From Flavobacterium sp. (GTDB lineage Bacteria; Bacteroidota; Bacteroidia; Flavobacteriales; Flavobacteriaceae): a stretch of DNA of 64,000 bases. Within the stretch, counting starts at the first letter, position 1, and each line of letters begins with the position of its first letter. The stretch spans positions 62,001-126,000 of the forward strand of contig JADFAM010000009.1 of assembly GCA_015665265.1 (NCBI GenBank), given 5' to 3'. Below, piece after piece: positions 1 through 64,000 of this stretch. The position numbers were made by a program, and so were the translations under genes. The notes beneath the pieces were generated by a model. It was given only the letters and a program-made list of their open reading frames with translations, had not been told where the DNA came from and made no database searches.

Positions 1-964
1 TCTTCATTAAGTCAGGAAAATCTGTAAACCCCCCATCTGCTCCTGCTTTATGTATAATAACATCAATCATTTGTTGAAAAGAATCAAATTCCTCCAAACT
101 ATCTTTTCTGAAGGTGTAGGGATGAACAACTAGACTTAGATTATGAGACTCTTCAACTAAAGAGGTAAAAGAAAACCCTGAGGTTGTTTTTGAAGAGATT
201 AGGTGTTTATACGAAGGGCCTATGCCATCTGCATAACTAGCATAAAACTGCAAAAGATTTTTTTGTTCAGGAAATTCCATTAATTGAACTAAAAATAATT
301 CTGATTTCAATTGATTTCTTATTCGTTCCAATTCTAGTGCATCAAAACATTGTAAAATACATTGATCATCTTTTGTAGAATACCCATATTTAGTTAATAT
401 TTCCAAAACTATTTTTGAAATATCTTTTCCGTTTTCTAGATGAAATTTTGGTTTTTTAATTTCAGGATATATTCCAATATTTTCACCAGTACTTTTATTG
501 AGGCCCTGAATTAGTTCTATTTCATCCTGTAAAGAATGTAATCGAAAAGAACTTGCCCCTTTAGGAAATCTTGTGGTATAAATTTGGAGACCTGTTTCAG
601 AATCAAACCGTTCAGTGACCTCCAAGCTTTTAAGTTCTTCAAAAGTGAAATCAATCACATAGTATTTGCCGTCTTCCCTTTTTCTGGCAGGGTATTTCTC
701 TGAAACGTTGGTCACGTCATCTAGTAATATGTCGTGAATTACAATAGGAATATCATCTTTGCTTAACACGATATCTTGTTCAATATAATCAGCATTCATA
801 GCATGCGCCATTGCTTTAGATGCCAAGGTGTGTTCAGGCAAATATCCAGAAGCGCCTCTGTGAGCCACTACTGTAATTTTTTTTGTTGATTTTAGCTCTT
901 TTTCTAGATTGGATTGACACGAGATACTTAATAAAATTATGATGATGAATGGTAGGTTTTTCAT
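1..964 (-). CDS. glpQ: Glycerophosphodiester phosphodiesterase lipoprotein (C-terminus cut by window edge)
   Basis: Not in the ORF track because it runs off the left edge; I translated it from the ATG at 964. It should hydrolyse glycerophosphodiesters to glycerol-3-phosphate and an alcohol at the cell surface or in the periplasm. The N-terminus is a lipoprotein signal with the lipid-attachment cysteine at about residue 16 (ILLSISCQSN). Next comes the family signature VAHRGASGYLPEHT with catalytic-type His and Arg, then YIEQDIVLSKDD and PIVIHD, the metal-binding and second catalytic region of the TIM barrel. At least 321 residues are present, near the usual GlpQ length, so little is missing. 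It is divergent from the small gene at 1014, with only 49 bases between the starts. The family is clear; the exact substrate is inferred. Confidence 0.9.
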   Translation of the reverse strand, partial: MKNLPFIIIILLSISCQSNLEKELKSTKKITVVAHRGASGYLPEHTLASKAMAHAMNADYIEQDIVLSKDDIPIVIHDILLDDVTNVSEKYPARKREDGKYYVIDFTFEELKSLEVTERFDSETGLQIYTTRFPKGASSFRLHSLQDEIELIQGLNKSTGENIGIYPEIKKPKFHLENGKDISKIVLEILTKYGYSTKDDQCILQCFDALELERIRNQLKSELFLVQLMEFPEQKNLLQFYASYADGIGPSYKHLISSKTTSGFSFTSLVEESHNLSLVVHPYTFRKDSLEEFDSFQQMIDVIIHKAGADGGFTDFPDLMK

Positions 965-1000
965 ATTGAAAAAAGGTTTATTTAAAGATAGAACTTTTTG

Positions 1001-1008
1001 TAGTTTTG
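1001..1008 (+). promoter_or_regulatory. -7 box of the 1014 gene, leaderless spacing
   Basis: TAGTTTTG is an exact match to the Bacteroidota -7 element TAnnTTTG and ends only five bases before the ATG at 1014. I see no convincing TTG at the right upstream distance. If used, transcription would start at or next to the A of the start codon. Confidence 0.5.
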
Positions 1009-1013
1009 TATTT

Positions 1014-1247
1014 ATGAAATTAGCACTAAAAATACTCTTTATTATTTTTATCTCATGGATGCTTCTAGGAGGCTATTTAGAATATATTAATCATTCTAAA
1101 GGTCCCATTGTAATGGGATTAGGAGTGATGTATTTATCATTTATTTTTATGCCTATTTTTATTTATTGGAGATATAAAGATGGAAAGTATAAAAAATACA
1201 TTATTAATGATAAGACCTTGCTAGGTGAAATGAAAAAAGAAGAATGA
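1014..1247 (+). CDS. Small two-helix membrane protein, function unknown
   Basis: I place the start at the internal ATG (MKLALKILFII), not at 939. The longer form would overlap the divergent GDPD gene and its promoter region, and the -7 box lies at 1001-1008. The 77-residue product has two hydrophobic segments (about residues 5-23 and 35-54) separated by GYLEYINHSKGPIV, then a short basic and polar cytoplasm-like tail (YKDGKYKKYIINDKT). I do not recognise a named family. It precedes hflX by 67 bases but hflX has its own -7 box, so they need not be one operon. Confidence 0.6.
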   Translation: MKLALKILFIIFISWMLLGGYLEYINHSKGPIVMGLGVMYLSFIFMPIFIYWRYKDGKYKKYIINDKTLLGEMKKEE

Positions 1248-1300
1248 TTTCAATGCTACCAAAACCCACTTTTTTAAACCTTTTCAATTAGTTTTCTTAG

Positions 1301-1308
1301 TACCTTTG
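1301..1308 (+). promoter_or_regulatory. -7 box of hflX, leaderless spacing
   Basis: TACCTTTG matches TAnnTTTG and ends six bases before the hflX ATG at 1315. No good -33 TTG is visible. The spacing predicts a leaderless or nearly leaderless hflX mRNA. Confidence 0.5.
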
Positions 1309-1314
1309 TAGCCT

Positions 1315-2523
1315 ATGATTGATCAGAGAGAAGCCATTTCAGAAAAAGTAGTTTTAATAGGAGTAATTACTCAATTACAAGATCAATCTCAATCAAAAGA
1401 GTACTTAGATGAATTAGAATTTTTAACAAATACTGCAGGAGGAGTTGCTGTTAAGCGTTTTGTTCAAAAATTAGAAAAACCTCATCCAAAAACATTTTTA
1501 GGAGCCGGGAAACTTGAGGAGGTTCGATCATATATTAACAGCAATGGTGTTGGAACTGCAATTTTTGATGATGAATTATCCCCAGCTCAATTAAGAAATA
1601 TTGAAAAAATACTCGATTGTAAAATTTTAGACAGAACCAATCTTATCTTAGATATTTTTGCTCAAAGAGCACAAACTAGTTCTGCTAAAACTCAAGTCGA
1701 ATTAGCGCAACATCAATACTTATTACCCCGTTTAACAAAACTTTGGACTCACTTAGACAAGCAAAAAGGGGGTATTGGAATGCGTGGTCCTGGAGAAACA
1801 GAAATAGAAACAGATAGACGAATTATTCGTGATAAAATTTCTTTGTTAAAGAAAAAACTGGTCACTATAGATAAGCAAATGGCTGTTCAGCGAAAAAATC
1901 GTGGTAAGATGGTTAGAGTTGCCCTAGTTGGATACACCAACGTTGGAAAATCTACCCTTATGAATGTGATTAGCAAAAGTGATGTTTTTGCAGAAAATAA
2001 ATTGTTTGCAACCCTAGATACAACGGTTAGAAAAGTAGTCATTAAAAACATCCCTTTTTTGATGACAGATACTGTAGGTTTTATAAGAAAACTACCTACA
2101 CAGCTAGTGGAATCCTTTAAATCTACATTAGATGAGGTCCGTGAAGCAGATTTATTGCTTCATGTAGTAGATATTTCACATCCTAATTTTGAAGACCATA
2201 TAGCTTCCGTTAATACTATTTTAAATGAAATTCATTGCGTAGACAAGCCAACAGTGATGGTTTTTAATAAAATAGATGCGTATACCCATGAAACAATAGA
2301 TGAAGATGATTTGGTTACTGAAAAAACAGCTGAACATTATTCTTTGGATGATTGGCAAAAAACTTGGATGAGTAGCGAAAAAAATGCGGCTATTTTTATT
2401 TCTGCATTAAATAAAGAAAATTTAGAATCTTTTAAAGAGATTACATATGAAAAAGTAAAAGAAATTCATATACAAAGATTTCCCTACAATGATTTCTTAT
2501 ACTATGAATACAAAGAAGACTAA
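1315..2523 (+). CDS. hflX: GTPase HflX
   Basis: This is a ribosome-associated GTPase of the Obg-HflX superfamily, known in other bacteria to split stalled or stress-damaged ribosomes. The 402 residues show the HflX N-terminal domain (about 30-130), the glycine-rich linker motif GGIGMRGPGETEIETDRR (about 152-169), a basic coiled helix, then the G domain. That domain has P-loop GYTNVGKST (206-214), G3 DTVGFIRKLP and G4 FNKID. Length is normal for the family. The gene converges with the CNNM-type gene; their stop codons are separated by one base. Confidence 0.97.
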   Translation: MIDQREAISEKVVLIGVITQLQDQSQSKEYLDELEFLTNTAGGVAVKRFVQKLEKPHPKTFLGAGKLEEVRSYINSNGVGTAIFDDELSPAQLRNIEKILDCKILDRTNLILDIFAQRAQTSSAKTQVELAQHQYLLPRLTKLWTHLDKQKGGIGMRGPGETEIETDRRIIRDKISLLKKKLVTIDKQMAVQRKNRGKMVRVALVGYTNVGKSTLMNVISKSDVFAENKLFATLDTTVRKVVIKNIPFLMTDTVGFIRKLPTQLVESFKSTLDEVREADLLLHVVDISHPNFEDHIASVNTILNEIHCVDKPTVMVFNKIDAYTHETIDEDDLVTEKTAEHYSLDDWQKTWMSSEKNAAIFISALNKENLESFKEITYEKVKEIHIQRFPYNDFLYYEYKED

Positions 2524-2524
2524 A

Positions 2525-3610
2525 TTAGTCATCAGTTGTTTGATCTTCAATAATACCAAGGCGTTTAGCTCTTCGTTCCCAACTTTTTCTGGCTAAAAGC
2601 TGCATATCTTCGATGGTGTCACTTTCATCCATAATTTCCAAACCGAGAAGCGTTTCAATCATATCTTCCTGAGTTACCAAACCACTAACTGAGCCATATT
2701 CATCAACTACCAGTGCAATATGCTCTCGCTCATCTATCAATTTATCAAACAAACTTGGAATTGGTAGATTTCTTTCTGTAATTAAAATTGATCGTTTAAT
2801 ATTTTTAAGAGGTTGTTTCCCGTTTCCTCTGATAATGGCTTCCAATAACTGATCTTTTAAAAAATATCCTGAAATATTATCTGATTTTTCGGTGTAGATT
2901 GGAATTCTTGAAAAGCGTAACATTTGATTTTCATCAAAAAAATCTTGAATGGTTTGATCTTCATTTGCAGATTTTAAAACAGTTCTGGGTGTCATAATAT
3001 CTCGTACTCTAACGTCTTTGAAATTTAATAGATTTTTAATGACGTTACTTTCTGACGTTTGAAAAACGCCCTCTTTTTCAGCGATCTCAGTCATTGCAGT
3101 GAAGTCTTCTCTACTTAAAACACTACCATGTCCTTTGCCACCAATCAAACTTGTTGTGAGTTGAAGTAGCCAAAGAATCCCAGTATATTTCAAAGGAAAA
3201 ATTAAGATAAGTAGTGCTTTTGAGGTAAAATGTGCTAATTGTTTCCAGTAAGTAGCGCCTATTGTTTTTGGAATGATCTCTGAGACTATTAATATTAATA
3301 AAGTCATAATAGAAGAAACGATTCCTACGATATTAATTCCTAAAAATTCAATTTTATATGGAAGTTGCTCAGCCTGAACTCCAACTAAAATTGCACCCAC
3401 CGTATGGGCTATTGTATTTAGTGTTAAGATTGCAATTAAGGGTTTGTCTACATCTTTTTTTAGTTCTTCTAAAATTGAAGCATAAGCGAATCCTTCCTTC
3501 TTTTTTAAATTAATATACGTAGAGCTAACACTCAGTAAAACAGCCTCTAGAATAGAACAAAGAAATGAGAAAAATATAGAAACAGTCGCGTAAACAAGTA
3601 ATAATGTCAT
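2525..3610 (-). CDS. CNNM/CorC-type membrane protein (DUF21 plus CBS pair)
   Basis: This is an inner-membrane protein of the hemolysin-related CNNM family, whose better-known members move or regulate Mg2+ and other divalent cations. Residues about 1-165 contain four hydrophobic segments of the DUF21 domain, including the polar SEIIPKTIGA motif typical of the family. Residues about 200-320 form a tandem CBS pair (VRDIMTPRTVLKS, then HIALVVDEYGSVSGLVTQEDMIE). The protein ends soon after the second CBS domain. It therefore lacks the C-terminal CorC_HlyC domain found in longer 420-440 residue homologues. A transport role is inferred from the family only. Confidence 0.9.
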   Translation of the reverse strand: MTLLLVYATVSIFFSFLCSILEAVLLSVSSTYINLKKKEGFAYASILEELKKDVDKPLIAILTLNTIAHTVGAILVGVQAEQLPYKIEFLGINIVGIVSSIMTLLILIVSEIIPKTIGATYWKQLAHFTSKALLILIFPLKYTGILWLLQLTTSLIGGKGHGSVLSREDFTAMTEIAEKEGVFQTSESNVIKNLLNFKDVRVRDIMTPRTVLKSANEDQTIQDFFDENQMLRFSRIPIYTEKSDNISGYFLKDQLLEAIIRGNGKQPLKNIKRSILITERNLPIPSLFDKLIDEREHIALVVDEYGSVSGLVTQEDMIETLLGLEIMDESDTIEDMQLLARKSWERRAKRLGIIEDQTTDD

Positions 3611-3684
3611 TAATTAATTTTAGATAGTAAATATATCAAAAAAGAAAACTTGAAACTATTTCAATTCTATCGATTGATAAATTT

Positions 3685-4524
3685 TTAGAAAATATAATTT
3701 ACGCCTAAGCCAAATAATTGCTTAAATTGAACATATCTAGAGGCGTTATCATCAATAATCATATGAAGGTTTAGATTTGTAGATAAGTACTTGTTTATTT
3801 GCATGACAAAATTAATTTGATAATTGAGGTCAATATTTTGGGGTTCTTCAAGATAGTTAGCATATGCATTGAAAATATTCTCAACAGTTACATTATCCAT
3901 TAAAGTTGCTCTATAATATATAGAGGTGTAAAAACCCAATTGATAAAGAGATGTTTCTCCTATCTCTGTACCATATTGCCCAGAAAAATCGTCACTTACA
4001 AAAGTGGCTTTAGTAGTAGCAGGTGCAATGTTAATATTAAAATGATCAGAATTTTTATAAATAACACCAGGTCCAATTGTTATGTATCCTGGCGCAAAAA
4101 AGTCTGATGTTGCCTTTTTTTCTGGTAATGAATAATCGTATCCTGTTGTAAATTGAGTACGAACATTGGCAAAGAATGAATAAGACCAATTAGTAGAGGC
4201 TTTTTTAGAGACCAAAGAATTAAATTCAAACTGATCATCTGTTTTTCTTGAGCCAGTTCCACTAATATTACTAATTCCATATTTAGTAATTATTTTATTG
4301 TCCCATGCCCAATCACCCTTCTTGTAATTAAAATCATAATTAATACTTACAGTTCCTGAGACTGCATTTTCTCCACCAGCAATCCAATTAGAAAATGAAG
4401 CTTGATTAAACAATAAGGTAAACGTTCCTTTTTTAGTCCAGTTTGATATTGAATCTAAATTATTTTGTTGAGCAAAATTTGAAATGCTAGCCATTAGCAA
4501 GCAAAGAGTAGTTATTTTTTTCAT
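3685..4524 (-). CDS. DUF3078 family outer-membrane beta protein, copy 1
   Basis: This is a 279-residue exported protein with an N-terminal signal peptide (ITTLCLLMASISNFAQQ). Alternating aromatic beta strands run through to the C-terminus, which ends in a barrel-like FGLGVNYIF. The stretch FNQASFSNWIAGGENAVSG and the following NYDFNYKKGDWAWDNK are the conserved start of the DUF3078 family, common in Bacteroidota and of unknown function. It is the last gene of the sufE-DUF59-DUF2480-DUF3078-DUF3078 run and a clear paralogue of the upstream neighbour. Outer-membrane location is inferred from the strand pattern. Confidence 0.88.
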   Translation of the reverse strand: MKKITTLCLLMASISNFAQQNNLDSISNWTKKGTFTLLFNQASFSNWIAGGENAVSGTVSINYDFNYKKGDWAWDNKIITKYGISNISGTGSRKTDDQFEFNSLVSKKASTNWSYSFFANVRTQFTTGYDYSLPEKKATSDFFAPGYITIGPGVIYKNSDHFNINIAPATTKATFVSDDFSGQYGTEIGETSLYQLGFYTSIYYRATLMDNVTVENIFNAYANYLEEPQNIDLNYQINFVMQINKYLSTNLNLHMIIDDNASRYVQFKQLFGLGVNYIF

Positions 4525-4591
4525 CTTATTAGGGGGGTTAAAATAAGATTGCTAAAATAAGAATTATAATGAAATAATGAGCCCTAGTAAC

Positions 4592-5545
4592 TTATATTTT
4601 ATGAAAAGTATAATTAACGCCAAGCCCAAAAAGTTGCCTAAATTGTATTTTACTTGAAGCATTTGTATCAGATTTTAAATGTAATGTTAAGTTCACAGAT
4701 AAGTATTTATTTACATCAACTTCAAAGTTTGCTTGATGATTAATATCTATATTTTGAGGGTTGTCAATATAGTCTGAGTATAAAGCAATAATGTTCTCTA
4801 CAGTAACATTATCAATCAATTTAAATTTTAAAAAAGCAGACATATTTAATCCAATACCATAAATAGACCTCTTTCCTTTAGGGACACCGTACATCCCAGA
4901 AAATGGTTTTGAAACAAAAATAAATCTTGAAGTTGCAGGAGCTATATTCACTCTTAAATTTTCATTTTTACGCCACAGTATACCTGGCCCAAAACTAAAA
5001 TATGCAGGAGACATAATAGATGAAACTTCTAATCTAGGATCTTTAGAGTAATCAAAACCTCTTGAAAATTGAGATATAAAGTTTGAGAAAAAAGAGATAT
5101 ACCATTCTTCGATAGACTCCAGTGCGAGAATAGAGTTGTATTCAAATCGATCATCTGTTTTTCTAAAGCCTTGTTTATTTACATGAGATATACCATATGA
5201 AGAAATGATTTTATTATCCCATTTCCACTTTTTATTTCTATAATTAAAATCATAATTAACACCAATATTTCCTGCTACATTATTTTCACCACCCGCTAGC
5301 CAATTTGAAAAAGATGTTTGGTTAAAAATAAAATTAACTCTTCCGTTTACAGTCCATTCTTCTGGAGCTTCTTTTTTTTCTTTTTGCTCATTTTTTAAAA
5401 TGGAGTCTAGCTTGAGTTGCAGTGATGCAATGTTATTTTTTAATTCAATTTTTTTGATAGAGTCTATTCTTTTGATAGAGTCTTTTTTTATTTGAGAAAA
5501 ACAAGTGGCTGAAAATAAAAAGAATATGATGAATAGTTTTTTCAT
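4592..5545 (-). CDS. DUF3078 family outer-membrane beta protein, copy 2
   Basis: This 317-residue paralogue of the adjacent gene shares motif after motif (FNQTSFSNWLAGGENNVAG, KTDDRFEYNS, NIAPATSRF, FRQLFGLGVNYTF). It differs by an insert of roughly 40 charged residues after the signal peptide (KDSIKRIDSIKKIELK, then LQLKLDSILKNEQKEKKEAPEE). That insert looks helical and could be a short coiled coil or periplasmic linker. The tandem pair probably arose by duplication. No enzymatic motif is visible and function is unknown. Confidence 0.88.
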   Translation of the reverse strand: MKKLFIIFFLFSATCFSQIKKDSIKRIDSIKKIELKNNIASLQLKLDSILKNEQKEKKEAPEEWTVNGRVNFIFNQTSFSNWLAGGENNVAGNIGVNYDFNYRNKKWKWDNKIISSYGISHVNKQGFRKTDDRFEYNSILALESIEEWYISFFSNFISQFSRGFDYSKDPRLEVSSIMSPAYFSFGPGILWRKNENLRVNIAPATSRFIFVSKPFSGMYGVPKGKRSIYGIGLNMSAFLKFKLIDNVTVENIIALYSDYIDNPQNIDINHQANFEVDVNKYLSVNLTLHLKSDTNASSKIQFRQLFGLGVNYTFHKI

Positions 5546-5568
5546 AAACCTAGTCAGATAGTGTAAGA

Positions 5569-6078
5569 TTATTTTTTTCTTTTAGATATTGGAACAGTAG
5601 AGCAAGCCTCTCCGTACATAATAGTTTTTGCTATAGGATGTAATTTTTGAATTAACATTGCAAAAGCTGATGAGGGTATGGGTTTATTCGCGCAGCCTTT
5701 AATTATTATAGATTTTTCTTGTAACCTTTCAGTATTGTAATTTTGGATAATTTCACTGAATATGATAGTTTCTAAAAGGTCTAAATCTCCCACAACAATT
5801 TTTTTTGCAAATGGAGCTAGTTTAGCGGAAATTAATAAATAAGCCCACGAGGGTATAATAGCATCTTCAGAACATGTTAAAGCAACAAAAGAGTCTTTAT
5901 AAATAGACCAATCATGGTTTCTCACGGAAGTTCTAAAATCTTTCTCCTTCAAAATAATTCCCTCGTATAGCCAATCTTTAATGTCTAGAGAAATTCTTCT
6001 GCCTGCAGGATATAATTCCTCTAAATCAATATTTATAAGGCTACTATTCGAAACTCTATTAATTATTTCTTTAGACAT
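5569..6078 (-). CDS. DUF2480 family protein
   Basis: A 169-residue soluble protein with no signal peptide, matching the DUF2480 family of Bacteroidota. Characteristic stretches are ISLDIKDWLYEGIILKEKDFR, FVALTCSEDAIIPSWAYLLI and IIKGCANKPIPSSAFAMLIQKL. Two conserved-looking cysteines sit in TCSED and KGCANK, and a third in EACSTVP near the end. It lies 31 bases downstream of the DUF59 SUF gene, in the same orientation as sufE. The context suggests a role connected with Fe-S cluster assembly or sulfur handling, but that is only guilt by association. Confidence 0.85.
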   Translation of the reverse strand: MSKEIINRVSNSSLINIDLEELYPAGRRISLDIKDWLYEGIILKEKDFRTSVRNHDWSIYKDSFVALTCSEDAIIPSWAYLLISAKLAPFAKKIVVGDLDLLETIIFSEIIQNYNTERLQEKSIIIKGCANKPIPSSAFAMLIQKLHPIAKTIMYGEACSTVPISKRKK

Positions 6079-6109
6079 TTTTATTACTTAATATATAAAA
6101 TGATTGTTT

Positions 6110-6430
6110 TTATAACATTCCTAGTTCTAGTTTTGCCTCATCACTCATCATATCCTGTGTCCAGGTAGGGTCAAATGTGATTTCTACCTCAGCAGTATTT
6201 ATTTCTTTTAAAGATTTAACTTTATCTTCAATTTCTATAGGAAGACTTTCAGCAACTGGGCAATTAGGTGACGTTAAAGTCATCAATATTTTTGCATCAT
6301 TTTTTTCATTAACAAACACGTCATATATCAATCCAAGCTCATAAATATCTACAGGGATTTCAGGATCATAAATTGTCTTTAAGACACCTACTATTTTATC
6401 TCCTATTACTTGTATTTCTTCTTCTGTCAT
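6110..6430 (-). CDS. SUF system Fe-S cluster assembly protein, DUF59/MIP18 family
   Basis: A 106-residue single-domain DUF59 (MIP18/PaaD-like) protein. It carries the family hallmarks DPEIPVDIYELGLIYDV near the N-terminus and LTSPNCPVAESLP with the conserved cysteine in the middle. Relatives such as SufT and the eukaryotic CIA factor help mature or deliver Fe-S clusters. It sits between sufE and DUF2480 with short gaps (23 and 31 bases), so the three are almost surely co-transcribed. Confidence 0.92.
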   Translation of the reverse strand: MTEEEIQVIGDKIVGVLKTIYDPEIPVDIYELGLIYDVFVNEKNDAKILMTLTSPNCPVAESLPIEIEDKVKSLKEINTAEVEITFDPTWTQDMMSDEAKLELGML

Positions 6431-6453
6431 TTTTTGAAATTTATTTTTCAGAT

Positions 6454-6882
6454 CTATTTAATAGATGTATTAGCTTGTTGTGCAATGGCATAAAGTTTAA
6501 TCTGTTTTAGCATAGAAACAAGACCATTTGCTCTTGTTGGAGACAAATGTTCTTTTAAGCCTATTTTATCAATAAAAATAGTGTCAGCCGCCAAAATATC
6601 TTTTGGTGTTTGGTTTGTAAAAACACGTAACAGTAATGCTACCAATCCTTTTGTTAAAATAGCATCGCTGTCTGCAGTAAAATTTATTTTAGAATCATTC
6701 ATTTTTGAATACAACCAAACTTTAGATTGACATCCCTTAATGATATTTTCTTCAATTTTATATTGATCATCAATTAGAGGAAGGGATTTGCCTAATTCTA
6801 TCAAGTATTCGTATCGTTCCATCCAATCATCAAAGAGGTTAAACTCATCAATTATTTCTTCTTGTATTTCTCTAATTGTCAT
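6454..6882 (-). CDS. sufE: Cysteine desulfuration protein SufE
   Basis: SufE accepts persulfide sulfur from the cysteine desulfurase SufS and passes it to the SufBCD scaffold. The 142-residue sequence has the conserved IIKGCQSKVWL motif with the acceptor cysteine at residue 51, the same position as in E. coli SufE. The C-terminal GLKEHLSPTRANGLVSMLKQIK is also typical. It is the first gene of the minus-strand run, and sufBCDS are not in this window. A -7 box lies upstream at 6930-6937, in the region shared with the divergent PfkB gene. Confidence 0.95.
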   Translation of the reverse strand: MTIREIQEEIIDEFNLFDDWMERYEYLIELGKSLPLIDDQYKIEENIIKGCQSKVWLYSKMNDSKINFTADSDAILTKGLVALLLRVFTNQTPKDILAADTIFIDKIGLKEHLSPTRANGLVSMLKQIKLYAIAQQANTSIK

Positions 6883-6929
6883 TTTTAAAACTTATTTTTG
6901 ATGCTTCAGAAACTGTAATTTAACATTCA

Positions 6930-6937
6930 CAAAATTA
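6930..6937 (-). promoter_or_regulatory. -7 box of the sufE operon
   Basis: Read on the minus strand, TAATTTTG matches TAnnTTTG, about 48 bases before the sufE start. A plus-strand match TATTTTTG at 6893-6900 could serve the divergent PfkB gene, so the two promoters would overlap. Confidence 0.45.
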
Positions 6938-6954
6938 CGGTAAAAAAAATTAAA

Positions 6955-7881
6955 ATGAGTAAACTATTAGTAGTTGGAACTGTTGCATTTGATGCCATCG
7001 AAACCCCTTTTGGCAAAACTGATAAAATTTTAGGGGGATCTGGAACTTTTGTTGGTTTAGCAGCTGCACATTTTGGCGTTCAAACAGGTATTGTTTCTGT
7101 TGTTGGTGGTGATTTCCCTAAATCATATTTAAATATGATGAATGACAAAGGAATTAATACTGATGGTGTGGAGATTATTGAAGACGAGAAAACATTTTTT
7201 TGGAGTGGAAAATATCACAATGACATGAATTCAAGAGATACTCTTGTTACTGAATTAAATGTTTTAGCAGATTTCACTCCTGTAGTTCCAGAAACTTTTA
7301 GAGATGCAGCAATTGTTGTTTTAGGAAATTTGCATCCTTTAACTCAGAGTTCGGTGTTAGATCAGTTGAGTGCCCAACCTAAGTTAGTTATCTTAGATAC
7401 CATGAATTTTTGGATGGATGCAGCTTTAGAAGATCTTCATACGGTATTAAAAAGAGTTGATGTAATTACGATTAATGATGAAGAAGCTCGTCAATTAAGT
7501 GGAGAATATTCATTAGTAAATGCAGCTAAGAAAATACATTTGATGGGTCCTAAATTTGTAGTCATCAAAAAAGGAGAGCATGGAGCATTGTTGTTTAATG
7601 AAGGAAAAATGTTTTTTGCCCCAGCATTACCTCTTGGAGAGGTTTTTGATCCAACAGGCGCAGGAGATACTTTTGCGGGAGGTTTTTCTGGCTATTTAGC
7701 TAAGACTGAAGATATTTCTTTTGAGAGTATGAAAAATGCTGTTATTTATGGGTCAAATTTGGCATCTTTTTGTGTTGAAAAATTTGGCACTGAAAGAATG
7801 CAAGCTCTTCAAAGTGACGAAGTGCACGAGAGATTAAAAGTTTTTAAAGAGTTAACACAATTTGATATTAAATTAACATAA
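6955..7881 (+). CDS. PfkB-family carbohydrate/nucleoside kinase
   Basis: A ribokinase-fold kinase of 308 residues that transfers the ATP gamma-phosphate to a sugar or nucleoside hydroxyl. The N-terminal KILGGSGTFVGLAAAHFG is the substrate-side motif, and FDPTGAGDTFAGGF (about 231-244) is PfkB signature 2 with catalytic Asp238. The substrate cannot be read from sequence; relatives in Bacteroidota are often annotated as sugar kinase or adenosine kinase-like. It precedes the PurF-like gene by 49 bases, but a terminator hairpin lies between them. Confidence 0.9.
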   Translation: MSKLLVVGTVAFDAIETPFGKTDKILGGSGTFVGLAAAHFGVQTGIVSVVGGDFPKSYLNMMNDKGINTDGVEIIEDEKTFFWSGKYHNDMNSRDTLVTELNVLADFTPVVPETFRDAAIVVLGNLHPLTQSSVLDQLSAQPKLVILDTMNFWMDAALEDLHTVLKRVDVITINDEEARQLSGEYSLVNAAKKIHLMGPKFVVIKKGEHGALLFNEGKMFFAPALPLGEVFDPTGAGDTFAGGFSGYLAKTEDISFESMKNAVIYGSNLASFCVEKFGTERMQALQSDEVHERLKVFKELTQFDIKLT

Positions 7882-7905
7882 ATCCGTCTCTATGCGGATT
7901 TTTTT
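7881..7905 (+). terminator. Intrinsic terminator after the PfkB gene
   Basis: Six-base-pair stem AATCCG/CGGATT with an eight-base loop followed by a run of T. It starts on the stop codon and lies within the 49-base gap before the PurF-like gene, so it may only attenuate read-through. Confidence 0.6.
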
Positions 7906-7930
7906 CATTTAAAAATAAAATGACCAAACT

Positions 7931-9829
7931 ATGAGCGACGCTATTAAACACGAATGTGGAATTGCCTTAGTAAGATTAAAGAAACCATTACAGTTTTATA
8001 AAGATAAATACGGTTCTGCTTTTTATGGAATCAACAAAATGTATTTATTGATGGAGAAACAGCATAACAGAGGACAAGATGGTGCTGGTTTTGCTAGTGT
8101 AAAGTTTAATGTTTCACCAGGCACTAGATATATTAGTAGAGTGAGGTCTAACAAATCACAACCTATCCAAGATATATTTGCTCAAATAAATGATCGATTA
8201 AATGGAGTTTTAGAAAAAAATCAAGACAAAATTGATGATGTGTCTTGGCAAGAGGAGAATCTTCCGTATTTAGGTAATTTATTTCTAGGACATGTTCGAT
8301 ATGGAACTTTCGGTAAAAATAGTATCGAGAGTGTTCATCCTTTTCTGCGTCAAAGTAATTGGAAACACCAAAACTTAATCGTAGCTGGAAACTTCAACAT
8401 GACCAATTCTAGACAGTTATTAGAGGAATTAGTTGAGTTAGGGCAACATCCAAAAGAGTTTACCGATACAGTGACCGTTATGGAAAAAATAGGTCATTTT
8501 TTAGAGGAAGAAGTTGCTAAATTATATACAGAGGCTAAAGATAAAAGATTTAATAAAAAGGATGCTTCACCATATATAGAGGAAAACTTAGATTTAAAAA
8601 ATGTACTTAAAAGATCTTCAAAGAATTGGGACGGGGGCTATGCGATGGCTGGTTTAGTTGGTCATGGTGATGCTTTTGTATTAAGAGATCCAAATGGAAT
8701 TAGACCAACGTATTTTTATGAAGATGAGGAAGTGGTTGTAGTTGCTTCAGAAAGACCTGTAATTCAGACAGTATTTAAAGCAGATATAAAAGAGGTTAAA
8801 GAGTTAAAGAGAGGTAATGCGCTTATTATAAAAAAGAATGGTATTACCTCAATAAAAGAGGTTAACAAACCAAGAGAAAAGAAATCTTGTTCATTTGAGC
8901 GCATTTATTTTTCTAGAGGTAGTGATTCAGATATATATCAAGAACGTAAAAACTTGGGGAAATTTGTTTTCCCTCAAATATTAAAGTCTATTGATAACGA
9001 CATTTCAAATAGTGTTTTTTCATTTATACCCAATACTGCTGAAACTTCTTTTTATGGGATGACAGAGGCAGCAGAAGATGTTTTAAATGAGCAGAAAACT
9101 TCAAAAATATTATCTGGAGGAAAATCGTTATCGGCCCAAAAAGTAACAGAAATTTTATCAGAAAGGCCAAGATTTGAAAAAATAGCAATTAAAGATGCTA
9201 AATTGAGAACCTTCATTGCAGATGATAGTAGTAGAGATGATTTAGTTGCCCATGTTTACGATGTTACATACGGCGTTGTTAAACCAACTGATAACTTGGT
9301 AATTATTGATGATAGTATTGTTAGAGGGACTACTTTAAAGAAAAGTATTATTAAAATTTTGGATAGACTAAATCCTAAGAAAATTGTAGTAGTTTCATCT
9401 GCACCTCAAATTCGATATCCAGATTGTTATGGAATTGATATGGCTAGAATTGAAGATTTCATTGCTTTTAGAGCAGCCCTAGAATTGCTGAAAGAAACTA
9501 ATCAATATCATATAGTAGATACAGTATATAAAAAAGCAATTGATCAACGGGAAAAAGAAGATGCTGAAATTGTTAATTATGTTAAAGAGATCTATAGCCC
9601 ATTTACTACAGAACAAGTGTCTGAAAAAATTGCTCAAATGCTAAAAACAAAAGACATTAACGCAGAGGTAGAGGTTATCTATCAAAATGTGGAGGATCTA
9701 CACAGGGCTTGTCCAGGTAATTCTGGTGATTGGTATTTTACAGGAAATTACCCAACAGATGGTGGTCACAGAGTAGTAAATGAAGCCTTTATAAACTTTT
9801 ATGAGGGAAATAAAAAGAGGGCTTACTAA
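7931..9829 (+). CDS. Amidophosphoribosyltransferase family protein (long PurF-like)
   Basis: PurF makes 5-phosphoribosylamine from PRPP and glutamine, the first step of purine synthesis. This 632-residue protein has an Ntn-hydrolase glutaminase N-terminus (HECGIALVRL, Cys9, and later HNRGQDGAGFAS) and a phosphoribosyltransferase domain with PRPP motif VIIDDSIVRGTTLK (about 457-470). It is over 100 residues longer than typical PurF. The nucleophile candidate lies eight residues inside the start, so it needs propeptide removal to become N-terminal. Bacteroidota often carry this long form; whether it is the pathway PurF or a paralogue cannot be told from this window. Confidence 0.85.
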   Translation: MSDAIKHECGIALVRLKKPLQFYKDKYGSAFYGINKMYLLMEKQHNRGQDGAGFASVKFNVSPGTRYISRVRSNKSQPIQDIFAQINDRLNGVLEKNQDKIDDVSWQEENLPYLGNLFLGHVRYGTFGKNSIESVHPFLRQSNWKHQNLIVAGNFNMTNSRQLLEELVELGQHPKEFTDTVTVMEKIGHFLEEEVAKLYTEAKDKRFNKKDASPYIEENLDLKNVLKRSSKNWDGGYAMAGLVGHGDAFVLRDPNGIRPTYFYEDEEVVVVASERPVIQTVFKADIKEVKELKRGNALIIKKNGITSIKEVNKPREKKSCSFERIYFSRGSDSDIYQERKNLGKFVFPQILKSIDNDISNSVFSFIPNTAETSFYGMTEAAEDVLNEQKTSKILSGGKSLSAQKVTEILSERPRFEKIAIKDAKLRTFIADDSSRDDLVAHVYDVTYGVVKPTDNLVIIDDSIVRGTTLKKSIIKILDRLNPKKIVVVSSAPQIRYPDCYGIDMARIEDFIAFRAALELLKETNQYHIVDTVYKKAIDQREKEDAEIVNYVKEIYSPFTTEQVSEKIAQMLKTKDINAEVEVIYQNVEDLHRACPGNSGDWYFTGNYPTDGGHRVVNEAFINFYEGNKKRAY

Positions 9830-9834
9830 GAGTA

Positions 9835-9878
9835 TTTTATAACAAAAGGCACCCAATTGGGTGCCTTTTGTTATAAAA
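9835..9878. terminator. Bidirectional terminator, 44-base perfect palindrome
   Basis: A 44-base uninterrupted perfect inverted repeat centred on AATT, with core half AAAAGGCACCC. A/T runs on both flanks let it work in both directions. It separates the convergent PurF-like and sodA genes. Confidence 0.9.
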
Positions 9879-9893
9879 ATATTCCTTATGAAT

Positions 9894-10502
9894 TTATTTT
9901 TTAGCCTCGTATCTGCTAGCTACTTCATTCCAGTTGATTACATTAAAAAATGCATTGATATAATCTGGGCGTCTATTTTGATAATTTAGGTAATAAGCGT
10001 GTTCCCAAACATCAAGACCTAAAATAGGAGTTCCTCCGCAGGTAACACCTGGCATTAATGGATTATCCTGATTTGGAGTAGAACATACCTCTACTTTTCC
10101 TCCAGGAAGAACACATAACCATGCCCAGCCAGATCCAAACTGAGTTGCTGCCGCGTTTGAAAAAGTATCTTTAAAAGCATCAAAAGATCCAAACGCTTCC
10201 ATGATAGCATTCTTTAAATCTCCTGATAGCTCTCCTTTGTTGTCAGGGTTCATTACTGTCCAAAATAGAGAATGATTATAAAATCCTCCTCCATTATTTC
10301 TGACAGCTCCATTAGACATGTCAAGAGTATTTAAAATATCTTCAATAGATTTTCCTTCTAGGTCTGTTCCAGCAATAGCGCCATTTAATTTTGTAGTATA
10401 TCCGTTGTGATGTTTACTATGGTGTATTTCCATAGTTCTAGCATCTATGTTAGGTTCTAGTGCATCATATGCATATCCTAATTTTGGTAATTCGAAAGCC
10501 AT
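9894..10502 (-). CDS. sodA: Superoxide dismutase, Fe/Mn family (Mn-type residues)
   Basis: Converts superoxide to oxygen and hydrogen peroxide in the cytoplasm; no signal peptide is present. The 202-residue protein has the four metal ligands His27, His77 (FYNHSLFW), Asp164 and His168 (LDVWEHAYY). The glycine-rich NNGGGFYNH and the glutamine in [10 protein letters not shown] are the residues usually seen in Mn enzymes, whereas Fe enzymes place Gln in the first motif. Mn use is therefore likely, though cambialistic activity cannot be excluded. It has a strong promoter at 10541-10571 and shares a terminator with the PurF-like gene. Confidence 0.95.
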
Positions 10503-10540
10503 AATTTTGAGTTTTTAATTGATGTTGCAAAAATTTTTAA

Positions 10541-10571
10541 CAAATTTAACTATTAATAATGATGCAAACAA
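10541..10571 (-). promoter_or_regulatory. Promoter of sodA
   Basis: On the minus strand a TTG is followed after 20 bases by TAAATTTG, a full match to the TTG-N17-23-TAnnTTTG consensus. The predicted leader is about 30 bases. Confidence 0.65.
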
Positions 10572-10612
10572 GAAGTTAACTTTGTGAAAACTTATAGGAG
10601 TATAAAGAAAGA

Positions 10613-11626
10613 TTATTTAGCGGATCTCATAAACTCCTCTACTTTAATGACCATATTTTTACTTCCACAAATAAAAGGCACACGTTGGTGAAGTTCTGAG
10701 GGCTCAATATCCATAATTCTACTAAAACCATCACTAGCCATTCCATTAGCTTGTTCAGCTAAAAAGGCCATTGGATTACATTCATATAATAATCGAAGTT
10801 TTCCATTAGAGTTATTTGAACTTTTGGGATACATATAAATTCCTCCCTTAATCATATTTCTGTGAAAATCTGAAACTAAAGATCCTATATACCTACTTGT
10901 GTAGGGTCTGTTATCTTCCTCTTTTTCCTCTTGACAATATTTTATGTAGTTTTTAATTCCTTGTGGGAAGTGAATATAATTTCCTTCATTAACCGAGTAA
11001 ATGGTTCCATTTTCAGGAAACTTTATATCTGGATGTGATAAATAGTAACTTCCAATTGCAGGATTTAATGTAAATCCGTTAACACCATCTCCTGTTGTAT
11101 ATACAAGCATTGTAGAGGTTCCATATACAATATAACCGGCTGCTACTTGTTGGTTTCCTTTTTGTAAAAAATCTTTTAATTGAACAGGAGTTCCAACTGG
11201 AGTAACACGTCTGTATATTGAAAAAATTGTTCCTACAGACACATTAACATCAATGTTAGAGGAACCGTCTAGTGGGTCTATTAAAACAATATATTTATTT
11301 TGATGATTTTCATCTTGACTGTTTATAGTAATAAAATCATCTTCCTCTTCACTAGCAATTCCACAAACAATATTTCTATTTGTAAGTGTTTGTATAAATT
11401 TTTCATTGGCGTAAATATCAAGTTTTTGTTGATCTTCTCCCTGAATATTAGTATCACCTGCTGCTCCTATAATATCAACTAAGCCTGCTTTATTTACTTC
11501 GTGGTTTACAACTTTAGCTGCCAGGCGTATAGAATTTATTAATCTAGAGAGTTCCCCCGAAGTATATTTAAATGAAGATTGATTTTCAATAATAAATTCG
11601 CCAAGGGTTTGGTTTTTAGTAGCCAT
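10613..11626 (-). CDS. fbp: Fructose-1,6-bisphosphatase class I
   Basis: Removes the 1-phosphate of fructose-1,6-bisphosphate in gluconeogenesis. The 337-residue sequence has [28 protein letters not shown], the metal-binding [22 protein letters not shown], and the C-terminal substrate region [30 protein letters not shown]. All are class I signatures. It lies upstream of sodA in the same direction but 110 bases away. With the aldolase at 28231 it covers two gluconeogenic steps. Confidence 0.97.
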
Positions 11627-11647
11627 TTAAGTCAATTTTTTATTATG

Positions 11648-11677
11648 CAAAGATGCTGATTTTTTAGATAACTACAA
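11648..11677 (-). promoter_or_regulatory. Probable promoter of fbp
   Basis: On the minus strand TTG is followed after 19 bases by CATCTTTG, one mismatch from TAnnTTTG, about 22 bases before the fbp start. Confidence 0.4.
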
Positions 11678-11732
11678 CGATTTCGTAACTGATTTTAAAG
11701 ACTAAATTAATTCAGCTGATTTTAAAAAAAAC

Positions 11733-11740
11733 TATATTTG
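11733..11740 (+). promoter_or_regulatory. -7 box of the GNAT gene
   Basis: TATATTTG, an exact TAnnTTTG match, lies 16 bases before the ATG at 11757. The implied leader is about 10 bases. No clear -33 element is seen. Confidence 0.5.
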
Positions 11741-11756
11741 AAAAAAATTATACAAA

Positions 11757-12236
11757 ATGAATTTTACGGTAAGATTAGCCCAAAGGATAGATATGGAATC
11801 AGTGCTAAATTTAATTACAGAGCTCGCTGTTTTTGAAAAAGAACCACATGCAGTAGACATTACCGTTGATGACTTAATTAGAGATGGTTTTTCTGAACCT
11901 CCAAAGTTTAGGGTATTTGTTGCAGAACAAGAGAATACCATTATTGGGATAGCACTTTTTTATGAACGATTTTCAACTTGGAAAGGGAGAACATTACACC
12001 TAGAAGACCTAATTGTTACAAAAAGTAAACAAAGAATAGGTGCAGGGAAAGCTCTTTACACTGCAGTTCTAAAGTATGCTTATGATCATCATTTTAATAG
12101 AGTTGCTTGGGAGGTAATAGACTGGAATAAAAATGCTATTGATTTTTATAAAAGTACAGGAGCTACTTATTTAAATGATTGGTCTGTGGTTCAAATGAAT
12201 AAAGAAAATTTAGAAAAATTTATTCAAGATAATTAA
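11757..12236 (+). CDS. GNAT family N-acetyltransferase
   Basis: A 159-residue single-domain GNAT acyl-CoA transferase. The acetyl-CoA binding region is LIVTKSKQRIGAGKALYTAVLKYA, followed by RVAWEVIDWNKNAIDFYKSTGATYLNDWSVV, closely resembling diamine/spermidine acetyltransferase-like members. The substrate is unknown from sequence. It ends one base before the aspartate kinase start (TAACATG), so the two are translationally close and surely one operon. Confidence 0.9.
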   Translation: MNFTVRLAQRIDMESVLNLITELAVFEKEPHAVDITVDDLIRDGFSEPPKFRVFVAEQENTIIGIALFYERFSTWKGRTLHLEDLIVTKSKQRIGAGKALYTAVLKYAYDHHFNRVAWEVIDWNKNAIDFYKSTGATYLNDWSVVQMNKENLEKFIQDN

Positions 12237-12237
12237 C

Positions 12238-13497
12238 ATGAAGGTTTTTAAATTTGGTGGAGCTTCCATAAAAAATGCAAATGCAATTAAAAACGTAGCT
12301 AAAATTCTTAATTCTCAAGATGTAAGTAATTGTTTATTGGTTATTTCTGCTATGGGCAAAATGACCAATGCCTTTGAAAAAATTACTGATGCATATTTTA
12401 ACAATGATCAAGAAAAACTAACAGAATCTATAGATTTTACCTCTAATTTCCATTTTAAAATCATCAATAATCTTTTTGCAGAAAATCATTTAATACACCA
12501 AAAAATCACTGTTTTATTTGGACAATTAGTGTGTTTTTTAACCCAAAACAAATCAAGAAATTATGATTATTTATACGATCAAATAGTTTCTTATGGTGAA
12601 CTGTTGTCTACAACAATTGTTAGTGATTATTTAAATGAAATAAAAATTTATAATAATTGGGTAGATGTTAGAGAAATTATAATAACTGATACTATTTTTA
12701 GAGATGCTACAGTTAACTGGCAAGAAACAGAAAAACGAATTAAGACGAATATAGATTTTTCAAAATTAACAATAGTTCAAGGATTTATAGGAGGTGATTT
12801 AAATGGAAATACAACTACTTTAGGAAGAGAAGGTTCTGATTTTACGGCAGGAATTTTTGCCTATTGCACAGATGCTGAAAGCCTCACTATATGGAAAGAT
12901 GTTTTAGGAGTATTAAATGCTGATCCTAGAGAATTTAAAGAGGTTCAATTACTGGAGCATATTTCATACGAAGAAACTATAGAAATGGCTTTTTATGGAG
13001 CTTCAGTAATTCATCCAAAAACTATAAAACCAATTCAAAACAAAAAAATACCCCTGATTGTAAGATCTTTTAAGAATCTTAATTCTCCAGGAACTAAAGT
13101 TTGTGAGGGAGTTACACTAGAGCCTACCATTCCATGTTTTATAGTTAAAAAAAATCAAGTATTAGTTTCAATTTCCTCATTAGATTTTTCATTTATAGTG
13201 GAGGAAAATATCAGTGATATTTTTAAGCTTTTCCACAAATACCAACTAAAAGTAAATTTAATACAAAATTCCGCTATTAGTTTCTCAGTGTGTGTTGATA
13301 ACAATCTTAATCACTTTGATCTATTTTACAATGAAATAAAAAACATGTACAAAGTATCTTTTATTAAAAATGTTGATTTATTCACTGTCAGACATTTTAC
13401 AGAAAACTCACTTGAAGGAATTTACAAATTAGGAACTTCTTTAGTATCTCAAATCAATAAAAATACTGCTCAAATAATAATTCAAAAAAATAATTGA
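12238..13497 (+). CDS. Aspartate kinase, monofunctional
   Basis: Phosphorylates aspartate, the entry step to lysine, threonine and methionine. The 419 residues begin with the amino-acid kinase motif KVFKFGGASIKNANAIKNVA and contain GREGSDFTAGIFAY and KDVLGVLNADPREF of the aspartokinase catalytic domain (about 1-285). Residues about 300-410 are a divergent regulatory region in place of a clear ACT pair. There is no homoserine dehydrogenase domain. It is co-transcribed with the GNAT gene; the OlsF-like gene downstream has its own promoter inside the 50-base gap. Confidence 0.92.
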   Translation: MKVFKFGGASIKNANAIKNVAKILNSQDVSNCLLVISAMGKMTNAFEKITDAYFNNDQEKLTESIDFTSNFHFKIINNLFAENHLIHQKITVLFGQLVCFLTQNKSRNYDYLYDQIVSYGELLSTTIVSDYLNEIKIYNNWVDVREIIITDTIFRDATVNWQETEKRIKTNIDFSKLTIVQGFIGGDLNGNTTTLGREGSDFTAGIFAYCTDAESLTIWKDVLGVLNADPREFKEVQLLEHISYEETIEMAFYGASVIHPKTIKPIQNKKIPLIVRSFKNLNSPGTKVCEGVTLEPTIPCFIVKKNQVLVSISSLDFSFIVEENISDIFKLFHKYQLKVNLIQNSAISFSVCVDNNLNHFDLFYNEIKNMYKVSFIKNVDLFTVRHFTENSLEGIYKLGTSLVSQINKNTAQIIIQKNN

Positions 13498-13498
13498 G

Positions 13499-13526
13499 TT
13501 GATTTTTGTTTTTTTGGTTATGTTTG
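13499..13526 (+). promoter_or_regulatory. Promoter of the OlsF-like gene
   Basis: TTG at 13499-13501, 17 bases, then TATGTTTG at 13519-13526, matching the consensus. It supports the ATG at 13548 as the start, since the longer ORF would begin within the promoter at a TTG codon. Confidence 0.6.
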
Positions 13527-13547
13527 TGTTTAGTTGAAGTTTTATCT

Positions 13548-15356
13548 ATGGAGTTAGTAACATCAAAAGAAATTGCCAAAGTAATAGGGACTGATAAATT
13601 TGGTTTTATTGGTACTTTTATTGGTTGGATTTTACTGAGATTACTTAGAATATCTGAAGTCAACAAAATATATCAAAAGCACAAAGACAAAAAAGATCTC
13701 CTTTTTTTAAATGGAATTCTAGATGAATTTCAAATAGAGTTTGAGATTCCAGATGAAGACTTAAAAAGAATACCAAAAAATGGCTCTTTTATTACAGTTT
13801 CAAATCATCCTTTAGGAGGAATTGATGGAATTCTTTTATTGAAATTATTAATTGAACACAGACCAGACTACAAAATAATTGCAAATTTTTTATTACACAG
13901 AATTCAACCACTGAAACCCTATGTAATGCCAGTAAATCCTTTTGAGAATCATAAGGATGCCAAATCTAGTTTACTGGGGTTAAAAAACTCACTTCATCAC
14001 TTAAAGAACGGTTGTCCTCTAGGGATTTTCCCAGCAGGAGAAGTATCTACATACAGGGATGGAAAGTTAATGGTTGATAAGCCTTGGGAATTAGGAGCTG
14101 TTAAGTTGATAAAAAAAGCTGAAGTGCCAGTTATTCCAATATATTTCCATGCAAAAAACAGTAAGTTATTTTATGTTTTATCAAAAATTAGCGATACGTT
14201 TAGAACTGCTAAATTACCTTCAGAGTTATTATCTCAAAAAAATAGAGTTATCAAGGTTAGAATAGGTAAACCCATATCTGTTAAAGATCAATTGGAGTAT
14301 AAAGACATATATTCTTTTTACGAATACTTAAGAAAGAAAACATATATGTTGGCAAACCCTTTTGTTAAAAATCCACAAAACATTCTTTCAACTCAAAATT
14401 TAAAAATCACAATACCTCCCAAAAAAATAACTTCTCAAAAAAGCACTTATGGCTTTATCAAAGAAGTTACTTTATTAAGAAAAAAAGGTAAAAGACTTTT
14501 AGAAAGCAAAAACTATGAAGTGTTTTTTGCATCAGCAAAGGAAATACCAAATCTGTTACATGAAATAGGTAGACTTAGAGAAATTACTTTTAGAGATATT
14601 GGAGAAGGAACAAATAAGTCAATAGATATAGATAAATTTGATAAGTATTACCATCATTTATTCCTTTGGGATAGACAATCCAAGGCTTTGGTTGGGGCCT
14701 ATAGAATGGGGCTTGGAAAAGATATTTATAAAAAATATGGAATTTCTGGTTTTTATATTCAAACCTTGTTTCGTTTAGAGCCAGAATTACATGGCATGAT
14801 GGAACGCACAATAGAAATGGGTAGAGCTTTTATTATAAAAGAATATCAACAAAAGCCGATGCCACTTTTCTTACTATGGAAAGGTATTGTACACATAACC
14901 CTCAGGTATCCTGAGTATAAGTATTTGATGGGTGGTGTTAGTATTAGTAATCAATTTTCTGATTTTTCAAAATCATTAATGATAGAATTCATGAAATCTC
15001 ATTACTATGATCCATACATAGCTCAGTATATTCAACCTAAAAAAGAATTTAAAGTTAAATTAAAAGATGCAGATAAAGATTTTGTTTTTGATGCAGCTAA
15101 AGCAGATATGCAAAAATTTGACAAAGTAATAGATGAAATAGAACCTGGAGCTCTTAGAATTCCCGTACTGATAAAAAAATATGTGAAACAAAATGCGAGA
15201 TTGGTTGCTTTTAATGTAGATCCAAAATTCAATAATGCTGTTGATGGGCTTATGTACATTAAAGTTTCAGACATTCCAGAAAGTACAGTTAATCCAGTTA
15301 TGGAAGAATTTCAGGCAGAATTGGAAAGAAAAGTAACTGAAGAAAATGAAAAGTAG
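13548..15356 (+). CDS. olsF: Bifunctional aminolipid acyltransferase, OlsF-like
   Basis: OlsF-type proteins make ornithine or related amino-acid lipids in two acylations. The start at 13548 is chosen over the TTG of the ORF track. The 602-residue product has a PlsC-like O-acyltransferase domain (about 60-280: SNHPLGGIDGI, then FPAGEVSTYRDG). A C-terminal OlsB/hemolysin-like N-acyltransferase domain follows (about 320-530: LREITFRDIGEGTNKSID, KALVGAYRMGLG, EMGRAFI, LMGGVSISNQFSDFSKSLM). The fused order matches OlsF known from Serratia and Flavobacterium. The amino acid acylated (ornithine, glycine or another) cannot be read here. Confidence 0.85.
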   Translation: MELVTSKEIAKVIGTDKFGFIGTFIGWILLRLLRISEVNKIYQKHKDKKDLLFLNGILDEFQIEFEIPDEDLKRIPKNGSFITVSNHPLGGIDGILLLKLLIEHRPDYKIIANFLLHRIQPLKPYVMPVNPFENHKDAKSSLLGLKNSLHHLKNGCPLGIFPAGEVSTYRDGKLMVDKPWELGAVKLIKKAEVPVIPIYFHAKNSKLFYVLSKISDTFRTAKLPSELLSQKNRVIKVRIGKPISVKDQLEYKDIYSFYEYLRKKTYMLANPFVKNPQNILSTQNLKITIPPKKITSQKSTYGFIKEVTLLRKKGKRLLESKNYEVFFASAKEIPNLLHEIGRLREITFRDIGEGTNKSIDIDKFDKYYHHLFLWDRQSKALVGAYRMGLGKDIYKKYGISGFYIQTLFRLEPELHGMMERTIEMGRAFIIKEYQQKPMPLFLLWKGIVHITLRYPEYKYLMGGVSISNQFSDFSKSLMIEFMKSHYYDPYIAQYIQPKKEFKVKLKDADKDFVFDAAKADMQKFDKVIDEIEPGALRIPVLIKKYVKQNARLVAFNVDPKFNNAVDGLMYIKVSDIPESTVNPVMEEFQAELERKVTEENEK

Positions 15357-15408
15357 CTAGCCATTATTCACTTCAATAAGAGACAGTTGAAATTCAAGTA
15401 TTTAAACA

Positions 15409-15439
15409 TTGTAAGAATTAAGAAAAAGATGTAGTTTTG
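15409..15439 (+). promoter_or_regulatory. Promoter of tig
   Basis: TTG at 15409-15411, 20 bases, then TAGTTTTG at 15432-15439. The predicted leader is about 25 bases. Confidence 0.65.
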
Positions 15440-15469
15440 CACTCAATTTTTTAAGAAGAATACACATAA

Positions 15470-16792
15470 ATGGATATTACAAGAGAGAATACTGACGCAT
15501 TAAATGCAGTTGTGAAAGTAGATATAATCGCAGACGATTATCAGCCAAAAGTTGATAAGATTTTAGTTGATTATAGAAAAAAAGCAGATATTCCTGGTTT
15601 TAGAAAAGGTCATGTGCCTATGGGAATGATAAAAAAGCAGTACGAAAAATCAGTAATGATTGATGAAGTAAATAAGCTTTTACAAGATTCTTTAAACAAA
15701 TATCTTACTGAAGAAAAAATAGAAATTTTAGGAAATCCTATTCCTAGAAGTCAAGAAAACTTTACTTGGGATACCAAGAATTTTTCTTTTGAGTTTGAGC
15801 TAGGTTTAGTTCCTCAGTTCGAAGTTAATTTAACTTCAAAGAAGAAAATAACTCAATACGTTATTAATGCAGATGACTCTCTAATAGATAAAGAAGTAGA
15901 AAATCTACAATCACGTTATGGGAAAATGTCTGCTGTAGACATCATCAATGAAAATACAAATGTTACAGGAACTTTTGTTAATGAAGAAAAAGAGATTGAG
16001 AATAAGTCTACCATTAATCTTTCTGACATAAAAGGAAAAACAAATTTAAAAAAGTTTGTAGGTTCTAAAGTGGGTGATGTTATTGAGTTAAAAACTAAAA
16101 GCTTGTTTTCTGATGATTCTAAACTAATGGGAGCTCTTGGTCTTTCAAATGAAGAAGTAGAAGGCCTGAATATAAAGGTTTTATTTACAATTGAGGAAAC
16201 TACTGAAATCGAATTAGCTGACTTAGATCAAGAGTTATTTGATAAATTATTTACTGACGGAAGTGTAAAATCAGTAACTGAGTTAAGAAATAAGATTAAA
16301 GAGGATGCAGAAAAACAATTTTTACAACAAGCAGATCAACAATTATTAAATTCAGTTACAGAATTTTTAATTGATAACACAAGTTTTGACTTACCTTCAG
16401 AATTTTTACAAAAGTGGTTAGCTACTGCAGGAGAAAAACAATTAACACCTGAAGAAGCGGCTGAAGAATATAATAAATCAGAAAAAGGGTTACGTTATCA
16501 ACTAATTCAAGAGAAAATATTAAAAGAAAATGATATTAAATTGGATTACGAGGAATTAAAAGAGTATGCTAAAGGATTTATAAGAACTCAAATGGCACAA
16601 TTTGGGAATATGAATCCAGAAGATGCTGAACTAGATGATATTGCCAATAGAATTCTTGGTAATCAAGAAGAGGCAAAAAAACTTCAAGATCAATTGATGA
16701 GCCAAAAGTTAATGACCTTTTATAAAGAGAAAATGACTTTTAAAACAAAAAAAGTTACTTATGAAGGCTTCGTAAAAGAAGTCTATAAATAA
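15470..16792 (+). CDS. tig: Trigger factor
   Basis: Ribosome-bound chaperone that receives nascent chains. The N-terminal ribosome-binding loop is recognisable (KKADIPGFRKGHVPMGMIKKQY, about 33-54). Residues about 150-250 replace the FKBP-type prolyl isomerase domain with a degenerate segment (VTGTFVNEEKEIENKSTINLSDIKG) lacking the usual aromatic active-site pattern. The long helical C-terminal domain follows. At 440 residues it has normal length. The gene is followed by its own terminator and then clpP, the classic tig-clpP-clpX order. Confidence 0.95.
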   Translation: MDITRENTDALNAVVKVDIIADDYQPKVDKILVDYRKKADIPGFRKGHVPMGMIKKQYEKSVMIDEVNKLLQDSLNKYLTEEKIEILGNPIPRSQENFTWDTKNFSFEFELGLVPQFEVNLTSKKKITQYVINADDSLIDKEVENLQSRYGKMSAVDIINENTNVTGTFVNEEKEIENKSTINLSDIKGKTNLKKFVGSKVGDVIELKTKSLFSDDSKLMGALGLSNEEVEGLNIKVLFTIEETTEIELADLDQELFDKLFTDGSVKSVTELRNKIKEDAEKQFLQQADQQLLNSVTEFLIDNTSFDLPSEFLQKWLATAGEKQLTPEEAAEEYNKSEKGLRYQLIQEKILKENDIKLDYEELKEYAKGFIRTQMAQFGNMNPEDAELDDIANRILGNQEEAKKLQDQLMSQKLMTFYKEKMTFKTKKVTYEGFVKEVYK

Positions 16793-16810
16793 CAGTCAAT
16801 CCACAAATAA

Positions 16811-16845
16811 AAAACTTCTCTTTAATTTAAGAGAAGTTTTTTTTT
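16811..16845 (+). terminator. Intrinsic terminator after tig
   Basis: A 12-base-pair perfect stem (AAAACTTCTCTT and its complement), six-base loop, then nine T residues. Confidence 0.9.
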
Positions 16846-16882
16846 GCTTCCTGCAGGCTTAAAATTATTCACTAATAGTTAC

Positions 16883-16890
16883 TATATTTA
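16883..16890 (+). promoter_or_regulatory. Possible -7 box of clpP
   Basis: TATATTTA matches seven of eight positions of TAnnTTTG, 27 bases before the clpP ATG and downstream of the tig terminator. Confidence 0.3.
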
Positions 16891-16917
16891 CAAGTATAAT
16901 TTTTTAAAAATAAATCA

Positions 16918-17577
16918 ATGGATTACGGAAGAGAATTCGAGAAATACGCCACTAAACATCGTGGAATTAGTAGCACCTACTACAATCAGTTAATCACAAA
17001 TATGACTCCAAACATTATAGAAGAGCGTCAATTAAATGCTGTGGCTATGGATGTTTTTTCTCGTTTAATGATGGATAGAATTATCTTCTTAGGGACTGGA
17101 ATTAATGACCAAGTAGCAAATATCATTCAGGCACAGTTATTATTCTTAGAAAGTGTAGATTCTTCAAAAGATATTTCCATATATATTAATTCACCAGGTG
17201 GAGGAGTATATGCGGGATTAGGTATTTATGACACTATGCAATTTATAAAACCAGACGTAGCAACGATTTGTACAGGTATGGCAGCTTCAATGGGAGCAGT
17301 TTTGATGTGTGCAGGAGAAAAAGGAAAGCGTTCAGCACTTCCTCATTCTAGAGTAATGATTCATCAACCGTTAGGAGGGGCTCAAGGACAGGCATCTGAC
17401 ATCGAGATAACTGCACGTGAAATCATGAAACTGAAAGATGAATTGTATCAAATTATAGCGAAACATTCCGGGCAAACTGTAAAAAAAGTACACGATGATT
17501 CAGATAGAGATTATTGGATGAAAGCCGAAGAGGCAAAAGCCTACGGTATGATTGATGAAGTATTGATTAGAAAATAA
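16918..17577 (+). CDS. clpP: ATP-dependent Clp protease proteolytic subunit
   Basis: Serine peptidase that forms the tetradecameric proteolytic chamber fed by ClpX. The 219 residues carry YINSPGGGVYAG, the nucleophile Ser124 in TGMAASMGAVL, and catalytic His149 in SRVMIHQP. The third triad residue lies in the HDDSDRDYWM region. A propeptide-like N-terminus of about 20 residues precedes the conserved core. It is followed after 27 bases by clpX with no terminator, so the two form an operon. Confidence 0.98.
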   Translation: MDYGREFEKYATKHRGISSTYYNQLITNMTPNIIEERQLNAVAMDVFSRLMMDRIIFLGTGINDQVANIIQAQLLFLESVDSSKDISIYINSPGGGVYAGLGIYDTMQFIKPDVATICTGMAASMGAVLMCAGEKGKRSALPHSRVMIHQPLGGAQGQASDIEITAREIMKLKDELYQIIAKHSGQTVKKVHDDSDRDYWMKAEEAKAYGMIDEVLIRK

Positions 17578-17604
17578 CTACTATAAACTTAATAGTAATT
17601 AGTA

Positions 17605-18840
17605 ATGGCAAAAGAAGAAAATTTAGAATGTTCATTTTGTGGTCGGAAAAAATCTGATACAGATCTATTGATTGCAGGGATGGACGCTCATATTTGTGAT
17701 AAATGTATAGAGCAAGCTCATGGTATTGTAGAAGAAGAGATATCTGAAGCTTCCTCTGGGAGTCATTCAAAAGAAATTATTCTTAAAAAACCTTTAGAGA
17801 TAAAAATGTTTTTAGACCAATATGTTATTGGCCAGGATGAAACAAAAAAAGCAATGTCAGTAGCAGTCTATAACCACTACAAAAGATTAAACCAGGTTCA
17901 TGACGAAAACGAGGTTGAAATTGAAAAAAGTAACATTGTCTTAGTAGGAGAAACCGGAACTGGAAAAACACTAATAGCAAGAAGTATTGCAAAAATGCTA
18001 AATGTTCCTTTTTCTATAGTAGATGCAACTGTGTTAACACAAGCGGGATATGTTGGTGAAGATGTAGAAAGTATTTTAAGTAGATTGTTGCAAGCTGCAG
18101 ATTATGATGTGGCTAAAGCCCAAAAAGGGATTGTTTTTATTGATGAAATTGATAAAATTGCTCGTAAAGGAGATAATCCGTCAATCACAAGAGATGTTTC
18201 TGGAGAAGGTGTACAACAAGCACTATTAAAGTTACTAGAGGGGTCTGTTGTAAATGTAGCCCCTAAAGGAGGTAGAAAGCATCCTGAACAAAAATTTATA
18301 GAAATCAATACAAAAGATATTCTATTTATTGCAGGAGGTGCTTTTTCTGGGATTGATAAAATGATCAGTAAACGCTTAAATATGCAAGCTGTTGGCTATA
18401 GTGCCTCTGTTGAAGAAGATAAAATTGATGATGAAAATCTATTGCAATATATCATTCCCTCTGACCTTAAATCATTTGGATTAATACCTGAAATAATAGG
18501 TCGTCTTCCAGTTTTAAGTTATATGAATCCTTTGGATGAAAAAATATTGAGGTCAATTTTAACAGAACCTAAGAATTCAATTATTAAACAATATGAAAAG
18601 CTTTTCTCTATGGATGACGTAGATTTTACTGTAGAAGAAGGTGCGTTAAATTATATTGTAGGAAAAGCAGTTGAATATAAATTGGGGGCAAGAGGACTCC
18701 GCTCACTTTGTGAGGCTATTCTTACAGACGCCATGTTTGAATTGCCTAGTTCTGATGAAAAACAACTGATAGTTACAAGAGATTATGCAGAAGAGAAAAT
18801 GACAAAAACTACCTTAAAAAAATTAAGAGCAGCTTCTTAA
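17605..18840 (+). CDS. clpX: ATP-dependent Clp protease ATP-binding subunit ClpX
   Basis: AAA+ unfoldase that delivers substrates to ClpP. The N-terminal zinc-binding domain is intact with four cysteines (ECSFCGRKK and HICDKC; Cys9, 12, 31, 34). Walker A is GETGTGKT and Walker B IVFIDEIDKIA, with the pore-loop GYVGEDV between them. The C-terminal sensor region contains KLGARGLRS. The length of 411 residues is typical. The retained zinc site contrasts with the lost zinc ligands in DnaG and AccD. Confidence 0.98.
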   Translation: MAKEENLECSFCGRKKSDTDLLIAGMDAHICDKCIEQAHGIVEEEISEASSGSHSKEIILKKPLEIKMFLDQYVIGQDETKKAMSVAVYNHYKRLNQVHDENEVEIEKSNIVLVGETGTGKTLIARSIAKMLNVPFSIVDATVLTQAGYVGEDVESILSRLLQAADYDVAKAQKGIVFIDEIDKIARKGDNPSITRDVSGEGVQQALLKLLEGSVVNVAPKGGRKHPEQKFIEINTKDILFIAGGAFSGIDKMISKRLNMQAVGYSASVEEDKIDDENLLQYIIPSDLKSFGLIPEIIGRLPVLSYMNPLDEKILRSILTEPKNSIIKQYEKLFSMDDVDFTVEEGALNYIVGKAVEYKLGARGLRSLCEAILTDAMFELPSSDEKQLIVTRDYAEEKMTKTTLKKLRAAS

Positions 18841-18864
18841 TCATAGGGACTAAACAACATACTT

Positions 18865-18894
18865 ACCTCACTAATTTTATTAGTGAGGTTTTTT
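18865..18894 (+). terminator. Intrinsic terminator after clpX
   Basis: An 11-base-pair stem (ACCTCACTAAT with its complement), TTT loop and a following run of T. Confidence 0.88.
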
Positions 18895-18925
18895 AATTTT
18901 CAAATCATTCAAAATTTCTAATTAC

Positions 18926-18933
18926 TATATTTG
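18926..18933 (+). promoter_or_regulatory. -7 box of dnaG
   Basis: TATATTTG, an exact match to TAnnTTTG, lies 26 bases before the dnaG ATG and just after the clpX terminator. Confidence 0.5.
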
Positions 18934-18959
18934 TTTTAACTTTTTCAAGTCTATTTTAA

Positions 18960-20915
18960 ATGATATCAAGAAGTACCATCGATCGAGTTTTTGAAACTGC
19001 CCGTGTAGAGGAGGTAATCGGTGAGTTTGTTCAATTAAAAAAAGCAGGAAGTAACTTTAAAGGGTTAAGTCCTTTTACTGATGAAAAGTCTCCATCCTTT
19101 ATGGTTTCTCCTGTAAAACAAATTTGGAAAGATTTTAGTACCGGTAAAGGAGGAAATGCAGTTTCTTTCTTAATGGAACACGAGCATTACTCCTACCCAG
19201 AGGCTATAAAATATCTTGCAAAGAAATATAATATTGAGATAGAGGAGACAGTTCAATCTAGCGAGGAGAAAGAGCAAATGAACGATAGAGAAAGTATGTT
19301 CTTAGTTTCAAATTTTGCTAAAGAATATTTTCAGGATGTTTTATTAAAGTCTAATCAAGGAAAAGCGATAGGCTTATCTTATTTCAAAGAGAGAGGTTTT
19401 GAAGATGAAATCATAAAAAAGTTTGAATTAGGTTATTGTTTAGATAGTTGGGATTCTTTTACCAATGAAGCATTAAAAAAAGGCTATGATATAAAATACT
19501 TGGCTAGCACAGGATTAACTATAGTCAGAGAAAACAAACAATTTGATCGTTTTAAAGGACGTGTATTATTTCCTATACATAGCATGTCTGGACGCGTTTT
19601 AGGTTTTGGAGGTAGAACCCTATCAACAGATAAGAAGACAGCTAAATATGTAAATTCTCCAGAGAGCGAAATCTACCATAAAAGTAAAATTTTATATGGG
19701 ATCTATCAGACTAAAAAAGAAATAGCTAAACAAGATAATTGCTATTTAGTAGAAGGGTATACAGATGTTATTTCTTTTTACCAATCAGGGATAGAAAATG
19801 TTGTTGCCTCTTCTGGAACTGCATTAACTTCAGATCAAATTAGACTGGTTAATAGACTCACAAAAAATATAACTGTATTATTTGATGGAGATGCTGCCGG
19901 AATAAGAGCCTCTATAAGAGGAATAGATTTAATTCTTGAACAAGGAATGAATGTTAAGGTAGTTGCTTTTCCAGATGGAGAAGACCCTGACAGTTTTGCA
20001 AAAAAGCATTCTGAGACAGCACTAAAAGAATATTTAGAGAACTCATCACAAGACTTTATTAACTTTAAGGTTTCATTATTGATGAGAGAGGCCAGTAATG
20101 ATCCTGTAAAAAAAGCTGGACTAATTCGAGATATTGTCACCAGTATTTCTAAGATTCCAGATAGCATTCAAAGAGAAGTTTATGTGCAAGAATGTTCTCG
20201 AATTATGGAAATTTCAGAAAGAGTATTATTTAGTGAATTAGCACAATTAATATCAAAAAACTCTAAAGAATTTTCCAAAAACCTTCAAAAGGAAAAACAG
20301 ACTTTTGAGGTTGTAAAAAAACAAACTGAACAACTAAAAGAAATAGATTCTTTATTTATTTTAGAAAAAGAAATTATTAGAATTTTATTGCTTTTTGGAA
20401 ATCAAGAAGCAGATTTTGTTGATTTTGTTGAGGTTGAGAATGAAGATGGAACTATACACTTAGAAAAAGAACAATACACAAATCAGGTTTCAAAAGAATT
20501 ATATCTAAACTTACAAGACGATGAAATAGAATTTTCAAATGAAATTTTCAAGAAAATATATTACGAAATGATTCATCAATTGAGTCAAGAAGATAAAATT
20601 GAAATAGATAATTTTATTAATCATTCTAATACAAATATTTCTAAAGTAGTAACCTCCATCCTTATGGATGACGAGAAATATGCTTTGAGTGATTGGGAAC
20701 GTAAAAATATTTTTGTTACTGAACCTCAAAAAATTTTATCAAAATTGGTAACAGATGCTATTTTAAACCTAAGAAGAATTCTTATAGATAAAAAAATTAA
20801 ACAACTTATTGACCCATCAGAATCAAGCTCTTCCGAAAATAACGATTTAGAAATGATTAAAAACTATATCGAACTAAAAAAAAGATTGTATAATAAATTG
20901 ATGAGGGTTGTTTAA
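18960..20915 (+). CDS. dnaG: DNA primase DnaG (zinc ligands replaced)
   Basis: Synthesises RNA primers at the replication fork. The 651 residues show an N-terminal primase domain, the TOPRIM catalytic core (YLVEGYTDVISFYQSG, TVLFDGDAAGIRAS, FPDGEDPDSF) and a helicase-interacting C-terminal region. In the N-terminal zinc-ribbon position the sequence reads GLSPFTDEKSPSF and KDFSTGKGGNA. The CPFH and CFGC ligands of the family are thus replaced (Ser37 and Thr40 for Cys and His; no Cys in the second half). The fold is probably kept without zinc. The gene converges with nadE. Confidence 0.97.
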   Translation: MISRSTIDRVFETARVEEVIGEFVQLKKAGSNFKGLSPFTDEKSPSFMVSPVKQIWKDFSTGKGGNAVSFLMEHEHYSYPEAIKYLAKKYNIEIEETVQSSEEKEQMNDRESMFLVSNFAKEYFQDVLLKSNQGKAIGLSYFKERGFEDEIIKKFELGYCLDSWDSFTNEALKKGYDIKYLASTGLTIVRENKQFDRFKGRVLFPIHSMSGRVLGFGGRTLSTDKKTAKYVNSPESEIYHKSKILYGIYQTKKEIAKQDNCYLVEGYTDVISFYQSGIENVVASSGTALTSDQIRLVNRLTKNITVLFDGDAAGIRASIRGIDLILEQGMNVKVVAFPDGEDPDSFAKKHSETALKEYLENSSQDFINFKVSLLMREASNDPVKKAGLIRDIVTSISKIPDSIQREVYVQECSRIMEISERVLFSELAQLISKNSKEFSKNLQKEKQTFEVVKKQTEQLKEIDSLFILEKEIIRILLLFGNQEADFVDFVEVENEDGTIHLEKEQYTNQVSKELYLNLQDDEIEFSNEIFKKIYYEMIHQLSQEDKIEIDNFINHSNTNISKVVTSILMDDEKYALSDWERKNIFVTEPQKILSKLVTDAILNLRRILIDKKIKQLIDPSESSSSENNDLEMIKNYIELKKRLYNKLMRVV

Positions 20916-20975
20916 AAAAAACAGATTTATTGTGTAGACCTAAGTTTTAATAAAATAAATCTCCAAAAAAATCAT

Positions 20976-21764
20976 TTACTTTAATTTTTCTGGGATTAAA
21001 CATACAGGTATTGGATCCATTTTGTGTTTATTAGCCTTATTTAATTTTAGATAAATTTCATATACTTCTTTTTTTCTTCCGCTAAATACATCTGAGTGTA
21101 CCCCTTCTTTTTGTTTTATCATCGCCCATTCTAATTCATCATAACTAGCTCCAAGTTGATCTTCATCTGTTCTGTCATCCCCCCATAAACCATCAGTTGG
21201 TGCTGCAGTTTGAATTTCTTCATTAATTTTTAAATAGTTTGCAACAGCATATACCTCAGATTTCATTAAATCTGCAATAGGACTTACATCAACACCTCCG
21301 TCTCCATATTTGGTATAAAATCCCACTCCAAAGTCTTCAACTTTGTTACCAGTTCCAGCGACCAAAAAGTTATTTAATCCTGCAAAATAATACAAGCTAG
21401 TCATTCTTAAACGAGCTCTTGTGTTAGCCAAACTCATAAAGCGTTCATTTTCATCCTCAACCATTGGCATCGCCTTTACTAAACTGTCAAAAACAGGAGT
21501 TAAATTTATATGATTCACAGATACATTTTCATATTGTTTTTGAAGTGATAAAATATGACGTTTAGCTCTACTTACTTGACCTTCTTCTTGATGTATTGGC
21601 ATTTCAAGACACAGCGTTGGAAACCCAGTTTTTGCACACAAAGTAGAGGTTACAGCAGAATCAATGCCGCCAGAGACACCGATTACAAAACCTTTAACTC
21701 CTGCATTAGTAGCATATTCCTTTAACCATGAAATTATATATTTGGTAACTTTTTCAACTTGCAT
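20976..21764 (-). CDS. nadE: NAD synthase, ammonia-type single domain
   Basis: Amidates nicotinic acid adenine dinucleotide to NAD. The 262-residue protein has the ATP-pyrophosphatase P-loop GVSGGIDSAVTS near residue 28, GTGNKVEDFGVGFYTKYGDGGVD, and PTDGLWGDDRTDEDQLGASYDE. These are standard NadE motifs. There is no N-terminal nitrilase glutaminase domain, so ammonia is the likely donor. It is divergent from gldB with 56 bases between the starts. Confidence 0.96.
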   Translation of the reverse strand: MQVEKVTKYIISWLKEYATNAGVKGFVIGVSGGIDSAVTSTLCAKTGFPTLCLEMPIHQEEGQVSRAKRHILSLQKQYENVSVNHINLTPVFDSLVKAMPMVEDENERFMSLANTRARLRMTSLYYFAGLNNFLVAGTGNKVEDFGVGFYTKYGDGGVDVSPIADLMKSEVYAVANYLKINEEIQTAAPTDGLWGDDRTDEDQLGASYDELEWAMIKQKEGVHSDVFSGRKKEVYEIYLKLNKANKHKMDPIPVCLIPEKLK

Positions 21765-21820
21765 AGAAAACTATTTTAGTATTTTTATCATTCATAACAC
21801 GTAGCTAAGATACAAAGCAA

Positions 21821-22780
21821 ATGCGAAATTATTTTCAATTTTTATTGGTACTATTATTTTTCATTTCTTGTCAAAAAGAAACTCAGAATAATATTGATAT
21901 CTCAAATATTGAAGCAAATTTTAAGGTTTTCAGATTTGAACAAGACTTTTATACTAATAAAGGGCAAAATTTAGTTGAATTAAAAGAAAATTTTCCTTTA
22001 TTATTTCCTGATGAAACACCAGATAGTATTTGGATTGCTAAAATAAATAACACAGACGAACAAGAGTTATTTCAAGAAACTCAAAAAAAATACAAATCAC
22101 TTTTACATATTGAGGAAGAGCTGTCTAAGTTATTTAAACATATTAAACATTATAATCCTGAGTTCTTAGCCCCAGATGTTATCACTATTTTAAGCAATAT
22201 AGATTATACCTACAGAACTATTTATACAGATAATTTATTATTTATTTCTTTAGATGTTTATTTGGGAGATGATCATCCATTTTATAGCGATTATCCATCC
22301 TATATAAGAAAAAATAATACTGAAGAAAGAATTGTTGTTGACGTAGCTTCTAACATTATAAATTCAACAATCTCCTTATTAAATAATAGATCTTTTTTGG
22401 CAAAAATGATTCATGAGGGAAAAAAAATGTATTTGCTAGACCTTTATTTACCCTCGAAATCAGATCCAATTAAAATTGGATACTCTAAGGATAAGTTTGA
22501 TTGGGCTACTATGAATGAGGAGCAAGTATGGAGATACTTCATAGAAAATGATTTATTATATAGTACCGATACTCAATTAAATAAAAGATTTATAGAAAAC
22601 GCTCCCTTTTCAAAATTTTATCTAAGTGAAGACACAAAGTCTCCCGGAAGAATAGGTCAATGGATTGGTTGGCAAATTGTACGTTCTTTCATGGTAAATA
22701 ATGACGTATCTTTACAGGACCTTTTATCTATGAATGAAGAAGAGATTTTTAAGAATTCTAAATATAAACCACGAAAATAA
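21821..22780 (+). CDS. gldB: Gliding motility lipoprotein GldB
   Basis: GldB is required for gliding in Flavobacterium johnsoniae. The 319-residue product has a lipoprotein signal with Cys17 (FFISCQKE) and the family pattern FKVFRFEQDFYT near the N-terminus. PGRIGQWIGWQIVRSFM near the C-terminus resembles substrate-binding regions of M-like peptidase folds. No catalytic motif is obvious. The stop codon overlaps the gldC start by one base (TAATG), indicating translational coupling. Confidence 0.93.
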   Translation: MRNYFQFLLVLLFFISCQKETQNNIDISNIEANFKVFRFEQDFYTNKGQNLVELKENFPLLFPDETPDSIWIAKINNTDEQELFQETQKKYKSLLHIEEELSKLFKHIKHYNPEFLAPDVITILSNIDYTYRTIYTDNLLFISLDVYLGDDHPFYSDYPSYIRKNNTEERIVVDVASNIINSTISLLNNRSFLAKMIHEGKKMYLLDLYLPSKSDPIKIGYSKDKFDWATMNEEQVWRYFIENDLLYSTDTQLNKRFIENAPFSKFYLSEDTKSPGRIGQWIGWQIVRSFMVNNDVSLQDLLSMNEEEIFKNSKYKPRK

Positions 22781-23118
22781 TGGCTATTGCACATACCTCA
22801 AAAATAGAGTTTACAGTTGAATTAGATGAAAATAAAATTCCTGAAAGTATAAGTTGGAAAGCTGAAGATGGAGGTATAGATAACGAATCTTCTAAGGCTA
22901 TAATGCTTTCTGTTTGGGATCACAAAAAGAAAGATACTTTGCGAATGGACCTTTGGACTAAAGATATGCCAGTTGATGAAATGAAACAATTTTTTCATCA
23001 AACATTAGTTTCTATGGCAGGAAGTTTTGAGCGTGCCACAGATGATCAAAAAATGACGGCTACTATGAGAGATTTTTGTGATTATTTTGCTGAAAAACTT
23101 GAGTTAAAAAAGAAGTAA
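22780..23118 (+). CDS. gldC: Gliding motility protein GldC
   Basis: A 112-residue soluble protein with no signal peptide, typical of GldC (KIEFTVELDENKIPESISW, AEDGGIDNESSKAIMLSVWD, RMDLWTKDMPVDEMKQFFHQ). GldC is described as improving but not strictly essential for gliding in F. johnsoniae. It overlaps gldB by one base and converges with folK-dNK after a 17-base gap that is too short for a separate terminator hairpin. Confidence 0.94.
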   Translation: MAIAHTSKIEFTVELDENKIPESISWKAEDGGIDNESSKAIMLSVWDHKKKDTLRMDLWTKDMPVDEMKQFFHQTLVSMAGSFERATDDQKMTATMRDFCDYFAEKLELKKK

Positions 23119-23135
23119 TAATTGACTTTTTATGC

Positions 23136-24275
23136 TCATTCTTTAGATGGAGGGTGTGTATTAATTATTTTCAAAACTTCTCTGTAATCTTTGTGATTAT
23201 TAACAAAATCTAATTCAGAAACATCAATAATTAGTGTATTTAAATCTTGTTCTGTTTTAATAAAATTAATATAACCGACATGGATTTTCTGAAGGTAACT
23301 TGCCTCAATATTCTGCTCGTAAATTCTCCCTCTTTTTTTTATATTTTCTAAAAGACGATCTGTATTCTGATATAAGTAGATGTATAAATCTGGTTTAGAA
23401 ATTTCTTTATACATAATGTCAAACATTTTTCTGTATAAAGCATATTCTTCTTTTTGAAGTGTTACTTGTGCAAAAATTAATGATTTAAAAATGTAATAGT
23501 CAGAAACAATGAAGTTTTTAAATAAATCAAATTGAGCTAAATCATCCGTTAATTGCTGGTACCTATCTGCTAAAAAACTCATTTCTAGCGGAAAAGCAAA
23601 ACGTTCTTGATCTTCATAAAATTTTGGAAGAAATGGATTATCCGCAAACCTCTCTAAAACTATTTTAGCGTTAAATTCATCACTCATTAAATTAGATAAA
23701 GATGTTTTACCAGAACCTATATTACCCTCAATAGCTACATAATTATATTTTTCTATAAGAGGTATAGGCCTTTGTAGCTTTGATGAAATTTTATGAATTT
23801 CAGAGGTGTCTATTGTATTATTTAAACAAATATTCAATGTTTTTTTTTCAATAGGATGTAGTGTGTTTCCGGCAATTTCAGCTAATGGTACAAGAACAAA
23901 TTTTCTATCTAGCATCCTTGGATGAGGAATAATAATGTTTTTTGAAAATACTATTTCATCATCAAAAAGTAAAATATCAATGTCAATCTTTCTGTTGGTG
24001 TATTTATTATTTTGCTCTCTTTTTCTCCCAAGTTTAGTTTCTATGTTTAATATATTTTTAAGCAGTTCTTCTGGAGGCAAATAGGTTGATACTGCAATAC
24101 ATATATTATAAAAATCATCTCCTTTAAAACCCCACGAATCTGTTTTGTAAACAGACGAAATCTTATGAATGGCACCAATAGATTCTGCTATCTCATAGAT
24201 TGCTTCTTGAAGATTATTTAACTTTCTTCCTTGATTAGAACCAAGTGATAAATAAGTAAGACGTTGTATTTTCAT
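23136..24275 (-). CDS. folK: FolK-deoxynucleoside kinase fusion
   Basis: One 379-residue chain carries two enzymes. Residues 1 to about 160 are HPPK of folate synthesis (YLSLGSNQGRKLNNLQEA, the catalytic loop GRKREQNNKYTNRKIDIDIL, IPHPRMLDRKFVLVPL). Residues about 175-379 are a deoxynucleoside kinase (P-loop VAIEGNIGSGKTSLSN, ERFADNPFLP, FLADRYQQL, lid RIYEQNIEASYL). The fusion is known in marine Flavobacteria, where the kinase half has been reported to favour deoxyadenosine. It is monocistronic in appearance, with a terminator separating it from pnp upstream. Confidence 0.94.
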   Translation of the reverse strand: MKIQRLTYLSLGSNQGRKLNNLQEAIYEIAESIGAIHKISSVYKTDSWGFKGDDFYNICIAVSTYLPPEELLKNILNIETKLGRKREQNNKYTNRKIDIDILLFDDEIVFSKNIIIPHPRMLDRKFVLVPLAEIAGNTLHPIEKKTLNICLNNTIDTSEIHKISSKLQRPIPLIEKYNYVAIEGNIGSGKTSLSNLMSDEFNAKIVLERFADNPFLPKFYEDQERFAFPLEMSFLADRYQQLTDDLAQFDLFKNFIVSDYYIFKSLIFAQVTLQKEEYALYRKMFDIMYKEISKPDLYIYLYQNTDRLLENIKKRGRIYEQNIEASYLQKIHVGYINFIKTEQDLNTLIIDVSELDFVNNHKDYREVLKIINTHPPSKE

Positions 24276-24322
24276 TCAGAGTTACAAAGAAACTAAATTA
24301 AATTAGACGGGATGTCATGAAA

Positions 24323-24353
24323 TAAAAAAATCGCCAAAATATTTTGGCGATTT
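24323..24353 (-). terminator. Intrinsic terminator after pnp
   Basis: A 26-base perfect palindrome with half AAATCGCCAAAAT. On the minus strand it continues into a run of T, ending the pnp transcript before folK. Confidence 0.88.
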
Positions 24354-24376
24354 CTTATTATAAAGTTAAAAGATAT

Positions 24377-26632
24377 TTAATCTTCCTTTTTTTCTTCTCT
24401 TGGTTTCTGGTCATCTCTGCGATCATTTCTTCTATTATCACGACCTCGATTATCTCTTCCACCTCTATTGTCTCTTCCACGATTGTTATCTCTTGGAGGT
24501 CTTTCTACAAAACCTTCAGGTTTCGGTAAAATAGCTTTTCTAGAAACCTTTTCTTTTCTAGTTCTTGGATCTAAACCAAAATATTTCACATCTAGTACAT
24601 CTCCCAATTTAACTACATCAGAAACATTATTTGTACGTTCCCAAGCTAATTCGCTAACATGAAGTAATACTTCATTACCAGGCGCTTCAGTGTATTCAAC
24701 AACTGCTCCAAAGTCTAGCATTTTAATAACTTTCACCTCGTACACAGATCCCTTTTCAGGTTTAAACATCATTGATTCTATTCTAGCTATTACTGCTTCA
24801 ATCCCTTCAGGTTTAGTTCCTAAAATTTCGATGATACCTTCTTCAGTAACTGCATCTTCTGTAATCACAATAGTAGTTTCAGTTTCTTTCTGTAATTCTT
24901 GAATATGTTTACCGCCTGGACCAATAAATGCACCAATTAGTTCGTTTGGTATTCTTCGATTTATCATTTTAGGAGCATGAGCTTTCACTTCTTCATTCGG
25001 AAGAGCTATGGTGTCAGTTATTTTCTCTAAGATATGTAAACGTCCGTCACGGGCTTGTTTTAATGCATTTACTAAAATCTCATAGGGTAATCCTTTGATT
25101 TTAATATCCATTTGACAGGCAGTAATTCCTTCAGAGGTACCTGTTACTTTAAAGTCCATATCACCTAGATGATCTTCATCACCTAAAATATCAGATAAGA
25201 CTGCATAACGATCTCCATCAGAGATTAATCCCATTGCAATTCCAGAAACAGGTCTTGTTAGTTTAACTCCTGCATCCATTAAAGCCATAGTTCCTGCACA
25301 AACAGTTGCCATAGAAGATGAACCGTTAGATTCTAGTACTTCAGACACAACTCTTACTGTGTAAGGGCAGTCATCAGGAATCATTCCTTTTAATCCACGT
25401 TGAGCTAAATTACCATGACCAACTTCTCTTCTTGAAGTTCCTCTTAAAGGTCTAGCTTCACCAGTACAAAATGGTGGGAAGTTATAGTGTAAGTAGAAGC
25501 TTTCTTCACCCTCATATGATGGCATATCTATTTTGTTGGCATCTCTAGAAGTACCAAGAGTAACCGTTGCTAAAGCTTGAGTTTCTCCACGAGTAAAAAT
25601 TGAAGAACCGTGAACAGAAGGAAGGTAGTCTACCTCTGACCAAATAGGTCTAATCTCATCAGTTTTTCTTCCGTCTAAACGAATACCTTCAGCTAAAGTT
25701 AATTCTCTAACTGCTTCCTTTTCTGCTTTGCTGTAGTATTTAGATACTAATGCTCCGTATTCTTCGATTTCTTCTTCAGAAAATGCAGCTTTAACCTCTT
25801 CTTTTACTTCAGAAAATGCAGCTCCACGCTCAGCTTTGGATGTACCTTGTTTAGCAATTGCATAACATTTATCATATGCTAAATCATGTATTTTTTTTGC
25901 TAGCTCTTCATTTTGCTCAGCAGTTTCATATTCACGAACTTCTTTCTTTCCGAATGCTTCTGCTAAGCGAACTTGTGCTTCAATTTGTATTTTAATAGAT
26001 TCATGAGCAAATTTAATTGCATCTGCCATTTCTTCTTCAGAAATTTCATCCATTTCACCTTCAACCATCATTACTGAATCAGCAGAGGCACCAATCATCA
26101 TGTCTATATCGGCTTCTGCAAGTTGAGCTCTACTTGGATTGATAATAAATTCTCCGTCTACTCTAGCGACACGAGCCTCTGAAATAGGACATTCAAAAGG
26201 GAAATCACTCAATTGAATAGCTGCTGAAGCTGCCAACCCTGCTAATGCATCAGGCATAACATCTTCGTCATTAGACATTAATTGAATCATCACTTGTACT
26301 TCTGAATGATAATCTTTTGGGAACAATGGTCGTAAAACTCGGTCTACTAAACGCATTGTTAAAACCTCTCCGTCACTAGGTCTAGCTTCTCTTTTAAAGA
26401 ATCCACCTGGGTAACGACCTGCTGCTGCAAATTTTTCTCTGTAATCTACGGTTAATGGTAAAAAATCAACGGGACTCTGTTTGTAGTTAGATACTACAGT
26501 ACATAACAACATAGCTTTTCCCATTTGAACAACAACTGAACCGTGAGCTTGTTTAGCTAGTTTACCGGTTTCTAATGAGATGGTTCTTCCATCTCCAAGG
26601 TCTATGACCTCTCTAAATACTTTTGGAATCAT
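24377..26632 (-). CDS. pnp: Polyribonucleotide nucleotidyltransferase (PNPase)
   Basis: Phosphorolytic 3'-5' exoribonuclease. The 751 residues hold two RNase PH domains ([23 protein letters not shown] in the first, [19 protein letters not shown] in the second). A KH domain with [11 protein letters not shown] follows, then an S1 domain ([20 protein letters not shown]). The C-terminal tail of about 45 residues is a low-complexity Arg/Gly/Asp/Asn repeat ([15 protein letters not shown]), possibly an extra RNA- or protein-binding arm. It lies downstream of rpsO as in many bacteria, with a terminator between them. Confidence 0.98.
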
Positions 26633-26715
26633 ACTTTAATAATTCTTTCTTAATTAAACTTTTCTTGTTGTGTGTGTTGTTGTGTGTTTGTTTTAATCCA
26701 ATGGAAGTAAAAATT

Positions 26716-26745
26716 AAAAGAGGTAGCTTTAAAGCTACCTCTTTT
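26716..26745 (-). terminator. Terminator/attenuator after rpsO
   Basis: A 30-base perfect palindrome with half AAAAGAGGTAGCTTT, continuing on the minus strand into AATTTTTA. It lies between rpsO and pnp and would set how much rpsO transcription reaches pnp. Confidence 0.85.
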
Positions 26746-26754
26746 GAATAGGTA

Positions 26755-27024
26755 TTATTTTCTAATTCCTAATTCTTTAATTATTGCACGATATCTTGTG
26801 ATATCTTTTTTCTTTAGATAGTCTAAAAGACTTCTACGCTTTCCAACCATTTTTACTAAAGAACGCTCTGTGTTAAAATCTTTACGATTTTGCTTTAAGT
26901 GTCCTGTTAAATGGTTAATTCTGTGCGTAAATAACGCAATTTGTCCTTCGGCAGAACCGGTGTTAGTTTTACTGTTACCGTGTTTTTCGAAGATTGTTTC
27001 TTTTACTTCTTTTGTTAAATACAT
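26755..27024 (-). CDS. rpsO: 30S ribosomal protein uS15
   Basis: Binds 16S rRNA early in 30S assembly. The ORF-track start adds 22 residues; the ATG at 27024 gives MYLTKEVKETIFEKHG and an 89-residue protein, the standard S15 length. Signature stretches are TGSAEGQIALFTHRINHLTGHLKQN and LVKMVGKRRSLLDYLKKKD. A promoter box lies at 27080-27087, leaving a leader of about 50 bases. That would suit the translational autoregulation known for S15 in other bacteria, though I did not see a defined pseudoknot. Confidence 0.97.
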   Translation of the reverse strand: MYLTKEVKETIFEKHGNSKTNTGSAEGQIALFTHRINHLTGHLKQNRKDFNTERSLVKMVGKRRSLLDYLKKKDITRYRAIIKELGIRK

Positions 27025-27079
27025 GCCAATATTATTTAAATGATTTTTATGTACATCAATGATTTTTTCATTGAAGTTG

Positions 27080-27087
27080 CAAATGTA
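27080..27087 (-). promoter_or_regulatory. -7 box of rpsO
   Basis: TACATTTG on the minus strand, an exact TAnnTTTG match. Its position inside the longer ORF-track reading supports the shorter S15 start. Confidence 0.5.
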
Positions 27088-27185
27088 CAATTATTTTATA
27101 AGGTAACCTACAAAATAAGTTTAGATGAATTTAGTGCGAGATACGTTGTAATCTATTGAATACTAGTATGAAAATAACAACTATT

Positions 27186-28043
27186 TTATGCTCTAATAGG
27201 TTGATTTTGTATGAGATCTATGTAAAGATTAATTTGTTGTTTTAGGTCTTTTCTTTCATAGATACCATCTAAAAAACCGTGTTCTAAAACAAATTCTGAG
27301 CGTTGAAAACCTTCTGGTAAATCTTTTCCAGTAGTATCTCTTACTACTCTAGGGCCAGCAAAGGCTATCAAAGCATTAGGTTCTGCAATGTTTATATCCC
27401 CCAACATAGCAAAAGAGGCAGTTGTTCCTCCTGTGGTTGGATCTGTACACAATGATATGTATGGAATTTTAGCTTCAGAAAGTTGAGCTAATTTTGCAGA
27501 GGTTTTAACTAGCTGCATTAATGATAAAGAAGCTTCCATCATTCTAGCTCCTCCAGATTTTGAGACCATTAAAAAGGGAAGCTTATTTTGAATAGAATAT
27601 TCAATTGCTCTTGATATTTTTTCACCAACAACACTTCCCATAGATCCACCAATGAAAGAAAAGTCCATTACTGCTATAACGATATCTTTTCCTAAAGATT
27701 TTCCAATAGCTGTTCGTACGGCATCTTTTAAATTTGTTTTTTCTTGGGCGGCTTTTAACCGATCAGGATATTTTTTTGTGTCTTCAAACTTAAGCGGATC
27801 TTTGGCCGTAATTTTAGTATTTAATTCTTTGAACTTGTTATCGTCAAATAGTAATTCAAAGTATTCTTTACTTCCTATTCTAACGTGATATCCATCCTCT
27901 GGACTTACATATAAATTTCGCTTTAACTCTTCAGTGTCAATTATTTTACCGCTGGGAGTTTTATACCACAATCCTTTGGGAGTGTCTTTTTTTGCTTCTG
28001 TAGGAGTATTAATTCCTTTTTCTTTTCTTTTAAACCAAGCCAT
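27186..28043 (-). CDS. accD: Acetyl-CoA carboxylase carboxyltransferase subunit beta (no zinc finger)
   Basis: Half of the carboxyltransferase that makes malonyl-CoA for fatty acid synthesis. The 285-residue sequence has the crotonase-like core ([49 protein letters not shown]). The N-terminal zinc finger is gone. Where E. coli has KCDSC and VCPKC, this protein has KTPSGK and VSPEDG, so all four cysteines are missing while the surrounding ELKRNLYV and HVRI are kept. I believe this replacement is common in Flavobacteriia. A promoter box lies at 28112-28119. Confidence 0.95.
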
Positions 28044-28111
28044 ATACTAAAAGTTAGTTGTCTGTTAAGTAATGATAAATTTAAATAAATTTAATTCAAA
28101 AACTAAGTTTA

Positions 28112-28119
28112 CAAATCTA
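28112..28119 (-). promoter_or_regulatory. -7 box of accD
   Basis: TAGATTTG on the minus strand matches TAnnTTTG. It lies downstream of the aldolase terminator and leaves a leader of about 60 bases. Confidence 0.5.
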
Positions 28120-28143
28120 GTGGATTAATATTTAATTTTCTAA

Positions 28144-28207
28144 CAAAAAAAAAGTCTAATAGAAAACAAGATTATACTAATTCAATCTTGTTTTCTATTA
28201 GACTTTT
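28144..28207 (-). terminator. Long-stem terminator after the aldolase gene
   Basis: A 24-base-pair perfect stem (AAAAGTCTAATAGAAAACAAGATT with its complement at 28150-28207) around a 10-base loop, followed on the minus strand by nine T residues. Confidence 0.9.
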
Positions 28208-28230
28208 AGTAATTTTAAAATATTCTCTAT

Positions 28231-29298
28231 TTAAAGAGTATTTATATTATTTAAATCTTCAAATGCTTTTTTTAATCGACTCTTAAAAGTAACCTCTCCC
28301 TCACGAAGCCATTTTCTTGGGTCATAATGTTTTTTATTAGGTTGATCTGCTCCATCAGGATTTCCAATTTGGTTAGCTAGGTACGCTGCTTTCCCTTGCA
28401 TATAATCTCTAATCCCTTCAGTGAATGCAAATTGTAAATCGGTATCTATATTCATTTTTATAACACCATACCCTATAGATTCTCTAATTTCTTCTAATGT
28501 AGATCCAGAACCACCATGGAACACAAAATCAATTGTATTATGAGGTAGATTGAACTTTTCAGAAACATATTCTTGTGAATTTTTTAAAATCTTAGGTGTT
28601 AATTTCACATTTCCAGGCTTGTAAACACCATGAACATTTCCAAATGCAGCTGCTATTGTAAATTGAGGGCTAACTTTCATTAATTCTTCATAAGCATAAG
28701 CTACCTCCTCTGGTTGTGTATAAAGTTTTGAGACATCAACATCAGAATTATCAACACCATCTTCTTCTCCCCCCGTAATTCCTAATTCTATTTCTAAGGT
28801 CATTCCCATTTTAGACATACGCGCTAAATATTTTTTGCATATTTCTATATTTTCTTCAATGGGCTCCTCTGATAAATCAATCATGTGAGAACTATAAAGA
28901 GGTTTTCCTGTTGCAGCAAAATGTTCTTCACTTGCATCTAATAAACCGTCAATCCATGGTAACAACTTTTTTGCACAATGGTCTGTATGTAAAATTACAG
29001 GAACTCCATATGCTTCTGCTAATAAGTGAATATGCTTAGCGCCTGCAACACCACCAGCTATTGCTGATTTTTGATTTTCATTTGATAGTCCTTTACCTGC
29101 ATTAAATTGAGCACCTCCATTTGAAAACTGAATAATTACAGGAGCGTTTAAATCTCTTGCAGTTTCTAGTACAGCATTTATAGTGTTTGAGCCTACAACA
29201 TTTACTGCTGGTAAAGCAAATGATTTTTCTTTGGCTAGGTTAAAAATAGCTTGAACTTCTTTACCAGTTGCAACGCCTGGTTTAACATGATGACTCAT
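28231..29298 (-). CDS. fbaA: Fructose-bisphosphate aldolase class II
   Basis: Zn-dependent aldolase interconverting fructose-1,6-bisphosphate and triose phosphates. The 355 residues include the zinc and catalytic motif LHTDHCAKKLLPWIDG, LEIELGITGGEEDGVDNSDVD, AAFGNVHGVYKPGN and DFVFHGGSGST, all class IIA signatures. The length matches E. coli FbaA. It has its own promoter box at 29332-29339 and a strong terminator. Confidence 0.97.
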   Translation of the reverse strand: MSHHVKPGVATGKEVQAIFNLAKEKSFALPAVNVVGSNTINAVLETARDLNAPVIIQFSNGGAQFNAGKGLSNENQKSAIAGGVAGAKHIHLLAEAYGVPVILHTDHCAKKLLPWIDGLLDASEEHFAATGKPLYSSHMIDLSEEPIEENIEICKKYLARMSKMGMTLEIELGITGGEEDGVDNSDVDVSKLYTQPEEVAYAYEELMKVSPQFTIAAAFGNVHGVYKPGNVKLTPKILKNSQEYVSEKFNLPHNTIDFVFHGGSGSTLEEIRESIGYGVIKMNIDTDLQFAFTEGIRDYMQGKAAYLANQIGNPDGADQPNKKHYDPRKWLREGEVTFKSRLKKAFEDLNNINTL

Positions 29299-29331
29299 TT
29301 ATATTGAATTTAATGATTGAAAATTGAGGCT

Positions 29332-29339
29332 CAAAAGTA
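29332..29339 (-). promoter_or_regulatory. -7 box of the aldolase gene
   Basis: TACTTTTG on the minus strand, matching TAnnTTTG. A TTG lies 15 bases upstream, slightly closer than usual. The leader would be about 27 bases. Confidence 0.5.
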
Positions 29340-29422
29340 ATCAAAATATACGTACAAGAGTAAGATTTTGAGGCTGATAACCTTAAAAATCATCGAAATC
29401 GTTGTAGGTAAAAGTAATTTTT

Positions 29423-31936
29423 TTAGAAAGGATAATTTATTCCTATGTTATAAACTGCATTAGAAAAGTTATAATTTCTAAACCACTTGTTATTTTCTAA
29501 ATGGGGTTCATGCATTTTAAATCCTAAGTCTAGTCTAAAGACTAAAAAACTAAAATCATACCGCAATCCAAATCCAGAACCTACGGCAATATCTTTTATT
29601 GATTTAAATCCGTTAAAAGTTGCTTTTTCCTCAGCAAAAATTGAGTTAGTGATGTCCCATATATTACCTGCATCCACGAATAACGCCCCTTTTAAGCTGC
29701 CAAATAAATCAAATCTATATTCCGCACTTGTTAAAAATTTTAAACTACCAATATTGTATTCCAAACCAGAATTTCGACTACCAGGTCCTAGATCGTATGT
29801 TTGCCAAGCTCTAATGTCATTTGAGCCTCCTGCAAAATAACTTTTGGTAAATGGAATAACCGAATTATCATAGGGTATGATAGCTCCAATAAAACTTCTA
29901 AAGCCAATTACAGAATTATTATTCACCTCCCAAAACTTTTTGTATTCAATATCTGTTTTAAAATATTGTGCTAAAGGAATATTAAAAATGGTCTTTCTAT
30001 TATTACTGTCTTTTTTGTTAGATAATAATCCTCCAATATTTCCCGAGTTTGCTACTCTAACTTTAAAGAAAGAAAAATTATTATCTCTAAAATCACTTTG
30101 ATTATTAAAAGTATATGAATAAGCAATTGTAGGGATTAAGAAATCTGATGTGATGATATTATATCTATCTAAAATATTTAAATTATTTCTATATTGATCA
30201 GGATTACTTGTTTGAAACTCCTCGTCATTAAAAACAGTTTTCATAAATGAGACGGTTTCACCTTGCCGCTCTAATGTATAATTAGGATCATCGAAAAATA
30301 TTTTTGCAATAGAATTAAGTTTTATGTATTCAGAGTTATAAATATCAAAATAATTGCCAATTCTTAAGTTTCTTACATATTGTGTATTAAAAACATCTAG
30401 TTGTATTGTTTTTTTATCATTGTACTGCCACTTATAATCAATTAAGGCAGTAACGGTTTCTCTATCCAAACCAATATTTTGTTGGATACTTGTCCCTAAT
30501 GTAAACATTGTTCTGGGAGACATTCGTTTAGGGACTAATTTTCCTAAACCAAAAGGTGCTACAAAACGAGGTATTTCTAAAGACATGTCAGCTCCAATTT
30601 CCCATGAGTTGAAAAAACTACCTTCTTTATTGGCATCTTGAGATGCATTAAAGAATGAGCTAAGAAAAGATAATTTAAAAATTTCAGCACCTCTAAAAAT
30701 ATTTCTATTAATAAATGAAAACTTACCAGAAACCCCTAAATCTCTAATGTTAGAGTGTGTTAGTTCTGTTTCTAGATCAAGACTAAATTTATCTAAAGGA
30801 GTAAGAAAAATATTTACATCAAGTTGCTTGTTATTATCTTTAATTGTTTCATATTGTATGTTTGTAATCTTAAAATTTCTCAATGATTTTAAGTGTTTTC
30901 TAGTGAGGTTTCTAGTTGAGTCTGCATAAACTTGATTGGGTCTAATAAAAATTGATTCTGATAATAACCTAGGATTGTACTTTATTTTTTTATGAGCATG
31001 AAAAGTAACTCCTTCATAGTTTATAGAGTCTAGATATGGATTATTCTTTTTATTAAATGAATAGTCTGTATACACATTAATTTTTCTGAGCTTTAGGATA
31101 TCAAATAATTTTAATTCATAGTCTCCATTTTTCTTTACAACTCTTTTTTTATCAAAAATAACAAGGTCTACATTTGTTTTGTAGCTATTTGTAATAGCTG
31201 AATCTATATTGTAGTATCCTAAATCATTTTCTGTGAAGTGATAAATTCCATTATTTCGATAAAGATTTGTTATTCTTGAAGCCTCTTTAATAAAGTTAGC
31301 TTCTTTAAATTGATCTCCTTTTTTTAAAAAGGATAACGATTTTTGAGATTGGTATAATGAATCTAAAACTGGTGATTTTATATTTGTTATTATGCTATCT
31401 AAAAAAGTTGGTCTTCCTTTATCTATGGTGTAGTTTACAATTGCTTTTTTATTTTTTTGAACTTCAATACTAGATTGTGCTTTTACCCTGAAATACCCAT
31501 TATTTTTGTGATAGGCTGTTAGATTATTAATTGTTTTTGTAATTTTCTCATCTTTAATAATAACAGGTGCTTGACCATTTTTTAAAAACCAATTATTAAG
31601 ACCAATCATGCTGTTAGCATAAGAAATACTCTGTTTTTCTGAAAAAATATTTTTAATAAAATTATAAGTTTTGGGTTTTTTAATACCCCATTCGTTCACA
31701 GTATTAGGCTTGTTTTTATCACCCAAATTATAGAAATATAAGGAAAGTGGGAGGCCTAACGTTTTAATGTTAGGTTTTTGAACTAATAATTCGTTTAGAT
31801 CTGAATTCGTATTTTTCTTTTCATCTACAACAATAGTATTTTGTTTTAATAATAAGTCATCCTCCCCAAGTCTCTTTATTGAGCTACAACTAGACAAGAA
31901 CAATGTCAAAAAAAATAAAATAACGATTTTTTTCAT
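29423..31936 (-). CDS. BamA/TamA-family outer membrane assembly lipoprotein (TamL-like)
   Basis: The ORF-track start at 31951 is a TTG; the ATG at 31936 gives 837 residues starting with a lipoprotein signal (FLTLFLSSCSS, Cys17). Residues about 90-360 contain POTRA-like repeats (FRVKAQSSIEVQKNKKAIVNYTIDKG). The C-terminal half is an Omp85 barrel with the conserved YFAGGSNDIRAWQTYDLGPGS and GALFVDAGNIWD. Lipid-modified BamA-superfamily proteins of Bacteroidota are called TamL and work with TamB, but no tamB is adjacent here. It is divergent from the RNA methyltransferase gene. Confidence 0.88.
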   Translation of the reverse strand: MKKIVILFFLTLFLSSCSSIKRLGEDDLLLKQNTIVVDEKKNTNSDLNELLVQKPNIKTLGLPLSLYFYNLGDKNKPNTVNEWGIKKPKTYNFIKNIFSEKQSISYANSMIGLNNWFLKNGQAPVIIKDEKITKTINNLTAYHKNNGYFRVKAQSSIEVQKNKKAIVNYTIDKGRPTFLDSIITNIKSPVLDSLYQSQKSLSFLKKGDQFKEANFIKEASRITNLYRNNGIYHFTENDLGYYNIDSAITNSYKTNVDLVIFDKKRVVKKNGDYELKLFDILKLRKINVYTDYSFNKKNNPYLDSINYEGVTFHAHKKIKYNPRLLSESIFIRPNQVYADSTRNLTRKHLKSLRNFKITNIQYETIKDNNKQLDVNIFLTPLDKFSLDLETELTHSNIRDLGVSGKFSFINRNIFRGAEIFKLSFLSSFFNASQDANKEGSFFNSWEIGADMSLEIPRFVAPFGLGKLVPKRMSPRTMFTLGTSIQQNIGLDRETVTALIDYKWQYNDKKTIQLDVFNTQYVRNLRIGNYFDIYNSEYIKLNSIAKIFFDDPNYTLERQGETVSFMKTVFNDEEFQTSNPDQYRNNLNILDRYNIITSDFLIPTIAYSYTFNNQSDFRDNNFSFFKVRVANSGNIGGLLSNKKDSNNRKTIFNIPLAQYFKTDIEYKKFWEVNNNSVIGFRSFIGAIIPYDNSVIPFTKSYFAGGSNDIRAWQTYDLGPGSRNSGLEYNIGSLKFLTSAEYRFDLFGSLKGALFVDAGNIWDITNSIFAEEKATFNGFKSIKDIAVGSGFGLRYDFSFLVFRLDLGFKMHEPHLENNKWFRNYNFSNAVYNIGINYPF

Positions 31937-31959
31937 GAAACGTATTCGCAATATAAACT

Positions 31960-31967
31960 CAAAAATA
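31960..31967 (-). promoter_or_regulatory. -7 box of the TamL-like gene
   Basis: TATTTTTG on the minus strand, 23 bases before the ATG at 31936. It leaves a leader of roughly 17 bases and argues against the upstream TTG start. Confidence 0.4.
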
Positions 31968-32072
31968 CTACTTTTGATTACTATATTAAGATAAAAAACT
32001 TATCTAAAGCTTGTACAGAAGTATCAGTTTTAATGTTTTATGTTTTTTTAGTGAAAAATAATAATATAATTA

Positions 32073-32792
32073 ATGAGTTTATCTAAAAATCATATCAAAC
32101 TTATAACAAGTTTATCACAGAAAAAGTATCGACAAAAGCATAAATTGTTTGTTGTTGAAGGTGTTAAAGTTGTTCAAGAGTTTTTAAACTCATCATATGA
32201 ACTAGAAATAGTATTTTCTACAGATACAGATTTTTCATCTACCAATAAATTTATTGAAGTTACAGATCAAGAATTAAAAAAAATAAGCAGTTTAAAAAAC
32301 CCGAATAAAGTTCTAGCAATTTTTAAAATACCTAATCAAATTAATCCAATTACCGGCGGTTTAATACTTGCTTTAGACAGTATTAATGATCCTGGTAATT
32401 TGGGGACTATTATTCGTTTGTGTGATTGGTTTGGTATAGAACAGCTTGTTTGTTCAAATGAAACTGTAGATTGCTTTAACTCTAAGGTTGTTCAAGCTAG
32501 TATGGGTTCATTAACCAGAGTTGCCGTCTCCTACCTTGATTTAAAAAAATATTTACAAAATGCTTTAGCCCCAATCTTTCTAGCAGATATAGATGGTCTT
32601 AATGTTTATAAAACTAAACTTCCAGATTCTGCTGTATTAGTTCTAGGTAATGAAGCAAACGGAATTTCTGATGAGATAAAACAACTAGTAACTACTAAAA
32701 TTACAATCCCTAGGTATGGAGCCTTTCAACAAACGGAGAGTCTAAATGTAGCCACAGCATCAGCTATTTTATTGAGCGAGTTCCGAAGATAA
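32073..32792 (+). CDS. SpoU/TrmH-family RNA 2'-O-ribose methyltransferase
   Basis: SAM-dependent SPOUT methyltransferase of 239 residues. The N-terminal substrate-binding domain (about 1-85) has KLITSLSQKKYRQKHKLFVVEGVKVV. The knotted catalytic domain has LALDSINDPGNLGTIIRLCDWFG, VLVLGNEANGISDEI and IPRYGAFQQTESLNVATASAILLSE, which are SPOUT motifs 1 to 3. It resembles RlmB/TrmH-like 23S rRNA methyltransferases, but the target base cannot be assigned. The stop lies two bases from that of convergent porT. Confidence 0.92.
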   Translation: MSLSKNHIKLITSLSQKKYRQKHKLFVVEGVKVVQEFLNSSYELEIVFSTDTDFSSTNKFIEVTDQELKKISSLKNPNKVLAIFKIPNQINPITGGLILALDSINDPGNLGTIIRLCDWFGIEQLVCSNETVDCFNSKVVQASMGSLTRVAVSYLDLKKYLQNALAPIFLADIDGLNVYKTKLPDSAVLVLGNEANGISDEIKQLVTTKITIPRYGAFQQTESLNVATASAILLSEFRR

Positions 32793-32794
32793 AA

Positions 32795-33502
32795 TTATTC
32801 AAAAGAAAAGTTTAAGAAAACACCTCGTGTAGAAAATATATTGATAGGTGATGTCCACGGGCTATTGCTGTTATTATCATCAATCAATTCTCTATTCATC
32901 GCAAAAACTCCTCTAATTGAAGGAGAAAACTTAAAAAAGGATAAGTATATATCTACACCAACACCAAGTTCGTACATGAAATTACTTGTTTTCATTCTGA
33001 ACTCTCCACTAAAATTATCGTCAGAATTTTCTTGATTACTTGAAAAATTATGATCGTAAGATATTCCAGCAAGTACGTATGGTCTTATATTATTCCATCT
33101 ATCTGAACTTAACTTTAAAACCAAAGGTAGATGCAGGTAGGTAGATCCAATCTCTCGAATACTATCTCTTTCAGTGTTTAGTGTGGGACTATTGTTAAAA
33201 TAAATAGTTTTTGAATTACTAATTAAACCCGGCTCAAAACGTAAATTAACATTTTTATGAACTCTAAAATCAGCAATTAAGCCAACGTTAAACCCCAAGG
33301 TGGGTTTTATTTCTACTATGGTACTAGGGAAGTTACTGGGTTTATAATTAACTTTAAAATCGTTTTGATTAATACCTAAATAAAAACCATAATGAATTTT
33401 TGGATCATCAAAGGTTGGAAGGTTATCAACATTTCTTCTTTTCTGAGAAGATGCAGATAGTGCCATTGAAAAGGTAATTATAAAAAAAAAGATCTTTTTC
33501 AT
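32795..33502 (-). CDS. porT: Type IX secretion/gliding outer-membrane protein PorT
   Basis: PorT (SprT in F. johnsoniae) is needed for type IX secretion. The 235-residue protein has a signal peptide (IITFSMALSASSQKRR) and an eight-stranded-barrel pattern beginning IHYGFYLGINQNDF. Internal strands such as LRFEPGLISNSKTIYF and the terminal FLNFSFE with a C-terminal aromatic fit a barrel. It follows the menaquinone methyltransferase gene by one base, the porT-ubiE pairing seen widely in Flavobacteriia, which strengthens the assignment. Confidence 0.88.
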   Translation of the reverse strand: MKKIFFFIITFSMALSASSQKRRNVDNLPTFDDPKIHYGFYLGINQNDFKVNYKPSNFPSTIVEIKPTLGFNVGLIADFRVHKNVNLRFEPGLISNSKTIYFNNSPTLNTERDSIREIGSTYLHLPLVLKLSSDRWNNIRPYVLAGISYDHNFSSNQENSDDNFSGEFRMKTSNFMYELGVGVDIYLSFFKFSPSIRGVFAMNRELIDDNNSNSPWTSPINIFSTRGVFLNFSFE

Positions 33503-33503
33503 G

Positions 33504-34232
33504 TTATTTTGATGCAGAATATATGGTAGCTACTCCAAATGTTACGGGTTTATGGGTTGTATTTATAAACCCATTTTTTTTCAAAATATTGTTGAAGGCC
33601 TCTCCAAAAGGGAAAAAATTTGCTGATTCACTAAGATATGAATATGCTATTTTGTCTTTTGAAAAAAGTTTACCAATTACAGGTAAAATAAATGAGGTGT
33701 AAAACTTATATCCTTGTTTGAAGGGAAATTTTGTTGGGTTTGAAGTTTCAAGAACAACTAGTGTCCCCTTAGGTTTTAAAACTCGTCTAATTTCGCCCAG
33801 TCCTTTGTCTAAATTTGCAAAATTTCTAACACCAAATGAAACTGTAATTGCATCAAATGTATTGTCTGCGTATGGAATATCTTCAGAATCGCCTACAACC
33901 ATTTCTATTTTGTCATTTAACTGAGCTTTAGAAATTTTTTCTTTCCCTACTGCAAGCATTCCCTCAGAGATATCAAGTCCAATAATTTTTTTTGGGCCTA
34001 GAGTAGACATCATTAATGCTAGATCTCCTGTCCCTGTAGCAATATCTAAAATTTGTTGTGGATTATTTTTAGAAACAATCTGAACCACTTTTTTTCTCCA
34101 GCTAATATCTATTCCAAAAGAAATAACCCTATTTAAATCATCATAGTTTTTTGAAATGTTATTAAACATTGTTGCTACTTGATCTTTTTTGCCTAATTCG
34201 GAGTCTTTGTATGGTTTTATTATTTTTGACAT
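33504..34232 (-). CDS. menG: Demethylmenaquinone methyltransferase
   Basis: Class I SAM methyltransferase of 242 residues for the last C-methylation of menaquinone (ubiE/menG family). It has the SAM motif [15 protein letters not shown], then [42 protein letters not shown] and [18 protein letters not shown], all UbiE signatures. Bacteroidota generally use menaquinone, so MenG activity is expected. It sits upstream of porT with one base between them. Confidence 0.95.
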
Positions 34233-34262
34233 TTTAAATCTTTAGATAGATTTCAATTTTAA

Positions 34263-35174
34263 TTATCCATTAATAGCTACCACCTGACTAATTTTATTGG
34301 GAAGCATTTCTTGTAACATTGTTTCTATTCCATTTTTTAAAGTGATAGTAGAGGAGGGACATCCACTACAAGCTCCTTGCAATACAACCTTAACAATCTT
34401 CGTTTCCTCATTGTAAGATTTAAATGCTATATTTCCTCCATCTGATGCTACTGCAGGACGAATATATTCATCTAAAATAGCTATAATTTTAGCAGAAGTT
34501 CCCTCAAAGTTGATGATATCATCCTCTTTTTCTTTAGATTTATTAGGTGTACTATTTGATTTAGGGAGTTCTTGAATAATTGTCTTATTGTCTTGAAGAT
34601 ATGAACTAATAAAGTTTCTTATTTCCGAGTATACATCGTTCCATTCCACAATGTCAAATTTAGTAATGGAAATGTAATTTTCAGATATAAAAACTTCTTT
34701 TACAAATGAAAACCCAAAGAGAGCTTTTGCTAAAGGAGAAGATTTACTTGCTTCTTCAATGTTTATATACTCAACATCTGTATTGGTCAGAGATTTATTT
34801 GTTCCAAACTTCATAGTAGATGGGTTAGGTGTTGCCTCTGCATAGACCTCAATAGGTTCTTTCTTTCTTGAGCTATTAGTTTCGTTTACAGCAATACCAC
34901 CATCAATTAAATAGGCTTCAATTTGTTCTCTAACTTCTTCTTGAACATCACTCCATTCAACGATATCAAATCTTTGAATTGCAATAAAATTTGCAGTAAT
35001 AAATACTTTTTTTACAAAAGGTAAATAGAATAATTGTTGGGCTAGAGGAGAGTCTTTAGCATCATCTATGTTATTATATTCATAGCTACCTCCATTAATT
35101 AAAATTTGAGTGCTTACAAATTTTAAAATATTTTTATTGTTGGTTGATTGAATCGTAATTTTTTGTGAACTCAT
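34263..35174 (-). CDS. NifU-family Fe-S scaffold with duplicated N-terminal domain
   Basis: Fe-S carrier of the Nfu type, 303 residues. The C-terminal NifU domain (about 218-300) has the cluster-binding CxxC in QGACSGCPSSTITLKNGIE. The N-terminal Nfu_N domain occurs twice, about residues 1-92 and 105-195. Both copies share SPLAQQLF/SPLAKALF, FVKKVFI/FVKEVFI and FDIVEWSDV/FDIVEWNDV. The duplication appears normal for the long form in Flavobacteriia. It probably works downstream of the SUF proteins encoded at 5.6-6.9 kb, though it is not linked to them here. Confidence 0.92.
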   Translation of the reverse strand: MSSQKITIQSTNNKNILKFVSTQILINGGSYEYNNIDDAKDSPLAQQLFYLPFVKKVFITANFIAIQRFDIVEWSDVQEEVREQIEAYLIDGGIAVNETNSSRKKEPIEVYAEATPNPSTMKFGTNKSLTNTDVEYINIEEASKSSPLAKALFGFSFVKEVFISENYISITKFDIVEWNDVYSEIRNFISSYLQDNKTIIQELPKSNSTPNKSKEKEDDIINFEGTSAKIIAILDEYIRPAVASDGGNIAFKSYNEETKIVKVVLQGACSGCPSSTITLKNGIETMLQEMLPNKISQVVAING

Positions 35175-35294
35175 TTTTAAATATTAGAAAATGAATTGCA
35201 AAATTACTGCAAAAAAAATGAATAGATATGTTAAATAAATATAAATAAGGTTGTAAAAATGAAAGAATTATTCTTGAAAAAAACGACTTTCCAT

Positions 35295-36680
35295 TTAAAT
35301 ATTTACTGAGAATCCAATAGTAATAATCGTATTGTTTATGTTTAATTGAGTGGCTTCAACCTCATCATATTGAGGGTAAAAGTCATATTGGTCAGTTTTA
35401 TTACTTTTTTTGTAGGATAAATTTAATTTTACAGTTCCGAAATTATATCCAAGACCTAAGGAATAGCTTTCTAGGTTATCTGAAGAAATTGAATTAATGA
35501 ATGGGTTTTGTTCGTAAACATAGCCACCTCGAACACTAAGGTTATTAATTCTCCATTCTGTACCTAAACGTATTGCATCAGCTCTTTTAAGTTGATTGTC
35601 AAAAAATAAATTTTCCTGTGAAAAATTGTCACCAGATAAATATAAACCTTTGTAATTATTGGTTGAATAGTCAAAACTTATCAATCCAAATTTCCCAAAA
35701 ATAATTGCTGTACTTGCGGTTATTTTACTTGGTGATCTTAGTTTATAAAGTAATTCTTGAATAGGTAAATTACCACCAAAAGTATTGTCATAAATTACAT
35801 CACTATTACTTACTTCTATTTCAGTATCTCCAAAAAATCCATCATTATTTATAATGTTGGTGTTTTCTATTATTTCTGTAAACCATTTGGGTGATTGATA
35901 ACTTAGACCAAAACGAAAAGTATTTGTTGGTTTATAAATGAAACCTGCACTTAGAGAAAAACCAACACCATTAGTAAAATTTTCTTGATAAAATCTTGAA
36001 TTTAATATATTGTCGTTTCCGTCATTGTTAGTCTCTCTTAGAACTGTTTGCTGACTAAAACTAATATCATAAAAATTTAAACCAGCTCCAACATGTAATT
36101 TTTCTTGGTAAACACCAGAAAAGGCAAAATTTAATTCAGAAATTTCACCATCATAATAGTTAGATAATTCTTGATCTTCTGAAATATCGTAAATTATAGG
36201 GTTTTGACTTATATCTAAAGGGAAACTGTTAAATGATGAAAAACCACTGTTTCCTTTGGCAATAAATTTATCTTCAAAATCAGCAGAAATTCTATAATTT
36301 ACCCCCAAAGCTAATTTAGACCATTCATTGTTAAAACTATTCTCAAAAGTTAACACAGCACCTGCATTTGTTACTTTGAAAAAATCTTCTTCTGTTGTTA
36401 AAGAGTTATTGTAGTAGGTTGTTAAATAATTGGTATTTCGAGCTTGAAATGTTAAAGACGCATTATTACCGTTAAACACTGATATTCCAGCAGGATTTAT
36501 TATCATTGAGGCAACATCTCCGCCAACAGCTCCAAAAGCACCACCCATAGCAACAAATCTGGCACTACCATTTCCGTCATTCCTTGAAAACATTAATGAT
36601 AAATTTTGATAACCTAATGACTGAGAATTAGACACACAGCTAAGAGCGGCAAAAGCCACAAAAAAAATTATTTTTCTCAT
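35295..36680 (-). CDS. Outer-membrane transport protein, OmpP1/FadL/TodX-like
   Basis: A 461-residue barrel protein with a signal peptide ending near SNSQS. The N-terminal stretch SARFVAMGGAFGAVGGDVASMIINPAGISVF is the plug-region signature of the FadL-like hydrophobic transporter family as found in Bacteroidota. Periodic aromatic strands continue to the end. The substrate is unknown. It follows the Ser/Arg/Gly-tailed lipoprotein gene by 18 bases and is likely co-transcribed with it. Confidence 0.85.
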   Translation of the reverse strand: MRKIIFFVAFAALSCVSNSQSLGYQNLSLMFSRNDGNGSARFVAMGGAFGAVGGDVASMIINPAGISVFNGNNASLTFQARNTNYLTTYYNNSLTTEEDFFKVTNAGAVLTFENSFNNEWSKLALGVNYRISADFEDKFIAKGNSGFSSFNSFPLDISQNPIIYDISEDQELSNYYDGEISELNFAFSGVYQEKLHVGAGLNFYDISFSQQTVLRETNNDGNDNILNSRFYQENFTNGVGFSLSAGFIYKPTNTFRFGLSYQSPKWFTEIIENTNIINNDGFFGDTEIEVSNSDVIYDNTFGGNLPIQELLYKLRSPSKITASTAIIFGKFGLISFDYSTNNYKGLYLSGDNFSQENLFFDNQLKRADAIRLGTEWRINNLSVRGGYVYEQNPFINSISSDNLESYSLGLGYNFGTVKLNLSYKKSNKTDQYDFYPQYDEVEATQLNINNTIITIGFSVNI

Positions 36681-36698
36681 AAAAGTTTGATTAAAATT

Positions 36699-37832
36699 TT
36701 ATCCTCCTCTCTTGGAAGAGCCACCTCTTGATGAGCTACCACCTCTTGATGAGCTACCACCTCTTGAAGAACTACCTCTACTAGAAGAGCCGCCACTTCT
36801 AATTGAAGAACTTCTTCGTGAACTATTATTTCTAATTGAAGAACTTCTAGACGAATTACTACTTCTAGTTCTTGGTGAGTAATTACTCTTGCTCCTTGAA
36901 GATCTTCCTTTATAACTCGATCTTTTGGTTGAACTGTTAGAACGAATAGAGGAGTTTTTTCTACCAGTACTTCTAGATGGTCTACTGTTAGAAGGAACGT
37001 TCTTAGGCTTGTTGTAAACATTAATTTTACTCTTATCTAGTCTAAGTCTACTTGCTAAATTATCAATGTTAATGTCATTAGCAGTGTTTTTTGCTCTTCC
37101 ATTTGTGAAATTTACCCTTCTATTGCTACTATTTATCCTACGAGAATTTGTGTAATTCCTAGTGTTTAAAGTATTGTATGAATAATTTCTTCGGCCATAA
37201 TTGAAATTTCTAAATCCATTATAGATATATCCATTACCGTAATAACCTCTCCAGTTAAAAAAACCATAACCATACATGCCGTTAAAAAATGGATTGAAAA
37301 AAGGTGACTGAAAGTATCCATATCCAGGCCAAAAAGAAGGGTCGCCAAGTCTACTTCTCCATCCTAGTCTCCATGCTCTCCTATTCCAAGGGTTTAAATA
37401 ACCATAGCTGAAATAAGGATCGTAAAAATTCCAATAATTATTAAATCCGTAACCAGCACCTCTAAGGTTTAGGTTAATTACTATTTGGTCGCTATCTGAA
37501 TTACCCCAGGCATTATTCATCATATATCCCTCGCTATCTTCAGAGGAATTATTTGTATTATTATCTACTGAGCTATAGGTTTCAATATCTGTTAAAATAT
37601 CAGTTCCATTAACTCCGTCTAATCGTTCAAGTTCTTTTGTGAAATAATTGTTTTCATATTCCTCATACTCTTTGCTATTGTCAAGAATAACTCTTGTCCT
37701 TTTAATTTCTTTGGAATAAATACCATCATTATCTGGGACATTTTGATAAACAGTACATGATGAAAAAAGAATAAATAATAGAAAAATTATTAGAGGTAAC
37801 TGAGCCGATTTGAAGTAGCAGATTGATTTCAT
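36699..37832 (-). CDS. Lipoprotein with aromatic-Gly middle and Ser/Arg/Gly-rich tail
   Basis: The start is taken at the ATG at 37832, giving 377 residues with a lipoprotein signal (FILFSSCTVYQNV, Cys26). The middle (about 120-215) is rich in Tyr, Phe, Asn, Gly and Trp (GYGFNNYWNFYDPYFSYGY). The last 110 residues are basic low-complexity sequence ending in repeated SSSRGG units. I do not recognise a domain. Strong composition bias makes the antisense and shifted frames open, which explains the spurious 36677-37021 and 37166-37348 ORFs. It could be an envelope adhesive or scaffold, but no function is assigned. Confidence 0.75.
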   Translation of the reverse strand: MKSICYFKSAQLPLIIFLLFILFSSCTVYQNVPDNDGIYSKEIKRTRVILDNSKEYEEYENNYFTKELERLDGVNGTDILTDIETYSSVDNNTNNSSEDSEGYMMNNAWGNSDSDQIVINLNLRGAGYGFNNYWNFYDPYFSYGYLNPWNRRAWRLGWRSRLGDPSFWPGYGYFQSPFFNPFFNGMYGYGFFNWRGYYGNGYIYNGFRNFNYGRRNYSYNTLNTRNYTNSRRINSSNRRVNFTNGRAKNTANDINIDNLASRLRLDKSKINVYNKPKNVPSNSRPSRSTGRKNSSIRSNSSTKRSSYKGRSSRSKSNYSPRTRSSNSSRSSSIRNNSSRRSSSIRSGGSSSRGSSSRGGSSSRGGSSSRGGSSKRGG

Positions 37833-37912
37833 AATGATTTTTTTTTGTAGTAAAAAAAACAAATTGGTGATTAAAAAGCATATTTTTTTTATTCACTATG
37901 CTTAAAATGCTT

Positions 37913-37920
37913 TAGTTTTG
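37913..37920 (+). promoter_or_regulatory. -7 box of proS
   Basis: TAGTTTTG matches TAnnTTTG and implies a leader of about 75 bases before proS, long enough to hold the small uORF at 37985. Confidence 0.45.
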
Positions 37921-37984
37921 CTTTCGTATTTTTACCCATTAACAAATTTACAATAAATATAATAACAAATATTTAACAACATCC

Positions 37985-38005
37985 ATGCCAAAAATAATAT
38001 TATGA
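37985..38005 (+). CDS. Possible six-codon upstream ORF overlapping the proS start
   Basis: ATG CCA AAA ATA ATA TTA TGA encodes MPKIIL, and its stop overlaps the proS ATG (ATGA). That arrangement allows translational coupling or leader-peptide control. It contains one proline codon (CCA), suggestive given that proS charges proline tRNA. It may equally be chance. Confidence 0.3.
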
Positions 38006-39480
38006 GTAAGAAGTTAACTAAGAGAGCGGAAGATTATTCAAAATGGTATAATGAAATTATTCTTAAAGCAGATCTGGCCGAGAATTCAGCTGTAAGAGGA
38101 TGTATGGTGATTAAGCCTTATGGATTTGCTATTTGGGAAAATATGCAGAAAGAACTTGATAGAATGTTTAAAGAAACAGGTCATCAGAATGCCTATTTTC
38201 CTTTATTTGTTCCTAAGAGTTTATTTGAGGCAGAAGAAAAAAATGCGGAGGGTTTTGCGAAAGAGTGTGCTGTTATTACCCATTATAGATTACAAAATGA
38301 TCCTGAAAAAGAAGGAAAACTTCGAGTTGATCCTGAGGCTAAATTAGATGAAGAACTTATTGTTAGACCTACTTCCGAGGCTATTATTTGGAATACTTAC
38401 AAGGGATGGATTCAGTCCTACAGAGATTTACCATTATTAATTAATCAATGGGCCAATGTAGTTCGTTGGGAAATGAGAACAAGATTGTTTTTGAGAACGA
38501 CTGAGTTTTTATGGCAAGAGGGGCATACAGCTCATGCAACTAAAAATGAGGCCCTCATTGAGTCCAAGCTAATGCAAGATGTATATGCTAAGTTTGCGGA
38601 AGAATTTATGGCTATGCCAGTTGTAAAAGGATTTAAGTCGGAAAGTGAACGCTTTGCAGGAGCAGAGGAAACATACACTATAGAGGCATTAATGCAAGAT
38701 GGTAAAGCACTTCAAGCTGGAACGTCACATTTTTTAGGCCAAAATTTTGCTAAAGCTTTTGATGTAAAGTACACCTCTAAAGAAGGAAAGCAAGAATATG
38801 TATGGGCTACCTCATGGGGAGTTTCTACTCGCTTAATTGGTGGTTTAATAATGACACATTCTGATGATTTTGGATTGGTATTACCTCCAAGATTAGCTCC
38901 TATTCAGGTTGCTATTATTCCAATCTACAAAGGAGAGGATCAATTAACACTAATCTCAGAGAAAGTAAAAATAATAGTGAAGTCACTTAGAGAAAAGAAT
39001 ATTTCAGTAAAATTTGATGACAGAGATACCTTTAGACCTGGTGCTAAATTTGCAGAATATGAGTTAAAAGGGGTTCCTGTTAGAATTGCAATTGGCAATA
39101 GAGATATGGAAAATAATACTGCAGAGGTGGCTAGAAGAGATACTCTGGAAAAACAAACAATCCCTCAAGACCAATTATCAGAATATATTTGTGAGCTTCT
39201 TGAAGAAATTCAGCAAAACTTATTTAATAGGGCGCTCTCTTTTAGGAATGATCACATTACTGAGGTGAATTTTTTCGAAGAGTTCAAAGAAGTTATTGAG
39301 AATAAAGGTGGTTTTGTGTCTGCTCATTGGGATGGAACCATAGAGACAGAAAATAAGATTAAAGAATTAACCAAAGCTACGATAAGATGTATACCAAATA
39401 AGGCAAAAGAAGAGGCGGGTACTTGTGTTTTAACTGGAGAAAAATCATCAAGAAAAGTCTTGTTTGCCAAGGCATATTAA
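38002..39480 (+). CDS. proS: Prolyl-tRNA synthetase, archaeal/eukaryal-type (type 3)
   Basis: Charges tRNA-Pro. The 492-residue class II synthetase lacks the INS editing domain of bacterial-type ProS. It has motif 1 around [32 protein letters not shown], motif 2 [28 protein letters not shown] and motif 3 [19 protein letters not shown]. The anticodon-binding domain and the type 3 C-terminal Zn-like domain end in [22 protein letters not shown]. Only one of the usual C-terminal cysteines is evident (GTCVLTG). It is followed by tRNA-Glu after its own promoter. Confidence 0.96.
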
Positions 39481-39496
39481 ATTTTGTAAAAAAATA

Positions 39497-39526
39497 TTGT
39501 ACAATTTTAAAAACGTTGTATATTTG
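39497..39526 (+). promoter_or_regulatory. Promoter of tRNA-Glu (and rpsT)
   Basis: TTG at 39497-39499, 19 bases, then TATATTTG at 39519-39526: full consensus. Transcription would begin about 35 bases before the tRNA. Confidence 0.7.
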
Positions 39527-39567
39527 CATCCGCAATCGGGATAAATATTTTTTATAAGATTGCTTTT

Positions 39568-39639
39568 GGTCCGTTCGTCTAGGGGTTAGGACGCCAGGTT
39601 TTCATCCTGGTAACACGGGTTCGATTCCCGTACGGACTA
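39568..39639 (+). tRNA. tRNA-Glu (anticodon TTC)
   Basis: A complete 72-base cloverleaf. The acceptor stem is GGTCCGT/ACGGACT with a G-T first pair and discriminator A. The D arm contains AGGGGTTAGGA. The anticodon arm CCAGG-TTTTCAT-CCTGG presents TTC, and the T arm ACGGGTTCGATTCCCGT. CCA is not encoded. It lies 28 bases before rpsT. Confidence 0.98.
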
Positions 39640-39667
39640 CAATTTTTATTAAAAAAACATATTAGAA

Positions 39668-39919
39668 ATGGCAAATCATAAGTCAGCATTAAAAAGAATA
39701 AGAAGTAACGAAACGAAGAGATTACGTAATAAACATCAGCATAAAACTACTCGAAATGCTGTCAGAGATCTTCGTGCATCTTCCGACAAGAAAGAGGCAG
39801 AAGGAATGTTGTTAAAGGTAGTTTCTATGTTAGATAAGTTAGCTAAAAATAATATTATTCATAAAAATAAAGCAGCTAATTTAAAGTCTAAATTAACAAA
39901 ACAAGTAGCTACACTTTAA
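39668..39919 (+). CDS. rpsT: 30S ribosomal protein bS20
   Basis: An 83-residue basic helical protein binding 16S r[24 protein letters not shown] at the N-terminus and [16 protein letters not shown] at the C-terminus are standard S20 sequence. It is probably transcribed with the tRNA-Glu just upstream and ends at a strong terminator. Confidence 0.97.
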
Positions 39920-39942
39920 TCGTTGTAGACTACAAAAACCAT

Positions 39943-39979
39943 AAAAAGCGCTCTGATACCATCAGAGCGCTTTTTTTTT
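39943..39979. terminator. Bidirectional terminator between rpsT and rodA
   Basis: A 15-base-pair perfect stem (AAAAAGCGCTCTGAT with its complement), three-base loop ACC, nine T on the plus strand and an A run on the other flank. It serves both convergent operons. Confidence 0.92.
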
Positions 39980-39996
39980 GGCTTATCAAAAGTTAT

Positions 39997-41271
39997 TTAC
40001 CAATCGTAACTTTTTTGGGCATCTAATTTTATAAAAATAAATAGTAATAAAGTAAAACCCCAAAGAGAGGATCCTCCGTAACTTAGGAATGGCAGTGGTA
40101 TGCCAACAGTAGGTATGAGTCCAATAACCATTCCTATATTTATTATTAAGTGAAAAAATAAAATTGAAGCAACTCCATAACCATATATTCTCCCAAATTT
40201 ATTAGCATGTTTTTCTGCTCTGTAGATTATTCTAAAAAGAAGTGATATAAAAACCAGAATTAAAAGGCTTGATCCAATAAATCCCCATTCTTCCCCAACA
40301 ACACTAAATATATAATCTGTATCTTGAGCAGGAACAAAATCTCCTTTGGTTTTGTCGCCTTCTAGAAATCCTTTCCCCCAAAATTTTCCTGAACTAATAG
40401 TTTGCATGGATTGATTTGAATTATAACCAATTTGTTTTGTATCTGATGTTTTTCCAAGTATTACCTCAAATCGATCTCTTTGGTGCTTTTTTAAAACATG
40501 ATTATATGAATAATCTGCAGAAAAAATAAAAAGGAAAGAAATTAAGTACATTCCTAAAACCCTAGTCCAATTAAATTTTAAAAAACGTTTATTTCTATAG
40601 ATGTTATATAGCATGTATAGGGTTATTAAAATAAAAAGATAACCTATAATTATTTTGACACCTAATAAGATGGTAAGGACAAATAACAGTATAGAAGTAC
40701 ACCCAAGGATAATATATGCTAATGTTAAGCCCTCTCTATTTAAAACAAAAAAGAAAGCTAAATATATAATTGCAGAACCAGGATCATGAAGAGAAATTAA
40801 AGATGCAGGTAAAAAAATTATTATGAAAGCTTTGAGTTGATTTTTTATTATGCTTAAGTTATATTTTCTATCACTTAATAATTTTGCTAGTGCTAGGGCT
40901 GTAAATACTTTGGCAAATTCTGATGGCTGAATGCCGATACTTCCGAATCGATACCATGATCTTGCACCATTAATTTCTGTTCCAAAAAAAAATAAACCAA
41001 TTAATGACAGTAATGACAAGACGAAAAAAATACTGGCAAATTGCTGAAAAAATTTAGCATTAATAAAGAGAATCAATATAATAAGTGGAATACTCAATAA
41101 AATCCATAGAAGTTGTTTGCTATATTTTGTGGAAAAATCAAAAATTTGGACACTTTCCTCTGAATAGGTAGCAGCAAAAATATTTATCCAGCCAAAACCG
41201 ACTAGTATTATGAAAAAGAATACCAGGAGCCAATCTATACCATAAAAAATATTATTTTGTTCCTTCCTCAA
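39997..41271 (-). CDS. rodA: Rod shape-determining protein RodA (peptidoglycan glycosyltransferase)
   Basis: SEDS-family polymerase for lateral wall synthesis, partnering PBP2. The 424-residue multi-spanning protein has GARSWYRFGSIGIQPSEFAK, where the SEDS family has its conserved tryptophan and serine region, and IGLIPTVGIPLPFLSYGGSS near the C-terminus. The start codon is TTG at 41271 (MRKEQNNIFYGIDWLL), because no in-frame ATG or GTG precedes the first membrane helix. It overlaps the PBP2 gene by 20 bases, consistent with coupled translation. Confidence 0.93.
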   Translation of the reverse strand: MRKEQNNIFYGIDWLLVFFFIILVGFGWINIFAATYSEESVQIFDFSTKYSKQLLWILLSIPLIILILFINAKFFQQFASIFFVLSLLSLIGLFFFGTEINGARSWYRFGSIGIQPSEFAKVFTALALAKLLSDRKYNLSIIKNQLKAFIIIFLPASLISLHDPGSAIIYLAFFFVLNREGLTLAYIILGCTSILLFVLTILLGVKIIIGYLFILITLYMLYNIYRNKRFLKFNWTRVLGMYLISFLFIFSADYSYNHVLKKHQRDRFEVILGKTSDTKQIGYNSNQSMQTISSGKFWGKGFLEGDKTKGDFVPAQDTDYIFSVVGEEWGFIGSSLLILVFISLLFRIIYRAEKHANKFGRIYGYGVASILFFHLIINIGMVIGLIPTVGIPLPFLSYGGSSLWGFTLLLFIFIKLDAQKSYDW

Positions 41272-43132
41272 CTTTATTGGGTTCTTTAATTTGACTTTGA
41301 TATATTGAACTTAAATCTGTAGCTAACATTCGATCTTCAATCCATTTTCTTTTTACTTGTCCTGTTAAATATTTTTCAATTAAAAGACTTGTTATTGGTG
41401 CTGCCACAGTAGAACCAAACCCTCCGTTTTCAATAAATACAGCAACTGCAATTTTAGGATTGTTTTTAGGCGCAAATGCAACTAAAATTGAATGATCGGG
41501 TAATTTAATTTTTTTTCCGTCAACCTTCATGAAATTTTCTGATGTCCCGGTTTTACCAACAATATCAATACCCTTTATATTAACCCAACTAGCTGTTCCA
41601 GTTTTAAATACTTCATGCATCCCCTCAATTATTGGTTCAAAATGTTCCTTATCAATAGAGGTTTTTTTTGGGTGCATATACACTGAATCACTTATTATTT
41701 TATTATCAATATTTTTTACTACGTGAGGAGTAAAGAAAAATCCTCTATTAGCAATTGCGGCAGTAACATTTGCCAATTGTATGGGAGTTGTTAGGACTTC
41801 TCCTTGCCCTATTGCATTTGAAATATTTGTTGAGGCATTCCATTTATATTTATACATTCTGCTATAATATTCTCCATTTGGAATTAATCCTTTATCGCCT
41901 TCAGGTAGATCATATCCTAAATAATTGCCTAAACCAAAGCTTCTAACATGAGAGTTCCAATTATTCATGCCTTCAATTGGGGTGTTGTTTTTTTCAATAA
42001 TTCTTTTGTAGGTATTTGCAAAATAACTATTACATGATTTTGAAATTGCTGAATGTAATTCAATAGGTTTTCCAAAAATATCACAATGACATTTCATAAA
42101 CTCCTTCTTTCGGTTTCCGTAACGATAGCCTCCATTACAATAAAAATGGCTATTTTCATTTATAACTCCTTCTTGGAGACCAATTAAAGCATTAATTAGT
42201 TTAAAAGGAGAACCTGGAGCATAAGTTCCTTTTAAGCCCCTATCATACATTGGTTTATTGATTGTGTCACCAAGCAGTTTTACAGAATTAGGAGATCGTA
42301 AACGTCCTACCATCATGTTAGGATCATAGCTTGGCGCTGTTATTAGTGCAAGAATCTCACCGCTAGAGGGTTCAAGTGCTATGATGCCACCCCTTTTTCC
42401 TTTCATTAATGACTCTCCATATTGTTGTAGGTTACTATCTATAGTAAGTGTAATGTCTTTTCCGTTTACAGGCAAAGAATCGTACATACCATTTTTAAAA
42501 GTTCCCATAATTTTATTTAGCCGATCTCTTCTAAAATATTTTTTCCCTTTTTTTCCTCTGAGTACCTTTTCATATTGGGCTTCAACCCCCGCTTTTCCAA
42601 TTAACTCTCCTTGCTCATAGTAATCATCATTCTTAGCAACTATTTCGTTTACTTCATTAATATACCCTAAAATATTTGCTGCTGATTTTATGGGATAATT
42701 TCGTATGATTCTTTTTTGGATATTAAACCCCTGAAATTTGTGTAATTTTTCTTGAAGAAAAGCAAAATCTTCCTTCGCAAGTTGTTTAAGAAAAACAGAC
42801 TCTAGCCAAGGGGCATAATTCACTGCTTTTTTAAATCTTTTTAAAAAATCTTCTTTGGTTATTTTCAATAATGAGCATAGCTCAATGGTGTCTAGAGGGA
42901 TCACCTCATTTGGTACAATAGTTACGTCATATGATAATTGATTAGCTACTAACAATTCACCATTTCTATCGTATATGTAACCTCTCTCTGGAAAATCAAA
43001 CATAACTTTTACAGCAGAATTTTTTACAGGATTATAGTTACGACTTTTCAATATTTGTAATTGAAATAATCTCCCAATAAATAGGACTCCTATTACAGAA
43101 ATTAAAAAATATAGTAAAAAACTCCTTTTCAT
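41252..43132 (-). CDS. mrdA: Penicillin-binding protein 2
   Basis: The elongation-specific transpeptidase, 626 residues. It has an N-terminal membrane anchor (FLLYFLISVIGVLFIGRLF), the pedestal/dimerisation region (about 50-230) and a transpeptidase domain. Active-site motifs are GSPFK (SxxK), SKSCNSYF (SxN) and GKTGTSENF (KTG). It is encoded in the mreBCD-mrdA-rodA run, the standard elongasome order, three bases after the mreD start region and overlapping rodA. Confidence 0.96.
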   Translation of the reverse strand: MKRSFLLYFLISVIGVLFIGRLFQLQILKSRNYNPVKNSAVKVMFDFPERGYIYDRNGELLVANQLSYDVTIVPNEVIPLDTIELCSLLKITKEDFLKRFKKAVNYAPWLESVFLKQLAKEDFAFLQEKLHKFQGFNIQKRIIRNYPIKSAANILGYINEVNEIVAKNDDYYEQGELIGKAGVEAQYEKVLRGKKGKKYFRRDRLNKIMGTFKNGMYDSLPVNGKDITLTIDSNLQQYGESLMKGKRGGIIALEPSSGEILALITAPSYDPNMMVGRLRSPNSVKLLGDTINKPMYDRGLKGTYAPGSPFKLINALIGLQEGVINENSHFYCNGGYRYGNRKKEFMKCHCDIFGKPIELHSAISKSCNSYFANTYKRIIEKNNTPIEGMNNWNSHVRSFGLGNYLGYDLPEGDKGLIPNGEYYSRMYKYKWNASTNISNAIGQGEVLTTPIQLANVTAAIANRGFFFTPHVVKNIDNKIISDSVYMHPKKTSIDKEHFEPIIEGMHEVFKTGTASWVNIKGIDIVGKTGTSENFMKVDGKKIKLPDHSILVAFAPKNNPKIAVAVFIENGGFGSTVAAPITSLLIEKYLTGQVKRKWIEDRMLATDLSSIYQSQIKEPNKVEEGTK

Positions 43133-43134
43133 AG

Positions 43135-43641
43135 TTAATTAAGTTGTTTTTCTCTTAGTATATAAGAACCTGCAAAATAAAGAATCAAAGTAAAAACACT
43201 TGAGTACAAGGTATTTAATAAAACTATTCCCATATTTTGAAAACTAAAATTATCTAGTGAAAACAATACAAAATGGTGAATAATAGTCATGGTTACAACA
43301 TAATTAAAGATCTGTCCAAATGTTTCTGTGTGAAGATCAAATAGGAGGTAATCAATATTATTTTTTTTAAAAAATAGCTTAATGAAATACAAACGTAGAA
43401 ATGCTACAACTAGAAGAGAGGAAGCATGTATCCCGCCAGTATCAGAAAAAAAGTCTACTATTAATCCGTACAAAAAAGCACAAAATAAAATGATGAATCT
43501 ATTTTTGTTTAAGGGAAATAAAAAAATAAATATGATGTATAAATATGGGTTAATATTACCTGAAAAATTAATGTTATTAAACACCAATATTTGGAGAAAT
43601 AGAATCAAAATAGTCCAAATAAATACTAGTATTTTATTCAT
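43135..43641 (-). CDS. mreD: Rod shape-determining protein MreD
   Basis: Inner-membrane elongasome component of 168 residues with about five hydrophobic segments (VFIWTILILFLQILVF, INPYLYIIFIFLFPL, FIILFCAFLYGLIVDFFSD). The LIVDFFSDTGGIHASSLL stretch is typical of MreD. The ORF-track start at 43656 is a TTG; I use the ATG at 43641 (MNKILVF), which overlaps the end of mreC by eight bases. Position between mreC and PBP2 makes the call secure despite low family conservation. Confidence 0.92.
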   Translation of the reverse strand: MNKILVFIWTILILFLQILVFNNINFSGNINPYLYIIFIFLFPLNKNRFIILFCAFLYGLIVDFFSDTGGIHASSLLVVAFLRLYFIKLFFKKNNIDYLLFDLHTETFGQIFNYVVTMTIIHHFVLFSLDNFSFQNMGIVLLNTLYSSVFTLILYFAGSYILREKQLN

Positions 43642-44464
43642 TGCTGTTGTTTTCAAGGTTCATTATTTCATGCTTATCAAAATCTTTAATTACATAAATA
43701 TTTTTCAGATTACTCATATCATTAAAAAGTTGAATATTTATAATCCTTTTTATTGAAACACCTTCTTTAGTATCAATTACTTTTCCAATAGGGATTCCTG
43801 CAGGAAAAATTGTTGACATACCACCTGTTACAATTGTATCCCCGCTTTTTATGATTGCTTGTCTAGGAATATCTAATAGTTGTAAAATATTATAATCAAC
43901 TCCGTTCCACATTAAACTACCAAAATATGAGCTATTTTTTAGTCTGGCATTAATTTTACTATTTTTGTTTAAAATAGATTGAACTCGTGAGTAATTATTA
44001 GATACATGCTCTGTAATACCTATGATTCCCTTAGAGTTAATCACCCCCATTTCGTTTGATATACTATCATTTTTCCCTAAATTGATAGTTAGGAAATTAT
44101 AGTTCCCACCAAATTGATTTTTTTCTATTTCACCTTCAATAAAATAAAATCTTTGTTTAAAACTGGTGGTGTCATCAACATTTTTTGACTTAATTTCGGC
44201 TATCAATTGCGAAAATTTCTCAACTTTATTTTTTAATACTAAATTTTCGTTTACAAGTAAAAGATTTTCCTTATGCAGATGTAAATAATCAGTAAGAGAA
44301 TTTATTTTATTGTAAAATCCGCCTGTAAATGAATTGGCAGAATTCACAAATTTGCTTTTGTGGAAACTACGATTATTAATTACTAAATTAATTGCTATAA
44401 ATTGTAAAAGCAAAAAAAATAAAAAATACCGATACTTCTGAATAAAATAAATTAGTTGTTGCAT
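43634..44464 (-). CDS. mreC: Rod shape-determining protein MreC
   Basis: Periplasmic scaffold linking MreB/MreD to PBP2, 276 residues. It has one N-terminal membrane helix (YFLFFLLLQFIAINLVI) and a coiled-coil segment (about 60-100, ENLVLKNKVEKFSQLIAEIKSK). A beta-barrel domain follows with NLGKNDSISNEMGVINSKGIIG and IVTGGMSTIFPAGIPIGKVI, typical of MreC. It starts 21 bases after mreB. Confidence 0.96.
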   Translation of the reverse strand: MQQLIYFIQKYRYFLFFLLLQFIAINLVINNRSFHKSKFVNSANSFTGGFYNKINSLTDYLHLHKENLLLVNENLVLKNKVEKFSQLIAEIKSKNVDDTTSFKQRFYFIEGEIEKNQFGGNYNFLTINLGKNDSISNEMGVINSKGIIGITEHVSNNYSRVQSILNKNSKINARLKNSSYFGSLMWNGVDYNILQLLDIPRQAIIKSGDTIVTGGMSTIFPAGIPIGKVIDTKEGVSIKRIINIQLFNDMSNLKNIYVIKDFDKHEIMNLENNSNE

Positions 44465-44485
44465 AAGAAGTAAAGATGTCTGTGA

Positions 44486-45514
44486 TTATTTCATTAAGAC
44501 ACTTTTGTATTTATCTAATTCTTTCAGGGCTATTCCAGTACCTCTTACAACAGCTCTAAGCGGGTCTTCAGCAACGTAAACAGGTAAGTCTGTTTTTCTT
44601 GAAAGACGTTTGTCTAAACCTCTCAACATAGAACCTCCTCCGGCAAGGTAAATTCCTGTATTATAAATGTCAGCAGCTAATTCTGGAGGGGTTTTAGAGA
44701 GTGTTTCCATAACAGCATCTTCAATTCTTAAAATTGATTTATCTAATGCTTTGGCTATTTCTCTAAAAGAAACTTGTACTTGTTTTGGCTTTCCACTAAG
44801 CAAATCTCTACCTTGAACTAACATATCTTCTGGTGGATTGTCTAAATCTTCTGTAGCTGCACCAATATTTATTTTTACTTTTTCAGCTGTGGTGTCTCCA
44901 ACATAGAGGTTATGTTGAGTCCTCATATAATACATAATATCATTAGTAAATAAATCTCCTGCCACCTTTACAGACTGATCACAAACGATACCAGCCAGAG
45001 CTATTACTGCAATTTCCGTTGTTCCACCACCTATATCAATAATCATATTTCCTTTAGGCTCCATGATATCGATACCAACTCCAATTGCTGCAGCCATTGG
45101 TTCATATATTAAATATATTTCTTTGGCGTTCATATGCCTAGCAGAATCTTGTACCGCTCTTTTTTCAACTTCTGTTATCCCAGAAGGAATACAAATTACC
45201 ATTCTTAGTGCTGGTGGGAAAAGCTTCTTTTTTATAGCAGGAATTTTTTTTACAAATTCCTTAATCATTTCCTCAGATGCTTGAAAGTCTGCAATTACAC
45301 CATCCTTTAATGGGCGAATTGTTTTAATATTTTCATGCGTTTTACCCTGCATTAAGTTAGCCTCTTTACCAGTGGCAATAATTCTACCAGTAACTCTATT
45401 TCTTGCAACGATAGATGGGCTATCTATCACAACCTTACCATTATGAATAATAAGTGTATTTGCCGTTCCTAAATCAATGGCAATGTCTTCAGTCATGAAA
45501 TCAAAAAAGCCCAT
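44486..45514 (-). CDS. mreB: Rod shape-determining protein MreB
   Basis: Bacterial actin that organises the elongation machinery beneath the membrane, 342 residues. Nucleotide-binding motifs are IAIDLGTANTLI, MIIDIGGGTTEIAVIA and GIYLAGGGSMLRGLDKRL, with EPMAAAIGVGIDI between. Length is standard. It is the first gene of the elongasome operon, with a -7 box at 45552-45559 just upstream and purH preceding it. Confidence 0.98.
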   Translation of the reverse strand: MGFFDFMTEDIAIDLGTANTLIIHNGKVVIDSPSIVARNRVTGRIIATGKEANLMQGKTHENIKTIRPLKDGVIADFQASEEMIKEFVKKIPAIKKKLFPPALRMVICIPSGITEVEKRAVQDSARHMNAKEIYLIYEPMAAAIGVGIDIMEPKGNMIIDIGGGTTEIAVIALAGIVCDQSVKVAGDLFTNDIMYYMRTQHNLYVGDTTAEKVKINIGAATEDLDNPPEDMLVQGRDLLSGKPKQVQVSFREIAKALDKSILRIEDAVMETLSKTPPELAADIYNTGIYLAGGGSMLRGLDKRLSRKTDLPVYVAEDPLRAVVRGTGIALKELDKYKSVLMK

Positions 45515-45551
45515 AAAAATGATTAATTTTCTAAATGTGTGTGATTACTTA

Positions 45552-45559
45552 CAAATCTA
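45552..45559 (-). promoter_or_regulatory. -7 box of the mreB operon
   Basis: TAGATTTG on the minus strand, an exact match, in the 75-base gap between purH and mreB. The leader would be about 30 bases. Confidence 0.5.
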
Positions 45560-45589
45560 ATAAAAATAAGCTAGTAATTACGTTGATTT

Positions 45590-47116
45590 TTAATGTTTAA
45601 AATGTCTAGTACCAGTCATTACCATGGAAACATTATTTTTATTGCAATAATCAATGGTTAATTGGTCTTTAATCGATCCGCCTGGCTGAATTACATTTGT
45701 AATTCCTGCTTTATCAGCAATTTCCACGCAGTCAGGAAAAGGGAAAAAGGCATCACTAGCCATTGCCGCTCCTTTAAGGTTAAAATTAAAATTTTTAGCT
45801 TTTTCTATTGCTTGCTTTAAAGCATCAACTCTACTAGTTTGTCCAGTTCCGCTAGCCAATAATTGCTTGTTTTTAACTAATACAATAGTGTTTGATTTGG
45901 TGTGCTTACATATCTTTGAGGCAAATAATAGATCTTCTAATTCTTTGTCTGTTGGTTTGTTGTTAGTTGCATAAGATAAGTCTCCTAAAGCATCAGTTTT
46001 ATCATCTTTGTCTTGAATTAATAATCCATTTAATGAGGTTCTAACAATTTGTTTGGGTAATTCAAAACTTTTTTGAATCAGAATCACCCTATTCTTTTTG
46101 CCTTTTAAAATTGTAAGAGCGTCTTGATCATAAGAGGGTGCTATTACTACTTCGCAAAAAAGTTGGTGAATTTCAGTGGCGGTAGCTAGATCAATTTTAG
46201 TATTCGAAATCAAGACACCTCCAAAAGCGGAAACTGGATCACCAGCTAATGCATCAACATAAGCCTTGCAAATTGTTTCTCTTTGAGCAAAACCACAAGC
46301 ATTATTATGCTTTAAAATAGCAAATGTTGGATCCTCGGATATAAATTCATTCATCAAGTTTACAGCAGCGTCTACATCCAGAAGATTATTGTAGCTTAAC
46401 TCTTTACCATGAAGTTTATCAAACATAGCTTCTAAATCTCCAAAGAAATATCCCTTTTGGTGTGGGTTTTCTCCATAACGTAGTGTTTTTGAATTTACTT
46501 CACTTGCTTTGTATACAACTTCATCTTCATTAAAATAATTAAAAATAGCAGTGTCATAGTGAGATGAAATATTAAAAGATTTTGCAGCAAACTTTTTCCT
46601 TTCCTCTAGACTTGAAGAGCCATTATTTAATTTGTAGAGTTTTAAAAACTCTTCATATTGATCCATGGATGATATGGTAAAAGTGTCTTTAAAATTTTTT
46701 GCAGAAGCTCTAATAAGAGAAATACCACCAATATCAATTTTTTCAACAATTTCTTGTTCTGCTGCGCCAGAGACCACAGTTTTTTCAAAAGGATATAAGT
46801 CAACAATTACAAGATCAATCTGTGGAATTTCATATGCTTTCATTTCTGAAATATCTCCTTGATGATCTTGTCTGTTTAAGATTCCTCCAAAAACTTTTGG
46901 GTGTAATGTCTTCACTCTACCTCCTAAAATTGAGGGATACGATGTTACATCTTCTACAGGAGTAACAGGAATTCCTAATTCTTTGATAAAGTTTTCTGTA
47001 CCTCCAGTTGAAAATATAGTAACATTGTTTTTATGCAGTTCCTCAACTATTGGCTTTAGACCATTTTTGTGAAATACGGAAATTAATGCAGATTGAATAA
47101 TTTTTAAGTTGCTCAT
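45590..47116 (-). CDS. purH: Bifunctional AICAR transformylase/IMP cyclohydrolase
   Basis: Catalyses the last two steps to IMP. The ORF-track start at 47137 is a GTG inside the promoter dyad; the ATG at 47116 gives MSNLKIIQSALISVFHK and 508 residues. The MGS-like cyclohydrolase domain (about 1-150) has IFSTGGTENFIKELGIPV. The transformylase domain has RYGENPHQKGYFFG, LKHNNACGFA and the C-terminal AMASDAFFPFPDCVEIADKAG and IDYCNKNNVSMVMTGTRHFKH. A consensus promoter and a 26-base dyad precede it. Confidence 0.97.
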   Translation of the reverse strand: MSNLKIIQSALISVFHKNGLKPIVEELHKNNVTIFSTGGTENFIKELGIPVTPVEDVTSYPSILGGRVKTLHPKVFGGILNRQDHQGDISEMKAYEIPQIDLVIVDLYPFEKTVVSGAAEQEIVEKIDIGGISLIRASAKNFKDTFTISSMDQYEEFLKLYKLNNGSSSLEERKKFAAKSFNISSHYDTAIFNYFNEDEVVYKASEVNSKTLRYGENPHQKGYFFGDLEAMFDKLHGKELSYNNLLDVDAAVNLMNEFISEDPTFAILKHNNACGFAQRETICKAYVDALAGDPVSAFGGVLISNTKIDLATATEIHQLFCEVVIAPSYDQDALTILKGKKNRVILIQKSFELPKQIVRTSLNGLLIQDKDDKTDALGDLSYATNNKPTDKELEDLLFASKICKHTKSNTIVLVKNKQLLASGTGQTSRVDALKQAIEKAKNFNFNLKGAAMASDAFFPFPDCVEIADKAGITNVIQPGGSIKDQLTIDYCNKNNVSMVMTGTRHFKH

Positions 47117-47142
47117 TTTGTGTGCTTTGTTAAGCACACAAA
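47117..47142. promoter_or_regulatory. Palindromic operator-like dyad at the purH start
   Basis: An 11-base perfect inverted repeat (TTTGTGTGCTT, spacer TGTT, AAGCACACAAA) that abuts the purH ATG and covers the last four bases of the -7 box. Since the predicted transcription start lies inside it, a DNA operator fits better than an RNA hairpin. Confidence 0.5.
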
Positions 47143-47169
47143 TCTACTAAATGTGAATTGCTAAAACAA
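47139..47169 (-). promoter_or_regulatory. Promoter of purH
   Basis: On the minus strand TTG, 20 bases, then TAGATTTG: full consensus. The leader would be about 17 bases. Confidence 0.65.
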
Positions 47170-47292
47170 TAGAAACTTATTTGAAATAGAGAAACTTATA
47201 CTACAATTGTGAATAAATTTTTTTTAGGGAATTTGAAGATTTTATGTTTATAAGACAGTACGCCAAATTCCTGTTGTCAGTGAAGTTGTATT

Positions 47293-47745
47293 TTAATACA
47301 AAGAGGCTATATTATTACAAATAAATTCTAATAATTCTTCATCAGCATCAGTAAAAGGATTTGAAGTATGTGAGTCAATATCTATTTGACCAATATTTTC
47401 ACCTCTTACCATAATTGGGATTACAATTTCCGATTTAACTTTCCAGCCGCAAGAAATATAATTAGTTTGTTCATTTACATCTTGAACAACAAAATTTTCA
47501 TTTGTAATGGCTACTTGACCGCAAATTCCTTTTCCAAAAGGTATAATAGTGTGTTCTGTTGGCTCTCCGGAAAATTCAGCTAATTTTAATTCCTTTTTTT
47601 CTCCATTTTTAAAATAGAAACCCACCCAGTCATAATAGGGTATTTCACGCTTTAAAAAATCACAAATAACTTGTTGTTTTTCACCAGTAGTTTTTGCTGA
47701 TGCAATAACATCAGTTACAAAGTCTTTAATCTTGCTACTATTCAT
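47293..47745 (-). CDS. GAF domain protein resembling free methionine-R-sulfoxide reductase
   Basis: A 150-residue single GAF domain. IPFGKGICGQVA and the later TNYISCGWKVKSEIVIPIMVRGENIGQIDIDSH align with the fRMsr (YebR/MsrC) family that reduces free methionine-R-sulfoxide. Two of the three family cysteines are present (KGICG and ISCGW). The first, usually in an ACT/ACV motif before IPFG, is replaced (HTIIPFG). It may be a reductase using a two-cysteine scheme or a ligand sensor. It lies upstream of purH with 156 bases between and no shared signal. Confidence 0.8.
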   Translation of the reverse strand: MNSSKIKDFVTDVIASAKTTGEKQQVICDFLKREIPYYDWVGFYFKNGEKKELKLAEFSGEPTEHTIIPFGKGICGQVAITNENFVVQDVNEQTNYISCGWKVKSEIVIPIMVRGENIGQIDIDSHTSNPFTDADEELLEFICNNIASLY

Positions 47746-47903
47746 TCAAATAAAATTTAAATCATAAAATTAAAATATTTTTTTAAATTTTTAGTGACGT
47801 ATCTAACTTTATGTTTATATCTATTTTTTGTAATTTAACACGATGCTATCTTGCTATTAATAAAACTAAAATTAGTTTAACATATTTTTAAATATTTCTG
47901 TTG

Positions 47904-47911
47904 TAAATTTG
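47904..47911 (+). promoter_or_regulatory. -7 box of the HYC_CC_PP operon, leaderless spacing
   Basis: TAAATTTG matches TAnnTTTG and ends seven bases before the ATG at 47919. No good -33 TTG is seen. It predicts a leaderless message for the first gene of the metal-related operon. Confidence 0.5.
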
Positions 47912-47918
47912 CATTGCA

Positions 47919-48332
47919 ATGAATTTAATAGGAAAAAAAATAAGTGCATTTATTCTGTCATGCATAGTACTGTTTTCGTCAATGTCTTTTGCCATAGATG
48001 AACATTTCTGTGGTGATCAAGTTATGGATGTGTCTTATTTTGGAAATGCCGATGATTGTGGTATGGAGAAAGTTGACACAAACTCCAATGTTTCAATCCT
48101 AAAAGGGAATAATTGCTGTAAAGATGAAGTTACACGCTTTGAATCTTCCTTGTACAGCATAGAAAAACCATTAAGCATTCATAACTTAGCATTTCAACAT
48201 CTTTTTTTTAATACTCATCATAATAATGGTTTTAATAGAATAAAAGCCTTAAGAATTGAATATTACAAAGATTTTTCTCCCCCTGACATTAGTCAAAATT
48301 TTCAGATTTTACATCAAATTTTTTTAATTTAA
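47919..48332 (+). CDS. HYC_CC_PP family exported protein
   Basis: A 137-residue protein with a signal peptide (ILSCIVLFSSMSFAIDE). It matches the Bacteroidota family named for three motifs: H-aromatic-C at HFCG (Cys31), a cysteine pair at NNCCKDE (Cys66-67), and PP in SPPDISQ near the end. A further cysteine is in DDCGM (Cys47). No enzyme fold is apparent; the spaced cysteines suggest soft-metal binding. It leads an operon with a TonB-dependent receptor and an HMA protein, 77 bases before the receptor start. Confidence 0.82.
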   Translation: MNLIGKKISAFILSCIVLFSSMSFAIDEHFCGDQVMDVSYFGNADDCGMEKVDTNSNVSILKGNNCCKDEVTRFESSLYSIEKPLSIHNLAFQHLFFNTHHNNGFNRIKALRIEYYKDFSPPDISQNFQILHQIFLI

Positions 48333-48409
48333 TTTTAATAATTAACACATTATAATCATCTTTTTAGATGATAATACGTCTAGTTATTATTAAAATTAAA
48401 TACAATACA

Positions 48410-50653
48410 ATGAAAAGAATTATAGTTTTTACCCTATTTTTATTTTTTCCATTATTCATTTTCTCTCAAGAAAAATTAACTGGTATGATCATGGATAAAA
48501 ATAATCCAAAAGATAATTTAGGAGTTTTTGGAGCTAATGTTTACTGGCTAAATACCTCTATAGGAGCTACAACTAACGAAAAAGGATGGTTTACAATTCC
48601 ATACAACAAAAGCTATAAGAAACTTGTAGTTAGCTATGTAGGTTATAAGACAGATACACTTAATATTAGTGATTTGGAGCCAATACATCATTTTATAACA
48701 TTAGAGAATGAATTGGAAGAAGTAACCTTAAAAAGTAAAAAGAAGGCTACTCAAAGGTCCTTTATTCAAACAAAAAATGTTTTTACAGTTAATAGTGAAG
48801 AGCTTCTCAAGGCTGCTTGTTGCAATTTAGCTGAGAGTTTTGAAACAAACCCATCCATTGATGTAAATTTTTCTGATGCATTAACGGGGACTCGTCAAAT
48901 TCAAATGTTAGGCTTAAAGAGTCCTTATCTACTTATTACTCAAGAAAATATTCCATCAATACGTGGCGCTGGTCAGGTATTTGGTCTTACTTTTACCCCT
49001 GGAACATGGGTTGAAAGTATTCAAATCACCAAAGGTGCAGGGAGTGTTATTAATGGCTACGAGAGTATTTCAGGTCAAATTAATGCTGAGTTAGTAAAAC
49101 CTCTAACAGATAATAGAATCTTTCTAAATGCGTATGGTTCTTTAGGAGGTAGATATGAACTGAACTCACATTTAAATCATAAAATTTCTGACAAATGGCA
49201 AACAGGAATATATATTCATGGAAATTATAGAAATAAAAAATTTGACAGAAATAAGGATGGATTTCTAGATAATCCTCTAATTAGCCAAGTTAATGTTATG
49301 AACCGTTGGCAATATTTAGATGCAGAAAAAGGATGGGTAAGTTTTATTAATGTCCGATTTATGGATGATTCTAAACAAACTGGCCAAAATAATTTTGATC
49401 CACATATAGATAAAGGTAGGTCTGAGGTATGGGGTGGTGAAATAGACACAAAGCGTTTTGATTCTTCTTTAAAATTAGGATATGTTTTTCCACAACTCCC
49501 TTTTCAAAGTTTTGGATTTCAGTTTTCCTACAGTAACCATGATCAAGATTCTTATTTCGGCCTTAAAAAGTATGATATTAATCATCAAAGTGTCTACTCT
49601 AATTTACTCTTTAATTCAATAATAGGTGATACACGTAGTAAATTTACGACAGGATTAAATTTCACTTATGATATTTATGATGAATTTGTTAATTCAATAA
49701 ATTTTTATAGAAAAGAGAAATCTTTTGGAGGTTTTTTTGAGTATGCTTACGATAATTCAGATAATTTTAGTTTTACTTCAGGCGTAAGAATAGATACTCA
49801 TAATTTACTTGGAACTTATATAACACCAAGATTACATATTAGATATGTTCCTTGGGAAAAAGGAGTGTTGAGAGCTTCGATTGGACAGGGCAGAAAAAGC
49901 GCAAATGTATTTGCAGAAAACCAACATTTATTTGCAAGTACTAGACAGATTGATATCCAATCCTCAGGAGGTAAAATTTATGGATTAGATCCAGAAGTTG
50001 CATGGAATTATGGGTTATCATACTTACAGGGATTTAATTTATTTAATAGAAAAGGAGATATTACTTTTGACTATTATAGAACTCATTTTCAAAATCAAGT
50101 TGTAGTAGATTGGGAAAATCCGCAAAGAATTTCTTTTTACAATTTGGATGGAGAAAGTTATGCAAATAGTTTTCAAACTGAGGTCAATTATTTTGTAGAT
50201 GATTTCACAAGCCTACGTTTAGCATATAAATTCTATGATATAGAAACTGATTATTTTTCAGGAAAATTATCAAAACCGTTAACACCAAATCATCGTTTAT
50301 TTGCAAATATTTCATATGAAACAAAAAAAATAGATGATATAAAACAATGGAAATTTGATTTAACTTATAATTTTATAGGTGAACAACGATTACCAGATAC
50401 ATCAACTAATCCGGTGGAATACCAATTAGGAGAGTATTCAAATTCATATAGTTTATTAAATACTCAAATTACTAAAGTTTTCACTGAAAAATTTGAAATG
50501 TATTTTGGAGTAGAGAATTTAACAGATTTAAAACAGAAAAATCCTATTTTAGCATCTGATGACCCATTTGGTGATAGCTTTGATTCAACAATAATCTATG
50601 CGCCAATTTTCGGGAGAATGTTATACAGTGGATTACGATTTAAAATTAATTAA
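48410..50653 (+). CDS. TonB-dependent receptor with CC motif, probable metal importer
   Basis: Outer-membrane importer of 747 residues, counted from the ATG at 48410, which begins a clean signal peptide (VFTLFLFFPLFIFSQ). Residues about 22-100 are a carboxypeptidase-regulatory-like domain (NVYWLNTSIGATTNEKGWFTIP). A plug follows (MLGLKSPYLLITQENIPSIRG, SIQITKGAGSVINGYESISGQIN), then a barrel ending GRMLYSGLRFKIN. Just before the plug is LLKAACCNLAESF with adjacent Cys137-138. The flanking HYC_CC_PP and HMA genes point to copper or another thiophilic metal, which is an inference. Confidence 0.9.
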   Translation: MKRIIVFTLFLFFPLFIFSQEKLTGMIMDKNNPKDNLGVFGANVYWLNTSIGATTNEKGWFTIPYNKSYKKLVVSYVGYKTDTLNISDLEPIHHFITLENELEEVTLKSKKKATQRSFIQTKNVFTVNSEELLKAACCNLAESFETNPSIDVNFSDALTGTRQIQMLGLKSPYLLITQENIPSIRGAGQVFGLTFTPGTWVESIQITKGAGSVINGYESISGQINAELVKPLTDNRIFLNAYGSLGGRYELNSHLNHKISDKWQTGIYIHGNYRNKKFDRNKDGFLDNPLISQVNVMNRWQYLDAEKGWVSFINVRFMDDSKQTGQNNFDPHIDKGRSEVWGGEIDTKRFDSSLKLGYVFPQLPFQSFGFQFSYSNHDQDSYFGLKKYDINHQSVYSNLLFNSIIGDTRSKFTTGLNFTYDIYDEFVNSINFYRKEKSFGGFFEYAYDNSDNFSFTSGVRIDTHNLLGTYITPRLHIRYVPWEKGVLRASIGQGRKSANVFAENQHLFASTRQIDIQSSGGKIYGLDPEVAWNYGLSYLQGFNLFNRKGDITFDYYRTHFQNQVVVDWENPQRISFYNLDGESYANSFQTEVNYFVDDFTSLRLAYKFYDIETDYFSGKLSKPLTPNHRLFANISYETKKIDDIKQWKFDLTYNFIGEQRLPDTSTNPVEYQLGEYSNSYSLLNTQITKVFTEKFEMYFGVENLTDLKQKNPILASDDPFGDSFDSTIIYAPIFGRMLYSGLRFKIN

Positions 50654-50655
50654 AA

Positions 50656-51027
50656 ATGAAAAAAACTATTCTTATTATTTGCTTGTTGTTAATAGGATTT
50701 TCTGCATCAGCTCAAAAGAAAAAAAAGAACTCTAAAGTCGCTATTGAAGTTGATGGAGTTTGTATGATGTGTAAAAAACGTATTGAAAAAGCTGCATTAA
50801 ACTCTAAAGGAGTAAAGTTTGCATCATGGGACCTTAAAACCCATCAACTTTCACTTATCATAGATGAAAATAAAACAGATACAAAAATTATTCAACAAAA
50901 TATAGCCGCTGTTGGTCATGACACTAAAGGTATTAGAGCAAAAGATCATGTTTATAATCAAATAGATCCTTGTTGTAAATACAGGGATAAAAAAATTGTA
51001 GACGCTCATGACAAAGTTGAAAATTAG
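50656..51027 (+). CDS. Exported heavy-metal-associated (HMA) domain protein
   Basis: A 123-residue protein with a signal peptide (LIICLLLIGFSASAQ) followed by a lysine cluster. A single HMA domain carries the metal-binding CxxC as DGVCMMCKKRIEKAA (Cys36, Cys39), with AAVGHDTKG in the later strand. After the domain there is a cysteine pair in QIDPCCKYRD (Cys106-107). It is a periplasmic or surface metal chaperone candidate for the receptor encoded two bases upstream. The end overlaps the next gene by 20 bases. Confidence 0.9.
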   Translation: MKKTILIICLLLIGFSASAQKKKKNSKVAIEVDGVCMMCKKRIEKAALNSKGVKFASWDLKTHQLSLIIDENKTDTKIIQQNIAAVGHDTKGIRAKDHVYNQIDPCCKYRDKKIVDAHDKVEN

Positions 51028-51769
51028 AAGTCTATTCTTAAAAGCTGCAACTACAATTTTTATTATAAATCTTTTAGTTTCTTGCCAAAAAAAAATCACT
51101 GTTGATGATATTCTTTCTAAATCTATTAAAGCTCATGGAGGTATAGAACTTTGGCAGAAAATTGATACACTCTCCTTTACTAAGAAAACAATTTTATATA
51201 ATCAAGAGGGGGTTAAAGAGAAAGAAACTACCCAACATCAATCATTTTATGAAGGTATTCCATTACATGGGAAAATATCTTCACTTGGAGCTGAAAAGTC
51301 AAGTATATCAGTCATAAATGGTGTCTATGCCAAGAGCATTCGAGATTCTCTAATTCCAATAACAGATCGTGAAATTAAAGCTATTAATAATTCTTTTAAA
51401 TCAGCATATTACGTTATAAGCCAGCCTTTTAATTTAAAGGAAAGTGATGCATTGCTTTTTTATAAAAAAGACACTATTTTAAATGGTGAAAAAACATTTG
51501 TAGTGGATGTTTCTTACAAAGTAGATGAAAATACAAATACTCCAGATCAATGGACTTATTTTTTTAACGCCAAGACATTTTTAGTTGTAGCAGCAAAAGT
51601 TTTTCATTCACCTACAATAAGCTTTATTAAAAACACAAAATTTAACACTAAAACACCTTTTGTTTTTAATTCAGAAAGAGTAAGTATTTTTATAAATAAG
51701 GATGGTACAGAAGATTTCGTAAGAGCAGCTTATTTTTATTCAAATTTTAAAGTAGTTTTTAAGAAATAA
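51008..51769 (+). CDS. Lipoprotein, DUF6503-like
   Basis: A 253-residue product with a lipoprotein signal (IFIINLLVSCQKK, Cys26). The mature part starts DDILSKSIKAHGGIELWQKIDTLSFTKK, a pattern seen in LolA/LolB-like and DUF6503 proteins of Bacteroidota. It continues as beta strands without cysteines. The fold resembles lipoprotein-sorting or lipid-binding half-barrels, but the family assignment is from memory of its N-terminal pattern. It is translationally coupled to the HMA gene by a 20-base overlap and ends the operon. Confidence 0.7.
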   Translation: MTKLKIRSLFLKAATTIFIINLLVSCQKKITVDDILSKSIKAHGGIELWQKIDTLSFTKKTILYNQEGVKEKETTQHQSFYEGIPLHGKISSLGAEKSSISVINGVYAKSIRDSLIPITDREIKAINNSFKSAYYVISQPFNLKESDALLFYKKDTILNGEKTFVVDVSYKVDENTNTPDQWTYFFNAKTFLVVAAKVFHSPTISFIKNTKFNTKTPFVFNSERVSIFINKDGTEDFVRAAYFYSNFKVVFKK

Positions 51770-51770
51770 A

Positions 51771-51807
51771 ACAACAAATCCCAACCCTTTAGGTTGGGAT
51801 TTGTTGT
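51771..51807 (-). terminator. Terminator of groL (shared gap with the metal operon)
   Basis: A 16-base-pair perfect stem (ACAACAAATCCCAACC with its complement) and a five-base loop. The T-rich tail lies on the minus-strand side, so it mainly ends groSL; it may also stop the convergent operon. Confidence 0.85.
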
Positions 51808-51825
51808 CAACTGAACAATGTAATC

Positions 51826-53484
<1,659 letters not shown>

Positions 53485-53760
53485 TTAAACAATTGCTAAA
53501 ATGTCGCTTTCGCGCATCATTAAATAATCTTTTCCTTCAAGTTTTAGTTCTGTACCTCCGTATTTACCATACAAAACAGTGTCTCCTACTTTTACAGTTA
53601 ATGGTTCATCTTTTTTGCCATTTCCAACAGCTACGATAGTTCCTTTTTGAGGTTTTTCCTTAGCATTGTCTGGAATGATAATCCCTGAAGCTGTTTTGGT
53701 TTCTGCAGCAGCTGGTTCTACAAGAACTCTGTCTGCTAGAGGTTGAATTTTTATTCCCAT
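53485..53760 (-). CDS. groS: Co-chaperonin GroES
   Basis: A 91-residue heptameric lid of Gro[14 protein letters not shown]-type sequence ([27 protein letters not shown]) includes the mobile loop, and [35 protein letters not shown] is the family C-terminus. It heads the groSL operon. No clear TAnnTTTG box was found in the 165 bases upstream, which is unusual among the genes in this window. Confidence 0.98.
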
Positions 53761-53863
53761 TAGTATATAATTTTTATTTAAAATATAAAGATTCAGAAAT
53801 TATGCCATTTATAATCAACTGACATTTTTTCAAGTTACTGATTTGAAATCGAAATTTTTCGAA

Positions 53864-53899
53864 AAAAAATGCCAACGTGTCATTTCGTTGGCATTTTTT
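53864..53899 (-). terminator. Intrinsic terminator after secG
   Basis: A 14-base-pair stem (AAAAAATGCCAACG with its complement) and an eight-base loop, with T run on the minus strand. It separates the miaB-to-secG operon from groSL. Confidence 0.85.
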
Positions 53900-53924
53900 A
53901 ATTACAATTCATGCTTTTTGTTTG

Positions 53925-54257
53925 TTAAAGCGAATCATTTGTAATTGGTAATGTATTGTTTGAAGACTTAGGAGTTGATCTTACATCTTCAAGTGTATTG
54001 TCTAGCTTAATATTTGAAGTATTATCTCTTTCAATTGAAAAGTTTGATAATAAAATTAATGCGAACATGGCAATAGCTAATGTCCAGGTAGTTCTGTCTA
54101 AAAAATTGTTTGTGTTTTGAACACCACCCATAGATTGAGCTCCTCCTCCTCCAAATGAAGAAGATAAACCTCCACCTTTTGGATTTTGAACCATTACTAT
54201 TAAAATCAATATAACAGCTATTAGTAAAATAACCGCTAAAAATAAATTATAACTCAT
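53925..54257 (-). CDS. secG: Preprotein translocase subunit SecG
   Basis: A small inner-membrane subunit of SecYEG, 110 residues. Two hydrophobic helices (FLAVILLIAVILILIVMVQNPKGG and WTLAIAMFALILLSNF) flank the conserved glycine-rich loop GGGLSSSFGGGGAQSMGGVQ. A polar tail of about 30 residues extends beyond the second helix. It is the last gene of the miaB operon, three bases after the TPR-like gene. Confidence 0.95.
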   Translation of the reverse strand: MSYNLFLAVILLIAVILILIVMVQNPKGGGLSSSFGGGGAQSMGGVQNTNNFLDRTTWTLAIAMFALILLSNFSIERDNTSNIKLDNTLEDVRSTPKSSNNTLPITNDSL

Positions 54258-54260
54258 GAT

Positions 54261-54983
54261 TTATTGTTTTGTTAATTTTTTTATTCCTTTAATTTGGTCT
54301 GCAAAGAAACCACTTTTTTCTGGATATTTCAAACTTAAAATTTCATAAGCTTTTATGGCTTTAGAGAACTTTTTTTGTTCTAAGTAGACTTTCGCTAAAG
54401 TCTCTGTCATTAACGATTTATCTGCTTTATTTTTAGGAATAACTACTTCTATTGTCTCATCTTTTTTTAATGAGCTAATCTTAGGATTATTTTCTATAAA
54501 ACGGTTAATTAAAAAATCTTTATTGTCTTTTTTTGTTTTAACCTTTTCAACTTTTCCTCTATTTATAGGTTTGTGTGTGGATAATTGTAACCATTCATTA
54601 AAAGAATGAGTTTCATTCTTGTCGAATTTTATAGGTGAACCTATATCAATTATTTTCTCTTTAACTAACTTAATTTCTTGATAATTAGCTATTTTATTTT
54701 TGGTTATTTTCTCTTTTATCTGTTTATGAATGTCAGATTTTTTCTCAAAATATATCGAAGTTATAAAATCAAACAATACTGATCTGTCTGTTGTAAAGGC
54801 AGCAGTTATTTTCAATTCATTATTGTATCTGTAGCTATCATTGTTTTTTAACCCTTTGAGATAGAGAGCTCTTGCAGACTGAAAATAAGGATATTTTCTT
54901 GTAATATTTTTTAATTCCGGAACCTGAAAGTCTTTCAGGATTTCCGGATGTGAAATTATATTTGTGAAGACTTCTGTGTTCAT
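54261..54983 (-). CDS. TPR-like cytoplasmic protein between lptE and secG
   Basis: A 240-residue protein without signal peptide or membrane segment. The C-terminal 45 residues form a tetratricopeptide-like helix pair (LMTETLAKVYLEQKKFSKAIKAYEILSLKYPEKS). The N-terminal segment (ELKNITRKYPYFQSARALYLKGLKN) also looks helical-repeat-like. The middle is lysine-rich and variable. The position between lptE and secG is, as far as I know, conserved in Bacteroidota. That hints at a link with envelope biogenesis, but no function is established. Its ATG overlaps the lptE stop by one base. Confidence 0.8.
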   Translation of the reverse strand: MNTEVFTNIISHPEILKDFQVPELKNITRKYPYFQSARALYLKGLKNNDSYRYNNELKITAAFTTDRSVLFDFITSIYFEKKSDIHKQIKEKITKNKIANYQEIKLVKEKIIDIGSPIKFDKNETHSFNEWLQLSTHKPINRGKVEKVKTKKDNKDFLINRFIENNPKISSLKKDETIEVVIPKNKADKSLMTETLAKVYLEQKKFSKAIKAYEILSLKYPEKSGFFADQIKGIKKLTKQ

Positions 54984-55489
54984 TACCAGTTTCCTAAAGA
55001 AGCATTAAAAATATCCTGAATAATACGCTCTAAAATTTCTTCAAGAGCAGCATCTAAAACTCCTCCAGTTAATTGAGCGTTTGCGTCAAAATCTGAATAA
55101 AATGAAAACTGCTTTTCAAAATCATCCTCTTCTTTTAAACGATTATAAAAGCGGACATTAACAGTAATTGTTAATCTATTTTGGGCTGCTGTTTGCTGAG
55201 ATGTTGCACTCATAGGATTTACACGGTATCCTGTGATTTCTCCTTCAAAACGTAAATCTCCTCCAGTGGCTGTTAAATCTAAGTTAGTCTGTCTTAAAAA
55301 TAAATCTTGCATGTCTTGAGTAAAACGCTGACTAAGTTGAGGTTCAATTAGCGCTGCTTGGTTTGGAAAAAAATCTACTTGAATAGTTTTTGCGTCTCCG
55401 GTAGATCCACCATTAAATTTATAAATACCACAGCTTAAAAACATTGAGGTAATTACAATAAAAGATAAGATGTTAATTGTTTTTTTCAT
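54983..55489 (-). CDS. lptE: LPS assembly lipoprotein LptE
   Basis: LptE plugs the LptD barrel to place lipopolysaccharide in the outer leaflet. With the ATG at 55489 the protein has 168 residues and a lipoprotein signal (VITSMFLSCGIYKFNG, Cys20). The pattern KTIQVDFFPNQAALIEPQLSQRFTQDMQDLFLRQTNL and DLRFEGEITGYRVNPMSA is typical of Bacteroidota LptE. It lies in an operon after the sigma-54 activator gene (25-base gap). Confidence 0.92.
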   Translation of the reverse strand: MKKTINILSFIVITSMFLSCGIYKFNGGSTGDAKTIQVDFFPNQAALIEPQLSQRFTQDMQDLFLRQTNLDLTATGGDLRFEGEITGYRVNPMSATSQQTAAQNRLTITVNVRFYNRLKEEDDFEKQFSFYSDFDANAQLTGGVLDAALEEILERIIQDIFNASLGNW

Positions 55490-55514
55490 ACGTATGATCA
55501 AATGTACAATTTAA

Positions 55515-56738
55515 TTACAAATCGTATTGTTTGATTTTTCTATACAAAGTTCTTTCAGAGATGCCTAATTCTTTTGCCGCTAATTTTCTCTTGTTATTAT
55601 TTTTTTCCAGTGATCGTTTAATCATTTCAATTTCCTTCTCCTGAAGAGAGAGGTTTTCACTTTCTTCAACATCCTCAACAAAGTCATAATTATTTTTAGA
55701 ATCATGATGCTGCGGAAGATTAACAACTTCTACAGGGTAATGTTCAGGTTTTTTTTCTTGATATATTTTTTCAATTAGCTGGTGGTTTTCCTCTTGAACT
55801 TTCTCTGTGTTTCCACTTTGCATCAAATCAAGAGTTAATTTTTTTAAATCATTGATATCATTTCTCATATCAAAAAGAACTTTGTACATAATATCTCTTT
55901 CTGTTGAAAAATCACTTTTTGATGAAGCTCCTACTAAAGCGGGAAGATTTCCTTTATTATTTGGTAAGTATTGGGAAATCTTTTCGGCAGTTACAAGCCT
56001 TGTTTCTTCAACCACAGATATTTGTTCTGCAATATTCCGTAATTGTCTAATATTACCCGGAAAGCGATAATTTAAGAGAAGGTTTGTTGCATTATCGTCT
56101 AACCTAATTGTAGGCATTCGGTATTTTTGCGCAAAATCTGATGCAAATTTTCTAAACAACAAATGAATATCTTCTTTTCGCTCTCTTAAGGGGGGAAGGT
56201 TAATTTCAATTGTGCTAAGTCTGTAATATAAATCTTCTCTAAATTTTTCTTTTTCAATAGCTAATTGCATATTTAAGTTGGTTGCAGCTACAATTCGAAC
56301 ATTTGTTTTTTGAACTTGAGAGGATCCAACTTTAATAAACTCTCCATTTTCTAAAACTCGCAATAATCGAACTTGTGTGGTTAAAGGAAGTTCGCCAACT
56401 TCATCTAAAAAAATGGTTCCACCATCTGCTACTTCAAAATATCCTTTACGGGTAGACGAGGCTCCTGTAAAGGCTCCTTTTTCATGTCCGAACAACTCAC
56501 TATCTATAGTCCCTTCTGGAATTGCTCCACAGTTAACAGCTATGTATTTAGCATGTTTTCTATGAGATAATTGGTGGATAATTTTTGGAATACTTTCTTT
56601 TCCTACTCCACTCTCACCTGTTACTAATACAGAGATGTCCGTGGGAGAAACTCTTACAGCTTTCTCTAGGGCTCTAGTAAGTTGAATATCATTACCTATG
56701 ATGCCAAATCGTTGCTTTACAGTCTGTATATTGTCCAT
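55515..56738 (-). CDS. Sigma-54-dependent transcriptional activator without receiver domain
   Basis: AAA+ enhancer-binding protein of 407 residues. The AAA+ core (about 10-245) starts near the N-terminus with Walker A GESGVGKES, the sigma-54 contact loop GAFTGA, Walker B GGTIFLDEVGEL and FPGNIRQLRN. A linker of about 100 residues precedes a Fis-type helix-turn-helix at the end (NKRKLAAKELGISERTLYRKI). No receiver, GAF or PAS domain is present, so activity is probably set by level or partner. The product regulates unknown RpoN promoters. Confidence 0.93.
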   Translation of the reverse strand: MDNIQTVKQRFGIIGNDIQLTRALEKAVRVSPTDISVLVTGESGVGKESIPKIIHQLSHRKHAKYIAVNCGAIPEGTIDSELFGHEKGAFTGASSTRKGYFEVADGGTIFLDEVGELPLTTQVRLLRVLENGEFIKVGSSQVQKTNVRIVAATNLNMQLAIEKEKFREDLYYRLSTIEINLPPLRERKEDIHLLFRKFASDFAQKYRMPTIRLDDNATNLLLNYRFPGNIRQLRNIAEQISVVEETRLVTAEKISQYLPNNKGNLPALVGASSKSDFSTERDIMYKVLFDMRNDINDLKKLTLDLMQSGNTEKVQEENHQLIEKIYQEKKPEHYPVEVVNLPQHHDSKNNYDFVEDVEESENLSLQEKEIEMIKRSLEKNNNKRKLAAKELGISERTLYRKIKQYDL

Positions 56739-56749
56739 TTTATTAGTAC

Positions 56750-58204
56750 TTAATTATTATCGGAATAACCAACAGCAATACCCTTAAGTGTGGCCGATGT
56801 ACAACTTTCAACTTTTACATTTACAAATTCACCTAATTGATAATTTTCTTTTGGAAAAACAATTACTGTATTCTGTGTGTTTCTTCCTTTCCATTGCTGA
56901 GGATCTTTTTTTGATGTACCTTCTATAAGAACTTCCTCAGTTTTTCCAAGATGTTGTTTTGTTCTGTAAAGGCTGTGTTCTTGTTGTAAATCAATAATTT
57001 CTTGTAAGCGTCTTTTTTTAATATCAAAAGGCACATCGTCAGGCATCTTTTTTGCAGCCAATGTTCCTGGTCTTTCAGAATATGCAAACATAAAGCCAAA
57101 ATCATATTTCACATACTTCATTAGTTCAAGAGTATCTTTATGATCTTCTTCGGTTTCTCCGCAAAACCCTACAATCATATCTTGAGAAAGGGCCATTTCA
57201 GGGATAATATCAAAAATAGTATCTACTAATTTTTTATATTCTTCATTGGTGTGCTGTCTATTCATTGCTTTTAGCATTTTATTGCTTCCACTTTGAACAG
57301 GTAAGTGAATATATTTACATATGTTTTTGTGTTTTGCCATTACATGAATAACATCTAGACTCATATCTTGTGGGTTAGATGTTGAAAAACGAAATCTTGT
57401 TTTTGGAAATTTGACTGCACACATGTCCAATAATTGAGCAAAATCAACTGATGATGCTTGAGCAATTTCGGATGCCTTTTTAAAATCTTTTTTTAATCCA
57501 CCACCAAACCATAAGTAACTGTCCACATTTTGTCCAAGAAGTGTAATTTCTTTAAAATTTTTATCAACCATTTCTTGAATTTCTTCAATTATGCTCTTAG
57601 GATCACGACTTCTTTCTCTTCCTCTTGTGAAGGGAACTACACAAAAAGTACACATGTTGTCACATCCCCTTGTAATAGATACAAAAGCTGAAACACCATT
57701 AGAATTTAATCTCACGGGAGAAACATCTCCATAGGTTTCATCTTTAGACAATATTACATTGATGGCATCTCTTCCCTCGTTTACTTCAGACAGTAGGTTT
57801 GGAATATCTCTATACGCATCTGGGCCAACAACTAAATCTACAATCTTTTCTTCTTCTAAAAATTTTTCTTTAAGACGTTCTGCCATGCAACCTAGGACCC
57901 CTACCTTCATGGTAGGATTTACTTTTTTAACCGCATTATATTTTTGTAGACGTCTTCTAACGGTTGTCTCGGCTTTTTCTCTAATTGAACATGTGTTAAC
58001 TAGAACTAAATCTGCTTCTTCTAGTATTTGTGTTGTGTTATATCCTTCTTTATCTAGAATAGAAGCTACAATTTCACTATCATTCATATTCATTTGACAT
58101 CCGTAACTTTCAATGAAAAGTTTTTTTGAATTTTCAGTTCTTTTCTGAGTTACAAGGGCCTTGCCTTGAATTTTTTCGTCTATGGTTTTTACTGTATTTT
58201 TCAT
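56750..58204 (-). CDS. miaB: tRNA-2-methylthio-N6-dimethylallyladenosine synthase MiaB
   Basis: Radical-SAM methylthiotransferase acting on A37 of tRNAs. The 484 residues have the N-terminal UPF0004 domain with three cluster cysteines (ESYGCQMN, VNTCSIRE, GVLGCMAER). The radical-SAM motif is RGCDNMCTFC, with LLGQNVDSY nearby, and a C-terminal TRAM domain. It is the promoter-proximal gene of the miaB-activator-lptE-TPR-secG run and diverges from topA. Confidence 0.97.
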   Translation of the reverse strand: MKNTVKTIDEKIQGKALVTQKRTENSKKLFIESYGCQMNMNDSEIVASILDKEGYNTTQILEEADLVLVNTCSIREKAETTVRRRLQKYNAVKKVNPTMKVGVLGCMAERLKEKFLEEEKIVDLVVGPDAYRDIPNLLSEVNEGRDAINVILSKDETYGDVSPVRLNSNGVSAFVSITRGCDNMCTFCVVPFTRGRERSRDPKSIIEEIQEMVDKNFKEITLLGQNVDSYLWFGGGLKKDFKKASEIAQASSVDFAQLLDMCAVKFPKTRFRFSTSNPQDMSLDVIHVMAKHKNICKYIHLPVQSGSNKMLKAMNRQHTNEEYKKLVDTIFDIIPEMALSQDMIVGFCGETEEDHKDTLELMKYVKYDFGFMFAYSERPGTLAAKKMPDDVPFDIKKRRLQEIIDLQQEHSLYRTKQHLGKTEEVLIEGTSKKDPQQWKGRNTQNTVIVFPKENYQLGEFVNVKVESCTSATLKGIAVGYSDNN

Positions 58205-58219
58205 CTTTTAATTATGGTA

Positions 58220-58227
58220 CAAAGATA
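58220..58227 (-). promoter_or_regulatory. -7 box of miaB
   Basis: TATCTTTG on the minus strand, an exact TAnnTTTG match, 15 bases before the ATG. The leader would be about nine bases. Confidence 0.5.
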
Positions 58228-58308
58228 CAACCAAATTAGAAAATATATGACATATTGGCAGAAAAATTAAAGCTAAAGTCCTGTTAAAAAGGAGTAGATT
58301 TTACATAA

Positions 58309-58342
58309 TTGGGCATATATATAAAAAAACTTTCTACTTTTG
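58309..58342 (+). promoter_or_regulatory. Promoter of topA
   Basis: TTG at 58309-58311, 23 bases, then TACTTTTG at 58335-58342. The spacing is at the long limit. The leader would be about 48 bases. Confidence 0.5.
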
Positions 58343-58396
58343 CAAACCAAAATCTAGTTCTTTTAAGTCTTGATTTTTGTGAAATAAACATTGTAT

Positions 58397-60895
58397 ATGG
58401 CAAAAAATTTAGTAATTGTAGAATCACCAGCAAAGGCAAAAACTATTGAAAAATTTTTAGGAAAAGATTTTCAAGTTGAATCAAGTTATGGCCATATTGC
58501 AGATTTACCATCTAAAGAATTAGGTATAGATGTAGATGGAGATTTCAGACCAAAATATATTATATCAGAAGATAAAAAACCTGTAGTAAAAAAATTAAAG
58601 TCACTTGCAAAAAAAGCTGATATGGTTTGGTTGGCAAGTGATGAAGATAGAGAGGGAGAAGCTATTGCATGGCACTTAAAAGAACAATTAAATCTCGAAG
58701 ATAGTAACACCAAACGTATTGTATTTCACGAAATAACAAAAAAAGCAATTTTAAAAGCTGTTGAAAATCCAAGGGATATTGATTACAACATGGTTAATGC
58801 TCAGCAAGCTAGAAGAGTATTAGACAGATTGGTGGGATATGAATTATCTCCTGTTTTATGGAGAAAGGTTAAAGGAGGTCTTTCTGCTGGTAGAGTACAA
58901 TCAGTTGCAGTTAGATTAATTGTCGAAAAAGAAAGAAGTATTCAAAACTTTAAAGCAGATACACACTACAAAGTGGTTGCACAATTTTCTAATTCTCAAG
59001 GTAAATCTTTTAAGGCTGCAATACCTAAAAACTTTAACTCAAAAAATGATGCAGAGGATTTCTTGAAATCTTGTTCTGACGCAATTTTTTCAATTTCAGA
59101 ATTGTCAAAAAAGCCAGCCAAAAAATCGCCTGCAGCACCCTTTACTACCTCAACTCTCCAACAAGAAGCTTCAAGAAAACTTGGGTATCCTGTTGGTAAA
59201 ACAATGCAAGTTGCTCAGCGACTTTATGAGGCAGGATTAATCACATACATGAGAACTGATAGTGTAAATTTATCTGTTGATGCTAGAAATGATGCTGAAA
59301 AGGAAATATCAGATTTTTATGGTAATGAGTATAGTAAACAACGAGTTTTTAAGTCTAAATCAAAAGGTGCACAGGAGGCTCATGAAGCTATTAGACCAAC
59401 TAATTTAAAAATTCACTCTGTAGATAAAGAATATGACCAAAACAGGTTATATGATTTGATTTGGAAAAGAACCATTGCCTCACAAATGAGTGATGCGGAA
59501 TTAGAGCGAACCAATGTTAAAATACAGAATTCAAAAAATGAAAAAATCTTTACAGCTAATGGTGAGATGATAAAATTTGATGGATTTTTAAAAGTGTATC
59601 TAGAAGGGAACGATAATGAAGACGAAGAAAAAGCAGGTATGCTACCTAACTTGTCTAAAGGAGATCAGATAGATTATAACTTTATTAATGCAACTCAAAG
59701 ATTTACGAGTCCACCATATAGATTTACTGAAGCTTCCTTGGTTAAACAATTAGAAGAATTAGGAATTGGTAGGCCATCTACCTACGCTCCAACAATCTCT
59801 ACAGTGCAAAGAAGAGGGTACGTAGAAAAAGGTCAAAACGAAGGTGTTGAAAGGCCTTTCGAGCAATTAATTTTAACAAATGGTACTATAAAAACTCAAA
59901 ATTTAGTAGAGAAAACAGGTTCAGATAAAAATAAATTGATACCTACAGATATCGGGAATATAGTTAATGATTTTTTAGTAACTAATTTTTCTAATATTTT
60001 AGATTTTGGTTTTACAGCCAAAGTTGAGTCTTCTTTTGATGATATTTCTGAAGGAGATGAAAATTGGACTAAAATGATTAAAGGGTTTTACTCTAAATTT
60101 CATGATAATGTTGAAGACGTCAAAGAGAATGCAGAAAGGGAAAGTGGAGAGCGTATTTTAGGGAATCATCCTGAGTCTGGAAAGACGGTTTTAGTTCGAT
60201 TAGGAAAATTTGGACCAATTGCACAAATTGGTGCACCTGAGGATGAAACAAAACAATTTGCGAGTTTAAACAAAGATCAAAATCTGGGAACTATTTCCCT
60301 AGAAGAAGCGCTAGAGTTATTTTTACTACCCAAAACAATTGGAACATTCGAAAATAATGAAGTGATTGTTGCTAATGGAAGATTTGGACCTTACATCCGT
60401 TTTGATGGTATGTTTGTTTCATTAGACAAAGGAGAGAATCCTATGTCTGTAGATCTAGAGAGAGCTCAGGTTTTAATAGAAGCCAAACGAAAAGCAGATG
60501 CTCCTGTTGGTCACTATCAAGATCTTCCAATACAAAAGGGTGTGGGGAGATTTGGACCATTTCTCAAGTGGAATTCTATGTTTATTAATGTAAATAAAAG
60601 ATATGATTTTGAAAACCTTACTTCATCAGACATGAATGAATTGATAGAAGAAAAAATTCAAAAAGAGAAAGATAAATTAATCCATGATTGGAAAGATGTT
60701 GGAATTCGGGTAGAAAAAGCTCGATGGGGAAGATTTCATATTTTAAAAGGAAAAATTAAGATAGAACTTCCCAAAACCACAGATATCGATAAAATTACAA
60801 AAGAAGAAGCTGTTAAGATGATAGAGGCAAAGACTCCGAAAAGAAAGACAGCAAAAAAATCCTCTCCTAAGAAAAAAACAATAAAAAAGAAATAA
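58397..60895 (+). CDS. topA: DNA topoisomerase I
   Basis: Type IA topoisomerase relaxing negative supercoils. The ORF-track start is a TTG; the ATG at 58397 gives MAKNLVIVESPAKAKT and 832 residues. The TOPRIM domain holds ASDEDREGEAIAWHLK, and the active-site tyrosine is Tyr284 in ITYMRTDSVNLS. The C-terminal third has repeated topoisomerase-C modules (LGKFGPIAQIG, NGRFGPYIRF, VGRFGPFLKW) and ends in a lysine-rich tail. There are no cysteine zinc fingers, unlike E. coli TopA. Confidence 0.97.
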   Translation: MAKNLVIVESPAKAKTIEKFLGKDFQVESSYGHIADLPSKELGIDVDGDFRPKYIISEDKKPVVKKLKSLAKKADMVWLASDEDREGEAIAWHLKEQLNLEDSNTKRIVFHEITKKAILKAVENPRDIDYNMVNAQQARRVLDRLVGYELSPVLWRKVKGGLSAGRVQSVAVRLIVEKERSIQNFKADTHYKVVAQFSNSQGKSFKAAIPKNFNSKNDAEDFLKSCSDAIFSISELSKKPAKKSPAAPFTTSTLQQEASRKLGYPVGKTMQVAQRLYEAGLITYMRTDSVNLSVDARNDAEKEISDFYGNEYSKQRVFKSKSKGAQEAHEAIRPTNLKIHSVDKEYDQNRLYDLIWKRTIASQMSDAELERTNVKIQNSKNEKIFTANGEMIKFDGFLKVYLEGNDNEDEEKAGMLPNLSKGDQIDYNFINATQRFTSPPYRFTEASLVKQLEELGIGRPSTYAPTISTVQRRGYVEKGQNEGVERPFEQLILTNGTIKTQNLVEKTGSDKNKLIPTDIGNIVNDFLVTNFSNILDFGFTAKVESSFDDISEGDENWTKMIKGFYSKFHDNVEDVKENAERESGERILGNHPESGKTVLVRLGKFGPIAQIGAPEDETKQFASLNKDQNLGTISLEEALELFLLPKTIGTFENNEVIVANGRFGPYIRFDGMFVSLDKGENPMSVDLERAQVLIEAKRKADAPVGHYQDLPIQKGVGRFGPFLKWNSMFINVNKRYDFENLTSSDMNELIEEKIQKEKDKLIHDWKDVGIRVEKARWGRFHILKGKIKIELPKTTDIDKITKEEAVKMIEAKTPKRKTAKKSSPKKKTIKKK

Positions 60896-60927
60896 TCATT
60901 ATATTACATTTATATTTTAAGGAATAA

Positions 60928-62088
60928 ATGAACATTGATTTTTTAACTCCTGTAAAAGATTCTGTTGTAGCACACTCAATCCTGTTGCCTTCAACCTCTC
61001 TAGGTGCAAATATGCGAATACATACTCAAACAGACGGTTTTCCGGACTTAGAGGGAGTTAATATCGCAATGTTTGGTATTGAGGAGGATAGAAATACTGA
61101 AAATAATTTTGGAAGTGGTAAAGATCTTCATCATATCAGAAGACACCTATACCAATTATATCCTGGTAATTGGAATACAACTATTGCAGACATTGGCAAC
61201 ATTAAAAAAGGTGAGTTAACTTCAGATTCTCACTTTGCAATCAAAGAAGTAGTAATAAGCCTCTTGAAAATGAATATCTTACCCATTATATTAGGTGGAG
61301 GTCAAGATGCTACATTCTCTAACTACAAAGCCTACGATAAATTAGAACAAACTGTAAATTTAGTTACTGTAGATAACATGTTTGATCTAGGGAATATAGA
61401 TGATGAATTATCTTCAAAATCATATCTCAGTAAAATAATTATGGAAGTTCCAAGCAATCTATTTAACTACAGTAACATTGGATACCAAACGTATTTTAAT
61501 TCTCAAGATGAAATTAATTTAATTCAAGGCTTAAATTTTGATGCATATCGATTAGGAGAAGTAAAAAATCTAGAGATAGTTGAGCCTGTTTTTAGAGATG
61601 CAGATATTGTAAGTATAGATATTGGAGCAGTTAGACAGAGTGATGCCCCAGCTAATAACAATTTATCTCCTAATGGTTTTTATGGAGAAGAAATTTGCGC
61701 TATATCTAGATATGCGGGTATAAGTGATAAAGTATCATCATTTGGGATATATGAATACAATTCTAGACACGACTCTAATTATCAAACAGCTCATTTAATT
61801 GCTCAAATGATTTGGTATTTCATTGAAGGTGTAAATTATAGGGCGAAAGATTACCCATATTGCACCAAAGAAGACTACCAAAAATTTACTGTTTTATTAG
61901 AAAACGACGATCCAATAAATTTTTACAAGAGTAATAAATCGGATAGGTGGTGGATGGAAATAAATTTAATTAAAGATAATAAATATAAAAGACATGCGTT
62001 AATACCATGTACTTATGAGGACTACCTGGAAACAACAAAGCAACTAATACCAAATAGGTGGTTTAAAGCACAAAGAAAAATGCTTTAA
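60928..62088 (+). CDS. Arginase/formimidoylglutamase-fold protein with degenerate metal site
   Basis: A 386-residue cytoplasmic protein of the ureohydrolase fold. Motifs are recognisable but altered. GGGQDATF replaces GG[DG]H (Gln126 for His), VDNMFD replaces DAHxD (Met151 for His), and SIDIGAVRQSDAP replaces SxDxDxxDP (Gly233 for Asp). Asp149, Asp153 and Asp231 remain. Three of six Mn ligands are lost, so hydrolase activity is unlikely. It follows topA by 32 bases and precedes gldK, so a structural or regulatory role near type IX secretion is possible. Similar genes are often labelled formimidoylglutamase. Confidence 0.85.
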   Translation: MNIDFLTPVKDSVVAHSILLPSTSLGANMRIHTQTDGFPDLEGVNIAMFGIEEDRNTENNFGSGKDLHHIRRHLYQLYPGNWNTTIADIGNIKKGELTSDSHFAIKEVVISLLKMNILPIILGGGQDATFSNYKAYDKLEQTVNLVTVDNMFDLGNIDDELSSKSYLSKIIMEVPSNLFNYSNIGYQTYFNSQDEINLIQGLNFDAYRLGEVKNLEIVEPVFRDADIVSIDIGAVRQSDAPANNNLSPNGFYGEEICAISRYAGISDKVSSFGIYEYNSRHDSNYQTAHLIAQMIWYFIEGVNYRAKDYPYCTKEDYQKFTVLLENDDPINFYKSNKSDRWWMEINLIKDNKYKRHALIPCTYEDYLETTKQLIPNRWFKAQRKML

Positions 62089-62131
62089 GTCTTAGACTAT
62101 CATAAGTTTAGGTTAAAATATAATTATTACG

Positions 62132-62162
62132 TTGTGTTTTTACAAAAAAAACTTTAGGTTTA
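62132..62162 (+). promoter_or_regulatory. Probable promoter of gldK
   Basis: TTG at 62132-62134, 20 bases, then TAGGTTTA at 62155-62162 (seven of eight matches). The leader would be about 22 bases before the gldK ATG. Confidence 0.45.
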
Positions 62163-62189
62163 CGTCCTTTTTTAGGGAAGATTATAAAT

Positions 62190-63572
62190 ATGAAGAAAGC
62201 AATATTGTATATATTTTTGATAACCATGATGTATGGATGCGGTTCAAATGATCGTGGTGAGTTAGTAGGAGTTAAGTCTAAGTACAAATGGTTTAGTGAG
62301 AAACCTTTTGGAATGGTTTCTATTCCAGCGGGTTCGTTTACAATGGGGAGACAGGATGAAGATTTAACGGGGACAATGAATGCACCTCCAAGAACCGTAA
62401 GTGTTAGTAAGTTTTTCATGGATGAGACGGAGATATCAAATTCAGAATATAAGCAATTTGTAGAATGGGTTAAAGATTCTATTGTTAGAACAGAACTTGC
62501 ATTAATGGCAGATTTTGCATCAGGAGGTAGTTTCACCGATACTAATGGTCAACTAATTACTGGAGGGATATATGATTATTCTTTTGCAGGATCAGATACA
62601 ACAAGTCAAACAGCTTATCAAAAATATATGTTTGAGAATTATTACGAACTAGCTGTGGATTTAAATTCTGCCAAACCACTTAATAAAGGAATCGATATTA
62701 TTTGGAATACTAGTGAGTATCCAGATGTATATTATGCTGAAGCTATGGATTCATTGTATATAAAAGAAAGTGAAGCTAGGGATGGGGTGAGAACGTTTAA
62801 CAATAAACTTCTCAAATATTCTTATTCATGGTTTGATAAAAATACTGCCATGAAAAACTCAAGTAGTAGAAGAGACTTTCTAGTTAAAGAAGTAGTTAAT
62901 GTATATCCAGACACAACAGTTTGGGTAAAAGACTTTAATTATTCTTATAATGACCCAATGCATCTTGATTATTTTTTCCACCCAGCTTATCAAGATTATC
63001 CAGTTGTTGGAGTAAATTGGCTTCAAGCTCAAGCTTTTTGTAATTGGAGAACAAAAAATAAAAATGATAGAATGCGAGGCAATAAAAACTTTGTAAAAAT
63101 TCCAAGTTTTAGATTGCCTAGTGAAGCAGAATGGGAGTATGCTGCAAGAGGAGGACTAGAATTTTCTAAGTATCCATGGGGTGGCCCAAATATAACCAGT
63201 GATAGAGGGTGTTTTTTAGCTAATTTTAAGCCAGTTAGAGGTAACTATGCAGTAGACGGAGCGCTATATACGGTTGAAGTTCAGTCATTCAACGCTAACG
63301 ATTATGGCTTATATAACATGTCTGGAAATGTTTCCGAATGGACAGCTTCCTCATTTAATAATAGTTCTTATTACATGGGCTCAACTATTAATACAAGTGT
63401 TCAAGATAGATATAATAAAAGAAAAGTAATCAGAGGTGGCTCATGGAAAGATGTTGCCTACTTTTTAGAAGTAGGTACTAGAGATTTTGAATATGCAGAC
63501 ACCGCAAGAAGTTATATCGGTTTTAGAACTGTTCAATCTTCAGTAGGACCAAAAACAAATACCAATTATTAA
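62190..63572 (+). CDS. gldK: Type IX secretion/gliding lipoprotein GldK
   Basis: GldK (PorK) forms, with GldN, the periplasmic ring of the type IX secretion system attached to the outer membrane. The 460-residue product has a lipoprotein signal (ITMMYGCGSND, Cys17) and a formylglycine-generating-enzyme-like fold. That fold starts FGMVSIPAGSFTMGRQDED, contains FFMDETEISNSEYKQF and VGVNWLQAQAFCNWR, and ends VIRGGSWKDVAYFLEVGTRDF, YIGFRTV. A large insert lies around residues 100-260. It is followed by gldL after 33 bases. Confidence 0.95.
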   Translation: MKKAILYIFLITMMYGCGSNDRGELVGVKSKYKWFSEKPFGMVSIPAGSFTMGRQDEDLTGTMNAPPRTVSVSKFFMDETEISNSEYKQFVEWVKDSIVRTELALMADFASGGSFTDTNGQLITGGIYDYSFAGSDTTSQTAYQKYMFENYYELAVDLNSAKPLNKGIDIIWNTSEYPDVYYAEAMDSLYIKESEARDGVRTFNNKLLKYSYSWFDKNTAMKNSSSRRDFLVKEVVNVYPDTTVWVKDFNYSYNDPMHLDYFFHPAYQDYPVVGVNWLQAQAFCNWRTKNKNDRMRGNKNFVKIPSFRLPSEAEWEYAARGGLEFSKYPWGGPNITSDRGCFLANFKPVRGNYAVDGALYTVEVQSFNANDYGLYNMSGNVSEWTASSFNNSSYYMGSTINTSVQDRYNKRKVIRGGSWKDVAYFLEVGTRDFEYADTARSYIGFRTVQSSVGPKTNTNY

Positions 63573-63605
63573 TTATTTCCAACCTAAATAAATCATTATT
63601 TAATT

Positions 63606-64000
63606 ATGGCACAATCAAAATCAACTAAGAAAATATTCAATATGGCCTACGGTATCGGAGCCGCGATAGTAATAGTAGGCGCATTATTTAAAATCCAACA
63701 TTGGCCTTACGGATCTTTAATCTTAACAATCGGTATGATAGTAGAAGCAATTGTGTTTTTTATATCAGCTTTTGATGCAGTTGAAGATGATTTGGATTGG
63801 ACTAAGGTATATCCAGAACTAGGTGACGCTGTCGGAGAAGGAACAGGCGTAAACGGGATGTTATCTCAAAAATTAGATAATTTATTAAAGGAAGCTCAAG
63901 TTGATACTGAGCTTATGACGAATCTTGGAAATAGTATTAAAAGTTTTCATACCGCTGCAGAAGGTTTGAGTGTTGCATCCGAATCAATTTCTTCAACTGT
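63606..64000 (+). CDS. gldL: Type IX secretion motor protein GldL (3' end cut by window edge)
   Basis: Not in the ORF track; translated from the ATG at 63606, it gives 131 residues before the window ends. Two inner-membrane helices are clear: AYGIGAAIVIVGALFKIQHW (about 14-33) and SLILTIGMIVEAIVFFISAF (about 37-56). Charged or polar residues Lys29, His32 and Glu47 lie in or near the helices, as expected of the proton-driven GldLM motor. A helical cytoplasmic region then begins (SQKLDNLLKEAQVDTELMTNLG). gldM and gldN are expected beyond the edge. Confidence 0.95.
   Translation, partial: MAQSKSTKKIFNMAYGIGAAIVIVGALFKIQHWPYGSLILTIGMIVEAIVFFISAFDAVEDDLDWTKVYPELGDAVGEGTGVNGMLSQKLDNLLKEAQVDTELMTNLGNSIKSFHTAAEGLSVASESISST

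Follow-up and report, generated by a model that had tools for sequence, protein, structure and literature searches.

TnaC, SecM, MifM and VemP are cis-acting nascent chains whose arrest either uncovers the gene that follows or shields it, with TnaC being arrested at its own UGA stop codon. The protein of the HYC_CC_PP family (HYC) that heads the operon described here, found in the window (the whole 64,000-nucleotide stretch of Flavobacterium sp. DNA that was analysed), differs from these chains in ligand and sequence, and its arrest is putative. Among copper systems, CutF of Rhodobacter capsulatus (cutFOG; PMC9973294) resembles HYC in being the exported product of a first gene that heads copper genes, with Cys ligands, a C-terminal proline motif and a stem-loop that covers the region in which the next gene starts. 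However, HYC carries two adjacent cysteines (CC) in place of the CxxxC of CutF, it alone has a conserved FLI-stop tail past the PP motif and a stem spanning the stop codon itself, and the gene that follows encodes a TonB-dependent receptor (TBDR) rather than a multicopper oxidase. The two also belong to different families by HMM: the Pfam model of DUF2946 (PF11162), the CruR/CutF family, matched nothing at E≤1 when searched against the whole genome, which contains two HYC copies, nor was it among the families listed for 71 HYC proteins at E≤10, so that homology of HYC to DUF2946 was rejected. CruR of Bordetella pertussis (DUF2946; PMC9426467) is like HYC in being encoded by the first gene before a TonB-dependent copper transporter, in being poorly structured and in having a Cys motif at a fixed spacing from its C-terminal PP motif, but it differs in its CXXC, in a RAPP sequence close to the end, in Rho-dependent termination, in a long intergenic region (162 bp) and in a dispensable export signal. 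HYC lacks RAPP: neither RAPP nor RGPP is present near its C-terminus, where the window copy reads SPPD and other homologues mostly SPP, NAPP, PPP or KPP. Copper-related upstream reading frames with RAPP or RGPP have been reported to be absent from Bacteroidota (PMC12992588). The Bacteroidota CutF-like proteins listed in the CutF paper were selected by a PP-within-the-last-15-residues rule (PMC9973294), which would admit HYC tails with PP 12 residues from the end and miss the form found in the window.

As for the receptor, OprC and CrtA/BfrG (PMC8610252, PMC12914433) are also TonB-dependent, copper being their substrate and a candidate substrate here. The window receptor contains neither the CxxxM nor the HxM motif of the OprC copper site, with a CC at the start of the plug instead, and it is set apart from both by an N-terminal CarboxypepD_reg-like domain and an HMA partner. 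Searches of a literature library found no paper on HYC_CC_PP and no published data on copper-dependent expression of this receptor in flavobacteria.

The initial annotation had noticed an adjacent cysteine pair in each of three exported proteins, HYC, the TBDR and an HMA protein. The reading frames, coordinates and motifs (table 1) were confirmed, and the homologue comparison that it had called for found all three CC motifs conserved across Bacteroidota. Co-occurrence of four genes, as it had envisaged, holds for HYC, TBDR and HMA, which form a conserved set, whereas the fourth, encoding a lipoprotein, accompanies the operon in no more than about ten close relatives and was rejected as a core member. 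The computed gene order is HYC-TBDR-HMA at 98 loci, the same with the lipoprotein at seven further ones, and HYC-HMA-TBDR at 11; in genomes of the same genus, the TBDR-type HYC, the TBDR and the close HMA are missing together. The lipoprotein gene does overlap that of the HMA protein by 20 nt, as first described, but its product is not free of cysteine, having one, lipobox Cys26; a family search with it gave no match. Among 118 HYC homologues, 98 boxes of the TAnnTTTG type begin 10–19 nt 5' of the ATG; the transcript opens with HYC, its 5' leader being nearly absent.

Table 1. Features of the HYC-headed operon and its flanks (window coordinates).
Feature	Position	Strand	Basis or remark
Promoter box TAAATTTG, Bacteroidota-type −7 box (TAnnTTTG)	47904..47911	+	adjoins HYC start codon upstream
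HYC_CC_PP (NF047658), 137 aa: signal peptide, HFC, CC, PP, C-terminal FLI-stop; proposed copper-sensing leader	47919..48332	+	
HYC CC codons (C66, C67), 70 residues ahead of stop	48114..48119	+	invariant
HYC PP codons, 15 residues from end	48279..48284	+	homologue comparison
HYC C-terminal F-L-I-stop, proposed arrest site	48321..48332	+	conservation
Hairpin 5' arm: last HYC codon, stop codon and 14 nt beyond	48327..48346	+	folding, covariation
Hairpin 3' arm, ends 8 nt upstream of receptor start codon	48383..48401	+	folding, covariation
TonB-dependent receptor, 747 aa: CarboxypepD_reg-like domain, CC, plug, barrel	48410..50653	+	PF13715, PF07715, PF00593; 122/149 relatives
Receptor CC codons, its sole two cysteines, plug start	48818..48823	+	family comparison
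Exported HMA protein: CxxC (50761-50772), second C-terminal CC (50971-50976)	50656..51027	+	PF00403
Lipoprotein, lineage-specific operon member	51008..51769	+	10 loci only
Inverted repeat, terminator-like, between operon and groEL	51770..51808	. (called on − strand)	terminator scan

The window HYC matches NCBIfam NF047658 over its full length (88.5 bits, cut-off 28), and its CC lies in NNCCKDE. It shows an export signal, a Cys metal motif, a C-terminal PP and the position of first gene of a same-strand metal operon, as expected of the CutF/CruR-like class. Among 71 sequences C31, C66, C67 and P122 are invariant. The computed distance from CC to the stop is 70–72 residues in 155 of 180 homologues, while the PP drifts between 12 and 22 residues before the end and the HYC-to-CC distance is also variable. 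Information content peaks at CC, at PP and at the final three residues; the last three positions hold 2.8–3.4 bits against approximately 1 bit mid-protein, and for the final 18 residues the figure is 1.96 bits, compared with 0.97 in the middle. The AlphaFold2 model has no confident fold (mean pLDDT 62, pTM 0.33). The stop codon is UGA in 133/180 HYC genes as opposed to 98/964 other genes, a bias to which pairing of the stop-codon bases could contribute; the window's own copy ends in UAA.

A computed hairpin links the HYC stop codon to the region in which the receptor gene starts (in the window, minimum free energy −20.1 kcal/mol, z −3.2). Its covariation was computed from permutations of the arms, run also on control gene pairs, in place of RNAalifold. 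Across 141 non-redundant loci the arms scored 24.7 with their own partner and 17.37 ± 0.30 when permuted (10,000 permutations), compared with 15.7 and 15.0, respectively, for the control pairs; the expected number of linking base pairs reaches at least six in 89% of HYC loci versus 24% of controls. The stop codon forms the centre of the 5' arm, and the next ATG directly follows the 3' arm; support for the hairpin is weaker where the downstream genes are of other, mixed kinds. An mRNA stem-loop occluding the next start, a further trait of the CutF/CruR-like class that is known from CutF, is found also for HYC, although RNAalifold, run on the intergenic regions of 22 genus members aligned with MAFFT, gave no common structure, in our opinion because the arms shift register; the case for covariation is therefore that of the permutation test. 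When the mRNA is blocked up to the HYC stop, the predicted accessibility of the next start rises from 0.40 to 0.60 (controls, 0.46 to 0.49), and it is unchanged when the block extends only to the PP. A role of the hairpin as intrinsic terminator was rejected: the stem is A/T-rich and is followed by A-rich sequence, with 52% A in the 10 nt ahead of the receptor ATG, and the terminator scan calls only the repeat 3' of the operon.

The fixed CC-to-stop spacing, the conserved C-terminus, the foldless model, the first-gene position and the covarying stop/start hairpin lead us to propose HYC as a cis-acting regulatory nascent chain, and the operon is likely to be a copper-linked outer-membrane uptake module, made up of the TBDR and a periplasmic HMA protein, under its control. 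HYC is probably the Bacteroidota version of the copper-sensing nascent-chain regulators, for which we infer ribosome arrest, copper as the ligand and the direction of the response. In the proposed mechanism, the mRNA would begin almost at the HYC start codon and the chain would be exported through Sec, until the C-terminal segment (PP ... F-L-I-stop) holds the ribosome at or beside the HYC stop codon. By then the CC, approximately 70 residues back, would have reached the periplasmic side, where it could bind Cu(I) together with H29, C31 and C47. The stalled ribosome would cover the 5' arm of the hairpin, freeing the otherwise locked start region of the receptor; a ribosome parked at the HYC stop would open it, while one parked at the PP would not. 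On release of the ribosome the hairpin would form and the receptor be turned off, so that metal occupancy of the HYC chain would set receptor translation. By analogy with CruR, low copper is expected to turn the receptor on, with the opposite sign, as for CutF, being an alternative. More tentatively, HYC_CC_PP might represent a new kind of copper-sensing arrest peptide that occurs throughout the Bacteroidota and stalls at release on its own stop codon (F-L-I-UGA/UAA) and not at PP or RAPP. Its CC, kept at a constant 70 residues from the peptidyl-transferase centre, would read copper in the periplasm, and the hairpin across stop and start would be the switch, with tails of similar form governing both copper import (TBDR) and export (CusA).

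It is unlikely that HYC is an ordinary exported copper-binding protein, with a hairpin that merely couples translation and neither arrest nor sensing. The hairpin by itself would give translational coupling, and signal peptide and metal ligands are present; however, the CC-to-stop spacing, the conservation of the final residues, the UGA bias, the lack of a fold and the variety of copper-gene partners would all be left unexplained. That HYC instead works as CruR, which precedes a TonB-dependent transporter and acts through arrest against Rho-dependent transcription termination, with the hairpin being secondary, is improbable, as the genes here are separated by short A/T-rich stretches, with a median of 77 nt, in contrast to the G+C-rich CruR locus with its 162 bp, and the hairpin lies exactly over stop and start, nearer to CutF.

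Genes next to HYC across homologues encode TBDR, HMA, CopA-like ATPase, HMBD, OEP and CusA-type RND proteins. In the genome of the window a second HYC, with a hairpin of its own, precedes a CusA-type Cu/Ag efflux gene; one HYC-headed CusA-type gene matches E. coli CusA and retains the three methionines of its Cu/Ag site. Since CusA, CopA-like ATPase and further heavy-metal genes are likewise preceded by homologues of HYC, the thiophilic-metal theme of the operon is well founded, copper being the most likely metal. Similar HYC tails are found before both import and efflux genes, which would be expected to answer copper in opposite ways, an observation that counts against a regulatory role of HYC.

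The receptor has the plug (PF07715) and barrel (PF00593) of TBDRs. Its start, initially placed at 48368, was corrected to 48410, the MKK/MKR codon at which all relatives begin, the ATG at 48368 lying within the RNA hairpin. Among the 48 window genes of at least 150 aa it alone contains a CC, and its 747 residues include no cysteine outside that pair, which together is more than chance. The motif, AACCNL, either precedes the plug (Pfam match 136–236) or stands at its beginning, and of 172 receptor-family matches 164 have CC[ND][LI], the exceptions being mostly paralogues, plus a CCEL variant. In the AlphaFold2 model the plug has a pLDDT of about 24–57, too low for the location of the CC to be interpreted; the modelled barrel matches TBDTs, OprC among them. 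A PDB sequence search found nothing with the single sequence and only partial matches with a profile. The HMA protein scores 28.9 bits against Pfam HMA (PF00403; cut-off 24.8), its CxxC reading CMMC, and its extra CC, in DPCCKYRD, is kept in 137/138 homologues. In three genomes the HMA domain is fused to the periplasmic N-terminus of the receptor.

Receptor and HMA protein are a good candidate for thiophilic-metal uptake, with copper as the probable metal, and a hand-off of the metal from TBDR to HMA through their CC pairs is possible. The initial annotation had gone further and suggested that HYC, TBDR and HMA could all be structural parts of a relay passing a thiophilic metal inward from the surface to the periplasm through their CC pairs. 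The conserved motifs, the synteny of the three genes, the fusion of HMA to the receptor and the metal theme survive from that proposal, but not HYC as a link, which makes the relay in its full form very doubtful. HYC has no confident fold, also precedes unrelated genes such as those for CusA and P-type ATPases and is absent from the fused forms seen, which hold only HMA and TBDR; moreover, a carrier needs no fixed CC-to-stop distance, conserved last residue or covarying hairpin.

With HYC as a regulatory nascent chain, a family known by its motif letters alone gains a testable job. If the proposal is true, nascent-chain copper sensing, experimentally known from two Pseudomonadota examples, reaches the Bacteroidota, where RAPP-type copper leaders have been reported absent, and the HYC form brings with it a stop/start hairpin whose arms covary and what may be a new site of arrest. 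Small ‘exported metal-binding proteins’ encoded at operon heads may then be regulators, and the CC-bearing receptor with its HMA partner, the two sometimes forming one polypeptide, provides a concrete candidate for outer-membrane copper entry in Bacteroidota.

The four genes of the initial annotation were located, in the order described, by an ORF check of the window, which belongs to a flavobacterial genome of 2.37 Mb in 132 contigs; the receptor search gave uncultured Flavobacteriaceae, Tenacibaculum and Polaribacter as its closest named relatives. The adjacent cysteine pairs (CC), whose absence from homologues would count against the metal relay proposed there, are kept in receptor, HYC_CC_PP (HYC) and HMA proteins alike, so that the proposal stands on this point. 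The KAACCNL-type pair was retained in 61 receptors with identity down to about 31%, and C151 and C152 are the sole invariant cysteines of a 24-sequence receptor alignment (first-ATG numbering); the window receptor has no others. C31, C66, C67 and P122 are invariant in 71 HYC sequences, and CC was found in 137/138 HMA protein homologues, nearly always 64-71 residues after CxxC.

Features of the operon and related loci (L, fetched loci)
Feature	Location	Basis or value
Gene 1, HYC_CC_PP	47919-48332 (+)	NF047658 match
Gene 2, TonB-dependent receptor (TBDR) with CarboxypepD_reg-like N-terminal domain	48410-50653 (+)	Family match
Gene 3, HMA	50656-51027 (+)	Family match
Gene 4, lipoprotein (LIP)	51008-51769 (+)	No match in family search of the protein
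19-bp stem	48327-48346 paired with 48383-48401	MFE -20.1 kcal/mol, z -3.2
Second HYC and CusA-type RND gene (contig C40)	L087:12518-12943 and 12940-13060	
HMA-receptor fusions	L067:3133-5643, L069:3605-6268, L070:4221-6893	

The receptor is present in 122/149 related genomes, mostly as a single copy. HYC, TBDR and HMA do recur together, in the order HYC-TBDR-HMA at 98 fetched loci, HYC-HMA-TBDR at 11 and HYC-TBDR-HMA-LIP at seven, with TBDR-HMA at 12 and TBDR alone at 13; these loci were retrieved via receptor or HYC and several end at a contig or fetch boundary, so that the counts are not unbiased frequencies. The receptor is missing from five near-complete genomes of the same genus (G011, G013, G020, G028, G060), which also lack the close HMA protein and each retain one HYC. 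At three loci the genes are fused: a single HMA domain or a pair of them makes up the receptor N-terminus, and every such domain is followed by a CC of its own. Metal hand-over from the receptor CC to the HMA protein is plausible from these fusions; the AlphaFold2 plug model was too poor to place the CC in structure. In Winogradskyella, Algibacter, Formosa and relatives (L128, L151, L133, L147, others), an approximately 240-residue HMA-domain protein lies between HYC and TBDR, with a MauE domain too in the single member scanned. Outside the window, its contig also carries a distant receptor paralogue at 27% identity (G000:C1:37277-39445; L002, L088), which lacks the CC motif.

HYC is more than an uptake gene. 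It occurs in 92/297 genomes of the phylum, and at 30 of 34 loci taken from that scan irrespective of receptor, a gene on the same strand lies no more than 200 nt away. The next genes encode TBDRs, HMA, HMA-MauE and HMBD proteins, CusA-type RND pumps, a CopA-like ATPase with HMBD and an outer-membrane efflux protein. The L221 RND protein matches E. coli CusA (E=2e-194), with methionines aligned to the three of the CusA copper site, which we take to be M573, M623 and M672 (hand count on the alignment, 7-residue offset allowed). The second HYC of the window genome precedes a CusA-type RND gene at a contig end, and has its own stop/start hairpin (-35 kcal/mol including inner stems). A weaker second HMA homologue lies approximately 7-20 kb from HYC genes not adjoining a receptor (G023:C1:1629357, G001:C1:357370, others), and the HMA protein may thus be duplicated between import and efflux loci.

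HYC appears to be built like an arrest leader, the arrest itself being what we infer from its features. The CC-to-stop spacing is 70-72 residues in 155/180 homologues, while the distance of the proline pair (PP) from the C-terminus ranges from 12 to 22 residues and the HYC-to-CC segment varies. Information content at the final three positions is 2.8-3.4 bits, comparable to CC and PP, with approximately 1 bit in the 40 residues in between; the AlphaFold2 model is confident for the signal peptide only. A TAnnTTTG box lies 10-19 nt upstream of most HYC starts. UGA ends 133/180 HYC genes (74%) versus 98/964 other genes (10%), which could reflect release-factor-2-dependent arrest or, since the stop codon is part of the stem, hairpin pairing.

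Across loci, the HYC stop marks the centre of the 5' arm of this stem, and the 3' arm is found approximately 5-30 nt upstream of the next ATG; arm sequences diverge among genera with complementarity retained. Over 141 non-redundant loci, arms scored 24.7 with their own partners versus 17.37 +/- 0.30 when permuted (highest of 10,000 permutations, 18.5), compared with 15.7 versus 15.0 for control gene pairs. The signal was seen before TBDR, HMA-MauE and RND genes, and was weaker before the remaining class. A ribosome simulated at the HYC stop raised accessibility of the next start from 0.40 to 0.60 and one at PP left it unchanged; the predicted arrest site is therefore the last HYC codons rather than PP. 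The receptor start should be moved from the earlier-called position to 48410, which locus comparison indicates is conserved among relatives. The ATG at 48368, which automatic gene calling would pick, lies inside the putative regulatory hairpin.

HYC would be exported and, at its stop codon, would hold CC approximately 70 residues from the peptidyl-transferase centre; ribosome tunnel and translocon together span about this distance, so the sensor would then face the periplasm, where bound metal would strengthen or relieve arrest. The economical sign would be like that of CruR for a copper importer (copper releases, receptor off) and like that of CutF for CusA. HYC tails before importers and CusA genes are not separable by eye, so either sign may apply.

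Regulatory nascent chains of this kind are already established by CutF (Rhodobacter capsulatus, PMC9973294) and CruR (Bordetella pertussis, DUF2946, PMC9426467), and the general idea is anticipated for Bacteroidota, since the CutF paper counted many CutF-like proteins there by rules and noted copper neighbours. A 2025 RAPP survey gives Bacteroidota as without Cu-related RAPP/RGPP uORFs (PMC12992588), and a literature search, with supplementary lists outside its scope, found no paper on HYC_CC_PP, its hairpin or its tail. HYC, unlike CruR, is not a DUF2946 member.

Follow-up and report, generated by a model that had tools for sequence, protein, structure and literature searches.

A putative pseudo-ureohydrolase family encoded beside the type IX secretion core genes across a class of Bacteroidota

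In much of the Bacteroidota, gliding and the export of proteins are driven by the type IX secretion system (T9SS), about whose cytoplasmic side little is known. In P. gingivalis, PGN_1678, listed beside porP as a 'hypothetical protein', was up 3.4-fold together with porPKLMN in a mutant lacking ppGpp (PMC6994654). In metformin hydrolase the metal-free subunit MetCb is required by the active subunit MetCa, and further members of the arginase family that lack a binuclear centre have been mentioned for both eukaryotes and prokaryotes (PMC11271267). Arginase-family pseudoenzymes as such are already known. Searches of open-licence papers found none that links an arginase-family or formimidoylglutamase protein to gldK or to the T9SS, and nothing relevant on topA with gldK or on Fjoh_1852; an ancient T9SS-linked family with a C-terminal domain of its own appears undescribed so far. 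Here we analysed a member of such a family, referred to as the T family, encoded in a 64,000-nucleotide stretch of Flavobacterium sp. DNA (the window).

The gene under study encodes a protein of 386 aa with an ATG start (60928..62088, + strand; all features below lie on the same strand). It lies 32 nt downstream of topA, the gene for DNA topoisomerase I and the first in the block (58397..60895, with a start at either TTG 58391 or ATG 58397), and 101 nt upstream of gldK, which encodes the T9SS ring lipoprotein (62190..63572) and matched NCBIfam TIGR03525 with 560 bits against a cutoff of 350. The gene for the motor protein GldL (63606..63998; NCBIfam TIGR03513) is cut by the window end; in the genome it encodes 204 aa in full and is followed, just past the window, by GldM- and GldN-sized frames. 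The original prediction had placed the gene directly upstream of gldK-gldL, and this was confirmed by the 101-nt gap and the matches of both neighbours to their models. A script scan for the Bacteroidetes-type promoter pattern TTG-N-TAnnTTTG detected a promoter-like site upstream of topA (58309..58342) and no match in the two gaps that separate the subject gene from topA and from gldK; since the pattern occurred 13 times on the + strand of the window, this site is weak evidence.

The arginase fold claimed for the protein was borne out by both profile and structure searches. Residues 45-298 matched Pfam Arginase (PF00491) with 60.9 bits against a cutoff of 22. An AlphaFold2 model, built from 47 sequences taken from the window and the genome contigs, reached a pLDDT of 89.2 and a pTM of 0.91, and its top fold matches in the PDB were the formimidoylglutamases 3m1r from B. 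subtilis and 4mxr from T. cruzi (TM-score on target 0.75-0.82), followed by metformin hydrolases, all of them ureohydrolases. By descent the protein is thus a member of the arginase/ureohydrolase superfamily. A cytoplasmic location is likely, because the longest hydrophobic stretch lies inside the fold core and the N-terminus, by script and by inspection, is unlike a signal peptide.

Orthologues were gathered from a phylum sample, an even class sample and a set of named genomes, and 209 of them were compared. The T family was present in 279/296 sampled genomes of the class; the nearest named relatives of the subject protein came from Polaribacter and Tenacibaculum, along with an uncultured 'Flavobacterium' at 85% identity. 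Every T-family member (209/209) carried a C-terminal extension of about 75 aa (residues 310-384) that was found in none of 20 canonical relatives. In the subject protein this diagnostic region spans residues 304-386 (61837..62085). Its residues R340-W341-W342, P360-C361, Y366, P375 and W378 are among the most conserved of the family, and it was modelled at a pLDDT of 65-91 per ten-residue block. In a tree of 88 proteins one branch with an SH-aLRT of 100 split the T family from the canonical enzymes, and the family is best explained as descending from a formimidoylglutamase/arginase-type ancestor. Comparison with the nearest relative gave a dN of ~0.08 and a dS of ~1.7, the latter near saturation, with a dN/dS of ~0.05, values that place the gene under strong purifying selection. 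In this genome pair the subject protein was about as conserved as TopA (85% and 86% identity) and better conserved than GldK (77%). A decaying pseudogene was ruled out by the low dN/dS (~0.05) and by frames that remain open throughout the class.

The order topA-gene-gldK was found in 31/31 sampled Flavobacteriaceae genomes. A first sample showed mostly no nearby gldK outside this family, and adjacency confined to close relatives was entertained as an explanation until the even class sample reversed that result. There, positions were listed for both the gene and gldL in 93 genomes; in 68 of these, from 21/26 families, the two shared a strand and the gene preceded gldL by 1.6-4.3 kb, and the same spacing was seen in 52/90 of a further order sample. 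In 60 fetched loci representing 54 non-Flavobacteriaceae families, the order gene-porP-gldK occurred in 33, from 30 families, with topA in front in nearly all of them. The adjacency to gldK is therefore conserved in about 30 families beyond the Flavobacteriaceae, so that the original prediction is not refuted on the point of adjacency that it had itself named, and the T-family gene shares its locus with core T9SS genes in diverse lineages. The ancestral block was likely topA-gene-porP-gldK-gldL, from which the intervening porP would have been lost in Flavobacteriaceae. Families without the gene-gldK linkage include f3, f4, f8, f9, f80 and f88. As a side observation, three very divergent orthologues from family f5 (L072, L073, L075) have murF, a gldJ-like gene and a gene of the OmpA family close by, two of them with porP before the gldJ-like gene: another T9SS/gliding neighbourhood, arrived at separately.

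The distribution of the gene follows that of the T9SS only in part. In the class sample GldL was detected in 289 of 296 genomes, and the T family was found in 277 of these (12/289 lacked it) and in two of the seven GldL-negative genomes (5/7 lacked it). In 129 genomes from the order of G230 it was found in 91/120 GldL-positive genomes, one of the 91 matches (G606) being weak, and in 0/9 GldL-negative ones; the remaining 29/120 GldL-positive genomes were without it. Fisher tests gave p ~7e-6 for the class and ~8e-6 for the order of G230, values that ignore the relatedness of the genomes. G341 and G471 carried a T-family gene with no GldL detected and no GldK match above the cutoff. The gene is thus mostly restricted to T9SS genomes and is not required by every one of them. 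In T9SS genomes seemingly without it, a divergent copy before porP-gldK was sought and not found, and other genes occupied that place. Two loci of family f10, from which the T-family gene is absent (L232, L233), have genes for a DUF4271 protein and HemD (uroporphyrinogen-III synthase) directly before porP-gldK-gldL. Because some T9SS genomes lack the gene, its product would be an accessory rather than an indispensable core part; because, in addition, topA sits in the same block, the link to the T9SS is genomic, not functional.

The position of topA bears on the alternative that survives best, namely that the function is unrelated to secretion and that the gene is a housekeeping or topA-linked one held in an ancient, slowly changing block. 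Against a T9SS role, topA, which is no T9SS gene, shares the block and is the closer neighbour: the median frame-to-frame gap was 4-10 nt between topA and the gene and ~125 nt between the gene and the next one. Furthermore, topA is the sole block neighbour retained beside the T-family gene at four loci (L063, L064, L187, L207), and in several families the gene lies far from gldK. However, three other loci (L186, L209, L045) keep porP-gldK and not topA beside the gene, and all nine GldL-less genomes in the order of G230 are without it. Taking both sides together, we regard a function apart from secretion as unlikely, though deserving of some weight.

Alignment with canonical relatives placed Q126, D149, M151, D153, D231 and G233 at the positions of arginase H101, D124, H126, D128, D232 and D234, respectively. 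Gln126 (61303..61305) stands at the position of the Mn-A ligand H101. The segment D149-N-M151-F-D153 (61372..61386) corresponds to the canonical DAHxD, with the Mn-B His replaced by Met151 (codon 61378-61380) and both Asp kept, and D231-I-G233 (61618..61626) corresponds to the canonical DxD, with the Mn-B Asp replaced by Gly233 (codon 61624-61626) and the bridging Asp kept. All three replacements named by the original prediction accordingly lie at Mn-ligand positions, and the flanking motif residues that it described as kept (D149, D153, D231) are present. Its premise that all six ligands are needed carries over to Met151 and Gly233, which are strong losses, but less well to Gln126, since Asn also occurs there in formimidoylglutamases: the alignment shows Asn opposite Gln126 in the B. 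subtilis enzyme (3m1r), and the T. cruzi formiminoglutamase structure 4myn is of an N114H variant, implying Asn in the wild type. As position 126 is not strictly His in the superfamily, Gln126 alone does not show the protein to be inactive. More informative are Met151 and Gly233, because they remove the ligands at positions 151 and 233, which, following the arginase ligand assignment, we take to be used by Mn-B alone. On this alignment the protein would not belong to the superfamily as a catalyst with the six ligands of a binuclear Mn centre.

The same pattern extended over the family. The Mn-B His was retained in 4/209 orthologues and the Mn-B Asp in 6/209, and none retained both, whereas the bridging Asp positions D149 and D231 were kept in 193/209 and 197/209, respectively, and the Mn-A Asp position D153 in 181/209. 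Nearly all had Gln, His or Asn at position 126, 133/209 had Lys or Arg at position 151, and Ser, Asn or Gly was usual at position 233; canonical relatives in the same alignment kept all six ligand positions with almost no exceptions. Thus the loss of the Mn-B ligands, rather than the exact letters Met and Gly, is what is conserved throughout the class, and an ancient, class-wide loss of the binuclear centre is supported by these comparisons. The set D149-D/N153-D231 was complete in 36/36 gldK-adjacent loci and in 22/35 other loci, a difference that fits a tighter constraint in the T9SS block, but non-adjacent orthologues are also more divergent overall. A separate observation concerns loci L061-L065 (family f2, 'same order'), where the orthologues encoded near topA are divergent and lack all ligands of the Mn-A set too, and glycosyltransferase genes come next in place of gldK.

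The retained half of the site allows for a different enzyme, a mononuclear metal hydrolase or a catalyst of other chemistry, acting through the Mn-A set Q/H126, D149, D153 and D231 in a re-tuned cleft. The near invariance of the Asp trio of this set after loss of the Mn-B pair is what such an enzyme would show, and the residues found at position 126 almost always (Gln, His or Asn) are all possible ligands. Lys/Arg151, present in 133/209 orthologues, could nevertheless balance the charge of the Asp cluster with no need for a second metal; the gene is kept at L061-L065 without the entire set; and no known ureohydrolase is documented here to work on Mn-A alone. We consider a mononuclear enzyme doubtful, by a shade more than a function apart from secretion. 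The earlier proposal that the fold was kept for another purpose gains from the ancient, class-wide Mn-B loss and from the adjacency to gldK, but a retention of the fold only may be too strong a statement, because the Mn-A half of the metal site is kept.

An ordinary active formimidoylglutamase is the reading suggested by the best NCBIfam match, the HutG model TIGR01227, and urocanate hydratase is encoded in the genome, so formimidoylglutamate may be made. The match, however, scored 83 bits, well below the HutG equivalog cutoff of 229.15, and the earlier warning against a formimidoylglutamase label was justified in that the label is unearned (83 bits versus 229). The Mn-B ligands are lost and the gene lies outside a hut locus. 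The genome (98.7% complete) also encodes, besides urocanate hydratase, a separate glutamate formimidoyltransferase-domain protein able to handle formimidoylglutamate, so that histidine could be broken down without a formimidoylglutamase. The congener G029 carries a canonical arginase-family gene in its hut locus (L081), beside urocanate hydratase, and a T-family gene separately before gldK, which argues directly against a metabolic label for the T family. On model score, ligands, locus and the canonical gene in the hut locus of the congener, an active HutG was ruled out, and we give this reading almost no credence. In three related genomes (G000:C36, L238; G088:C4, L239; G107:C37, L240) urocanate hydratase was seen without an adjacent canonical hutG; in the subject's own genome (G000:C36) the gene after it encodes a DUF4136 protein. 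Finally, an inactive partner subunit of a heteromeric ureohydrolase, for which the metal-free MetCb required by active MetCa is a precedent (PMC11271267) and the high rank of metformin hydrolases in the fold search a further point in favour, is extremely improbable and was ruled out for this genome, where PF00491 had a single match and no other arginase-family gene, hence no active paralogue, was found, nor was any arginase-family gene paired with the T-family gene in the examined loci.

The T-family protein is probably a non-enzymatic helper of the secretion motor and not an enzyme of histidine breakdown. In the reading that we prefer, to which we assign a probability of about 0.5, it is a pseudo-ureohydrolase that lost the Mn-B half of its metal site, gained a C-terminal domain and serves the T9SS as a non-catalytic adaptor or regulator. 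A formimidoylglutamase/arginase-type ancestor would have lost the Mn-B half, needed for ureohydrolase chemistry, and the T family would have acquired the conserved C-terminal domain. This domain and the old active-site cleft may together bind a partner or a small ligand, the cleft possibly with one bound metal, or with Lys/Arg replacing the second metal. Such an accessory adaptor or regulator would most plausibly act where the GldL-GldM motor faces the cytoplasm, or while the machine is being produced. More tentatively, and at somewhat less than even odds, it could be an unrecognised class-wide cytoplasmic T9SS accessory in which the disarmed ureohydrolase and its new C-terminal domain regulate the GldLM motor or take part in its assembly; the old active site might then serve as a sensor for a metal or for a small ligand resembling a guanidino compound or an amino acid. 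A conserved gene directly before the T9SS core block in about 30 families is a candidate part of the system, one that its likeness to housekeeping metabolism may have caused to be overlooked. The T family also presents a clean pseudoenzyme case: of the two halves of a two-metal site precisely one is gone, and what became of the remaining one is amenable to experiment.

Compared with described systems, the subject protein is closest in fold and sequence to HutG (3m1r, 4mxr), with which it has the bridging and Mn-A Asp positions in common, and a residue other than His at the H101 position is found in HutG as well. It differs from HutG in the loss of both Mn-B ligands, in the extra conserved C-terminal domain, in a score far below the HutG cutoff and in being encoded before gldK rather than in a hut operon. 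Like MetCb/MfmB it is a selectively maintained protein with a ureohydrolase fold and no working metal centre, but the active paralogue of MetCb is encoded beside it, whereas the subject's genome holds no second family member. Other arginase-family proteins have likewise lost metal ligands within the arginase fold; to our knowledge the known ones without a binuclear centre are isolated cases, and the T family differs from them in being ancient and class-wide, in carrying an extension of its own and in being encoded among secretion genes. The T-family gene directly precedes the T9SS core block porP-porK/gldK-porL/gldL-porM-porN, in the same orientation, in about 30 families in addition to the Flavobacteriaceae, and in one order sample it is absent from the T9SS-less genomes. 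Unlike the T9SS core, it does not occur in every T9SS genome, and it is not a named component in the papers searched.
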